From contig NC_091102.1 of assembly GCF_024713975.1 (NCBI RefSeq), positions 17,199,501-17,263,500 on the forward strand: a stretch of DNA of 64,000 bases. Reading direction: 5' to 3'. The position numbers and the translations under genes are program-made. This document shows positions 1-64,000 of this stretch, piece after piece. The stretch is from Paralichthys olivaceus. Its lineage: Eukaryota; Chordata; Actinopteri; Pleuronectiformes; Paralichthyidae. Every line of letters begins with the position of its first letter. Position 1 is the stretch's first letter. The notes under the pieces were generated by a model, which was not told the origin of the DNA, searched no databases, and was given only the letters and a program-made list of their open reading frames with translations.

Positions 1-2300
1 TTCCTAAATACATTCAGTGCGTATTCTCTTTCAATCTGTTTGAAATCAAATTTACGCAGAAATGCCGCAGAAACCAGGACAGATCACAGTGGCTCTGCCC
101 TGTGGGCATGATAAGCCCACAGACAAAAACATAAAACATCTGTTACCCATATTTCCCCATCCTTCCATGAGGAGCAATTGGAGGTTACTCCAAGTCATCA
201 TCACTTTAATCTCTGCCTCTCTCCAGCCGTACTCTCTTCGTCTTCCTCCTGCTCTCCTTCAGTAGCTCCTGTTGAGCATCAAAGCCTCCACACTCGGTTC
301 CTATGGAGCAGGAATCTCCCTACTGTGTAAACAGTCCTTTCCAACTGAGAAACAGATTGGATTTGAACCTGCGTGTGAACCTCGACATCCTTACCTCACA
401 ATTCAGCCGAAGGGAAATTAGGGTGTGGGCGGAAAGAGCTTTATCTTGCTTTGGGTCTAATTTACCTTTATGGACAAAAGGAAAGCATTTAATGGGACTT
501 AGCAGTTTTCAAGACGAGACGTGTAGTTTCACTGTGAAAATGAGCATCTATTGGCATCAGTCTGTGGGACCGATACAACTCATTTTTAATAAATCCTTTT
601 CTGGACAGGTTGTAGGAAAATTTATATTTATTGAAAGACCTGTAAATCATTTCCACTTGCTGGAGATGTTATTTTTACTTCATTTTTGTGACAGGGTTTT
701 CCAGACAGGAAAGGAAGAGGCGAGAATGGGAATCAAGAGGGGTTTATTTTGGAAGAACAAAGAGGGGCTGGTAGGACCAGACAGCATGCCATCAAAGGCA
801 GGGGTTGATGACAAGCAGAGAGCAGTGTGTGTGTGTGTGTGTGTGTGTGTCTCTGTGTGTGTCCCTGTCTTGATTTTATCAACTGCACTTGGGCCCTATT
901 ATGATGTGTGACCTCTGTCTGAGCTCATGCGCACACTTAAGTGCAGAGGTATACACACATCTCTTGACACACTCTCACTGCTGATTTGCCTCATAACAAA
1001 ACATTGCTCAACTTTCGTGCAGGGGCGCAGCCTGGTGGGTGTTCAGGGTATGTCACCTCATCTCACAGAATCCCCACCTCACAATCTCGGGCTGTAAACA
1101 TCATACACCAGATCATGAATTATTTTGTGTATTCATTCTTTGTCTCCTTGTTCCACCACTTTTCCGATGTCTAGAATTTAAAATCGAGTTCCATGCTTGA
1201 GAGGGCTTGAGGGATTGAGCCTTGCCTGTGTGCATGTCCCCAGATAAGAAACATCAAAGCATTCAAATGCTTATCATCCCCTTGTTGTAATTATAGCAGT
1301 GAGCCACAACAGTACAGAGGACTGCAGGCGGATTTTATGTTTACATGCATCCACTAGTAACTGTGTTGGTGTGTGTGTGTGAGAGAGATCACAGCCTTTG
1401 ATCACCTGGCTGCGTTTGATTGAGTCGGTGCAGCTCTGAAGCCTTGTTCTGATATCGCTGGTTCTTTTTGTCTTTTGTTGCATAATTCAATAGGAAGCAG
1501 CAGATGGGCTTGTTTAGCACCAGATGCTTCCTTTGTGTCCTGGCAGGTTGCATGTGCCTGAACAGGGTGGCCACACCAGCTTTGACAGTTACTGCATTGC
1601 CAATGGTATAAATTATGTTTTTTCAATGGAAAAATTCCTAGAATGTCAAATGGTATATAACAAATCCTGTTTATGACAGCAAAATAATACAGCCACAAAA
1701 ATAAAACATCAGAAAATAACAGATCTGGGATATAGATATGGGTATACATGTTAAGCTGTATAAATACTGATGTATTGTGTTAATATTAAAGTATAAATGA
1801 AGCTGGTTAAATGTGTAAATGTATATTTATGAAAGAGAGACGTAATAAAAGCAGCTCCCTTGACAGAGCTGTTGAGACTAGTTGCATATTTCTCAATGAG
1901 AGGATGACTAGGATATAAGTGCCCCATTCACTGGTGTTAACAATCCTGCTTTGTCATGGATGGGAAAGTATGTGAATATCTGGCAAGTGTGTGTGTAAAT
2001 GTGTGTGCGTGCAGCATTATCAGCAACCTCATGGCCATGCAGCTGCAGACAAGAGGAGGAGAGGCAGCTCTGTCTGTGACATTCACAGTGACCCACCTGT
2101 TTGCGTGTGTGTGTGTCTCTGTGTGTGTGTGTCTGTGTGTCTGTGTGAGATCCCACCTGCCTCTCTCTTGCCCCGTTCTCTCTGTAGATTGTATTTTGTC
2201 TCCACCTGCCTGTGTCAGCCACGCTAATCCCTCCCACCGGCTCTGACAGACACGTCTGCGATAAGACGACAAGACACCTGATCCCTTTACTGCTGCTGGA

Positions 2301-2310
<10 letters not shown>

Positions 2311-2378
<68 letters not shown>

Positions 2379-2390
2379 ACACAAACACAC
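2311..2390. repeat. (CA)n microsatellite
   Basis: This is an almost pure CA dinucleotide tract of about 80 bases, interrupted near its right end by a T and by AAAC. Several open frames on both strands are artefacts of it. It abuts the dispersed-repeat fragment that starts around 2420. Confidence 0.95.
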
Positions 2391-2419
2391 AGAGTTGTAT
2401 CTGAGGATATCACATTGAT

Positions 2420-2600
2420 TTCCTGGAGACTTACTCTAACCCTAACCCTTATCATAACCTTATAACTCTTACCCTTACCTTAAAACATGTCTTACATTAT
2501 TTACATTAATGGGGGGGTTGATTTTTGTCCCCATAAGAAAGAGAAGTCCCCATAATGTGACAGATTGAGGTCCCCACAACATGATCCCTTGACACATGCA
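2420..2600. repeat. Dispersed-repeat fragment (CCCTAACCCT / GTCCCCACAA type)
   Basis: The segment has runs of taaccctaaccct, a string of g, and repeated 'tccccat/gtccccacaa' phrases followed by ACAC-rich sequence. The same vocabulary, in the opposite orientation, occurs at about 16865-17045. Such blocks next to CA/GT tracts are common in teleost genomes. The telomere-like TAACCC is too short and degenerate to be an interstitial telomere. No family name is assigned. Confidence 0.5.
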
Positions 2601-5600
2601 CGAACACACACAAAAAACCAAAGTTACTAAATAAGCAAATGCATAATAATAAGCATAAATACTATGGTTTAAACGTAAATGTAGCTTGTTTTAAATGTGC
2701 AACTTCTTAGAGAATTAAGCAGTCTGATAGCCCGTGGGAAGAAACTGTTGCCAACAGGCGCTTTTTTTATGCAGAATTAAGTTGACAGTGTAATTTATCA
2801 CATCTGTATATCTGTTTTATGTCTGTCCAACATAGACTAACATTAAAACTCAGGACACTTTTAAAGCTATCTCTCTGCTGTCTGAGCTGTGGGCTCTCTC
2901 CCCCACCCCCTGTCTCCTCACTCCCACTGTCCTGTTGGCAGACCCTCAGTTAGTTGACGGGGGGATTCTGTCACTACAGCTAATATTAGTCAGAGGTCTC
3001 AGAAACCTCTACTCCTCCTCCTCTCTTCAGTCATTCTGATATGTCATTCCACAGCTTCACTACAACTAATTAAATGTTTGGGATGAGGTGGTGAAGACGC
3101 CCGCTGACAGTAGGGGTCACCAGAAAGCCCCTCATGACAAATATTTCCTCACCATCTGGGTTGATTTGCAGTCAACTGGACGTGGCTGCCCTCCAGTGGT
3201 CCACTCATGACTCGTTCACAGATTCACTGGTTGGTTGTGTCTGTCCTGGTAAATCATGAAAGACAAAAACAGATTCTGAAACAGTTTAATCAATGTGGTA
3301 CATTTTGATAGTGAGTGCATGAGTTGAAAACAAAACGGTTTTGTCAACTTTGAAAATCTGTACATACTTTTTACAGTGCATGTCAGCACTGTCTGCAAAA
3401 GGATATCGAGTTCAAATCATACAATCATGATCCAGAGTACATTTCTTTTTCTGAAAATAAAATCAATATAAAGATCAAGGTGATCTCTCTCTTGTATTTT
3501 CTCAACTTTTTCTTATGTAAATAATGTAGAAACTTTAAAGTAAGTATGAAAGATATTTAAATATAAATAACAATCCCTATGAAGCTGTCATTTTTTAAAC
3601 TGTGACAACACATTATAAACATAAAAGCCTTTACAAAACTTCATAACTTGACAAAAAGTAAGTAAGATGTTTTTAAAGTAAGAAGAATGGTTATTTCAAA
3701 GTCAATCAGGAATAAAAACATGTCATTATGATGTTATGCTGATACTGTTCTATTAATTTAGGATTGAATGTTTCCCCACTTTGGGAAAGTGAAGTGATTT
3801 CAGAATGAATGTGTTATGATCAGATCAGGTTAGAATGGAATATAGGTAGTGCAGAGGACAAAGTAAGATATGGCAGCTGCTGTATTTACCCTAAAAGACC
3901 ACTAGGAGGCAAACTTACCCCAACGAATGTAGAGAGAACTTTCGGACTGACTGTCAACCACAGAAGAATCTTGTTGCATAATCCAGAAAATGCAAACTGA
4001 AGCTGAAATGTTTTGATGATGCTTTGCACTTTTTCCTTTTTGTCTTAGTCAGCAGTTGATAAGCAATGAAATATACTATATACACTGTGTTTAACTGTTA
4101 TACAATATGCACAGGCCATCTTGGATTATATTGGCAGGTGATCTAGGTTCTGTGTACCTAGTTGACTGTATGATTTACTTTTTAATGGTATATTCTGTCC
4201 AACGTGTGTCATTTGTTGCCAAGCAGATTCTGTTATATTATGCATAGTGTGTGGGGTGCAACCTGATCCCACTGTCTGTAAAGCATCGTTTTCAGTGAGC
4301 TGGCAGAACTTAACCTCTGCTGGAAGGATATTGATGAGACAAAATTCAGCCACACTGTGTTCAGCTCTGGTTGTTTTTGCCTTCTAAATGTATCCCACCT
4401 ATATGTCCTATCTTTATCAGGCAATTGACTGAAGTTCCTTGCAATCACTGTATACAATTTTAGTTTGTAGTATTGTTTTTTTATTAAGTTCAGCAACAAA
4501 TTGCAGTTCATAAACTTACAGTACATTGTTTTTGTACATTGTGGAACATACAAATGATATGTTAATTCATATATAGATTTAATACTGCAGTGTGGTGGTA
4601 TTTAGTTTGGTATCCAAGCTGCATTAATCTGTGTATTTATAGAAACCACCGATCCAATGGCTGTGAAAAGAGAGTAATAAATCATGGTGAGAAAATATCT
4701 CCCAGCTCTGCTGCCTCTCTCAGATCTGTCTATCTCAGCTCTATGGCCATGGCCTGTCTTTAAAATTAGCATTATTGAAAATAGTTGGTAGAGACCAAAA
4801 CAGAGCTAAGATTGGCTTAGATTCAGCAGGACAGAAAAACAAATTCCATGCTCATTGATTTTTAAGATGTTATTATGTCGGTGTTACATGTTTCATTTAC
4901 AGCTACTGCCCCTTAGTGGCCAAAAAAGAAGTTAATACAACTTTAATCTGACATGACATTTACAATTACAAATGCTTTAACTCATTTAGGATATGCAGTC
5001 CCTCTCATATTCAAAACATGTATGTGAGGCACCAACTGTATAAGTTGCCATTTGCTAAATTATTTAACAATGATATATTGAAATGTGTTTTAAAGTGAAA
5101 GACAAAATGTTAAAAAAAAAAAAGGAGAAATTGACGAAACTGTTCACAATTGATTCTTCAGCAGTCCTGTGATTTTTTTTATATATATATTTGGTATCTA
5201 AGTAGTTATGTACAACACAGCCACAGAGGCTTATTGAGATTATTCAGCTGTCACATCCTGTTGCGTTTTGTTTGATTTGTGATGAAAGTGTTTCTTTTGA
5301 TCGCCATGTGCCCGATCAAACGTTGGTGTGATCAAACGAGTGTGTGAGAAATGGGGAGCACTCTCAGCACTTCACAGTTTTGGAACATTGTTGTCCTTTA
5401 TTCAGCTGAATTCAGCTCTTCTTACTTTAACCTTTTATTTCCACACAGTTGTTTTGACCATTTCAACAGATGCATTAGTCTTTGTTTTCAATCGTGTATT
5501 GATGAGTTTGGTTGTCATTGTTATTATACAGCTATGATGGTGGAGATGATAATTATATTACTGAATTGGTGTTGTTGAGTTAACAGTGATGATGATGTAG

Positions 5601-7274
5601 ATTTGTGAATGTGATGACAATGATGGGTGGAGCAGCAGCTGTATAGAGGATTATGTAAATTAAGATTTGTTTCTATCTCTTGTTACTTACAACTTCAAGG
5701 AGACATGGAAAACTTCCAATCTCCTCATCACTAAACCAGTAAAGCACAACACAGGATTTAACTGGATCCAGAGGCCCATGTTTGTCCTCTTTGTACCTAG
5801 ATGTATTTGTTTAAATTGTAATATAAATATCATTCAAATATCATGATTTATCAATAAAAGCTTATACAGTCTACTATATCCCCTTCTCCCCTTTAAAAGG
5901 TACTTTGTGATTGCTGCAAGATCTTCCTTCACATTTACCCATGTTATCTGTTGTCTGTGCTGAACTTATAGCACTACCACAAATTTCTTAACAAGTATTC
6001 TAAATTTCCAAAAGTACAGTACAGTGCATCATGCACTTTACCCACAATGCTATTATAATATCACTAACTTTAAAGATGTTTTATGGCATTTGTACGGTGT
6101 ATTTCATGATAATTAAGTGTAAAAACACAGCAAAGGTTAACAGTGTACCCACTGGCTGCTAAAGTTCTTCACAATTCATTATCCAGGCTGACATGAAGTA
6201 TTTATTTATAATATTAGGGGTTGTAACAGGCTATAAGGCTACTGACTGTTTCCCTTATATTCATCTGTAGGCTAAAGCTTCACCTCACAAATAAGTCCAT
6301 GAGCCACTACTCCACAGGTGACTGCCGGTGCTATTTGTATCTGTTTCCATTTCCAGCTGAATGGAAAGATCAGACAGTAGTCACGTCACTTAGTGGATGA
6401 GGGCCTGATCTGATTCAGGTAATTGGATGACCCGTGTTTGCTGGGACATGCGGGAGTGGAAATAAACATGGACTCCCTTGGTATATAGGTGATGTGTTGT
6501 CTTTAAAACATGATCCAACTTGTCTGGCATCACACACATGACAGTATAGGAAATATTTGAAATCAAGTTTGCCCAGAGTTGGATTTTGATGCTGAAATAG
6601 GATGTAACTGTTACATGTCTGCGCAAAGAGGAAAATGACCAGGACAAGTCCACCAGTGGCCTATAAAGAATTAACAAATAATGGAAACCAACTCATGGAA
6701 TATAACCTGAACACATCCTTCAGTATATGAACCCAGGTTTCTGATGTTGGACCAGCTGAGAGTAAAGACGGTCTAGCATATAGATAGCACTGTCCCAAAG
6801 TAGCTGGACTAGTAAGAACAGCACCTGAGCCTCTCAAGTGCAGGCTACCTGTTAATATGCTATTTATGGCAGCTTAGCCCTCAAAACAACACCCCTAGTG
6901 ATTGGATCATTGATCGGCTTCTTCATTGGCCGACTCGGCTGTCAGTCATTGGGCTGCACTCGTTGGTTCGTTCAAACCAGAGAATTGACTCAGTGCGACT
7001 AATCTCGGTTTTGTCTGCAGCCACAGGATCGTGTCGCAGCGTCCCCCGTGGCGCCGACTGAGCATCTGCTGGAATACAACTTCCTCTCTGGACGAACACA
7101 CAGCCCCAGCCTCATCCAGTGAGCCGGGAGCGATAACACGGGCTGAGATAAACGCGTAAATGGAGTTTCAATCGTCGTCGTGACTCTTCTCCGCCGCCTC
7201 TCACCCTGAAGAAGATCCTGCGCTGAAGCTGCTGCAGCATCCGTCACACCACCGCGGCTCCCTCCTCTGCAGAC

Positions 7275-8159
7275 ATGGGCACCGTCCTCTCCATATCCCC
7301 CGCGTCCAAGAAGGCGTCTATCATGGACTCAGAGGTCGCCGGAGAAAAGACCGACAAAAGCATCAAGCGGCACTCCATGTTCGTCTCTCTCTCCTGGAAG
7401 AAGCTGGTGTCCACCTCGGCCAAGAAGAGCGCCAAGAAGGTGACGCCGAACCCGGTGTCCACGCGCGAAATCCCTCGCAGCCAGGTGGCCCAGCTCAACA
7501 GCGAGAACATCAGGAAAACGCACCAAAACGAAGAGAGGAAACCCAAAGCGCCCATCCCCGTCCCGGTGCCCACGGTACCCACGCTCAACAATGAAGCTGT
7601 CACCCAAAACGGGAGGCTCTCCTCGGTGCAGAAGCAGCCCAGCAGCCTGTCTCTGGTGTCCCCGAGGCGCATCGTCATCCAGGCGTCCACGGGGGAGCTG
7701 CTGCGCTGCCTGGGGGACTTCATGTGCCGCAGGTGTTACAAACTGAAGGAGCTCAGCAGCGGGGAGGTGATCCTCTGGTTCCGCAACATCGACCGGACTC
7801 TTTTGATCCAGGGCTGGCAGGACCAAGGCTTCATCACGCCGGCCAACGTGGTGTTCGTGTACCTGCTGTGCGAGGACGCGATCGCGGACAGCGTCTCCTG
7901 CCCCGCCGAGCTGCAGGGCACCTTCCAGACTTGCCTCTACCTCGCATACTCCTACATGGGCAACGAGATCTCCTACCCGCTCAAGCCGTTCATGATCGAC
8001 TCGAACAAGGACGTGTTCTGGCAGACGTCGCTGCGGATCATCAACAGGATGAGTGCCAAAATGCTGCAGCTCAATGCGGACCCGCACTTTTTCACCGAGG
8101 TCTTCCAGGACCTCAAAAACCAGCGAGACACCAGCGTCGAGTCGAACCTGGATCGCTGA
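7275..8159 (+). CDS. cdk5r2: Cyclin-dependent kinase 5 activator 2 (p39), single exon
   Basis: This intronless 294-codon gene encodes the neuronal p39 activator, which binds and activates CDK5 at membranes in post-mitotic neurons. The protein starts MGTVLS, with Gly2 as the N-myristoylation site known for p35/p39. A Lys-rich N-terminal part (residues about 25-60, SAKKSAKKVTP) follows, then a Pro-rich linker. The cyclin-fold domain starts near residue 137 (STGELLRCLGDF) and includes GWQDQGFITPANVVFVYLLC and LAYSYMGNEISYPLKPF. The C-terminus ends in NLDR, as in mammalian p39 and unlike p35. It is shorter than human p39 (367 aa), mainly because the N-terminal and linker low-complexity stretches are reduced. 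Large antisense and +1 frames over this GC-rich gene are shadows. Fish carry two paralogues of many such genes, so an a/b suffix is not assigned. Confidence 0.96.
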   Translation: MGTVLSISPASKKASIMDSEVAGEKTDKSIKRHSMFVSLSWKKLVSTSAKKSAKKVTPNPVSTREIPRSQVAQLNSENIRKTHQNEERKPKAPIPVPVPTVPTLNNEAVTQNGRLSSVQKQPSSLSLVSPRRIVIQASTGELLRCLGDFMCRRCYKLKELSSGEVILWFRNIDRTLLIQGWQDQGFITPANVVFVYLLCEDAIADSVSCPAELQGTFQTCLYLAYSYMGNEISYPLKPFMIDSNKDVFWQTSLRIINRMSAKMLQLNADPHFFTEVFQDLKNQRDTSVESNLDR

Positions 8160-10105
8160 CGTGGGAACGAACAAGACTGATGGTTTTTTATTTCATTAAA
8201 AAAAAAAAAGAAGATGAATGTTTTTTGCAAAACCACGCGACGGTGGATTTGAATCAAAGGACTGAGGGGCTTCTCGCCTGGGGGGGGCTGAATATCTCCA
8301 TCATGATCAACAACGTCAGTGTGGTGTTTAGGCTACAGTGTAGGAGATCTCATTAATGCATGCCAGTGGTATATTGTCCTCTCTTTTTTTGTCTTGTCCC
8401 TTGCGACAGGGATTGACTTCGCAGGTATACAAACACTCAAACCCCACGATTAGCCCCCTCTCCGGTTGTCGGTGAGTGGATGTCGCAGTGAGGCGAGGCT
8501 CCGGGCAGAACACATCCGTGAAGGGGAGCTGGAGAGGCGGAGCTGTCCGAGGTGCTGACCTGTGCAGCCACCACCTCCCCCCAACACCACCACCACCACC
8601 TCCTCCTGCTCACTTTTCCACAACAGAGGAGAGCGTGGCTTAAGAACTGCTCCCGGTCATCAGTGCATCTTTAGCACATAAGCCTAAGCCTGCAGAGGTA
8701 TGCAGTATACATGCACCGTGCACAGCCTGCAGTGGTAGTTAAAGCTGTTAAACATGCAACAGATAACAGAAGCATGATTCCTCAAGAGGAACGAAACACA
8801 CTTCTTTGTACATCTGTAGATATTCTCTCTACTTTAAAAAAGCTTGTTTCCGATTGTTAACCTTGAGTGGATGCTAAAAGCTCCATCCTGCAGAGGATGC
8901 TATTTTAATACCTGGCTGATTTCATCTCCTCTTTGTGTGACACCAAATTTGTCATGACGGCAACGTAATTGTGAATGAATATAACTAGTTTTTGCCTACC
9001 TATGTCATACTGTAGTAATGTACCTGCAACCGGCCACTGGTGTAAGTTGAGCAGAAATGTAAAATGAGTAAAGGGAGTATTTTCCCCCTGTAGAATGTGA
9101 TAAACTGCACTAAATGGGCCTGTAGATGCCCACATACAGCAACATAATCAACACAAGGCCTCTGTTGAGTATTGCTTTTCAATACATGTTGGCTGCTGTG
9201 ACGTATTGCTTTGCAGTATATTGCAGAGGTCAACTAGAATAAATGGAATATATCGTTTCTTTCCAAGAGGATTTTTAAAATCCCATATGTGCCAACTGTA
9301 AAATGTCATGGCCTGAAACTCTATGGTTTACATGTACAAATCCCATGTGTTAAATTAGCTGTTTATTTTTATTTATTTGTTCTGTTCTTAAGGTGGCTGC
9401 ATATAATGTACTGTAGTCCAAGCATTGCAACAAAAAAAAATAGCGCTTAATGGTCAAACAGCATTTTTGCCCTGTTCTGTAAATGTGTGCCGTGAGCCTC
9501 GGTTTGCTGGATACATCTTCATGTTCTGACAGGATGTTTCCTCATAATGTAAATACTGAGTGTGAATGCCTCATTCAGAAGCATTTGCACACAGGTGTCA
9601 TTGCAGTTTCTATAAGCTAAAAAGTCACTTCAATCAGACTCTGAAACCAAAATCATTGGGCACACGTGACAGTTAGTATTCAGTATTACGGTCATTCTAT
9701 TAGTGCTCATTGTGATGTTGTGTTGTGAATTCATTGTTTTGGAAAAGTGGAATATAATGCTGCTATTTTGCACAGCTGTGAACAAACTCTTGATGTTTTT
9801 TGCACAGCGGTATAACATAATGGCCATGTACCAATGTTTTCTTTTCGGGTGCTGGAGTGTTTGCCATTAAGTTTGCAGTTATACTGTCACCGAGTCTCGC
9901 TGTAGGACGATCATCTGTGACATAGAGCTTTTTTGTACAGTTCATTTTTCCTATATGTCGTACGGAGAATAATATTTAGATGTGTGTGTGTTGTCTGTGG
10001 TGTTGTGCCACAGTCGCATTCACTCCCTCTATATGTTAATAAAAGGCCTATACAGTGAATGTTTATGGTGACCATGATGAAATAAATCCAAACTTATGTA
10101 GAATC
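8160..10105 (+). other. cdk5r2: Probable 3'UTR of cdk5r2 with polyadenylation signals
   Basis: No coding potential is seen after the cdk5r2 stop codon. The stretch is T-rich, and two AATAAA signals lie on the + strand at 10038-10043 and 10081-10086. A UTR of about 1.9 kb ending near 10.1 kb is inferred from these signals and from the absence of any other gene. Transcript data were not available. Confidence 0.55.
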
Positions 10106-12603
10106 TCTGGTCTCTCTTGCATTGCTTTGATCATTTAACGCTTTGTCTGGATGTTTATGTCCGTGTCCGCTCTGACACATATGCACACACCCTTGGGCCC
10201 CATGTTTGTACAGATCTTGTAGTTTGCTGAAGCGGTAATTACCATGGACAGCCTCTTATCGACTGGTACCGCCCACTAATCCTTGATTTGAAGGGAGCCC
10301 TTGAGACCCGCTTATGCAATAGAAATAAGTCTATGACAAATATACTTGCCATGAGGTTGCCATGAGACCGAAACCCCAGAGAATTCATTGGTTGCCATGA
10401 AACCCAAACTCACCAAATAGTGTTATAAATACAAGGAAAAGTTTACAGAGGCGAATCATTATATACCACCAGGAGGACGGGCAAATGACTTATCTGTGAA
10501 AACAGCTACATTACATCCATGCATGTGTTGCAGATGAATTAGCTGTGGTGCACACTGAGGACAGCGAAGCCTGCTGACACATTTAAAGAGTATTTTTGGC
10601 TTCTCATCCGTGTGTGCCCTGGGTATTCTGATTGAGGCCATGTACTGAAATGGGAACACTAAACAGTAACAAAGTAATTTGTACAAACCCCACAATGAAA
10701 GGAGGAACCTGCCTGCACTCATTTGCTTAAACTGTCTTACATGCTGCAGTTTTGATAATGATTTCAAGAAATATGAAAACAATACATAAAAAAGCATTAT
10801 GTGTATAATAAAGCCATACTTAAAATGTTTTTACAAAATCATTGAAGGTGCAGAAGCTTCCCTCAGATCTGTGGATGATTTACTGAATGACAGAATGGAG
10901 CCAGATTGACAAGGCTTTCCTCCTGGTTTTATGAATAAGCCACATGGGCTGGAGGGTTCCTTCATGTGATTGGTTAGAATCTGCTGCAGTCTCAGAACTG
11001 TCTGTGACTCTCTCTCTCTCTCTCTCTCCTTCCCTCCCTCCCTCCTTCCCTCTGTGTGTGTGTGTGTGTGTGTTGGTCTAACAGGGACATACACTATCTA
11101 TTAAGAAAGCTAACATGGAGGGATGCAGACAGAATTGACCAGAAAAGAAAGAAAATCAGGACACAAAGGGATCAGGAGGGAAATAGTTTCAAAAGTAGGT
11201 GGGGTAGTGAGACTTGGTAAGAAAGTGGAGCAAGGACAGAGACATAAACAAAATGGCACGGATGATAAGACAGAGGGATGGAGAGGGGACACACAGACAG
11301 GTTTCCTTTAACTCAGTATGCAATCAAACACCAGTCTGATGAAAAAGAAAGTATCCATCCATCCATCCATCCATAATTTATTTAATCATTCCAACCTATC
11401 TAAAACAAAAGGTGAACCTTGGCACCATCAAGTTATAGCTCTGTCCTTAACTAAAACCTTAAAGTCCATTTTGTCAAAAAATGTGTCACACATTACCTCA
11501 AATTCTTGTATTTACTAAATAAGTACATATTGTAAAAACAGTGTAACACATTTCTACTTGTCTTGTTGTCTACAGCTGAAGTCACCATGTTATATTATCC
11601 ATATGTTAAACAGTAATCTTGCATGGTATCACAGTTTCAGCAAACAGCACAGCAGCTTTGTCTGTTCTGACCTGTGAAGTCACACAGTGAAAGGAATTAA
11701 AACACAAAGGTCAAAAAACCTTTCTTGTCACATCTTGAGTGTTTTTTCTTCACAGGTTGATTCTGTGTGACAGAATCTAGCAGCGTCGTTATGTAACAGC
11801 CTCCCAGTGCAGTGTTACCAGCCTTTGCTTCGTTATTAAGATTCAACCCAGGTCTCTTGAATATCTGTCTGCCAGCCTGCTTTCTGCATTCTTCTCGGCC
11901 GTGTCTCTATAGTAACGGGTAGGTAAGTGAATGAGAGCTGGACAAAGTGAGCTGTACGGGGCTGAGAGCGTGGGCTGCAGCACAGCACAACACAGTAACA
12001 CTGAAGACATGCACAGCAGTGTTTGTGTAATATTATCTCACGCTCAGGTTCCTTAAATAAGACTTTCTGAGAATTGTAAATTATGTTTAGCTGTGTTGAA
12101 AAACACACAAGTATACAATAACAGTATAATACAGTGATTTAACGCAAGTCAACTAGTAATGCCACAGTTATGTTGTAAGTTGTTTGTTTCTGTGGGTTGT
12201 AAATGGACTGGGCTGCTTTGATATAGCACTTTATCGAGCCTCCATAGCCAATCAAGTGCTGTACGACTCATATATTCACACAGCCACTGTGATTGACAGT
12301 TTTGATATTGCAACCTTCACTCCACTGTCACATTTATCTGACAGCTTAAGTTATTTGTTACTTTCTAAATGAGATATTATATGAAAAAACATGAGAGGTT
12401 TGGGAAAAATAAATCATAGATTTCAATATTTTTAGTTTTATGTAGATTTTCCTCTTGTTGAGGGTCGCGTACTGAAAGTGTTGCACTTTGTTAAGATCTA
12501 TGAGACAATTTTTGAATATGGGCTATACAAATTAACTTTGAATAATTGATTGATTGACCATGTTATAAAAGTGTACTATTATTATTTATTTATTATTTGC
12601 AAT

Positions 12604-12779
12604 GTTGACGGAGGGTGAGAACACATTCTTGGATCTGCCTTCTTCCCTGGCCAATACTACATCCTTCCATTAACTTTTGTGGAAATCCGCCCAGTTGTTT
12701 TTGTGCACTCTTATACAATCAAACACATAAACCAACACACTAACAGGGATGAGCACATAACCTCTTTGGTGGCGATAAC
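12604..12779 (-). repeat. Dispersed teleost repeat copy (family shared with 58181-58388)
   Basis: Read on the - strand this begins with a degenerate 'gaggttatgtgctcatccctgtt' and continues through 'aactgggcggatttccacaaaa' and 'ggaaggatgtagtattggccagggaagaa'-like phrases. I recognise this as a high-copy interspersed repeat seen across percomorph fishes. Another part of the same family, starting with the same 'gaggaggttatg' end, lies in an fn1 intron at 58181. Both copies are partial, and no protein is encoded. Confidence 0.65.
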
Positions 12780-15389
12780 AATGTAGTTAAAAAGGTTGAT
12801 GAATCTGTATTAATAATCGAATAATGTCTTTTATAGTAAAATATCAATCACATTTATTGCAGAACCAGTCCTTGGTATTTGTCAAATTACTTCATGAAAT
12901 ATTTATTGTTCCTGGAGTGGGATTTTAATTACAGAACTTTTAAATAGTTTTACATTTATCTATTGGTATTTTTACTCATGTAAAGTATCTGAATACTTCC
13001 ACATCTGTTGAAAGACGATGATGAAGATTTTCTTTCAGCTCTGTTGTAAAGGGATTCTCTTTGACTTAACGTTTGTCAACCTCATCTGAGTCGACAAAGG
13101 ACCAAATCTGGAACAACTGAGGGAACTCTGTGCAGGGATTATGTCTATTTTGCTGTCCTCTTGCTGCATAGCCATGCTGCTAATCTCTTTAACTAGATTA
13201 CCTCTGTGTTGAGTTGTAAGTGAAAGGTCATTGGTCACCACTTAGCAGGATGAAATCAGGTTCCGCTGAGAAACCCAGGACACAGACTCTTCATTCACTC
13301 CATTCTGTCATTGAAGAGTTATCTGCTTCATCTATTGTTAATCTCAATATGTTATATAAGTACATACCGACATATTTACATGGCAACTTTTATATTGAAA
13401 TTGAATTTGTTATATAATATACAAACCTGGTGTACTAAAAAAATCTCTCCATTGACCACACACACCCACTAAATGTTCATTGTCATTTTCTTTTCTTTAT
13501 TTGTCAGTGAATCATTTCATGCTGCACGAATCTGAATGACTATTTAGGCATTTTATTTTATGTAACAGATAAAGTCCGACCTTGGATTTTGAAGGAAACC
13601 TGTGCTCACAGCCCAGACTATTATCCAAATTGGCAAATTAATATTTCAAGCAAAGCATTAGTGGATTTTCTGTTTTCTCTCAAGATTATCAGAACATGTG
13701 AACATTTAAAATTCTCTTTTTTTAGGTGGTCATGAAATCTTTTATGTTGGTGTTCCATCTTCATAGAAACATATATAATGATGCTTACACCTCTGCAGAA
13801 ATCCCACAATCCCCTTTACCTTTACATAGATACCATCAATATTCATATAAACCCTGAAAGCTGCAGATATAAAGTCTATTAATTTTGGGCATGTCAATTT
13901 CAAGGGTTAAATGGGTAAAGCCCAGATATTATGAGTTAAATAATGCTGAAAACCCATCATAATAAGTTAGTAATGATTGAGTCATAATATCCTGGTGGGG
14001 AGTTTCTCAAAATTAGTAGAATAACTAATTTATTTAATATTAGACTCACAAGGGATGAATAAATACAGATAGATATCATGGTCAAACTCTAGAGAAGGTT
14101 TTCTGACCATGATTACTGATTTTTTTTGTGTGATTTTATCTGAAAGGATGTAGGTCTATACCCAGACATGTGGGTGCATGTGATAAAAGGGTCAATACTG
14201 TACGGTGGAGTAAAGTGTTCTTCCCTCTCTGAGATTCTCTCTCCTTCATCCACACCTCTTTCTCTCCGCCCGTCATTCTCAAGTCTATTTCAGCACCGTG
14301 TAGGTGTTAGCATTCTAATTCAGCCAAGGCCTCATTACCACTCTCCTCTGGTGGAGGAATGACTCACTGACTGTAACACTTCGCACAAAACCCGCTGACT
14401 GCCTCATACCCTGCGTCCTCATAATAATGAAAATGCGCACTGTTGGGCCTGAGGGACCGTTTCTTTCACAGATGTGTGATTAATAGACACCTGACTATAA
14501 CCCCCTACAAAATTATGATTTTTTAGGAATTTTGACTTCTGTGTTTATTCCGATATCTTAATTACCTTAGATCAACAAATTTTAATGTTCTGTTTTAACC
14601 ACAAGAGAAGAAAGAATGGCGATATCATAATCAGAGGAACATGACACAGTTTTTAGTGTTCTTTGGGTCAAAATAGAAAATTCAGATAATCTGCTTTGGT
14701 AATCTGGGACAGGTCACTTTGTAATCTGGTACACTTGTATTAGACTTAAAAAAAAAAAGCATACATCACTTTGCTTTATGCATACTGACCTTAATAATCC
14801 AATTTTTAAAAAGTATTATGAAAAGTATTCTGAAAAGTTGACAAAAAAAAACTGAATAAGAAAATGTATAGTATTCATAGAAAGGTCGTTTCTATGAGTA
14901 CTTCATATTAACATGTTATATTTTAGCTAGCCTAAATTAAGTAAAATTTAAACATTATATAAAAGGTGTATCACAATTTTGAAATATAAATTAAAATGTA
15001 ATCAACAGCACGCAACAATAACAAGACCATCATCATCTATCAGCCCATTGTCGTCTCCACATGTTTGGTGAAACCAGAGGCTGATGACCACAGGACAGAC
15101 TCTTCTGTGCTTTTTGGATCATCTGTGTCCTAACTGAGTATGTGCTAGTTACTAACCAGACAATCAGTCTAAACAGACAGGGACAGACTGTATTTACCAT
15201 TAATCTGTCTGACAACTGCAGATCATTTACATCTCTTCTCTTTTACGTCACTCCCTAAATGCATATTTCCCCATTTAGAGAAGTTAAATGATTGTCCCAG
15301 AATACCCAAAGCATGGTGTCCCACATTATCAACACAGCTGAACATTTTTTGATAAACAAAAAAACTAAATCTGTCATGATTCTGCCATT

Positions 15390-15925
15390 GTGGCTCTGAA
15401 CCTTTTACACACGAAAGACTATTTTGGTTCTGTTTTATGAACTCTTTGCTTTATTGACTTTCACCTGTGTTTCCTTTTCCTTTTATTTTGAAATGATGTT
15501 CCTTGTATGCTCTGGCTTCACTTCCTGTGTTTGTCCTGTTACCTGCCCCAGGGATTGTCTGCTCCTGATCATCATGTGGTTCACCTGTGTTCAATCAGCC
15601 CTGTCTCCCCTGAGTATATAAGTCTCAGTGCTTCCCTTTGTCTTTGTCTCTTGGTCATGTTTTGCTGTCATGTTCCCAGTGTCTTCTTGTTCCCAGTGTC
15701 TTCTTGTTCCCAGTGTCTTCTTGTTCCTAGTGTTTCTAATGTTGTTTCAGTTTAGTCTTTTGCAGTCTTTTCTGGTTTTCAGTGTTTTTCTGTTTCTGTG
15801 AGCTTAGTTTTCTGGACTTTGTTCGCTTTTGTATCTTGTCCTTTTGTAGTTTTAGTTTTACCTTGCTCAAGGAAACCTTTATTTATTTTACTGGCCCCTG
15901 CTTTTTTTCCCTGATCCTGACAAAA
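15390..15925 (+). repeat. TE-like T-rich dispersed repeat with internal minisatellite
   Basis: This is a long T-rich, C/T-biased stretch with phrases such as 'ctgattgtctgctcctgatc', 'gtgttcaatcagccctgt' and 'gagtatataagtc'. I recognise the type from non-coding interspersed repeats in teleosts. A TATATAAG box-like motif lies near 15614-15621. From 15671 to 15738 a 17-bp unit (tgttcccagtgtcttct) is repeated three times perfectly and once imperfectly. Small open frames here are not credible genes. Confidence 0.55.
15671..15738. repeat. 17-bp tandem repeat, about 4 copies
   Basis: Three identical consecutive units of tgttcccagtgtcttct start at 15671, 15688 and 15705. A fourth, diverged unit starts at 15722. 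They sit inside the T-rich dispersed repeat. Confidence 0.9.
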
Positions 15926-15974
15926 ACACATTTTAAAAAACTAAAACAACTCTATGCATCTTTTCACAAACAAC

Positions 15975-16126
15975 GTTGGTCTTTTAGTCCTTTAAAGACT
16001 CTTAGAAACATGGGGATGTTTTTAAACTCTTTCTGCAGACTGCGGGTCCTCCAGGCGCGGCAGCTCCGTCTCCCTGCAGCGGCGCAGCTTTGTTCACTTT
16101 CAATCTGAAAGCCTGTCTGCTCTTTT
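15975..16126 (+). repeat. Inverted duplicate of the 5' end of fev intron 1
   Basis: This 152-base segment equals the reverse complement of 21394-21545 with one visible difference (T at 16114 where fev has C) and no indel. In fev that interval is the first 152 bases of intron 1, so the similarity starts exactly at the G of the 5' splice site. The bases beyond the boundary (exon side in fev, AT-rich DNA here) do not match. The copy lies about 50 bases after the end of a TE-like repeat. It encodes no plausible protein. The matching short open frames in both places are a by-product of the shared sequence. Confidence 0.93.
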
Positions 16127-16864
16127 TGGAAAAAATTAGGAACATTGTCTTACTTATGACAGATTTATATCCTTTACATAAATCTTGTCAGAATCTGATG
16201 TCATTGACCTCGTCATGCTTCTGATTGACTTTTACCCCGCCCTTTTCTGACATCATCCCCATGAAGTCATGTTGACTAGATGTTGAACAGGAGATAAACA
16301 AACCGAAGCTTAGGTGTCCCACGTCACCCAATGCCCCAGATTACCTGAATTCACTCTTCTTACTCTCCTCATGCTCATGATGAAGGTCTCTGAGGGTTTG
16401 AGGAAATTCAGGACTTTTTTTCACTATATTAACCTTGTCTTAATTTCCTGAGAGTTTGATTTCCCAACCCACCCATTTGAGTCACACCTTTCATTTTTTA
16501 ACTTACACCGAACTTTTACAGAATGCCTTTATATTCCCAAGAAACAGGAGTACAAAGACATTCTCTGCTTTTCCTCTTGGTTCTTTCTCCTGCTCATGTT
16601 TTGTTGTCGCTCCTCGTCTTCGCTCTGCATTCACACTGTTAATCCTGTGGTTCGCAGGGAAAACACCCACCTAGTCTGTTATGCAAGAGGGAGAGAGAGG
16701 ATGAGTGAAGCAACAATAGTCTCAGCAGATTAGTGGAGAAGCAGTGACAATTACAATGTTTCGGAAGTGACTCAATCAATCCCTGCAGAGCTTCCAAGAA
16801 AGTACAGCGTGTGCAACACATCAGGATACTCTCTCTGGATGTGTGTGTGTTTGTGTGTGTGTGT

Positions 16865-17045
16865 CTATCTATAGATTTATAGAACCAATTTTGGCTCAAT
16901 ACCATCATTGTGAGGACATTTTGGTTGGTCCTCACAAATTCAATGGCCTTTTTGAGGAGTAAGACTTGGTTTTAGGGTTAGAATTAGGCTTAGGTGGGGT
17001 TAGGAGTGTCCTCACAACCATAGAGAGACAAGTGTGTGTATGTGT
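16865..17045 (+). repeat. Dispersed-repeat copy (GTCCTCACA / TTAGGGTTAG type)
   Basis: The segment has 'tgaggacattttggttggtcctcaca', 'gacttggttttagggttag' and 'gtcctcacaa' phrases flanked by GT-rich tracts. It matches the wording of a repeat commonly met in fish genomes and mirrors the block at about 2420-2600. There is no coding content. Confidence 0.55.
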
Positions 17046-19219
17046 GACAGAGGGATTCAGTTGTCAATAGCAACCCCACTTCTTTCATTTTAATATGCAG
17101 GACACACACACACAAACACTACTGTGGTGAATAAGTGAACGAGTTACCCCCCACACACTCACGCACTCACACGCACTTTAAGTCTCTGTTGCACTGTCAC
17201 AGAAAGAGGTTTGGGGTTAATCTCCTCTCTGCAGACGCCTCTGTGTTCTATAATGGACCAACATTGTTGTCACTGAGTTATGTAAACAGGGCACTGTTTG
17301 TTGGGAGAGGTATGGCGCCCTCGTGTGGAAAACAATATCCAGTGTCACACTGTGGCACAGCTCTGTGCTACATGAGCTTCAGCTGCAGCCAAGTACCACA
17401 GAAAAGGTACAAAAACACAAGTATGATACAGAGTATTGACTAAATCCATAAAATACCGCAAACCAAAAATGCTAATTCCTAGATTTAGCTTTTCAGATTG
17501 AATACTCCAGTCCAGAACAAACTTATCATTTGACTATTAACCTTCAAAAATCATACAGTTTTTAACTGGAGCCAATTCAGATCTCAAATGTTGTTGTGCT
17601 GTGTCCAAGGACTGAGCGTGAGAATGAGCATTGTCAGTCATAGCTTTTGTTCTTCCAGTTGTATTATGTTAAACATGTAATTAAATGAATTAATGATGCT
17701 GCTGTGTCGTGCAGTTGAGTCGCCCTTCCTTAGAACAGAGACTGTCATGAGTCACTGGAGGAACAAGAGTAGAATAGGCATCTGGATATCGGGGAAAATC
17801 CCATATTAAAATATATTCATAAATGATCTCTCTATAAACACTATTTATAGACACACAATGTTAGCCTTGTAACTGAGCTTGGAGCAACAGTTTCACTGTA
17901 CGTAAATGAGGCGGCCAAACCTGCTCACCTTCAGTATCACAAGTCAACACAGTGTCATACTGTCCACCGTGTGTGAACATTTCTATATCTTCTCATTTTG
18001 CCTTGTACACTTCCCATCATTATAATCTGATTCAAACACTGCTTTATCATACGATCAATTAAAGTTGTACATTTAGAGGGGAGTGTTGTACCACATTAAA
18101 ACAGTGTGCAGTGTTTACTGGCACGGTGGTGCTTTGGTGATGAAGCAAAGTGTTCATTGATGTACAATTCAGAGACATAAAGAGGCTTGATCGTAACAAT
18201 CTATCTTTATTCACTTCATTTGTTTGTCATTGGTACAGTTGCTCTAGCTACAGAAGGAGCTCATGAGAATGGATGCACTGTAATTCACTTCAAAATCACT
18301 AAAAAGCAGCGACAGCCTGAGCGTGTCCGCACCCTACAGTATTTACAGAGGATTCACAGTTTCTCTTACTATTCACTTGTCACACAAATTACAGCTCTAT
18401 ACCTGTGAAGGCCTTTTATTTTATTGCAAGTGAGTGAAGGACGTGTTAGTAATTTCTGTAATAAAGAAAACTGAGAAGTTGACTGGTTAAGATGATATTG
18501 TCGTGGTGGTGGTGAGATTTACTTTGCTATTATCAAGTCCAGCGAGCATTTGGCTATTTCATAAAACCACAAGATGGCGCTAGTAGTCCAGAAATAGTTG
18601 ATATTTTGCTCCCACAATCATCTTGTGTATAAAAACAGACCCAGACCTCAAAGAGTGGATGAGGCGAAGCAGAAGAATGAGAACTGATAAAAATGGAACT
18701 ATCATCTTAAATAATGTTCTGTCATTTGTTCATTTGGAAAACTGCTCTTCCACACGAAAACATTTATTTATGCATGATTTAATTTCACAGATTGTGGATG
18801 AAATAGGGAAATTAAACACATGGGCTGTTTATGAAATACAATCCAATACTTGTACTTATTAATAAAGGCGAGTAAAAGTTAAACCGACGTGCGTAATTTC
18901 GGCGCCTCCTGGATGAATTTACTGATCAGTCGGGGAATATGTGTGGGCCCAAATAAGATAAAACATCTTTGTCTAAATAGTGTTTCATGCTTACATACAA
19001 CTGTAGTTTCAGCATCGTCTATAGGCCAAAATCTCACCTTTAAAAACAGCCCATGCGTGTCCTTTTTACGCATTTTTTTACAAACCAAATATATTTAGCC
19101 CACACCATACTTTCACCTGCAGTCTTCCTGCCCTCTTTGAAACCTCTCCTCTCGCTCGCTGCTGCGTGTCACTCGTGCTGTTGATCTTCTTCCAGAGAGT
19201 GGAGAAGACGCTGTAAAAG

Positions 19220-21594
19220 TCAGTTGTAGTGGTTGTTGATGTTACTCAGGCTGTTGATGTTGTTGACACAGCTGATGTGAGACGGGGACACGGTGCCGAA
19301 GGGCCCCGGGGGCTGCAGGTTGTGGCTGTGGTACAGGGCCGTGGTCGGGGAGCCGGGCCAGTAGGAGAAACCTGACGGCCCCACGCCGGGAGCCATGAGG
19401 TTCAGTTTGGAAATCCCGGAGAAGGGGATCGGGGAGAAATTGCCCTGGAACTTGTAGATGGCCTGCTCCGTGGTGGAGGGCTGGCACACCTGCGCCAGGC
19501 CGTGGAAGTCGAACTTGTACGCGTACCTCTTGCCGTGCACTTTGGTCATGATGTTTTTGTCGTAGTAGTAGCGCAGCGCACGGCTCAGCTTGTCGTAGTT
19601 CATGTTGGGTTTGCTCTTGCGCTCCCCCCAGCGCCGGGCCACCTCGTCCGGGTCGATGAGCTTGAACTCGCCGTTGGTTCCCTCCCAGGCGATGCACGAC
19701 ATGTTGGTGCTGTCGGAGAGCAGCTCCAGCAGGAACTGCCACAGCTGGATCTGCCCGCTGCCTGGAGGAGACACCACATGGATATAAACGGATCATATAA
19801 CATTTATTATATCAAACAAATCTATCGTGAAACATTGTGATAATCATCGATTTTGCGCCAATAGTAATCCGTGCAGAGCAGTGTGGGGGATTTCTATCAC
19901 TTTATTATCACCTCGTCAATTATTAACATGTTGATATACAAGCAATGTTTTTTTAAGAGCAATTTGTAGATTTATCGGATATGTGGTAAATAGATTGGAG
20001 ACATTTTTTTAACTGTACATTTTCATATTTTAAGATTTTTTATTAATCATTTGTGACATTTAATATTTTAAAGCGTCTAAAAATAATTCATTTTCTTGTT
20101 GTTCTCGGATAAACATCATGGTATGATTGAAATTATTTATTCATAATACCAATTTGAAAAATAATGCAATAACTTTTACCGGTATTAGTCAACAGCCGTT
20201 TCCAATTTGTCAAATATTAAAACATGAACTGCTTTATTTAGGCTTTTCGGGTTTATGCCCGTTTAATATCATCCTGCCTGTTCGCAGGCCATCACATTGA
20301 GTGCTTAATAAATCAGTGACACTGAGGGGATATTTAAATGTATTTAATATTAACGCACAAAATCTATTTTATTATTTACATTAACTTTAATTGATCTATG
20401 ACTATATGTCCAATGCGTGAGCAGCAATTACTAAGACGGCTACAAACTCGGACCATGAATTCAGTATGTGATTTTTATGGAGCAATTATAAATAAAACAA
20501 AATTGACCCTTTAATGGCGAAATACGATTATGATATTTTCTTTATTATTAACAGGTTGAACGATATTGATTCCTCTCATCTTTAGGGCCTATGTTTTTCC
20601 AAGTCAGTTTTGTTGATATGACCAAATGAGTAAAGTAAAAAATAGGAAACTGAAACCGCTGTTTCATTATCAATTTGTTGTCTATTGTTATTATATAACA
20701 TTTTCAGATACAATGCTGGAAAACTGTAAATTAAATTCATTAATGAAAAATAACGGTGATCCCACTGTGATGTGATCCATTCTCTTTCTCTTACCTTTTT
20801 GTACTCCTGTGTTTATTGGACCCCATGATGTCCCTTTGCTTTCTTTCAACAGATTTTCTGTTGGATCTGAAATCAAACCACACAAATCGTCATGACCATC
20901 ACCATCATCACCCTCCTCCTCATCAGCTGCCTAATCCTTCCTGTTTATAATATATCACGGAAGAGAAGATGCTTTCAGGAACAGGCCTGATGTCCGTATA
21001 TCGGCTGCTGCTTCTGAAATGTAACTAATAATTGCTTTGCTGGGGGAAGAAAATAAATCCACTTGTGTCCAGATTTATTACTAAGAATGAATGTAATTTA
21101 AAAAATACTGAATCTGTTTTCAAAGAATTAATATTGATAATAATAACAACAAATGATGTGATTGAATATTACGCGTGGCTGTATAATAAACCAGCCCACT
21201 GCATATTATCCCAAAAAAATAAAAATTGAAAAATTAAACATCACAACATTTCAACTAAAGGTCCAGATAAGAAAAATCCTAATAGTGTCCCGGTAGCGGT
21301 GGCGGACTGACGCGTGAAGCGTGTCGTCTTTGCGGGGTCCTCTGCGGAGGAGCCAGGAAACGCGTCCAGGAAAAAGGATTTCCGATTTCCGACAAAAGAG
21401 CAGACGGGCTTTCAGATTGAAAGTGAACAAAGCTGCGCCGCTGCAGGGAGACGGAGCTGCCGCGCCTGGAGGACCCGCAGTCTGCAGAAAGAGTTTAAAA
21501 ACATCCCCATGTTTCTAAGAGTCTTTAAAGGACTAAAAGACCAACCTGAGAGATACATGCTGAACATGAGGTTTCCTCCGCAGTCCTGTCTCAT
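19220..21594 (-). CDS. fev: FEV / Pet1 ETS-domain transcription factor
   Basis: The coding exons are 21546-21594, 20795-20866 and 19220-19761, all with GT-AG junctions and continuous frame: 663 nt, 220 aa. Exon 1 starts [16 protein letters not shown], exon 2 contains [14 protein letters not shown], and exon 3 starts [14 protein letters not shown]. The ETS domain spans residues about 43-125 and keeps the DNA-recognition helix ([16 protein letters not shown]). The C-terminal part ([27 protein letters not shown]) matches FEV, ends NNHYN, and lacks the alanine tract of human FEV. In vertebrates FEV/Pet1 drives serotonergic neuron identity by activating genes such as tph2 and the serotonin transporter. 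Introns are 679 bp and 1033 bp. The first 152 bases of intron 1 recur inverted at 15975-16126. Neighbours cdk5r2 and cryba2 are the same as in human. Confidence 0.96.
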
Positions 21595-21839
21595 TGTGTT
21601 CACTTGTTCAGAAAGGGTTGGATTTCATTTCGTCGGCGGCGGAGGAAACGATTTTTATTAAACTTTATCTCATAACTGTGATCTGGAATAAACGCGGGTG
21701 GACAGATTGAAGTTTCCAGGCAACTGTCACTGGCCCCCATCTCTGAGACAATATTCAGACAGCAATTTCCCCTGGTGCATTGCTTTAATTAAAAGAGCAA
21801 TTTACCTCTGTCAGCCCGCCTGGTGCCCACAATAAAAAG

Positions 21840-21862
21840 AGGGCCGATAGAAATTCGGCCCT
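21840..21862. promoter_or_regulatory. GATA-bearing palindrome upstream of fev
   Basis: Eight-base perfect arms (agggccga / tcggccct) are separated by a 7-base spacer. GATAG lies at 21846-21850, and TTATC (GATAA on the - strand) overlaps the right arm end at 21862-21866. It is about 250 bases upstream of the fev start codon. GATA factors are reported to act directly on FEV/Pet1 upstream sequence in mammals, so a regulatory role is a reasonable inference. It is not shown here. Confidence 0.4.
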
Positions 21863-21899
21863 TATCAATCCGCCATCACAGTTTAATAAAGTTTCCACG

Positions 21900-24800
21900 T
21901 TAAGATCTGAGTCTCTATGGTGAATTGAAGTGTTTGACATGGAAACCAGTTCAGATCCTCCTCACTTTTCCGCCTCTTTACCTCCTGGCAAACAACAAAG
22001 ACCTATTTCATGTTGGAAAAAGAACATTTACCTGGAGATACACGCTCCAGTGGACATGAGAAAACAAGAACATTTCATCCACCCCCACCCTTGGACCTTC
22101 TGTTTGTGGGTTTAAGGTTATATAGCCTGTATCTGAGGCTAATGAGGTTGTAACTTTAAAACCATGGTCCCTGATGCTCACTGATCTTATCAGGTCCAAT
22201 CAGATTTTTCTCGTTCTTCTGTTTTTTTAGAAGCAATGGGCTGTGCAAAGACTATGGGCTTTGGTCCTATAAATCTGGTTTGGACACTAGATTACATAGT
22301 GTTTATAGAATCTAGTTCACATTAGTTATACACAGATATTTTGAAGGTGACAGATTCAATGTTGCTTCACAATTCACACAGACATGCGGAAGATTTCAAA
22401 CATTTTATTCACGCAGGTGTAAATACTGTGGACAGTACACATGCATCACATTGATTGCGTTTCATTCAAATGTCTTTTATTAATAAATATCACATATGAG
22501 TTCAACCCCAGATCTCCAGCAGCATATGATCGATCAGGCCTAGTCTGTGACATTCTAAGGACTTTTATTTTGAAAACTGCTCTTATAGCAATTGCTGTAA
22601 CACCATTGATTTAAGTATAAAACAGTCGATATCTGTTTAGTTTATAAGCATGTAAAAGAATTACTGGATGATACAGGCTTGTCCACCACCTTAAAACAGA
22701 AGATGGATGATTAAGATGTGTATCATGTAGCCATAATGTCCCTGATGTCCCTGTTGATTTCAGGACATGTGTTAGTCACCTCTGTTGCTCCCCGTGTGTC
22801 ATTGTCACAACACGAAACATCGTCTAATCAATACACCAAGGCCAATTAAGTCTTTTTAAATGGTCTAAAAATGAGACACTGAAATATGTGCATTCCTGCA
22901 GCGGTGTCTTGTCTCCATGCCGTACAAAGACAAAGAGAGTCATCAGTACTACTGCAGGCATAAAAACAAAAACATGGTTTATGCAGCTCTGTGCAATGTA
23001 AACACATCAGTTCACTTTCAGACGCTTCCCCTTGAAAAAGGTGGAAAAAAGAAGCTGAATAATTTTCATAAGAAATGTTCAAAATATTTTAAAAAATGAC
23101 ATCACCCAACAGAAAATCCCCAATTCTTAACTTGACCTTAAATGAAAAACATATTTTGTAGCTTTCTTTGTTGAGTCAACTGAAAGTGAATGCTCCTCTA
23201 ATCATTCATCATCTGAAGTCACCTGACTGAGCTCAAATAAGCACACACCCTCAAAACACTAGGTCATAGTTGAGTGAGTATAAGATTATACATACATGTT
23301 AATTATTAAAGTAATAGCAGGTTTTTAAATCCAATGTAAAATAATCACTTTATGAAAGTAGATAGTATCAGGCTATGCAAAGTATTGGATTAGGGTTTTC
23401 CTCTCAGTCCTCAAAAGCTTGCATTGGTGGTAAATGCAGATTAAACAATATATTTCCCATGTTCCTTCTTCCTGATCTAAAAACAATTGGATTTTCCGTT
23501 CTTCGCACGGCTGCGGCTCCTCAGGTGATGGGGTTTGTAGTTGTGTCTGTGGCGTCCCAGACTTGCTTTAGCTGCCTGTGTCCATGTACAAGTCGCAGGC
23601 AACTTAAAACAAGCCTGGAAAACTAGACTGCATATCCCTGGACGGAGTGGTAGATAAATGTGGATAAATATTCATCTGCAGTGATGAGCAGGAGGCCAGA
23701 TATCCACCGACGGAAAGAAAATAGAAAAAGCACATGTTTGGGCGATAGTTTGACCTTATTGGCACTAAGTCAGCATTAAAGGTAACCGTTACCACTTAAA
23801 AGCACATTAGTATCGCCTTAAACCATGATTTAAAAGTCTCTGATCCAGGTGCTGGGCCTTGTGTCAAAGTAGTTAGTAAATTAAAGCATTACAGTAATAG
23901 ATCGATAATCAAGAGAGTAATAACCTACTAAGAAGAGCTGTCATCAAGATTCTGTTCCAAAATTCCTCTGTAGTCTCAAACCTACCTCTGTGCACCCGAA
24001 GAGCCCCAGCCTGCAACTGCACCACTCAAGTGTCACTCCTCAACAAGACCTGAGTGCAGCCTCTTTAATCAGGCTCCACAGGAATGTATATTTGTGAAAG
24101 GTGTGTGTGCATGGTTACACATTTATTAAAAGATCCTGGTCTTTTGGGTGTGGGACTGTGAGACAGTGCAGGCTCATGGGTGTGTAACACGGAATCCCAC
24201 GTCCTGGACCGACAGGAGGAGTGTGTGCAGAGGTAAACACACTCCAGGATCCCGGCGCACGACTGTAAGATAAACATCATGGTTCCCCATTAGAATAAAC
24301 AAACAAATGCTAAGCGACTAGAACTCATATGAGCAAGGTTTTGTTATGTGCCAGGTTGCGGTGCTGAATCAAATCGTCAAAATAAATGGACCACATGTTT
24401 ATTTGTAAATCACATAAATACCATAACTGTTTGTTGCAGTTACATCTCAAAACATCTCACCTGACTAACCTGCTTCTCTTCATTTCACCTTTGTGACCCT
24501 GGGTTAAGATCCATGGCTTTCACCGGGTTTAAACTAAGCAATGTGCTGCAGAACAATATTAAAGTCATTAAATCTGTTTTTGATCGAACAGTGACTCATT
24601 GGCAAACGTAAAGAGTTTGGCTTTCTTTCATTTTTGATTTTTCACATTGAATTATCTGACGAATGCACTGTCACAAAGTAAATCATAGGAAGTTGGCATC
24701 TTGACGATGTTTTTCACAGGCCAGTAACCAAATTTAGAAATGTCATCAGATAACAGTATAAGCTTGGTAGTTGTGTAGCACACCTTTGTGAAAACTTTAT

Positions 24801-26080
24801 TGTGAACATGAAGACTTTATGTGTGTATTTAAGATAATGCCTAGTGAGCAGTCAGACAGGCCTGGTATTCAAACAGGAACTAGGACAGTGCATACATCCC
24901 TAATTTTCGTCAATAACTTAAAACCTTACAGGGGACAATGCTTTGTCTTTCTGTTGGCCCGTTGGAATAAGACACAGTGGCTTTGCTCCCCTCTGAATGG
25001 TGCTACGTTTTGTAACTACTCAGAGCAACACGACAATAGAGGCATTTTAAATTCTAAGATGCTCATAGAATAATCTAACAGTTTAAATAAAGTCAGCTGC
25101 ATGTCTGCATGTGACACCATGAAGCAGCTGGAGGACCTTTTTCAGGCCTCTGGGGTATTTTCACAGGATAATTAAACCACAAAAACTACAAGCTCTTGAA
25201 GAGGCTATAAGTGCTACTTTTTAATCTTGCTTTTAATCTTGCTTTTGAGTCTGTCCCATATGATTCTATTAATGTAAGTCAGTAGTTTACTTTATTTATG
25301 TCTTTTGATTTTATTTGTAATATTCATTTTCACTGATCCTCTCTGCCATTGTGTGATTTTTATTTTTGGCATTGTACTTATCTTTTTATCCATGCTTGTG
25401 TTACCTTCCTTTCCCATGATTTGGCTCAACTCCTGTTATATTTAAGATGCTGTATAAATGAATGTGACTCAACTTGTTTAAGTGGTCAATCAACAAAGCA
25501 AGAGCAAGAGAATTTGGATTAATTCTGTTTTTAAAAAGATGATTCTACTCTGATTTGTATCTATTAATTTCTTCATGTCAAAAACCTAAATTGCTTGGTT
25601 ACATATAACAACCAGCCAAAAGGTCATATAGTGATTTGCATATAGTTATGCTACACCTGCCAATCTATTTGCAATTAGTGCCCGAAAGCTGTCGAAAAAC
25701 AAACAGTAGAAACAAATGTGATCTCGTGCTCTTGTTTATTGGAAATAAGAATACAGTCCGACAAGAACAATATTGCACATCCTAAAGCCTAACAGAGTAA
25801 ATTCATTTCCATGAAGGTTCACTATAGGCCTAAATATTCTTTCAAATAAATACAAAGCATAAACCTATGTCTGATATCCGCCTGGTTCTTTGGACCAAAA
25901 GAAATATGGGCTCTGATTTTGCTGTGATTGTGCGCCTGCAGTACGAGTACCATCATAAACAAAGGAACAAACTGACAGTTTATAGCCAATTATTGCAGTT
26001 TGTCTGAGCTTTATTTAGGTGGGTTGATAAAGTTGGTTGTGGAAAAAAAAAAGAAATACTGACAGTCTCTAGTTTTGAAG
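21900..26080. other. Intergenic region between fev and cryba2
   Basis: Both genes are on the - strand, so this is fev upstream DNA and the cryba2 downstream flank. It is AT-rich with no gene recognised, and short open frames have no family resemblance. It may hold regulatory DNA for fev, but nothing distinct beyond the palindrome at 21840 was identified by eye. Confidence 0.55.
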
Positions 26081-26087
26081 AAAAGCC

Positions 26088-26267
26088 TTTATTTCCTATT
26101 TCAAGAACATGCTTTAGCATGGTAGTAGAAGTACTTAGATATCCATACATGCAGAGCCACAGAATGAGAGAGAGTTAATCCATCTACAGGTCTGTGACAG
26201 TGGTTTGTCTGTCCGGGGCTCAGGTAGAGGAAAGGGTTCGGGGAGAGTTTTTCAATTTCATTTTATT
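26088..26267 (-). other. cryba2: Candidate polyadenylation signals of cryba2
   Basis: TTTATT on the + strand (AATAAA on the - strand) occurs at 26262-26267, about 31 bases past the stop codon, and at 26088-26093. Either could end the transcript. The closer one would give a very short 3'UTR, which is usual for crystallin genes. Confidence 0.5.
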
Positions 26268-26297
26268 CAGGCTGGGTCAGGCAGGCCGAGTGGAAGC

Positions 26298-28483
26298 TTA
26301 GTGCTGGATCCTGCGAATGGACTGCACCTGGTTGGTGTGAGCCTGGGTGCTGAACTCATTGTAGTTTCTGTACTCGCCTTGGTGTCTGTCTCTCTCCAGG
26401 ATGTACTGGTAGCCACGGTAACCAGGGAACTGGTAGGCCACCCAGCTGCAGGGAGAGAGACACACAAAGAGATGGGGTAAGTGATAAGGTCAATGTGGGA
26501 TTTTATTTATCCATCCATCCATTCATCCATCTTTTGTCTATAAACAACAGTTTAATGAATTTCCAATTTCAACACTGTTTACAAAAGTAGGAGAAGATTT
26601 GTTTGCTGGAGAAGGTGTAGCCTGTCCAATCAGACTAAGATTTATCATTTTATTTATCTGTATTTTTAATGTTCTCTCCATATTACACCCAGTCAAGATA
26701 GATTGACCTGTTTCAACATGCTCTATTTTACCAGCTCCGAGAATATTTTACAGTAGAATATTTGAAGTGATGAAAAGAAGAGTGGAGATGAAATATACAG
26801 GTCCAAAGTGGACCAATAAACAAAGTTACTTACGCTCCCGAGTTGACTTTGATGGAGGGCACCTCCTTGCTGCACCAGCCCATGGCCTGTAGGGAGGGGT
26901 AGTCGTCGCACATCTCAAACTTGCGGCCCTGGAAGTCCTCACACTCGTACAGGGTCACCTTGCTGTCGCTGTGGTTCTGCAGAGGAAGAGACAGAGCACA
27001 GTTGTGATGGTGCAACAACTGTCAGGGGAGCTGCTGGTGTAGTAGCTCGTATGAACATTTACATGGGAGATAGGAGACCTTCCAAAATGTTGAATGTGGT
27101 AGATCATCCTGGTTTATGAATTGTCAATAAAGTTTATCTGTCATAAATGAAGACCAGAAAAGGTTTGGTTCATGCTGTGCAGCTGGTTTTAAGAGGGTTT
27201 GGCTGATGGGTCATGTGGTAGAGGGAGGGGCAGGGAAGTGTAAGGCAGTTGACAGAGGCAGACTAGATTGGAAAAACATGAGGATGAGGGGAACTTACAG
27301 CGCACTTGATGGGTCTGAAGGAAAGCATGTGCTCGGTTCTGTAGCTGCTGTTTCCACTCCAGGCCTCGTAGCGAGGGTAGTCTCCCTTCTCCAGGATAAA
27401 CTGCTGTCCCTGGAACTCTGGGTACTCATAACCCACCCAACTGGAGGATAGAGGCGAGGATAGACATGTTAAACTTACATGAGCTAAGAGGACATAATGC
27501 CAGAGACATAAATATTGAAGAAGTCCAAAACACCCAGAATCTTGCACTGAATCGTTAAATACAGAGTGCAGCTACATAGAAACTGTCATTCTGGTTAAAC
27601 AATAGAGCCCAACGCCCATGAGTGAAAACAGCACGCAGCTTCTGTTGTCCCTGGGAGCACAAAGCAAACATTAGATCAGCTCCTGCCTCCTCCACTGCTG
27701 CTGCTGCTGCACCCAGGCCTTTTTATCTGATTGTCAGTCAGTCAGACTGTGTGGCTCACAGCCAGCAGCTGCACACAGCCAACTCATATCCCAACAGGGG
27801 TCACACTCGGCTGCATGCACAGACACATGCAAAACGATAAATGCCCAACATGTAATAACACTGTTGGCTGCAGTTTATGGCTTTTTTGAAATTTGGCTTT
27901 GTGGACTTGATGATCAGAGTTGAGTCGTGAATGTTTTAATTAGATGTTTTCAACCAAATAAAATGAGAATCATGAGCTAAATAAACTATGTGGTTTTATT
28001 ACTTTTTGTATGGTTCTGGTTATCTACAGATTTAAAGGAGCAATAAGTATTTTACAAAGCATATGAGCAGGAAATCAGACCAACTTCTCACCTTTGTTAT
28101 GAAGGTAAGAAATTTTTGTTTAAGATAAAGATGCAAAATCTTTAGCATACTTAAAAATCCAAGAATAAATCCTACTATTTTCAAATTTCAAATATGACCT
28201 CATCATAAACTTAACTACTATAAATACAACAAGAGATTTTCACAACACATGGACTAAAAATAAAAGGGGGAGAGAAAAAAAGAAGAGGTAGGAGATCCAG
28301 AGGAACACAAACAATGAGGACTTACGGTCCGTTCTCAACCTTGATGGAGCGGATCTTGATGAAGCCCCTCTCCATGATGTTCTGGCATTCCAGCATGAAC
28401 TCACAGCGCTTGCCCTGGAAGTTCTCCTCCTCCCAGACTGTGATCTTGAACTGGCCCATCTGCTCCATCTGTTGAGTGTTCAT
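26298..28483 (-). CDS. cryba2: Beta-A2 crystallin
   Basis: The coding exons are 28326-28483, 27299-27440, 26834-26976 and 26298-26445, with GT-AG junctions: 591 nt, 196 aa, against about 197 aa in human CRYBA2. Each coding exon carries one Greek-key motif, the standard beta-crystallin layout: [55 protein letters not shown] and [19 protein letters not shown]. The N-terminal arm is short ([11 protein letters not shown]). The start codon follows an acceptor at 28519, so the 5'UTR is split with an upstream untranslated exon. The protein is a structural component of the lens. The beta-A2 assignment rests on arm length, sequence, and position next to fev and miR-375. The paralogue suffix (a or b) is not determined. 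Confidence 0.95.
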
Positions 28484-29379
28484 GGCTGCTGCTTCTCCCT
28501 TTGGGGTTACTCTCTGAAGAGGAAGAAGAGAGAGGGTTTAAAACAATGAAGCCAAAGTAAATATAAAAATAAGAAAATGGTGAGGAAAGTGTATAAAAAC
28601 ATATTTTTATAGAAAATCATCCTGAGTGTCCTCATCCTGATGAGACAGATTCAAGAAACAAGACCTCTGATCCAACAAGCCAATTCCAGTGTCTATAAAA
28701 ATCAACTTCAATCTTTATATTTTAGCATCAAGAAAAAAGATCAATACGATTAATAACATAAAGTCTCTCCCCCCCCACTGTATTTCTGTTAACAGAAGGC
28801 CGATGTTATTGTTCCTTTACTCTGGACAGACATTTCTGTTAAGGTCTCTTTCTCCAAGGTGTCACTATAGAAGTGAAAAATTCCACTCATTCATCATTTT
28901 TCCATTTCTCCACTGCACGGGTTTGTCTCTGTTTCAGTCGAGGAGATTCTGTCAAGCGCGACCTGCCTGTAAATTACACATTGTAACTGTAGCAGCTGTA
29001 CAGAAAACAAATGCCACAACAGCAAACTGCATATTTGTAGGCCATAGCTATAAAAGCAGCCAATAGGAATTCTCTTATTTTCACAATGTTCCATTTCTAA
29101 AGAGTTTCAAACCATCTTCAGTCCAGCTTTTTTGATTTCAAAGCAAAATGTGTTTGCATGATGTTTATAGGCCGCACACAAGCATACCAATGAGGCATCA
29201 TCTTAAAAATAGTAGCAATAAACCGTGTTTTTACTCTCAGCAAATCAATCCTGGTTTAAAGTTATCCACAACAGTCTACATATTAAATATACAGTTTGCA
29301 GCAGCATCTCTGTGGCTGTCAGTACACAGAGCTGTCCCCTGACTGCAGTTTCTCTGAGGCAGTGTGTTGAAATACTTAC

Positions 29380-29450
29380 AGACAGTACTGAGGTGGGACA
29401 GATCCGGTATAATCAATGTCGGGGGAGAGACCCTCGCCTGCGTTTTTATA
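29380..29450 (-). promoter_or_regulatory. cryba2: cryba2 TATA box and untranslated exon 1
   Basis: On the - strand TATAAAAACG lies at 29441-29450. A start site is expected near 29416, and the first exon then runs to a GTAAGT donor (intron from 29379). The matching acceptor is at about 28519-28520, 36 bases before the ATG. A TATA box with a tiny non-coding first exon is typical of beta-crystallin genes. Upstream, TCAGCAGCTGA at 29504-29514 contains Maf-type TGCTGA half-site similarity, and L-Maf/c-Maf control of crystallins is well established. Use of this site is inferred. Confidence 0.7.
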
Positions 29451-30309
29451 GGGCCGGGCCCCCTGGACCCACGCCACTCCATTTGCCCAGCAGCCTTGCA
29501 CACTCAGCAGCTGAACGGCCCAGCTGAATGGGCAGCATTAGCCTCGTGCTTTGTGGAGGCTCCAGAGCACCATTGTCCTCAGAGCCCCAAACTGACTTAG
29601 TCATCAATATGGCAGCCATGCTCAGTGGCAACCTGACCCAGGACTATACAATGGCAACGCACTGACACAACAGTTTGATTGGTGTGGCAGGATAATAGAC
29701 ACATTCTGGGAGCTGATCCCTTCTCTCTCTCTATCACTCTCTGTCCCTCGGCTGTTGGTAAACTGGATCCTGAACTGGAGGTGGGAAAAGGCCCCAAATC
29801 CTTTAGCATAGACCCACACTTAAAGAACATGTGGTTATCCTTGCTTTTTTTTCTCTGGTAGATCTTGGAAGGGTCATTAGGAGGAAGTGCAGTAGGAAAA
29901 TCTTCAGGATTTGTAATGACTCCTGACTAACTGGGAAACTTGGTCTATTCTCATTCATGTCCCCAAACCTCTGGCTACTACATAGTTTTGATTACAGAAA
30001 TATGGAGCATCAGCATCCAAATGGGAGCAAAGACATTGGTGTGCTCTTTAGCTTTGGTTACCCATGCTTCCTACGACAGCAGTACTCCGGATATATTAAG
30101 ATGTATTTGAATGTAGAAGGATCTAGAAGAAGAACCATCAGCTTTGAATATAAATGCATCTTTAAGATGGGAAATTTAAAAAAACTGGATAAAAGGACAA
30201 CCCATATTATTCTACTTGAATCCTAGGTAATTATTTGATCATATAAGTTGTATGTATACTACACTAGATGTTCCTCAGATGTAGAACATTATTACAAATA
30301 GTTAGCTAC

Positions 30310-30470
30310 GCAGCTTCAAAGAGCACACATAACATCCATCCAAAAGAGCACACATAACATCCATCCATTATCCATTATCATCATCATGCCGGAGCCAATC
30401 CCAGCTGACAGGAGGTGGGAAACAGCAAGGACAGGTCATCAGTCCATCAAAGGGCCACAAGTACTATAAA
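30310..30470. repeat. Degenerate dispersed-repeat fragment
   Basis: An exact phrase 'agagcacacataacatccatcca' occurs twice in tandem, then (CCATTAT)-like sequence leads into 'ggagccaatcccagctgacagg ... ggacaggtcatcagtccatcaaagggcca'. That wording is familiar from abundant teleost interspersed repeats ('cccagctg...ggacaggtcgccagtc...agggcca'). The copy is short and decayed. Confidence 0.5.
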
Positions 30471-31543
30471 GAAGTTCAATAACACACAGTGTTAGTCACT
30501 TGATTAACAGACCTGTAATTGCAGAAGCCGCTCCAGCATTGTGTTTTAAATCTTATTGTCAGGGCTTCCAGCTCTGTTTGATTATAGATTTTCCTTTGTT
30601 GTTATATGTTTGGAAACAATGACTGAGGAAGGTCATGTTTTAAATCCTACTCACATTCATGAATTATATAAATCTTTTGTGTGCCCATTCTCTTTCTGTC
30701 TTATTGTTTTTTAGTCTTTGTGTGAAGCCAAATTGAAACACGAATTCTGATACATGTTTTAATTTCTATAATAAATAAAACAGTAATTATAAAGCATATA
30801 ATCAAATGAGCACTGTCAAAATACTCTATCTCTATAGCTATAGAAAATGGTTAACTATTAGTTCTGGAATCAAATAAATTAAAAAATAGCCTTTCCATAT
30901 GTTACTAGTCCTGTTTTATTCTCACTCTGTTATTTCTACTAGCATGTTTTATGATTATTTTTCAGGACATCAGTGTTTAAACAATATCTGGGATGTCGAG
31001 CCACACTTTCCTTCATCATTGGTGACATCTAGTGGCAAAGATATTTATTACATTCACGATGGCAGAGGCCTGTAAATGAGGCCTGTTTAGTTTATCAACA
31101 TAGAAGTGACCTCACATTCACTCTCCAACCTGCTGCTCTGACTTTCTGAGCAGTGGTTGCCGAGAGTTAAAAGTAACATTCAGATGAAAATGAGCACAAC
31201 ATGTTAGAGGGATTGTGTGTACTATTTGTGTGGGTGGGGGGTGGGGATTGAGGGCTCCCACCTGTGGGCACGTGTGAGCTGTTTGCTCTTCTGTTAACCC
31301 ATTCATTGTCCGTGTGTTGTCAACCTGCCTGTCCTCAGAGCAGGTGAGACAACATGCTCATAAAGACACAGATGTCGTATTAGTATGTATTCATGTCACA
31401 AAACCTGAGCAACAAAGTTTGTATACGTACAGTACATACAAATAGGTGTGTGTACATGTAGTCGTGTGTGTTTGTAAATGTATTTGTTTCAAGTTATTTT
31501 ATCTTTCTTCTGCACGTCTGATAAGAAGCTGTTGGTCATTACT

Positions 31544-31577
<34 letters not shown>

Positions 31578-31975
31578 ACATACCTTATTTCCCTGTTAAA
31601 TACAGCCTGGGGAGATTTGCATGTGTCAGGGTACTTGTACAAAGCCAGTTCAGTACTGCTTTGAATCCTTATCTGGCTGTTTGAAAAAAAAATCCATTCA
31701 TTCTTCTTACTGCTCATATTATGATTCAGATACATTACATTTGACCATCAAGTCTATTTGTTAGATTTAAACCCTGGTGTCACCTGCAACAAAATCTTCT
31801 TCGACTCAGATATTAGAAGTCTGTCGTCATGAGTTTATCGTTCGTTTGATACAGTGCCAGGATGACAAATAAAGTATAAAACTCAGGTTGAGATGACAGT
31901 TAAACAGGTAAATACTGTCACTATGTGTATTACTATGTGTAGAGTGAATCAGCTCACATGAAGATAGAGTTTATC

Positions 31976-32039
31976 AGACCCTGTGAGAAATAGCTGATCA
32001 GGAGTTAAGACCCTGTGAGAAATAGCTGATCAGGAGTTA
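31976..32039. repeat. Exact 32-bp tandem duplication
   Basis: The 32-base unit starting agaccctgtgagaaatagct is present twice head to tail with no mismatch (31976-32007 and 32008-32039). Confidence 0.95.
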
Positions 32040-33357
32040 GTCTTCATCTTTTATTCTCGAACCGACTTTGATCCTCCTTAATCACTGCTCCCACATTAGC
32101 TTGTGTTTGGTGCAGGTCAAACGGCTGCCTCTCAGTCGCACTTTGAGGACGTATAGGGATGGTGACTTTTTATCAGTTAGAAAAACAATATAGCGGGAGA
32201 CATTATCTGATTATTGTGCAGCCTGGTTGTGTAACAGCCACAGCGCATTAGATCATGTCATTGGAACTGGGTGCAGCCTGCTGTTCCACATACACATGTT
32301 TATATTCATGTAAATACAGTATGCCATAGGCGGATTACAGTTTTAAGAGTTTCACAAAAGAAAATATTAATCCTGCTGTTCTGAGTGATGAGTCTGTGCT
32401 TTTTATAACCTTCCATTCCATACTGAGTTTGTAAGTTGGAGCTCCCCACTCTCAGCTTCCACACTTCTTTTTGTCAACTGAGCTGTAACTATAGGAGCTG
32501 GTCCAGAGTTAGAAAATAAAGCTACATATAGCTACATTGTAACAAAATGTTTTGTGTAATCAAAATGATATGTACTGTGTCCAGTTCAAATTCTAAAAAA
32601 ATCACAAGAGATCAAACATAGTAATTGTCCTTATTTCTCAAAGCATATAAAGTATGAAACTGATGGAGGATTCAGTAAAATGACATATTTGATATAATAC
32701 ATGTAGTCATTGTATAAATAGGTTGCAGTGCAGGACGGGTGCTAACAACACTGCAAAGAGAGTCTTGTTTTCTGGGTCAGTGAGAGTCATTTGAATAGTC
32801 ATTGACTGCACCTGGACACACACACAAACACACACCATAAATACACATCCACTGACACACACTGAATAAATGACCTCCAGGTGGAAGGTTACCATGGCGA
32901 CTAATCCAGGTAAGGATGATGCGAGCAGGACATCTGCTCGGACCACCTTCATTCACCCCCACTGATCTCTGCACTGACACACAGGCAGCTGGATTTACCT
33001 TCAAGAAACAAAGAGAGAGAAAATGTGGATTATTACTAATTTTCTTTGCTTGTATCTATGACTGGTGAAGACAAACACACACACACACACACACACTGCA
33101 GTTTGCAAGGGATGTTCTGGATAACAGGGTAATCACCTAAAAGGGAAATTTGAGTGTTTAAGTGCGAAATTTACAACACAGGATGCAACATCTTCTGAGC
33201 TCTCAATCTTTTACCAGTAACACTCACATAAGAAAGTCAGAGAGCAAAGGAAAAAGAGTTTGGCCAACCAGGAGTGAGAGCAGGCCTCTGCCATTTGCAT
33301 GAGTCTTCATTATCAGTAACTGTCAGAGGAAACAGTACATAGCCTATGGGCATCACA

Positions 33358-33359
<2 letters not shown>

Positions 33360-33413
<54 letters not shown>
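33360..33413. repeat. (AC)n microsatellite
   Basis: This is an uninterrupted AC dinucleotide tract of about 54 bases. Cys-Val and Thr-His open frames across it are artefacts. Confidence 0.95.
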
Positions 33414-33417
<4 letters not shown>

Positions 33418-36009
33418 CTGGGAAACACTTGCTCCACCATTTACAGCGAACAGTTTGACAGACACCACAAATGTAATCATCTTCCCTGCTGTACAGAGTG
33501 CGATCTTAATGATGCTGATACAGTACGGCCCTGCACAGCAGATCTCAGATAGGGTCACAGCTGGGGCACATGGGAAGAGGCGAGGTTTGTGGTTTCCTGG
33601 TATTCAAGTTGAGACAAGTTTTATTTAAACATTAGCATTTTTTAATCATACGTCCCCCTCTGTCGGTGCTCCTCTCCTTTCTAAAACTTTTTACACAACG
33701 GATGAAAAATGGAGAAGAGTCAAGAATAGCACCAGAAGAGGATGGAACACTCTTCGGGGATAAACACACAACCAAAAGATAGAGCGGTAAAATTATAATA
33801 TGATGAAATTGAATGATGACATAAAGTAAATAGAAAATTACATAAAGAGTTTCTGATGTATAATATAAGCTTTAAAACACTCACCAATATATTTTATATC
33901 GTTATGCTATGTCTCATGTTGCATTGAAAAGCCTACACTAGCATTCAATTTGGGTTTTCCCTCCTGTTCCATGTGTTTCAAATATGGCTCGATGATTCAG
34001 ACTGTTTCCTGAAACAAATGTCCTCATTCAGAACCTTCTGTCACTGACACAGGGAAGAAAAGCAGGTGGTTAAGCCTCCACGACGAATCCTAAACAAATA
34101 ATGTTGCTTCTGGAGCTGCATGGTAAGGGAGGGTGTAGCAGCAGCAGCAGGACCAGTTGGGACAGTCAGTTCAAATTTGAGCGAGGTAACCAGGATACTA
34201 AGGAGTGTGAGTTTTCATCTCCTCTGGCTTTAAACAAATATTGACTAGAGCTTCAAGCAGAGGCAAATAGGCTCTCAGGTAAAGAGAGACATGCAGTACT
34301 GGCTTTGTCATAATGCCTTTTGTGAGGTGATGATGCCTACAGGAGATGTTTTATTGAAATAAAAAAAGAGTGGAGGGAACATGAAGGGCAGCTCGACCAT
34401 GATCTATCTCACTGGCAGGTGGACATGCTTCACTGTGGGGCAACATATTTATCTCACTTCTTTTTTTTATCAGTTTCAAAAAGATCAAAATACCATGGAG
34501 GCACCATTCAAAAATACTTTTAATTGCATAGTTTAATGTGTTTGATTTTCAGCCAAAAAACGAGAAGTCAAAAGTAAAAGCAGCAACTCCTCTTATTTCG
34601 ATGAAGTGTAGAGACAGATTTCAACTGCAAAGAATTTCAAAGGAAGATGGTTTGAACCAAGTCTTTGGTAGATATCTCATTTTTTTCCTCATTTAATTAA
34701 TTAAAAACATTGTGAAAATGTCAAAACAAATTCAAATAGGTAGGTTTATTTTAGTAAGGTAAGATTACATAAACCCTCATCAGTTGTTGGATAAAAAGAA
34801 AGACATCAGTGTTAATTCAGATAAGGAACTTAAAGGCATATGATCTTTAACATAAGAAACAATGAAAGTCATGAATGGTAAAAGCGCAATGTCTGAATAC
34901 TACATCTTATAGCATCCAGATGACAGATGGCCCATATCAGATATCTGCTGTGTGTGAGTGCTTAATGTTTAGTTAATGATTAACATAACCTCCCATTAAG
35001 CCCATCTCTCTGCTCCCCGGTGCTCGCCTACAGCCTCAGTTCATGACGTAGGAGATGGACAGTAATGAATAGGCCCCCAGTGGAAAATACACACTCTCAT
35101 CATGAATGTGCCAATGGGAAAATGATTAGCAAAAATAAAGCTCCACAGGGAGATGCAGCTTATCACCCATATACCATTGTAAATGTCAGTCTCCTCAGCA
35201 GGCTGCCTACGATATGACATCGTCCAGGTGCAGTTCAAATAGGCACATAAATCTAAACAGAGATAGACCTTCACTTGGACACTTTCCCAACGACAGTTAC
35301 AAGTTTATCAGTGGTGATGGTATCATGGGTGAGCTGAGCAGACAGGTTTTTCACAAACATATGGTTTCATGTTTGACTGGCTCACTTTATACGTTTTCAC
35401 TAAAAACAAGATAATACATGTTGGATTGAGGCTGAAACTTCCTGCCTTGATAACATCTCTGAATTCAACTGCTTTGCTCTTTTTACTTTAATCCACAAGC
35501 AAAACATAATCTGCTCAAATGAGTATTTTTAATCAAGTTTTAATGGTCTTTCTTTTCCTGCAGGTGAATGATTGGGACTCCACAAGTCAGGTAACATGTG
35601 GGTCAGAGGCTGCAATGTCTTTCTATGGAGCATTGCGTGAAGCCACCTGTATGCAAATAAGGTCACCTCAGTGAAATGTTCCACACACCTGGAGCAGCAT
35701 ACTGACACTATTGACGCTGTTGTTGAGCTGTCTAATATGGAGAAGACTTCACTGCGCCTGTGCTTTCTTCGAAATGTATTGTATTTGATTTTCATAAAAA
35801 GAATTTGGATCACTGATGTTGGCTGCAACATCTGGCCTCACCTTGCAGACGCCTTTCATTTAAATACACTAAATACCAGTGAGAACAAAGCCCTTGAAAC
35901 TTTCTTTGCTCATCCTTTGTATAGATTAAGGCTTCAAAGTGCTTTAAGGGCAGCGATCGTCTCCCATGACCAAAACCATCTTTGCGCTTTTTTCCAGTTG
36001 CCAACCCGT

Positions 36010-36078
36010 ACCTGCGTAACGCGAGCCGAACGAACAAAACTTCATCTTCAGGTATTGTACGTGAGGCTCAACGTGAAG
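36010..36078 (-). ncRNA. mir375: microRNA miR-375 precursor
   Basis: The - strand at 36017-36038 reads TTTGTTCGTTCGGCTCGCGT followed by TA, which is the fish form of mature miR-375 (3p arm). The upstream arm (cacgttgagcctcacgtaca) pairs with it through GAGCC/GGCTC, ACG/CGT and ACAA/TTGT blocks around a loop of about 16 bases, so a hairpin forms. miR-375 is a deeply conserved regulator enriched in pancreatic endocrine, pituitary and sensory cells. Its position next to cryba2 repeats the human arrangement, where MIR375 lies beside CRYBA2. A 140-codon open frame on the opposite strand across this site has no support. Confidence 0.95.
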
Positions 36079-36290
36079 CAAATACGGACATGAAAAAAAA
36101 GTCACAGAGGCGACCACGGTGAGACAACGCTCCTGGAGACAGAGAGGGAGGGAGAAAGGTGCCCGAGCGCGTAACAGCTGGTTTCTCCGGGTGGTGTCAG
36201 GAAACCTTTGGGAGGAAGATTCAGAAAAGTTAGAACAACAAGTCAAAGTAAAGACAGCGACTCTGAAGCCAATGAAGTGAAACGTATTTA

Positions 36291-36409
36291 ACTTACCTTG
36301 AGAAGATACAAAGAAACAAAAGGTCAACGTGCGCAACCTTAGTCAGGTTTGGCTCAGCTTTTACGCGCACTGAATGTGTGCTTTGTGTGACAGGTATACA
36401 CCTTTTATA
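36291..36409 (-). promoter_or_regulatory. mir375: Putative pri-mir-375 TATA promoter and exon 1 donor
   Basis: On the - strand TATAAAAGG lies at 36401-36409, about 330 bases upstream of the hairpin. Roughly 30 bases on, near 36375, a start site is expected. A good donor, AAG|GTAAGT, lies at 36291-36297. This suggests a short spliced first exon with the hairpin downstream in the intron or next exon. The mammalian miR-375 gene is reported to have its own nearby promoter, which agrees. The start site itself is inferred. Confidence 0.55.
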
Positions 36410-37500
36410 CCTCTACATGCTCCCTGTCTCTCTCTCTCTCTCCACCCCTCCTGCATGAAAAAAAGGGGGGGGGGAGAAAAAGAGAGAGAGTGGATCCTCA
36501 GGGTGCGCACAGACACCTGTCGCACGGTGCGTTGCTCTGATCCAATATTGACATAGAGGGGGGAGGGTGCGTGTGTTGGAGATGCACTCTCTCCCTCTCT
36601 CGCCACACACACACACACACGTTTTTGAATTTTTCTCACCAACCCCTTACCTCCATCCAAAGCCCCATCCCTCTCCTGTGCCAGGCAACGTGTCTGACCT
36701 TTGTGCCTGTTAAAAAAAAAAAGCCTCATTGTAACGTAGCTACCTGTCGACTCAATATGTCCCATTCAACTCCTGCTCGGGCATCATTTCCATATCATAT
36801 ACCTTGCAAATGACTGTGCTGCTGGGTGGATCTGGCTCACCCTGCCCAACAACTCTTTTGGGGGGAAGCTGTGGAATCCCCCTGATGTGGAGGGGAAATG
36901 TTTGAGGTTTAAACTTGATCTGTTACATGAAGTAAAAACATTTAAGCATTTACCAGGAAGAGGGCTAAAGTTTAGAGATGCATCATGGGAAATGTAGGAT
37001 CCTGTTTTTGAAGCATGAATTATAAATACACAGGACTGCAAGTACAGTATATTTTCACATCTCCTGCTTTAGTTTGGATGCTTTTTAAAAATCTGTCTCA
37101 CAATTTTTCAGCAGCACAAGGAAGAGAAGTGAAAATAAAGATAGAATATGAAGACATCTAAATAGAAAGAAATATAATTATTTTACAAACATGTCAAATT
37201 TAGTGAAAACACTTATATCAAATTAAATTGCATATTTTAGGTTATTTCTTAAAATGTTTTAGGAAGGTTAAGAAATTTAAACAAGGATATGATTTGATTG
37301 CATATACATTTCATAAGAGATCAATCAAAACCAACAAAATGTCTGAGAATATTGCACTATTCATTTCAACTGTCACCCAAATGAACAGTATTTGTTCACT
37401 TATTTGATCATTTTATGATTCCTTCAAACAGGAATTTGAATTTGGTCACTGTAAAGTCAGTTTGACAGGTGAGCATCATTTAGCATTAAATATGAAACAA
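36410..37500. other. Intergenic region between mir375 promoter and umps 3' end
   Basis: No gene was recognised. There is a CT-rich block and a G run at about 36430-36480, a short (AC)n at about 36605-36620, and then AT-rich sequence. Confidence 0.55.
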
Positions 37501-37516
37501 TGTTGAAACAATAACT

Positions 37517-38778
37517 TTTATTGAGTTCATTTTACAAAAAAGACACCGCATCTTCTTTTAAGAGACTTAGTGGCATGAAAACCCAAAACTGCAAGCCTGT
37601 AAGAGAGAACACTTCATATATAACCATTAAATGAAGCAGAGTACCACAAACTGTTTTCACTGCATTCCCATTAGTTTCAAATTCACAACTGTGGCGGCCC
37701 CAGATCTCAGTTGGCAAAGACTTTGAAAGGGAGGAGTCAAACTGAAGGCAGTTCTTTCTTGTTTATCAACTTGTCTTTTTTGGAGAGAGTAAATAACCAG
37801 TGGGCAACTTCTTCCAAATGATGTTCTGTGAACTCAGTGATCTGTGAGTCACTTTAGAAATAAATTATTGCCTCAACTACACTTCTGTTGTTAAGCAGCA
37901 TGGACGGCAGTGGAGTTAATTGTATCAGTTGCAGCTTTCTCTTGATTTGTGACTCACAGTAATCAGAGGGAAGAAACTGATCACACAGAATCAAGACTGA
38001 TGGAAAAGCCTGAAATCATATGAAGCAAATGGTTCTTATGAACAGTGATGTGGAAAATACAGCTTCAGCAACTCCATGTACAAAAGATGCTGGATAGTGA
38101 GCTATAAAAACCAAAGCCCCAAATTTCAACGGAAATATAGTACAACCGTTAACTAGGAGTTCCCATCCACACCCTTATTTGTACAACAATATTTGGTGTA
38201 GTATTTAAGCAATTCCACACAAAGCATATACAGGAATTGTGTGCAAAAGATAAAGAAAAGCATCACTGGAATTGGGGATCTTTGTCAAGGGAAAGACACC
38301 TGGATTGATATTTTGGTGCATTTAAGATAAATAGCAATTAAAACAGACTCTTCTATGTTACACACATTCTGTCCTCAATTTGAAGCATTTAACTGAATGT
38401 GGATTAAACCTGGTGAGATGTTCTCTCAGCTGATCAGGTGTCAGGTTGGGTTTTGCAGTGGATGAATTGGAGGGAATCAGGAAAACGTTTAAAGCAGCTT
38501 ATTTAAAGGACAGAACGGAAAAACAGCCTAATTAACAGTAACTCGTCTGATCCCGAACGTCTACAAGGTATGACCTGCAAACAGTCTGCTTGTGAACGAA
38601 CAGGTTATTTTGCATTGAAATTGTATGTTTCCATGTTTCTATGGATACAATCATGTGCACCCGGATCTATGTGGACTATGCAAAATAAATACTCCCAGGT
38701 CATCTGCACAGCTGATTATTAGAATTGTAATTTAAGTTTGACATGGGACGTAACAATGAAGACACTACTTCTGAGCTC
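37517..38778 (-). other. umps: Probable 3'UTR of umps
   Basis: TTTATT on the + strand (AATAAA on the - strand) at 37517-37522 is a candidate signal downstream of the umps stop codon. The interval between has no credible coding frame. The 3'UTR extent of about 1.25 kb is inferred. Confidence 0.5.
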
Positions 38779-41700
38779 CTATTGGCCGCTCTGACCCAGT
38801 CGCTTTGTGTAAGCATCCCAACCCGTCTTTCTGTACGACTCAGCAGCTTTCAGCCAATCGGGAGCCTCCAGGACACCCCGTCCCACGATGATGATGTCAG
38901 AGGCTTTGCTGTGGATTACTTCCTCTGGGGTGGTGTACTGTTGGCCCAACACGTCACCTGTATGAAGAGAGATGGGATGCATGACTGAGGACTGGAGCGA
39001 GGGACAGGTTGTTGTGCACTGGCAAGAAAATGTGTGTTTTCTTGTGCTATAGCACCACCCAGTGTTAAAGATGAGTCACAACACCAAAACCAAAAAAGGT
39101 TTCAAAGTCCATTCTGCTTAAGGGTTTTCTGTCTTAAGAGATATCACCTCACTTCTGGCAAAGAAATGATGCTCAGACATTTACATCATAATTTGGACAG
39201 AAATTCATGTGATACTTCTGCTGGCTCCATATTCCACTGGATTAGTAATGAGTGGACAACTATGGCTTTGAAGTCAATACTTCTTTCATGCATCTGCACT
39301 AACTAAACGCACTCATAGGAAAAGGTTTCTGTGACTTTAACCTTTAAACTCCTAATTCTAATCAGTTCATACTTGAGTATTTATGAACAGCTGTGTCAAA
39401 ATGAAGAAATCTCCTCAAGGCGTTCTTAAGATATCCTGTTCATAAGAATCGGGTTTACACATACATGGAATTTGCTGTGGTGTGTTTGTGAAGAGAAAAC
39501 ATGTCACGTCTTCATCTTCTCTTGGTTTACTGGTGGATCGTTCCTCATACGGCAGAGATGTTGTGCTGCTGTGTCATGTGACATCATCAGCTTTACACAA
39601 GTTTTCTTTGATGCTTTAAAGTCAAATGTTCACACGCAACTCAACGAGGAGAGACAGAGCAAATACTCAAACCCTAATTTTCTGATTGTTTTACAGCGGC
39701 TATGTTCTTAAGCACAAAAAACAACATCCTGGAGGTTTTGTGTAACTATAGACAGGATTCAGCTTCAGACATGTATACCTGCTGTCAGTGACAGGTATAC
39801 CTCCGCTCACAGACACATTCAGCAAGTCACCTTAACTTTTCTTAACCAAGTTTGACTTTTCAGAATTAACTTTTACAAGAACGACCTTTTTCATTCGTGT
39901 GTGTGTGTGGTTTCTCATTGTAGATAATTAACAAATTAATAAATACAATTCAGTTGAATTTTAGTATATCATATTAGATTATAATAATACCAGTTTCAGA
40001 TATCTACTATTTCATTCTGACTAGTCATAATTCAAGTTCATGATATCTACAACAACACACTGACTAGTTCAAACTTAATTTAAGGTATCTTGACTTTAGG
40101 TGAATTTACAACATCTTGAACTTGGATTATGATTAAATTGTACATGTATGTAATTGGAACTTATTCAAGTTGAAGATGTCTATAATTCATATATAAACAG
40201 AATTGTGCAAGAAGACAAAGTAACTTTTGAGGGTAAAATGTAGCTTTTGTCTTTCTAGCTAATTATTGATAGAATAAAATTGATTATCAAACTCATCATT
40301 AGTTGGAGCCCTAGATTACACTGTATATAATTCAGCTTTGTTGTCATTCTTCTAGTTGTATTTCTTCTAGTTGGACAGAGTAGTAAGACGTATATTAGTA
40401 CTAAACACATCCTGAAACTTCTGAGCGTCACAGATCTATGATATAATGGTGCTCAGTGTCGCTGTGTGTGTGTGTGTGTGGTCTAAATGCATGAATTCTA
40501 AAATGAAACCTAAAGGCTGATACAATTATTGGTCTGATGAAAAAGTTTCAGTTCACCTCCAGCCTGCATCTGCACCCCGGGGGTCATGTGGATGAACTCC
40601 GGCCTGTTGCTGAGCTTGGAGCCACAGATGAAGCCGATCACAAAGTCTGACTGCTCCTCTGCCATCTTCAGCTGTGAGCACAGAGAACAGAGATAAACCA
40701 CTAATAACCTGTAGCTATAGGAGATGGACAACATACGGAGGAACATGCGTACCACAGCCTTTGTGTATTCGCCAGTGGCCAGTGATCCCTGGGAGCTCAT
40801 CTGCGCTATAAGCAAACAGCCTCGGCCCAGACTCTTTCCTACAGCACTCAGACCCTTCACCACACCGGGCCCCGGCACCGCATGAGCATTCACAATGTGG
40901 GACCAAGATGAAATCTGGTACAAACCACCTGGAAGACAGGAAGCCATGAGCACTGTCAAGCAACTTCAACAAGATAAAGTTTTGTGACATTTTATGAATA
41001 AGCCTCATACAAATTTGGACAAATCTTCTAACCTTGGTACTGATGCTTGACTGTGTTTCCAATGTCGGCAAATTTGCGGTCTTCAAAGATCAGAAAGTTG
41101 TGTTTCTGGGCCAATTCCTGCAGTTTCTGGCTGAAGTCTGCCGTGAAGTCCTGTCGGCAGACATGACACGATCAGTGCATTTGTCTTGACAAAGTTCTGC
41201 TTTGCAAAAAGAGCGGTTCCAATCCTTTACCTCGAGGATGTCGACATGCGTCTTCAGCACGCAGATCTTGGGACCCACAGAGTCGGCCAGCTGGAGAAGC
41301 TCCTCGCTGCTGGTGACGTCCGCCGACACGCAGAGGTTTGACCGTTTCTCCTCCATGAGCTTCAGCAGCTTTGATGCCTGAGGGTGAATGTCTGGAGAAA
41401 AAAAGAGGGGAGAGTAAAGGAGAGGATATTTTTTTTACTATCCAATATGGAGAAGCATAACTTTACTAAATTTAATACAGAGGGGCAAAAACATTTTGTC
41501 AATTATATTTAGCTTGTCATACAGATGGGGTGTTTAATTAAGTTGCAAGACTCCGTTTAAGGAATGTATCAAGCTGCATCAAGCTCCTGCCTTTCACACA
41601 AGAGCTTGATGCAGCTGTCAGACATATTCATAACCACAATTCCAGAACGATCAGGGGAGGTTAGGCCGTGAAGTTTTGGGAAACATTCCTGCTATACGCT

Positions 41701-43866
41701 GTGGTATTAGCACGAAAAGTTCAGGAAAACGTCTGGAAAAACTGCCTGGGACATTTGTGTCCTCTCATACGGCCCCTCCAGATAATCTCAGGAAAATGTC
41801 AGAAGTTCATTCCAGGCCTGAAAGCAGATTTAGTTACTTGGCAGTTTGGCTCTGTCTGCATAGCTCAGCTCCAGGTTCTCCACACACGGCTTCTTCGTGG
41901 CAGGAACGCCATTGCCGTTCTCTTCCTTGGACCTGGAAGAGGCAAGTTGCAAATGTCACTTTCAAAAACACAAACTCACATATATGTCACTAAAAAGAGA
42001 AAGGCTGCTCAACTGTACCTGAAAGTGTTTTCCATGATAAACTTGCGGACGCTCTGAGCAGTTTGGGTGTCGATGCGTTCGGCTGCCAGCAGCACGTTGA
42101 GCAGCTTGGACATGGAGATGATGGGATAGAGGCGGATTCCCCGAGACGCCAACATCGCCGCAGCACCTTGCTCTCTGTCCACTAGGACGATGGCATCTGT
42201 CACCTAGACAAATCATACGAACATTAGAAAATCCCACTCTCCGAGCCAATGTAAAAATCATCTCTGTACTTCTACAACCACTGCAGTGATCAATCACTGA
42301 GACATCATCACCACTGTAATCGGATACTGAACCTTAAGCCCCTCTTTGTTGAGGACTTCAGAAGTCTCCAAGATGCTGCTGCCGCTGGTCACGGTGTCCT
42401 CGATGATCAGACATGTGTCCCCCTCACGATACAACCCCTCCACCATACGCTTGGTCCCTAGAAGACGGACATGAGGAAGCTTAACAGCCACTATTATGAA
42501 ATACTTATACTGAAATAATAAGTTGCTTTGGTCATATTTGAGGGATGGATTGTCTCGTGTTTTTTAATGAGCTTTAATTAGTTCTCAATCATGTGAGAAC
42601 CCAGATGTAGGATCAAACATTATAAAATAGAAAACTCCCAGGCTTGGCTAATTCCTCACTGACAAATACAGGGTCAGTCCTCTGGAAAGTTTACTGTGTA
42701 GGATTTAATGACATATGGCAGAGAACTTGTATTTTACCATCATTAGAATACCAGTTGCTTGGCTTGATCCCACTAAATCCTACACACTGGACCTTTAAAA
42801 ACCAGGTGGATTGATTCTGTCCTTCCCTCTCAGCACCCACCATAGTCCTTGGCCTCCTTTCGTCTGATGAGCATGGGCAGTTCATGCCCGGAGCAGATAA
42901 TCGTGGCTATAGGCAGGGCTGTGTACGGAACCCCGCACACCGAGTCAAACTGGAGACCCTCCTCTTCCACTCGCTGGTACATGAGACTTGACACCTGAAA
43001 GTAAAACGTTTACAGCAACAATAAGGTCTAAATGTAACAACAGAGTGACCACTGCAGGGGACATAGACACATCTAATGTGCTGTCTTTCGAGGTTCAATG
43101 CATTTTATGATCATGTTTTAAACTCCAGAAACGCTCAGACCTCACAGGCTGACAACTTTCAGACAAATCTGGTTCTTTTGTGGAACCTTGTATTGGCTTT
43201 TAGGTTCATCACATACATTCTCATTAAGGCAGGTTGTGCTCTATCGTAAAAACAGAGTCCCCGGTTTGTTGAGTCAGCTCGGACAATATTTTCAATGTCA
43301 GTGCAGAAGCCCTGTGATAAGTGGTACATTGATGAATGTGCAGTTCAGTAGACACATTGTTTAGTAAACAATAGAATCATGTTTGTGACTCTATTTTTAC
43401 AGAATGGCTAATGCTAAATAATACAATTGTTTTTGCCATCATTTACACTTATTACTTCCAATGTTGTATTACACATCTGCTGTCTTTGACTATAGATCAT
43501 ATCATTGGCTGGATTTGATTTTAAATGACATTGTACTAATGTGCTTGTTACCTTTGCTGGTTTGTATTCTGGTTTTTATTTTTCCTCTTTGCTGAAGCAC
43601 TTTGAAACTGCTGCTTTGACAGGAGCTATACAGAAAGAAGCTATTGCTTTTAGTTTTTGTAATAACGTTATGTATTAGATACTATATTTGATCTTAAATG
43701 ATAATGAGCTTGTTGCCTTTGGGAGCGAGGATTCCAATAGATATACGTCAGCGTGTTGAGTTGATAAACAGCCACGTGTGCTCTAATTATAACTTGCAGA
43801 GCGGAAATCAACACGGATATAAGAACAGGTTGTCTTCATGAGGTGGTGGAGCAGCAGGATGAATCA

Positions 43867-43960
<94 letters not shown>

Positions 43961-44150
43961 CACACGTTTTAAGTTTTAGTCATGCAGCAGTAGTGATCAC
44001 CTGGTTCATGAGAGCAGGGTGAGACACCATCACCCTCAGGTCGATGTAGATCGGCGTCATCATGCCGCTCTTCAGCTTGTACTCTCCAAACTTCACCGCG
44101 TCCACATCGTAGAGCTTCAGAATCAGACTGTCGATACACGTGTTCGCCAT
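38779..44150 (-). CDS. umps: Uridine 5'-monophosphate synthase (OPRT + OMP decarboxylase)
   Basis: Ten exons: 44001-44150, 42841-42994, 42333-42457, 42019-42203, 41838-41932, 41231-41391, 41033-41150, 40753-40928, 40557-40671 and 38779-38957. Their sum is 1458 nt, 485 aa (human 480), with frame continuous across all junctions. It catalyses the last two steps of de novo pyrimidine synthesis: orotate plus PRPP to OMP, then decarboxylation to UMP. Residues 1-205 are the OPRT domain, with [13 protein letters not shown] and the PRPP-binding [13 protein letters not shown] at about 117. Exon 5 is a poorly conserved linker. Residues from about 238 are the decarboxylase, with KTHVDIL (Lys283, Asp287) and [12 protein letters not shown] (Asp314, Lys316), the catalytic network. 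The start is the first ATG of the open frame. Intron 1 holds a 90-base GT tract, and intron 5 a perfect 15-bp inverted repeat. Confidence 0.97.
41572..41616. repeat. Perfect 15-bp inverted repeat in umps intron 5
   Basis: AGCTGCATCAAGCTC (41572-41586) and GAGCTTGATGCAGCT (41602-41616) are exact reverse complements separated by 15 bases, giving a 45-base stem-loop. It lies in the intron between umps exons 5 and 6, and no coding use is seen. Confidence 0.9.
43868..43957. repeat. (GT)n microsatellite in umps intron 1
   Basis: This is an uninterrupted GT tract of about 90 bases, the longest dinucleotide run in the window, ending in GCGCC. It lies 43 bases downstream of the exon 1 donor on the transcribed (-) strand, where it reads as CA repeats. 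Confidence 0.95.
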
Positions 44151-44250
44151 CTTCTCGTCTGTTAACAACAGCACGACTCCCGCTCTCTCGGTGACATGTG
44201 GCCTCAGCTCCTCTTCCTGAGCGGCAGTGACATAGTCAGCACTTGTCACA

Positions 44251-45215
44251 ATAAGAGCATCATGATTTTTGAAGAATGTCGACTTACTGAACTGGACATT
44301 TGTGCGCAGACCGAGGTTTCCTTTACATCATTTAGATGTACAAAATATATAGTAATTACACATTTGTTCAATCACTACACTATCATATTCAATATGTGAT
44401 CCAGAGCGACTCTGTGAAACTGTATGATAAATAACTTAATTTTATCTTGTACAACTACTACTTCTACTTCTAATAATAATAATAATAACTATATAGCCAA
44501 AAAAAAAGGAATCTAGCCGTAGAAAAGAAAATATAAAGAACAAACGTTTTATATTGTGGTCATTTGTTGTACACTATTTAATTGAAGCATCACTCAGAAA
44601 AAATGACAATGACAATAATAATAAAAACTAAAGATGGAACAACTGAACCATTGACAGTTTATCTTAAAAACGTACTGAAATGGTTGATTAATTAATCGTC
44701 TAAACCATTGTGAATACATTTTATGTTTTTTGTTTGATTAAGCAACTCATCATTTCAGTAGATACCGTATCCTTTATACAGCTGCTATTTTACGCAATTT
44801 ATTCTGAAGGAAAAAACAACCTTGTGATTTAATACTTCCGGTATTAGATCCGTTTGTTTTTCAGAATAAAACTGTCCACAGCTTGTCTTCTCTAATCCTG
44901 CAGAAACTCCGACATGTCATTGTTTTAGATCACGTCTTTAAAACTCTTCATTAGATGTGGCTGCCATCAGTTTGGATGGAATTAGAGGCAAAAAATTTAT
45001 TTTTTCAAGGGTGCTCGAGGATCTTGGGTATAAAGAAGTTTCAGGGAATTTGTTACCAATACACACTCTAATACATTAAATATTGTGTAGGACTTATATT
45101 ATGCCATGACACATTTTTGTTTCACAAGTGGGAGATCACAGAGTGCTCTAGATTTGGAGCTGTTTGTGCTCCTGTCTGTGATGTTTTGATAAGGTGAACC
45201 TTGATAGTCTGTACC
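44251..45215. other. umps 5' flank, AT-rich intergenic DNA
   Basis: Upstream of umps exon 1 the frame stays open to 44249 without another ATG. Beyond that the sequence is AT-rich and shows no gene, up to the 5' end of the LINE near 45218. A promoter must lie close to 44150-44400, but no TATA box is obvious. Confidence 0.5.
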
Positions 45216-45217
45216 TC

Positions 45218-48200
45218 AAGATGGCGCCGTACTAACGGGTGCCTGTCGTAGCTGCTCCGTGTATTACTGTCGGTCTTTTGTGTTTTTATTACGTTTGCTG
45301 TTTGTTTTTTATATTTATTTTTGCACTGCTCTGTGCATCTTCGTGCCGCACAAAGACGAGATGCTTTTGCAACCGATTGGACACTTTTTATCACTTTTAA
45401 CCGCACTTCGGTCTCTTCGGATCACTGGAAGCATGCCGGCAACACACGCCGGCATTGTTTACACCCGCGACCAGCTGATGGCCCTGAGGCACACCCCCCT
45501 CTTGGCCGGAGAGAGACCCACCATCCCGGAGGAACTAAAGAAGAGACGGCGGGGCTGTAGAGCGGGGCTTAAACGGAGGATGGCGAAGAGGAAGTTTAAG
45601 CCCTTCATCCCTGCAGTTATCACTGGAAACGTGAGGTCGCTGGCAAATAAAGTGGACGAACTGGAAGCGCTCATCAGAACGCAGAGGGAGTACAGGGAGT
45701 CCAGTATTGTGTGTCTCACGGAAACGTGGCTGCACGAGCAGATACCGGACTCCAACGTCACCATTCCCGGCTTCCAGACGGTTCGAGCCGACAGAGACAC
45801 CACCGCGACCGGCAAGAAGAAAGGAGGGGGTCTCGCCGTGCTCGTGAACAACAGGTGGTGTCACCCCGGGTACGTCACCGTCAAACAGCGTGTATGCAAC
45901 CCGGACATCGAGCTCGTCGCAGTCGGACTTCGTCCATATTATTTGCCGAGGGAGTTTACCAGTGTTTTCGCCATCACTGTTTATATTCCTCCATCTGGGA
46001 ACGCAGCAGCAGCGTGTGACGTCATCCACACTGTAACTGCAGGATTACAAACACAACACCCCGGGGCCTTCATCGTCATCACAGGTGACTTTAACCATGC
46101 TTCCCTCTCATCCACACTCCCAACATTCTTCCAGTTTGTAAAATGTGCCACCCGTGACAATAAGACTTTGGACCTGCTGTATGCAAATGTTAAGGATGCA
46201 TACAGCTCCACTGCCCTGCCACCACTGGGCAGATCAGACCACAACCTAGTCCTGCTCTCCCCATCATACAAGCCTGTGGTTCAGCGGCACCCAGTCAAAG
46301 TGAGGACAGTGAGGAAATGGACTCCTGAGGCCATGGAAACACTGCGTGGAGCGCTGGAGGCCACAGACTGGGATGCTCTGTATGAGCCACATGGTGAGGA
46401 CATTGATGGCATGACTGACTGTGTCTCTGAGTACATTGGGTTCTGCATAGACAACACCATCCCCACTAAAGAGGTCCGCTGTTACCCAAATAACAAACCG
46501 TGGGTAACAAGCGACCTGAAGGCCCTTCTCAACGAGAAGAAGAGAGCCTTTAGATCACGGGACAGAGCAGAACTCAAACGGGTACAAAGGGAGCTAAAGC
46601 GCAGCATCAGGGAGAGCAAGGACAACTACAGAAGAAAACTGGAGCACAAACTGGAGGACAACAATAGCAGAGACGTCTGGAGTGGGATGAAGGAGATCAC
46701 CGGCTTCCAGAGGAGAGGTGAGGGAGCAACGGGGGATGAACGACGTGCGAACGAGCTGAACACGTTCTTCAATAGGTTCAACAACAACCCCCCCACCCCC
46801 AGCGGACCCTCCACTGCCTCTACTGCTTCTCAGAGCAACAACCCCCCACCTCCCCCCACCACCCTCTGCCCCACACCACACCCGTCACCATCTCCCCCCA
46901 CCCCTCCGCTGGCTTTCACCACAGACTTTTTCACACCTTCCACCCCCGGGACATCCTCACATCACCCACAGTCCCCCACCACCACCACCTCCTGCAACAC
47001 ACACCTCTTTGCATCACCCTCAAACCCACCACTGACATCCCCTACCCTCCAGTCTGGACTGCACATCACAGCCAGCCAGGTGAGGAGAGAGCTGGAGAGG
47101 CTCAAACACAGGAAAGCTGCTGGACCGGACCGCATCAGCCCTCGTGTGCTGAAGGCATGTTCCAGCCAGCTCTGTGGAGTCCTCCAGCACCTCTTCAACC
47201 TGAGCCTACACCTTCAGAGAGTGCCAGTGCTCTGGAAAACATCCTGCCTGGTCCCAGTGCCCAAAAAAGGACGCCCTGCTGCACTGGAGGACTACAGGCC
47301 GGTGGCACTGACCTCTCACATCATGAAGGTCATGGAGAGACTGGTATTGGCACACCTCAGACCACTGGTGTGCCCATCACAAGACCCCCTGCAGTTTGCA
47401 TATCAGCCCCATGTTGGGGTTGATGATGCAATCATCTACCTGCTGCAGAAGGCCTACTCCTCTCTGGACAGACCCAACACCTCAGTCCGGATCATGTTTT
47501 TTGATTTCTCCAGCGCCTTCAACACCATCCAGCCCAGACTGCTGAAGGCCAAACTGGAGGGCACGCGGGTGAGTGCTCCCCTCATCACTTGGGTCGATGA
47601 CTATCTGACGGGCAGACCACAGTTTGTGAGATTACAGAACTGTGTGTCTGATCGTCTGATCAGTAACATCGGGGCCCCCCAGGGAACTGTACTGTCCCCC
47701 TTCCTCTTCACCACATACACTGCTGATTTTAAGCACTGCACTGAGTCGTGTCATCTGCAGAAGTTCTCTGATGACACGGCCATTGTGGGGTGTGTTGAGG
47801 GCGGGGGGGAGGCTGAGTACAGGGACCTGGTCGACCGCTTTGTGAAGTGGTGTGGGGAGAACCGCCTGCAGCTCAACGTGGAGAAGACGAAGGAGATGGT
47901 GGTGGATTTCAGGAGGAACAAGCCCGTGCCCTCTCCTGTCTGCATCGGTGGGACGGATGTGGAGGTGGTACCTGCATACAAGTACCTGGGTATCACACTG
48001 GATAATAAACTGGACTGGTCCACTCACACAGAGGCCGTCTACAAGAAGGGCCTGAGCCGGCTTTACTTCCTGAGGAGGCTCGGGTCCTTCAATGTCTGCA
48101 ACAAGATGCTGCAGATGTTCTATCAGTCTGTTGTGGCGAGCACCATTTTCTTTGCTGTGGTGTCCTGGGGTGCGGGCATCAAGGCAAAGGACGCCAACAG

Positions 48201-49197
48201 ACTGAACAAAATCATCAGGAAAGCCGAGTCTGTGGTTGGCTCTAAGCTTGTCACCCTGGAGGAGGTGGTGGAGAACAGGATGCTGGCAAAACTGCTGGCA
48301 ATCATGGACAATCCCTCTCACCCCCTCCACAAAACACTGGACAAGCTAAAGAGCAGCTTCAGCCACAGGCTCATCCAACCCCGCTGCTCTAAGGAGCGAT
48401 ACAGGAAATCGTTCCTCCCAACCGCAATAAGACTCTATAACTCATCTACCTCTGTCAGAGCCACCATCACAGAACTGCACTAATATACCTATCACCCTTG
48501 CACCATGTACCCTGCACTACACTACGTGTGTTAATTTAAACCACTTTAATATTACAGACCTTTTTATACAATAATATTGTCTTTTGCACATCCAGTCCAC
48601 GTATTCTTACACTGCCAGTATATTGTATAGTCAAGTACTTATAATTATACCCTACTATATATTATATATCATATCATATTATATCATACTCTGCATACTC
48701 TGCATATTCTCTGTATATTCTTCGGATTTACAAGTCTATATACACATATTTATACATGTGTACATGCTATTATTATATTATTATTATCACTACTACTACT
48801 ACTATTATTATTATTATATATACTATTGCTGCCATTATTACTATATACTGCTATTATATTGGTATAATTACTGTCTATATAAATATATATTATGTTATAT
48901 TGTATACTATATATATATATATAAATATATACTGTACTAATATTCTTATATACTGTCTAACAATAACATTACCATCATATCATTATTACTATTATCATCA
49001 TATTGCCACTGCACTACTTGTCTGCCTATTCATCTTGTGTTTCTGTTTCTGTTCTTTTTACCTAAATGTTTTGTTTTGTTTTGTTTTGTTCTATTGCATT
49101 GTGTTTTGTTGTGTTCCGATACACAAGCTGCTATGACACCTTAATTTCCCTCCGGGGATGAATAAAGTACTCTATCTATCTATCTATCTATCTATCT
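45218..49197 (+). mobile_element. Non-LTR retrotransposon (LINE, jockey/L2-CR1 superfamily), apparently full length
   Basis: The element runs from about 45218 (caagatggcgccgt) to a (TCTA)n tail at 49171-49197 preceded by gatgaataaagt. It holds one long ORF with endonuclease and reverse transcriptase, a 3'UTR of about 690 bases that is rich in TAT/ATT, and no LTRs. A short 5'UTR starting near 'caagatggcgcc', a single APE-type ORF and a microsatellite tail fit fish L2/CR1/Rex1-like elements. The exact clade is not certain. No clear target-site duplication is visible. The open ORF implies recent insertion. It separates umps from fn1 and lies in the umps 5' flank in the opposite orientation. Confidence 0.9.
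45361..48483 (+). CDS. LINE ORF: APE endonuclease - reverse transcriptase
   Basis: This is an open frame of 1040 codons from the first ATG. The frame extends further 5' to 45259, but only from a GTG. Residue numbers here count from the ATG. A Lys/Arg-rich N-terminal stretch is followed by the AP-endonuclease-like domain (about 85-310), with GNVRSLANKVDEL, LTETWLHEQ, ITGDFNHASL and GRSDHNLVLLSP. A Pro/Thr/Ser-rich linker follows (about 473-560). The reverse transcriptase (about 575-870) has AAGPDRISPRVLK, DYRPVALTSHIMKVMERLV, FFDFSSAFNTI, GAPQGTVLSPFLF, the catalytic FSDDTAIVG near residue 800, and KYLGITLDNKLDW. It supplies target-primed reverse transcription of its own RNA. No stop or frameshift interrupts it, which is unusual for an old copy. 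Confidence 0.93.
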   Translation: MLLQPIGHFLSLLTALRSLRITGSMPATHAGIVYTRDQLMALRHTPLLAGERPTIPEELKKRRRGCRAGLKRRMAKRKFKPFIPAVITGNVRSLANKVDELEALIRTQREYRESSIVCLTETWLHEQIPDSNVTIPGFQTVRADRDTTATGKKKGGGLAVLVNNRWCHPGYVTVKQRVCNPDIELVAVGLRPYYLPREFTSVFAITVYIPPSGNAAAACDVIHTVTAGLQTQHPGAFIVITGDFNHASLSSTLPTFFQFVKCATRDNKTLDLLYANVKDAYSSTALPPLGRSDHNLVLLSPSYKPVVQRHPVKVRTVRKWTPEAMETLRGALEATDWDALYEPHGEDIDGMTDCVSEYIGFCIDNTIPTKEVRCYPNNKPWVTSDLKALLNEKKRAFRSRDRAELKRVQRELKRSIRESKDNYRRKLEHKLEDNNSRDVWSGMKEITGFQRRGEGATGDERRANELNTFFNRFNNNPPTPSGPSTASTASQSNNPPPPPTTLCPTPHPSPSPPTPPLAFTTDFFTPSTPGTSSHHPQSPTTTTSCNTHLFASPSNPPLTSPTLQSGLHITASQVRRELERLKHRKAAGPDRISPRVLKACSSQLCGVLQHLFNLSLHLQRVPVLWKTSCLVPVPKKGRPAALEDYRPVALTSHIMKVMERLVLAHLRPLVCPSQDPLQFAYQPHVGVDDAIIYLLQKAYSSLDRPNTSVRIMFFDFSSAFNTIQPRLLKAKLEGTRVSAPLITWVDDYLTGRPQFVRLQNCVSDRLISNIGAPQGTVLSPFLFTTYTADFKHCTESCHLQKFSDDTAIVGCVEGGGEAEYRDLVDRFVKWCGENRLQLNVEKTKEMVVDFRRNKPVPSPVCIGGTDVEVVPAYKYLGITLDNKLDWSTHTEAVYKKGLSRLYFLRRLGSFNVCNKMLQMFYQSVVASTIFFAVVSWGAGIKAKDANRLNKIIRKAESVVGSKLVTLEEVVENRMLAKLLAIMDNPSHPLHKTLDKLKSSFSHRLIQPRCSKERYRKSFLPTAIRLYNSSTSVRATITELH

Positions 49198-50200
49198 CAT
49201 GAGGGTAAAGGGCATGTTGTCATTACTTATGTTGATAGACTGCAATCTGTTCCCTCACATTTGATATAATGCTAACATGTCTCTACTGTATTTCAAACTT
49301 TTTAGATCGCGTGTACATTAGACCAAGAATCTCCTCTGTTGAAAATGTTGTAATAAATAATGTCAAGTATAGACAACTAAGGCTCATTGACTTCATTCAT
49401 TTATTCACTGATTTTAAAGTTCAGCCATCTTTCATCAGACGTCCGTGATTTGTCTTCCTCGATGGATAGTTTATATTTACATTTAATTATTTGGCAGATG
49501 CTTTTTATCCAAAGCAACTTACAACTGAGGGACGACACTAAACCTTCTGTAGCCGTAGTATGTAATAAGTGTAAAATCTGTTCAATAAGACAAAGCGTCC
49601 TAGTTACGATAGTGGCAGTATATTGCAGTGCGTAAATTCTCATCACATGGATCAGCTTACAAATCAATTTAACATATCTTGGTTGTACAACTTACCCTAT
49701 GTCTACTTAAATAGTTCACCCAAAAATGAAAATTCATTCATTATCTACTCATGACTATGTTATAGTTCCATTCTTTGCAATAACAAATAGGTATCCACTC
49801 CTCTACTTTAAAGTATTTATCAATCTGCACTTATTAGTTTTTCTTTTGCCTGATTTTAAACTTGTTTTTTTAAATACATTTACATTGAGTTTCAGCAGTA
49901 GCAACTCTAATGTTGTTGCTTTCTCTTGTACCATGACAGTAAGCTTCCTATTCTTCTATATTCTATTCTTTGATTAGCATTATTGAATTGTTCCAAAACT
50001 CAACCTGCTGCTTTGCATAATGTTTTACCATTAATAATGAAATAGATCGTAACCATTGGGGACACCAAAGTGATGGGGCAGTTGACCATCAATGACTTTA
50101 TGTGATATGTTTTTACCATTGCTGTCTATATGCTCATTATGTCATAGGAGTGCGTGAGTGTTTGCCTCCCCCTGCCCGCTTTACCCTCCCAGAGAGAAAG
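49198..50200. other. Intergenic region between the LINE and the fn1 3' end
   Basis: No gene was recognised. Around 49460-49560 the phrase 'atttacatttaattatttggcagatgctttttatccaaagcaacttacaa' resembles a short motif found in many teleost interspersed repeats. The rest is AT-rich. Confidence 0.5.
49460..49560. repeat. Dispersed-repeat fragment ('cagatgctttttatccaaagcaactta')
   Basis: The wording 'ggcagatgctttttatccaaagcaacttacaactgaggga' matches a motif I recognise from abundant fish repeats. The rest of the element is not evident, and the family is not named. Confidence 0.45.
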
Positions 50201-50226
50201 AAAACCAAAAAGAATTGTCTTGGATT

Positions 50227-51241
50227 TTTATTAAAAAGAGTCAATCCACAGTAGTTCAGAGTTTGGCACCATCAATATAAAAACATGTTAAATCAAAAAT
50301 AAAGTGTACACCCCAAATTAGCATTAAACAAAATGCCTGAATAAAAAGGGATAAATAAAAAAATACAAACATTTATGTAATTAAAATGCATTTCACTTGG
50401 AAATAATGGCGATTTTTTTACCCCATTCATTTTTGAAGCAAGAGTCTAACTTTTGGTCAGTCAGCTTTGGCTCTATAGATTGTAGATGCGCTACAAGGCA
50501 ATGTTTTTAACACACTCAAAGGTAACAGTGCTTATCTTTTTAAGAAGGTGTGCAGTTTTTATTTGTAAATCAAAGAGTTATTAGTGACCAGTTGATCTGT
50601 TCATATCAAGAGGGACAGGACACTTTTACAACTGTTACCCCCTTCATTATAAAGAATACAAAATGCAGTCTACAATTAGTCTACCTTAATGTCTTCTGTG
50701 TACATGTTAGTCACAAAAAGACTCATAAATTGTGGTAAGTACGTCAAATGCGGCTACAGGTATCATCAGGAGTTTGTAGTGGTGAGTTCAGTTTTGTTCA
50801 AAAAGAAGAGGATTGTAATGGAATGTTCTGAAATCAAATGTATCAAATGAAGTCAAAAAAGTACCAATGCAACAGTAAAAATACACAACAATACTGCATC
50901 TGGTGGTGTGTGTGTGTGTGTGTGTGTGGTAGGGTTTGGGTTGGAGGTGATAAAGCAGCAGGACTTGTGCGCTGATAGACTTGTGTCATTTGATTCAGAA
51001 ATCCATGTTTTTGGTGAAGAATAGCAGATCACAACATGAACAGTGGTAAAAGTCTTTGAACAGGCACAGTTGGTTGGTGTAGAAAAGTCTTTGTTAAGGC
51101 ACTAAAATTTAGTGGTGGTGGTGGGGGGGCGGGGGCTTTCAGGCACAAATCTAATGGAGAGGTCTTTACATGACAGCAGGAGGAGGCTTCCATCCTGACA
51201 GGGGTCTCGCGTTTCCTCATTCACTCCCACTCCTTCCGTCT
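50227..51241 (-). other. fn1: 3'UTR of fn1 with polyadenylation signal
   Basis: AATAAA on the - strand at 50227-50232 lies about 1.0 kb past the fn1 stop codon. The interval is AT-rich and non-coding, with a GT tract at about 50905-50927. The terminal exon therefore probably spans about 50205-51310. Confidence 0.65.
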
Positions 51242-54200
51242 CTACTCTGTGGGGCTTTGAGCATCTGCGAGCAGCTCGGGCCTCAAGCATTCGATTGGAC
51301 ACTGGATGTTCTGGATGACAGGAAAGAGGGAGGGGCAAGAAGAGAAGGAAAGTAGACGAGGATAGGATTAGTTTTGGCTGGATCTACAGCAACTTCTATA
51401 TTTTGTATTGGAGAGAGACAGGATTTAATACATTTTAATCAAACATTTTTTAAACTAAAATGTTTTAAATGGATATCCCTGTTATTGGTCAAAGTATCAT
51501 ATACTGTATATCAGAGGTTTCACTAGTTAACACTGTGCATCGTTGTCGACCAGTCGTTAACTGCAGTTTAGCACAGTGCAGTAATACAGCAGTGGCAGTG
51601 CATCTCCAGCAGATATCCAGCAGGGAGTGCTGTTGTTGTTGAAAACTAGTTGACAAAGGCCTAGTTGTGATGTGTGAGGTTAATGCTGGGGATTAACTAC
51701 ATGTACGTATCATGGCTGCCTCTAATATTCTGCCTCCATTTGGTGCATCGATTATGAACGTGAAATTAACATGATGTGTCCGTGGGATACCGTACACATC
51801 CAATATGGAATAACGATTTTGCATGTGTGTTTTGACGAGCCATTTCTCTTTACACTAACCACTTCTGTTAGTAGGTCATGTTAGTATTAATGCAATTGTT
51901 GTTAATTATATTAAACTAAACAATTGTGAATATTATGCCACCTGTGGACAAACACAATAAGGGTCAGACAATTAAATACCTGCTGTAATTAGCAGTAGTC
52001 GTAAATACCCTACTGTACATACATGATTGTGTTGATCTCGTACTAAATATCATTTAGCTTTTTTCTCCATCTACAATAGTTTAGCAGAATAAAAAATGCA
52101 ACAATATTAGACATCAAATTCAAAGTGAGCCACTGACCAGTTTGCGTAGAGCGTTTTCTCTGTACCGGTCGAAGACTTCTGCGCTGACAGGTTGCAGGAG
52201 GTCAGCGTCTACATCCGTCTGTGTACCTGGCCTTCTGCAGTTCTCACAACGCCAGCCCTACAGAAAGATGAACGCACATACGCAAATACTCAGGCCACAT
52301 GGTTTCCATCATGCTACGCAACTGAATGCATAGACAGAGAGGCAGACAAACAGAGTATCTGCCAATATTTTCTAGTATGAACGCTCAGAAAACACACACA
52401 TGCACAGTGTTACCCACCTGTTGTCCTCCAGAGCAGGTACAGGTACAGATGGCACCCATATATTCTTTCTGCCACTGGTCTCCCACACGGTACATTTTTC
52501 CATTGTCATAACATGTCGACTCATCTGGAGGGTGAAAGAAGCATATTCAAATTGTTGCCTGCTGAAGATCTAGAAGTTTGAGTTACGTTAAAAATGGGCT
52601 GGAGTAAGTTAATGAAAACCATAAGGTGTGTTCAGTCTGAGTGTGAACTGGGCAGAAGTTATTGCCAGCAGGGATATGTAGCGTGTAGTGTGTTTACTTA
52701 CGGGGTTCACACTTGAATTCTCCTTTGCCATTTCCCATGCAGGTGCAGCTCATCATGTGACCATTTTCCACGCGGCGATCCCACTTTTCTCCGATGCGAT
52801 AGTTGTTGCCGTTGTCGTGACACCACTCTGGATGAGGAGAAGAAGCAGAGAGAGGGAAAGAAAGAGGGGGAGGAGAGTGTGAAGCAAGGGGGTGAAGATA
52901 GAAATACATGAGGAAGAGATGTAGAAGTGAGGAGATAATAAATTGGAGATGAAGAATAGAGCAAAGAAGGAATAAAATGAAGGAAGGGGTGTGAGAGAAG
53001 TTCATTAGTTTAGGTAAAGAGCAGACAGACATCACCTGGAGTGACACTGCAGTGACAGATTCAGAACATTCATCTGATTTCAACACAGTGCAGTACAAAT
53101 TACAGTGTCTATGAAACACAATCAAAACTAGGCATTCATCTTCACTGTGCAAAATACATTTCAGACATCAGATAAAGACAAACTTCAGAACAGTCACAGA
53201 GTTTCGCTGGTTTCCACTTGAAATTGCAAGTTCTTTCAGTTGGAGATAAACAGAGACGTACAGACAGTGTGCAGACCTAAAACCTACGCAGATGAATGAT
53301 GATGAGCTCAGTTTCTGGTATTGTCGTGTTAGCTATGAAGACAATACAAAAAAAACTGAGGCGGAGGTTAGCTATTTCGCTGACATACACATATGTGTGA
53401 CTGGACCCTTACTGTGAAGTTTTCACAGATTATAGAGATATATCATTTAGGCCAGTATGAGCAAACCACAGACACAACTGCTTCAGTAACCATGAAGCAG
53501 TTCAACTGGTTGAAACATGTTATACATTGCACAGAAAACATTTTCTCCACAATGTATTTATGTAGAAAATAGTTGCTTTAGAAAAGATTGGATGCTCACA
53601 CTGAGATCGTATTACTGCATGATGCTGCACATAGAACATGAACTGACCAATTCTATGGCTTCAGCACCACAATAGTTAAGGAATTTATAATATGTATAAT
53701 GTAAAATATGCTTATTAATAAATAAAGTATTTAATGAATCAGTCCATCTTATGACTTAATGCTCATTAAGCAAGTCTTTTGAGTTTGTGCTCATTAAATA
53801 ATTCTCTCTTATAAATTCCTTTTGTGTAAATCACATAGAATTATTGCACTTTTAATTCCATGTTGTGTAGTTGGGTGTTATAGCAAAGCATGCAGGGTTG
53901 GTGTTATTAAGCCACTCACTGGATGAATCACATCTAAAATGACCACTGCCCAGGCCGAGACAGTGGCACCACAGCTTGAAACCCGTCTCAGACATGCGCT
54001 CCCACTCGGAGCCCAGCTCGTGATAGGTGTGTGTGAACGTGTCGTAACACACGTCCCGGTTGGCGGTAATGGGAATGTCACCTGGAACTAAGGGAGGGAA
54101 GAAAAATATGTTTAGAAAGGACTACATTGCGTATATATATATATTTAAATACATACTATTCATGGTAAGGATTGCTTTTCACAGTATTATGAATGCATGT

Positions 54201-54467
54201 CAAAGTCAAGCTTATTGAGCTGAATGAAAAATTATGCTTTTGTGGACTGTACCGGCATTGCCAACGGTTACGACTTCCTCCAGAACCTTCTCTTTAGCCC
54301 CGCCCCTCATGGCCTCCACCAAAACATTGTAGGACGCTCCAGATGTCAGGCCAATCAGTGTGGCGCTGTTCGAAGTGCCAGGAAGACGCATCTATATGGA
54401 GGAGGTCAAAGTTAATGAGGGGTCTTTAGTTTTCCAGCAGTAAATATATGTGCATGTGTGTGTTTGT

Positions 54468-54504
<37 letters not shown>

Positions 54505-57500
54505 CTGGAAGCCCCGCTCCTCCATGTGAGTAATGGGATTACAGGACACCTCATACTCTGAGGTCTGAGGAATGGGCTGCCAGGAGATGGCTGTGATTGT
54601 CTGTGCTTCCTGGGGCAGCTCCGTCTCGTTGTCGGGGAAACCGAATGCGAGACCAGGCAGAGGACCGTCGCTCACCTACGACATCAAACACACAGCGTAC
54701 AGACACCGTGAAATCGTGACATCACTGAGGACAAGACAGTGACATTGACATTTTGACAGAAGAAATTAAATTAAAGGTTCAACAGTTAATTTATTGGCTA
54801 CCCCACAAAATGTAATATTTCTCATTGAGGGGAGCTGAGAACTTTCAATCAGTTTCTTGCGGCTCGTTGATTTGGTTTTAGCTTCAACTCTGAACTCAAC
54901 ACAATAAACCATCTAAGAATCTGTCGACATGAACATCCTATTACATAAAATGTGACTAATTTTAATTTAAACAGCGAAGACAAGTACAGATGCCCAAATT
55001 TTATCAGTGACTTCAGAGCAGATAAGAGCAAATTATTTGACAACAGTAATAAAACCAGATCAGATTTACATCAGAGCATTTGAGGCTAACGCACCTTGAC
55101 CAGTGGTACTCTGTTCCCGTCAGGGCCTGCTACAGGAATATAGACAAGGGGCTCTCTGAGAGTGGGTCTCTGGCCCTCTTTGGGTCCACTGTAGGGGCCA
55201 TTAAGTCCATTATTAGGGCCCAGGTTCTGGTACTCTGTGTAGATGTGCTGGCCCTGCTGGTCTGGCTGGTATTGACCACTAGTGCCAGCCAAGTGCACGT
55301 GGTTGGAGTTGAAACTGGACACAGAAAAAGGAGAAAGATAAAGAAAGATGATGAGGAATGAAAACAGAGGTAAAGCATGATTAAAAGACATTCTATAAGT
55401 ATGGCGGTGTAATGGATTTTCCATTCCTAAGCCTAGTAAACATTATCAGGTAACAGCATGATTGTACAGGTTCTTACATCTTGTCATTGAAGGACTCAGG
55501 GACATCCAGGATGTCTGTGCTGGGTCGGTAAGGAACAGGAAGCTGAGGCAGCTCAGGGACCAATAGCTGATGATCTGTGGCTGGCTCTGATTGGACAACA
55601 AACACATGTAGGCCAGCTGTTAGACGTAAACAAGGCAAAGCAGAAATGATTGTTTTCACTGTGTTACAACTAGAGGAGGACTGTCCATCTGGTTTAATGT
55701 GACACTCATATAGCAACAGCAGTTACATTATTTAAGGGAAAACCAGATTCCATCAGAAATGTAGGATTAAAAATCAGCTGGTCAATCCACACCACTTTAA
55801 GATTTGTATTAGCAACTAAGATGGATGCAGTACATTTTCATGCATTGCTTCTCATACTCTGAAAAGTGTTACTTGGCTATAATAACACTATAATTACCTA
55901 ACACAACCTAACACTAACAGCAGTTTATCTGCAGAGCATGTCAGCCTGGACATAAGCACAATGCCAAGGCTTTTCTGTAATTCAACAGAAGAACGGAATG
56001 AAGCCAGCAGGGGGCAGTATAGCATAACTCTAAAACTACAAGAGCTGTAGAAATGAAATGATATGACCAAGAATGGTTTTGTTAATAGAATTGATCATTA
56101 CTATTTAAATGTGATGGTGTATTTTATCATGAATGGATAAAACATGTGCAGTGGTTGCAAGAGAAATGATTTATTAAAACAATCAGAACCAATGGAGAGA
56201 GGAGATATATCTCAAGTACCATTCATCTTCAATCACCTTATATAAAAACAACATTATAATGGGTAGTGTGCATGTGTCGACTGTGCAATATATATTTGCT
56301 GACTCATTAATTGTCTAAACTTGCTGTAATGTAACAGTAAAAGCTGTATCCTTTCTAAACATCTTGGTTGAGAGAGTTCTGTCTGCTTTTTTTCATGCTG
56401 GAAGTATTCATTTTAGTCAGTAAAATACCAAACGTCCCTCTGGAGAACAATGAAGTATTTCTGAGTAATCGTTGATTTCATGGTTTTATGTCACAGTTGG
56501 ACTGAACAACTTCAGAATGTCATGATTTAAGCTGAAAGGGTGAAAAGTATTTCTACAAAATAACATCAGGAGATAGAGAAGAAACTGTATTTTGAGTTTT
56601 AATATCTTAACATAAGAGCAATTCACACTCAAATCAAACAGTGGTACTTACGTGTTCTGGCTTTGCCCACTAGAGGTGTGCTTCTCAAAGTGTTCTGCAG
56701 TGCAACGATCTTAATGACATACTCTGTTCCTGGTTTCAGACCTGTGACCAAACAATAATCACACATCAGTGGGTTTATTTCTTATCCGTCACATTTTAAA
56801 ATCATTGTATTTGCATGCACTGTGCGTCCCGGGGATCTGTGTCATGTTCTGCACTCACCACTGACGGTGGCGTAGCTTTGACCTGTGTGGGGCCTGGGGA
56901 TAACTTCTCGAGGCAAACCCCCGGCCTCCTCGTAGGTGACGTAGTACCCAGTGACCCCGGGGCTACGGGACGGCTCCCACGTGAAAGAGATGCTGTTCGG
57001 GTTCAGGGAGGTGAAGCGAATGCTGGTGGGCGGGATGACCAAAGGTTTAGCTGGAAGGAGACAGACATTAAAGTAAATACTTAACAACTCTTTCAAAAAC
57101 ATGTTTGGGCACAAGTTCTGTATAATCAGCAGATACCACACTCAATGCTAATCACACCAAATATTTAAGTATTACACAACATCTGCCACTCTCCAAAACA
57201 CTGACTGAGACTACAGGGCAGGGTTTGATGGGTACCTGTGGTGGCAGTGAGTGTGAGAGGTGCGCTGCGTCCATTCCCTTTCAGGGTGTAGATGTTGATC
57301 TTGTAACTAGTGCCAGGCTCCAGACCTGAGATAGAGACACAGACAAATTAATGAGGGACTGTGTGTAGTAACAGCAACGCATGACACCTGCCAGTTTATT
57401 CTTTGTGTGTTTACATTCTCACATCCGTGTACCTGTAATAGTGAACGAGCGTGAGTCGGGGGTGATGGTCTTTTTGATGGTCACATAGCCTGTTGTGGAG

Positions 57501-60500
57501 GATGTGGGTGTGGCCTCCACCAGGAAGCCGGAGATGGTTTCCGTCTTGGAGCGCCAGGTCAGAGTGATGGAGGAGTCGTTAACGTCGGAGATACGAACGC
57601 GGCGAGGTGGGCTGATATCTGCAGGAAGATGAGGAAGAGGGAAGTGAGGGTGAGATGGCAATGAACAAAACGAGGAAAGAAAGAGTGTAATGGAGTGTGG
57701 GATGGTTGTTTGCTAAGAACAAAGTTAAAGCATCAACAACACCATCTTAATGTCTTCCTGTATGAAAACTTTGTGTAAATGTTTGAGTTAAAGACTCACT
57801 CTCCAAAGTGGTGACCTCTCCTTGGACTGGTCGGCTGGTCAGAGAGTTTTTCAGGGCATAAACATGGACCTCATATGTGGTTGCAATCTAATGGAGACGG
57901 AGGAAAAGAGAAAAAAAAAATCAAATCAGTGTTGCACAATCTCCACAGAACAGAGTTGCAGTATCCTGGCTGCTGCTACAATTACCACTGTTTGTTCATG
58001 TTTACACGTTTATATCCACATGTATCAGCCTGCCTATGTATTACTTTTATTTCTTTCAGCCATGTTTGGGGAGTTTGCATGCCTCCACGTGCGTGTTTGT
58101 CACTGCACGCCTCAGGTGTATTAGAGTGTACTGTGTGAAAGCTGAGGCTGGAAATTTCCAGTACGTTAAGATTATATATTTACCTCCACAGAGGAGGTTA
58201 TGTTTTTATCTGTGTTGTATCTTGATTAAATAAAATCAGGCACATTAATGGGACTAATTTCTTATGAGTGTGTGTTATCTGGTGCAGATCCAAAGAAAAA
58301 TCTGTATGTGGTGACTTTAAATGTGATTTCACGAGGGGGCTGTTGAGCTTTGGTGGATTTATGTGCTTGCTGAGTGCATTCTAGTTTTTAAAGCTTTATA
58401 TTGATTTTGTTTGTTACAGTTAGCAATTTCATCTAGCTATTTCACTAGGGCATAACATCAACTTGTGTTTACCTAAAGTGTACCAAAATAATATCAACCT
58501 GTGAATATTTTGTTTGGCTCTTGTTGCAAGGTAAAGGAAATGTATGAAGGCACAATATTCACTAATATGGATGTCCTTAGTTCAGCTCCACAGCACTGAC
58601 ACTCACTTCTGTTCAATAAATGAGAAAGAACAAGGGTCCTTCACTCCCCTTCATAGACCAACACTCACCATGAGCCCAGGGATGTGTGCCTGAGTGGCGT
58701 CTGGGGCCAGGTTGATCTCTTTGGTTGGTCCGCTCTTGTTCTTTGGGTTCACCACCACACGGTAGCCTGTGAGGCCTTTGAGGCCGTTCAGGCGGTTCTC
58801 CTGACTCGGCACAGCCCAGTGTATTGTGAAGGAGGTGGGGCCAACCTGGGAGAACTGGAGGTTGGTGGGGGGTGAGATGGCTGGGGGAGGAAAGAGAAGT
58901 AAAAGATGGTTAGAGGGTTAACAGAGGGACACATTCGATTAACACAGTCAAGTAATAATAACTTTCATACAATTTTATTGTTTTTATTTTTCTTCTCTTC
59001 TCTGACATGTTATTATTTTTTCATCCATATTTACCTATTTTTTAAAATGTGTCATTATTTTAGGTTCACATCTTGAACTTATGTACCTGTAGCTTGTGTC
59101 CCAACCACTGGAGTGCTGGCCGTGTCCTCGTGCAGGGCGATGACCTTCACAGTGTATTCAGTGCCAGGTTGCAGACCATAGATGACAGTGGACTCTGCAT
59201 CACCTCGGGGAGCAGGACGCAGCTCTCGCTCACCCTCCTCTGGACTTGAGTACAAGATGCGGTAAGACGTAACGATTCCATCTGGACTGTCCCAGGTGAT
59301 TCGCAGTGAGGTAGAGTCGATGTCTGAGAAGCTCAGGTCTTTGGGACGGTCGACGTCTAAAGGTGGGGAGAGTGGGATGGAGGAATAGGGGAGACGTTAG
59401 GTTGTTTTCCTATTTTATAACAATATTCCATTAATATCTCTAGAGAATGTAAACCCTCACTTGTTAAAGCATTCACCACCAGCGGAGTGCTCTCTCCATC
59501 TTGTCCAAGAGCGTACACACTCAAAACGTACTCCACTGTAGGCATTAGGCCCGAGAAAGTCATCTCTGTCTGATCTGGTAAAGAGAACAAGAATGAAGAA
59601 TGTGAAGACAAGAATTTTAAAAACCTTGTCCTGCAGTGAAAATCTAAGACACAAATGTAATTTGTGGGATTTTGGTCAGAGAACATACCTGGAGCCACCA
59701 CCTCAGTAAAAGACGGCCCCTGTCCATTTCTGGGGACCCCAGTTACCCTGTACCCCTTGATGGGTCCCTGGGCGGGGCTCCACCTCACTGTGACACTGTT
59801 GTCATTCACGCCTGTCACCTCCATTTCAGAGGGGGAGTCGACACCTAGTAGAGGAGACAAAAGTGATGATGAGACGAGAAAGCAGAGAGCGGAAACAAAG
59901 GAAAACTGCCTCATAGAAATGGGTGAAACGTGGTTTTGCATCCATGATATATTTGTGTGTACCTGTTTTGTGTGTGACATAGATTGGAGTGCTGGATGCG
60001 GGACTGTCTCCTCTAGCAGTCACAGCATAGACAGTGATGGTGTATTCGGTACCAGGATGTAGGTTAGAGATGGTGGCAGTGGACTGAGAGCCAGGTACTG
60101 TGAACTCCTTGGGGTTACTGTGACCTCCTGGATAAAGATTAGCAATGTTAAAGAAAACAGTCTATCTTTACTGGAAATAAAAAGAAACTAACTATTAAGA
60201 ACTTGAGAGTGAGGGCTAATTTAGTATCTCGTATCGCATCACATCGTTACATATCAGACAGATCACATCGTATCGAATCATATTGGATGGTATCAGATCC
60301 GATCGCATCGTATCCTATCGTATCATGTCGTAATGTATCATGTCTCACCTGTCTCTCCATGGGTGATCCTGTAGTACCGCACAGTGACAGGAGGGGAGTC
60401 CCAGCGTACAGTGATACTGGTGGGGCTGGAGTCTAGCACTTCCAGGTCTGTGGGAGCATCAGAAACTGGAGAGAGAGAGAGAAAGAGAGACAAAAAAAGA

Positions 60501-63500
60501 AAGACACACATTAACATCACAATGATGATAAAATGGTGAATATGTCAAGCATTAAATCAAGGTTTCATACTTGTCTTCTGTTTCCCATTGAGTGGCAGGC
60601 TCTCCTGGGTCCCGCTGACTGCGAAGATGTTGACCAGGTACTCAGAGTCTGGAGCGAGGCCTGTCAGGGTGAAGTGGTTCCTAGAGGGGGGGAGCCTCTC
60701 GTCCTTGGCCTTCCCGCCAGTGACTATCTGGTAACGGATACGGTAACCGGTGATTTTGCTCTGGGGAGCGAGCCAGTGGATGGTGAAGGAATTGGTGAAG
60801 ATCTCAGAGAAACGAAGGCCCACTGGTGAATCCAGAGCTGAAGATGCATGGAAAAATATTCAGAACATATGTTCTCATCTGTTTTTTAGATACCGGAGGG
60901 AATATCTGGACCGATATTATCTTACTACCAAATCCGATGAGCACAACTCACCTGTTTTCTGGGTGCCGACAACAGGCGAACTCTCTCTCTGCTCATAAAC
61001 ACACACAACGCTGACTAGATACTCTGTGTTAGGCAGCAAGTCTGTGCAGAGTGGAGAAGATATAAACAGAAATGTAGTCGACTGTTTTTGTAGATGAACA
61101 TTGAGATCAATTCTTTGGTTTGTCGAATTACTTACTCCTCAGCACCACGTTGTTATCCCGGCCTCCTGTACTGGTCTCTGTAATATCATCTTCATCGTCA
61201 ATGGGGTGATACCTGAATAAATAGGAAGTATTATTTGTGGATGAACTTTTTTCAGATAATCAGATATTTAAAAAAAAATACTGAGGGCATTTCTCGTCCT
61301 ACCTGATGAGGAAGCTGTTGATGTCTGCAGAGTTTGGGACGAGGGGAGAGACCCATATGACTTCTATGCTGTCAGGCCCGACCTCGCCAAACCTCAGATC
61401 AGTGGGGGCAGGTACAGCTAAAAGAGAAAAGAGAGCAAAATGATTCAAAATGTTAATGTTAAGTAAACACTGAAATGGAGAACAGAAAAAGATTCACATT
61501 TTTATCCTGAAAAGGGGAGTCTGTTTTATATGCGTGTCTGAAGATTTACGACATCTTAAAAGTGAGAGAACAAGCAGTGTTTGCATTAGGGGGCAAAATG
61601 AGCCTCAGTATGATAAATCACCCCTCAACTAAAACCAGATGTTACACACACACACACACACACACACACAAGATAATTAAACTGGTAACACAGCATGCAG
61701 AGCAATTACATCAGCAACTTTAAATGTTTGACCTAAGAGCCACGTATTAGGGTTAATAAGAATCATATTAAATTACCCTTGGCACACACAGCTTGATTAA
61801 TGTCTCACTCACAGTCAACACAAATCACACAACAAACACACAGTGTGGTAGAGCTGATCATAACTAATGAAGATGACAGTTGAAGAGTTTTTGATCTTAC
61901 AGGTCTGCTGCGTGACCGTGGTGGGCTCGCTCTCGCCGCTATCCGTCACCGTGATCACACTGATGTCGTAGTCGATGCCAGGCTCCAGTCCATAGACGGT
62001 GTATTGACCCGTGGTCGGCTGTACCATGTCCTCAAAGATGGGCACGCTCTCGCCGGCTGCCACCACCGTGATCCTGTAACCGGTGATGGCTGTGGTGTTG
62101 AGCGGCGACCAGCGCAGGCTGATGGTGGTGTCGCTCACGTCCTCGAAGCTCAAGTCCGTCAGCTTCGGGACTTCTGGGTGAGTGGAAAGAGGGTTTGGAA
62201 GGAGGGGGAGAGGAGAGAAGGAGAGAGAGAAGACGGAACACCAAACACAGAGGCAAAAATGGAAGGGAAGGGGTTAGAGGCAACAAGTAGAAGCAGTGGT
62301 TAAAAGAAGCGAGGTAGACTCCTCTCTTCCATTAGTTTTATATATTCAATATATCACAACAATGGAAGAGTGAAGGTCTATAAAGCTGCTTTTCCTGGTA
62401 TATATTACTATTTAGTGAGATTTTAGCAAGTGGTTTTTCAATGAATCTTCTCCATTGAATTTCTCTTCAAATATATACTGAGGAAATAAAGCAATATTGT
62501 TGCAAAACAGTCCCAGAACTGTTTTCCATTTTCCCTTGGCTGCTGGTGATGAGTTAGAGCAGCGATGCAAACAGAGCTAATATCTGTTGAAAGATGTTGC
62601 TTCTGTAAACATCATCTTGTTCTTACCTGTTCACGTAGAAGCTATTACAAACTCATAAAACTCAGTATTTTTCATGATGATCAGTTCATTGTCATTGAGC
62701 ATCCATTGTTTTCATTCGAATCTCACCTGGTGTAACGATGGTTGACACAGGGGTGCTCTCCATGTCATCCTTCACCGTAACAACACTGACGTTGTACTCC
62801 ACTCCAGGACTGAGGTTCTCCAAGGTGCACGAGTTCTGTCCGGCATCCACGAACTCCTCCACGCTGTTTCCTTGCTGCCCATTGGTCGGAGTGCATGTCA
62901 CTCTATAGCCAGTGATGTCTTGAGGGGAGACGTGAGAAACATTTAGCCGTATTTTGATTATTTATAATTAAATTGAGTGTCTTGGTATACAGATGTATTT
63001 GTGTGCATGCATGCGTGTGTATGTGTGTGTGTGTTGCTGGGTAGATCTTGTGCTAAGGCTCAGTTAAAGGATCTGGGAGACAGGACAAGGTCTATCAGTG
63101 TGTGTGTTTGTGTGTGTGTGTGTGTGTGTGTATTCGGATGGAATGAGCTGGCATGCAAACGCTTTCATTCATCTAGGTTGTGAGTATTTCCTACATGAAT
63201 ATGTATGTGTGCATGTGATGTATCAGTGTGTGTCTGGTGAGCTGACATGCAGACGTCTTCTTCCATTAGACCTGTCATTCATGCCAATGGGTTATTTGTC
63301 AAAATCAAACCCAGAACTATTCCCCAACCTCCCTCCACCAATCTCTAAGACACACTTCGATTCCACCTCAGCGTCATTGAAGTGGGAGGCAACATTTCCA
63401 GCCCTTGCAACAGAAACACAGCAGGGATTTCCCTTAATGATAAACTCCCCATTCAGCCAAATTACTGCTGACACATGAAATGAAGCCGTCACAAGACAAT

Positions 63501-64000
63501 CACCCCTTTAACTACCCAACTGCAATTTGCTAAAAGCCACAACTATGTATATAATTCAACAATTTATCGACTTCACACTGAATGTGTATTCACAGTGGTC
63601 ATGGTCTGACTGAAACACGGCACGGGGGCAGTGGATACTGATCTTATGGAACAACAATATACTCAGAATCATTTGTTGCTGCAATGCTTCACATCGAGCT
63701 GAATTCCAGAGCTTTTATTTAGAAGAGTTTTGAATTTAGGTCTGAAGATTTTGTCGGATGCTTATCGGACCTCTGAAATATCTGATGTGCAATGTATGAA
63801 AAAATAATCAGTTATTTATATATATAATAGCCACGAACGTGAACAGAACGTTCGCTAGCTTGAATCATGTGATTGTATTCATATGCATATGATATACTGT
63901 CAATAGGAATAAAAAGTGTGTGTGTGTGTGTGTGTGTGCGCGCACATGTGTGTTTACCTGGTGTACTGGCTCCATTCCACAGCACAGTGAGCTCGCCAGT
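51242..64000 (-). CDS. fn1: Fibronectin 1, 3' half (FN III-7 to C-terminus), 5' end outside window
   Basis: Twenty-seven exons in order: 63958-64000 (partial), 62727-62918, 61901-62173, 61303-61417, 61136-61212, 60952-61041, 60571-60837, 60349-60465, 59963-60127, 59689-59844, 59461-59574, 59087-59356, 58669-58880, 57800-57887, 57433-57618, 57236-57325, 56859-57050, 56652-56741, 55478-55586, 55095-55314, 54505-54675, 54253-54391, 53920-54087, 52702-52827, 52418-52524, 52138-52257 and 51242-51310. The total is 3966 nt, 1321 aa, all in frame. Fibronectin is a secreted dimeric matrix glycoprotein that binds integrins, heparin and fibrin. Domains in order are III-7 (second half complete), EDB, III-8, III-9, III-10 with RGD, III-11, EDA, III-12 to III-14, variable region, III-15 and I-10 to I-12. 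The tail NIQCPIEC carries the two dimer-forming cysteines. The heparin-site PPRRVRIS is kept in III-13. The a/b paralogue is not assigned. Confidence 0.98.
54471..54502. repeat. (GT)n microsatellite abutting an fn1 splice donor
   Basis: A GT tract of about 32 bases ends directly at the donor of exon 54505-54675. On the transcribed strand the intron therefore begins GTACACACAC, and the repeat forms the intron 5' end. Confidence 0.9.
55095..55586 (-). other. fn1: fn1 variable (V/IIICS) region, two exons
   Basis: Exons 55478-55586 (109 nt) and 55095-55314 (220 nt) link III-14 to III-15. The first holds ILDVPESF, matching the LDV integrin alpha4beta1 site of CS-1 (ILDVPST in human). The second is rich in Gly, Pro, Gln and Asn and not closely conserved, though it keeps LAGTSGQ. 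Phases are 1 in, 2 between and 0 out, so neither exon nor the pair can be skipped whole without a frameshift. Confidence 0.88.
58181..58388 (+). repeat. Dispersed teleost repeat copy in an fn1 intron
   Basis: The segment begins tacctccacagaggaggtta, a near-palindromic end, and continues with 'aaaatcaggcacattaatgggact', 'gagtgtgtgttatctggtgcagatcc' and 'tgctgagtgcattctag'. I recognise it as a percomorph interspersed repeat. It shares its 'gaggttatg' end with the copy at 12604-12779 (opposite strand). The middle of the family looks deleted here. It lies between fn1 exons 58669-58880 and 57800-57887. Confidence 0.65.
59087..59356 (-). other. fn1: fn1 EDA (EIIIA) alternative exon
   Basis: This 270-nt exon encodes one complete FN III domain of 90 residues between III-11 and III-12 ([18 protein letters not shown] to PVVGTQAT). 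Length and location are those of mammalian EDA. It is phase 1 at both ends, so it can be skipped without loss of frame. The [10 protein letters not shown] segment corresponds to the EDGIHE region of human EDA that binds alpha4/alpha9 integrins, but the EDGIHEL motif itself is not kept. Confidence 0.9.
60006..60014 (-). other. fn1: RGD integrin-binding site in FN III-10
   Basis: The codons AGA GGA GAC read RGD inside [12 protein letters not shown] in exon 59963-60127, identical in context to the mammalian cell-binding loop. The partner synergy site in III-9 (exon 60571-60837) reads PPSRN here in place of the mammalian PHSRN. Confidence 0.97.
60226..60346. repeat. Degenerate (ATCGT)n-type repeat in an fn1 intron
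   Basis: The + strand is a loose array of TATCG, CATCG, TATCA and GTATC words over about 120 bases, between fn1 exons 60349-60465 and 59963-60127. It ends three bases before the III-10 first-half exon, on its donor side. CpG density is high for an intron of this gene. Confidence 0.8.
61644..61671. repeat. (CA)n microsatellite in the intron after EDB
   Basis: A short CA tract lies in the intron between fn1 EDB and III-8. On the transcribed strand it reads (TG)n and sits near the TGCATG motif at 61694-61699. Confidence 0.85.
61901..62173 (-). other. fn1: fn1 EDB (EIIIB) alternative exon
   Basis: This is a single 273-nt exon encoding one complete 91-residue FN III domain between III-7 and III-8, starting [13 protein letters not shown] and ending TVTQQT. 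Length and position equal the mammalian EDB exon. It begins and ends in phase 1, so skipping joins the neighbours in frame (giving ALA-VAL-PRO at the joint). The intron downstream contains one GCATG motif on the transcribed strand (61694-61699 reads TGCATG). This is the element through which Rbfox proteins are known to promote EDB inclusion in mammals. Confidence 0.93.
63098..63131. repeat. (GT)n microsatellite in the fn1 III-7 intron
   Basis: This is a GT dinucleotide tract with one TTT interruption in the intron between the two III-7 exons. A second GT tract lies at 63916-63940 in the same intron. Confidence 0.9.

Follow-up and report, generated by a model that had tools for sequence, protein, structure and literature searches.

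The question raised by this locus is how a piece of an intron came to lie a second time in nearby DNA, inverted, with one edge of the match exactly at a splice site. The piece is the start of fev intron 1 and the second copy stands 3.1 kb past the fev stop codon, both within the window, as we call the whole 64,000-nucleotide stretch that was analysed. The gene model on which the position of the edge depends is sound: fev lies on the minus strand, and its third exon carries an Ets domain (Pfam E 4.5e-36) which matches the solved FEV, ERG and FLI-1 domains. Since intron 1 runs from GT to AG, we treat it as an ordinary spliceosomal intron. The features of the gene and the two members of the pair are as follows.

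21546..21594, minus strand: fev exon 1, coding part from the ATG to the donor, ending CTCTCAG (gene model)
20867..21545, minus strand: fev intron 1, 679 nt, GT..AG, phase 1 (joined frame ...MYLS/DPTEN... read by eye)
20795..20866, minus strand: fev exon 2, resuming in frame as ...S/DPTEN (read by eye)
19220..19761, minus strand: fev exon 3, with the Ets domain and the stop (Pfam)
21394..21545, minus strand: source, the first 152 bases of fev intron 1 (alignment and gene model)
15975..16126, plus strand: inserted copy of fev intron 1 bases 1–152, intron sense on the plus strand, interrupting an old repeat (alignment)

The copy and the reverse complement of 21394–21545 lie on opposite strands, 5267 bases apart, and are identical at 151 of 152 positions without an indel, which bears out the near-identical inverted copy described in an earlier note on this DNA. 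With E = 1.14e-74 within the 64-kb window, chance similarity is excluded, and in a self-BLAST with simple sequence masked this was the only pair in the window at E<=1e-6. The sole mismatch is a T at 16114 in the copy, where fev has a C (21406, read on the minus strand); the context is CpG in fev and TpG in the copy. The alignment and the gene model together also place the edge where the earlier note had put it, at the 5' splice site: the match starts at base 1 of fev intron 1, and the bases that precede it are unlike, G in fev and C at the target. The note had proposed a search for further copies of 21394–21545. Across the 588-Mb genome the 152-base piece matched exactly two places and no third, so it is not a genome-wide repeat, and an old repeat that starts at the donor by luck is thereby ruled out. 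A genome search with the remainder of the intron, bases 153–679, found its own locus and one 40-base match at 90% identity on another contig.

The direction of copying can be read from the surroundings of the copy. Judged from alignments, 15975–16126 sits inside an old dispersed repeat, and the region around the target is a nest of such repeats.

15476..15906, plus strand: another old dispersed repeat, directly upstream of the target repeat (repeat search)
15929..15974, plus strand: interrupted old dispersed repeat, left part, start approximate (alignment to other copies)
16127..16357, plus strand: interrupted repeat, right part (other listed copies 65–92% identical)

The right flank alone gave at least 50 matches, including its own site (40 of 88 candidates scored); among the matches listed the identities ranged from 65 to 89%, the best match elsewhere being 81% over 143 bases. 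When the two flanks were joined for the search, identity rose to as much as 92% over a short stretch among the matches listed. Leftward of the right-flank matches, other copies go on with sequence resembling that on the left of the insert. When a 59-base probe was used, 27 of the 29 other distinct repeat copies aligned through the insertion point without the insert, a count that omits copies scoring below 60 with the probe (e.g. L024) and in which several of the 27 alignments are short or gapped left of the point; the remaining two copies begin further right. These 27 uninterrupted copies identify 15975–16126 as the inserted copy and fev as its source. The origin in fev intron 1 claimed in the earlier note is thus upheld, and the fev intron is ruled out as the recipient, the interrupted site being the other one. 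The direction from fev to 15975–16126 agrees with the G+C content (0.50 in the copied segment against 0.396 in the target flanks), with the fact that the segment includes the donor of fev itself and with the CpG-to-TpG change in the copy.

In many repeat copies the match to the right flank begins no earlier than base 5, which gave rise to the idea that the fragment had been joined to the 5' end of the adjoining repeat as a chimeric LINE/SINE. This was ruled out, as repeat sequence is also found to the left of the insert, and the repeat is far older. Within the host repeat at 16127–16357, query portions 5–146 and 137–232 were found separately or with gaps among the copies, and the sequence suggests a modular or internally deleted short element. 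The upstream repeat at 15476–15906 is 68–87% identical to other copies, of which at least 40 were listed (40 of 294 candidates scored).

The insertion is young and the repeat that received it old, because copy and source differ at 1 position in 152 (0.66%; Poisson 95% range 0.025–5.6 differences), as against 8–35% among the host-repeat copies in the matches listed. The young age proposed in the earlier note therefore stands, with that single difference in 152.

How sharply the splice-site edge is defined depends on the bases at the two junctions.

15975..15979, plus strand: left junction, GTTGG, intron bases 1–5; TTGG occurs again in the right flank of the target
16123..16129, plus strand: right junction, TTTT/TGG; the last four bases of the insert overlap the TTT of most repeat copies

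The interrupted site reads CACAAACAAC, then the 152 bases, ending TTTT, and then TGGAAAAAATTAGG. At the corresponding point, ATAATTTGATAA is found in 12 of the 27 uninterrupted repeat copies and TTTGA in 22, whilst neither TTTGG nor TTGG occurs in any of the 27, from which it follows that the second G is private to the interrupted copy. The overlap at the right junction is three or four bases, TTT(T). At the left junction, alignment to the old copies leaves about one base fewer than the repeat-family sequence; the TTGG of intron bases 2–5 recurs in the right flank of the target, and GTTGG would be alike with TTTGG at four of five positions, if the target had read TTTGG. Because TTGG stands both at the intron start and in that flank, the copied piece may begin at any of intron bases 1–6, corresponding to 147–152 bases copied, and the exactness of the splice edge carries less weight than it seems to. 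As a test of an origin from intron RNA, then, the edge of the match is exact, but the copied piece itself may start anywhere from base 1 to base 6. In percentages computed after the junction had been seen, 3.3% of positions in the 64-kb window end in TTT, 1.7% of its 5-mers are alike with TTTGG at four or more of five positions (5.2% when a shift of one in register is allowed), and both edge homologies occur in register in 0.065% of its 152-mers.

The edges of the insert lack a perfect target duplication of at least 5 bp, the recurrence of TTGG being 4 bases and so below the 5-bp definition of a TSD. There is no poly(A) at the insert, and no AATAAA was seen, by eye, in it or just after it. Neither a TSD of 5 bp or more nor a poly(A) tract, the features of class 1 (LINE-mediated) insertions, is found, and the insertion has those features of class 2 templated insertions that were tested and lacks those of LINE insertions. 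Its anatomy is that of a templated insertion made while a break or a stalled fork was being repaired. The insert has no evident function, and a search of 15700–21700 against Rfam gave no known RNA family at gathering score.

The explanation that we favour, and consider probably correct, is a DNA-templated insertion during break repair, in preference to one templated by intron RNA, with the edge at the splice site most likely coincidental. A break or stalled fork would have arisen inside the old repeat, 3.1 kb past the fev stop, and repair would have copied 147–152 bases from fev DNA close by, in inverted orientation, with template switches where short stretches of homology occur, TTGG at the start of the intron and TTT(T) at the other end. 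The most likely route would be microhomology-mediated template switching or end joining of the polymerase-theta type; that the template was DNA rather than RNA, and which enzymes were involved, we infer. The points for a DNA template are the short distance between source and target, the inversion of the copy, the homology at both edges and the existence in the same genome of another two-copy inverted pair (158/160). Against it, the left homology presumes a target reading TTTGG, yet most of the other copies read TTTGA and none TTTGG. In addition, an exact donor edge is improbable for any one random event.

The size of that improbability can be estimated. Gene content and genome size point to a teleost fish. 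A fish genome has ∼225,000 introns and, with this number and 588 Mb, the chance that a random segment has one end exactly at a donor and extends from there into the intron is ∼1 in 2,600. The second near-identical inverted pair, at C16:14796382–14796541 and 14796779–14796937 (L013 2537–2696 and 2934–3092), is identical at 158 of 160 positions with one gap, its arms are 237 bases apart, and these are the only two copies found in the genome; it is perhaps a comparable recent local duplication. As a control it is thin, since its arms lie close together and the loci are non-random. The background sample of ∼163 kb in which it was met consists of 40 kb beside the window and of 58 loci of ∼3 kb each, which amount to 182,309 letters, or ∼123 kb once overlaps are removed, and which had been fetched because they hold copies of two repeats; 7 loci covering the fev-copy finding were left out. 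Uncounted in this background are three old pairs at 73–78% identity in 104 kb (the window plus the 40 kb) and a tandem pair at L035 1242–1355, a small duplication of two adjacent 57-base copies that are 94.7% identical. One pair per ∼163 kb scales to ∼3,600 per genome (95% range ∼90–20,000), a rough figure from a small, non-random sample. If events are that common, ∼1 donor-edge coincidence per genome (0.03–8) is expected by chance. As another two-copy inverted pair was met elsewhere, a chance donor-edge coincidence somewhere in the genome is plausible, and coincidence is the most likely reason for the position of the edge. The earlier note had argued that an edge which respects a splice site suggests an RNA step or a chance breakpoint. 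The part of this that stands is the exactness of the match at the donor; the step to RNA is weakened by the TTGG that blurs the start and by the plausibility of chance. The 3'-splice-like run to which it drew attention within the fragment has no evident part in the event.

The splice-site edge would have a cause, rather than being a coincidence, if the patch had been templated by RNA, with cDNA of excised fev intron 1 RNA (debranched or lariat) used to mend the break, although we consider this unlikely. A break end in AAA(A) would pair with the UUUU at intron RNA bases 149–152, a reverse transcriptase, or another polymerase able to reverse-transcribe, would copy to the RNA 5' end, which is the donor G, and the cDNA end would then be joined to the other side of the break, the left homology being due to chance or used in this joining. 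The halt of the match exactly at intron base 1 fits such a scheme, as do the TTT(T) homology on the priming side, where it would be looked for, and the mismatch with exon 1 at the base preceding the insert; but the TTGG on the splice-site side provides a DNA account of the same edge, and inverted pairs at close range may arise so often that chance suffices. Read-through of a lariat was not seen by eye, the bases to the left being old repeat and not near-branch intron sequence. The copied segment holds no spliced junction. RNA-templated break repair has been reported in human cells, to judge from the available parts of the two papers (PMC12065846, PMC11390984), and the accessible portion of PMC5110952 argues for RNA as the origin of insertions at induced breaks, whilst leaving DNA template switching possible. 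On balance, we doubt that cDNA of the gene's own excised intron, made close to fev, served to patch the break.

The two remaining explanations are less probable again. The single-base difference between the copies is in line with an assembly error, in which a 152-base inverted piece was wrongly built into the contig, but the two clean junctions in the repeat, the CpG-type change and the homologies at the edges are features of real mutation, and make such an error quite improbable. LINE-mediated retrotransposition in trans, either as a class 1 TSIP or as a chimeric LINE insertion, is the least credible of the four. Polyadenylated intronic fragments are described as class 1 TSIP templates in the accessible portion of PMC5110952, and in that of PMC13174262 some of the gene exons that are joined to LINE-1 stop exactly at donors, but the exon is kept there and the intron here. 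The insert, moreover, has neither poly(A) nor a perfect TSD of at least 5 bp, and it and the adjoining repeat were hardly inserted together, because the repeat is old (at most 92% identity among the matches listed) and the insert is 99.3% identical to its source. The relative weights given to the DNA, RNA, artefact and LINE readings rest on judgement about prior rates.

As a DNA-templated insertion, the event is one ordinary, well-resolved case of a small mutation adding intergenic sequence. Had the template been intron RNA, a germline insertion would preserve, as its edge, the physical 5' end of that RNA, and repair templated by RNA would have left a heritable trace; donor edges could then be scanned across genomes as a signature of repair templated by intron RNA, and an excess of donor edges would be expected among young templated insertions genome-wide.

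Among the closest known systems are the class 2 TSIPs of Onozawa and Aplan (PMC5110952), which, in the accessible portion of that paper, are defined by the lack of a TSD and a tail. As there, the insert is copied from elsewhere with the source locus intact, it has no TSD of 5 bp or more, poly(A) or cryptic poly(A) signal, and its junctions have microhomology, TTT(T), on the right and ∼1 base fewer than the repeat family on the left; in contrast, the source here is 5.3 kb away and inverted, where the abstract speaks of distant regions. Templated insertions of the MMBIR type (MMB-TIs) are reported as germline variants in human genomes in the available part of PMC8421209, and likewise consist of inverted copies of a nearby template with flanking microhomology. 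The templates found there lie within 100 bp, the only distance that the method searched, whereas the present insert of 152 bases has its template at a distance of 5.3 kb. A splice site as the exact edge would follow from RNA-templated double-strand break repair (PMC12065846, PMC11390984), but the transcripts or oligonucleotides in the available parts of those papers are homologous to the broken site; the word 'lariat' is absent from the accessible text of PMC12065846 and of PMC13174262. A partial search of the literature found no published case of reverse-transcribed excised spliceosomal introns as genomic inserts. The retrohoming of linear group II intron RNA, for which the title of PMC3280974 names DNA ligase 4-dependent and -independent routes, is similar in that a linear intron RNA enters DNA, but as far as the accessible portion of that paper goes it concerns self-splicing introns with their own reverse transcriptase, unlike fev intron 1, which is taken as spliceosomal. 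In the present case the copy interrupts an old repeat, and so comes with paralogous empty sites from which the direction of copying can be read.
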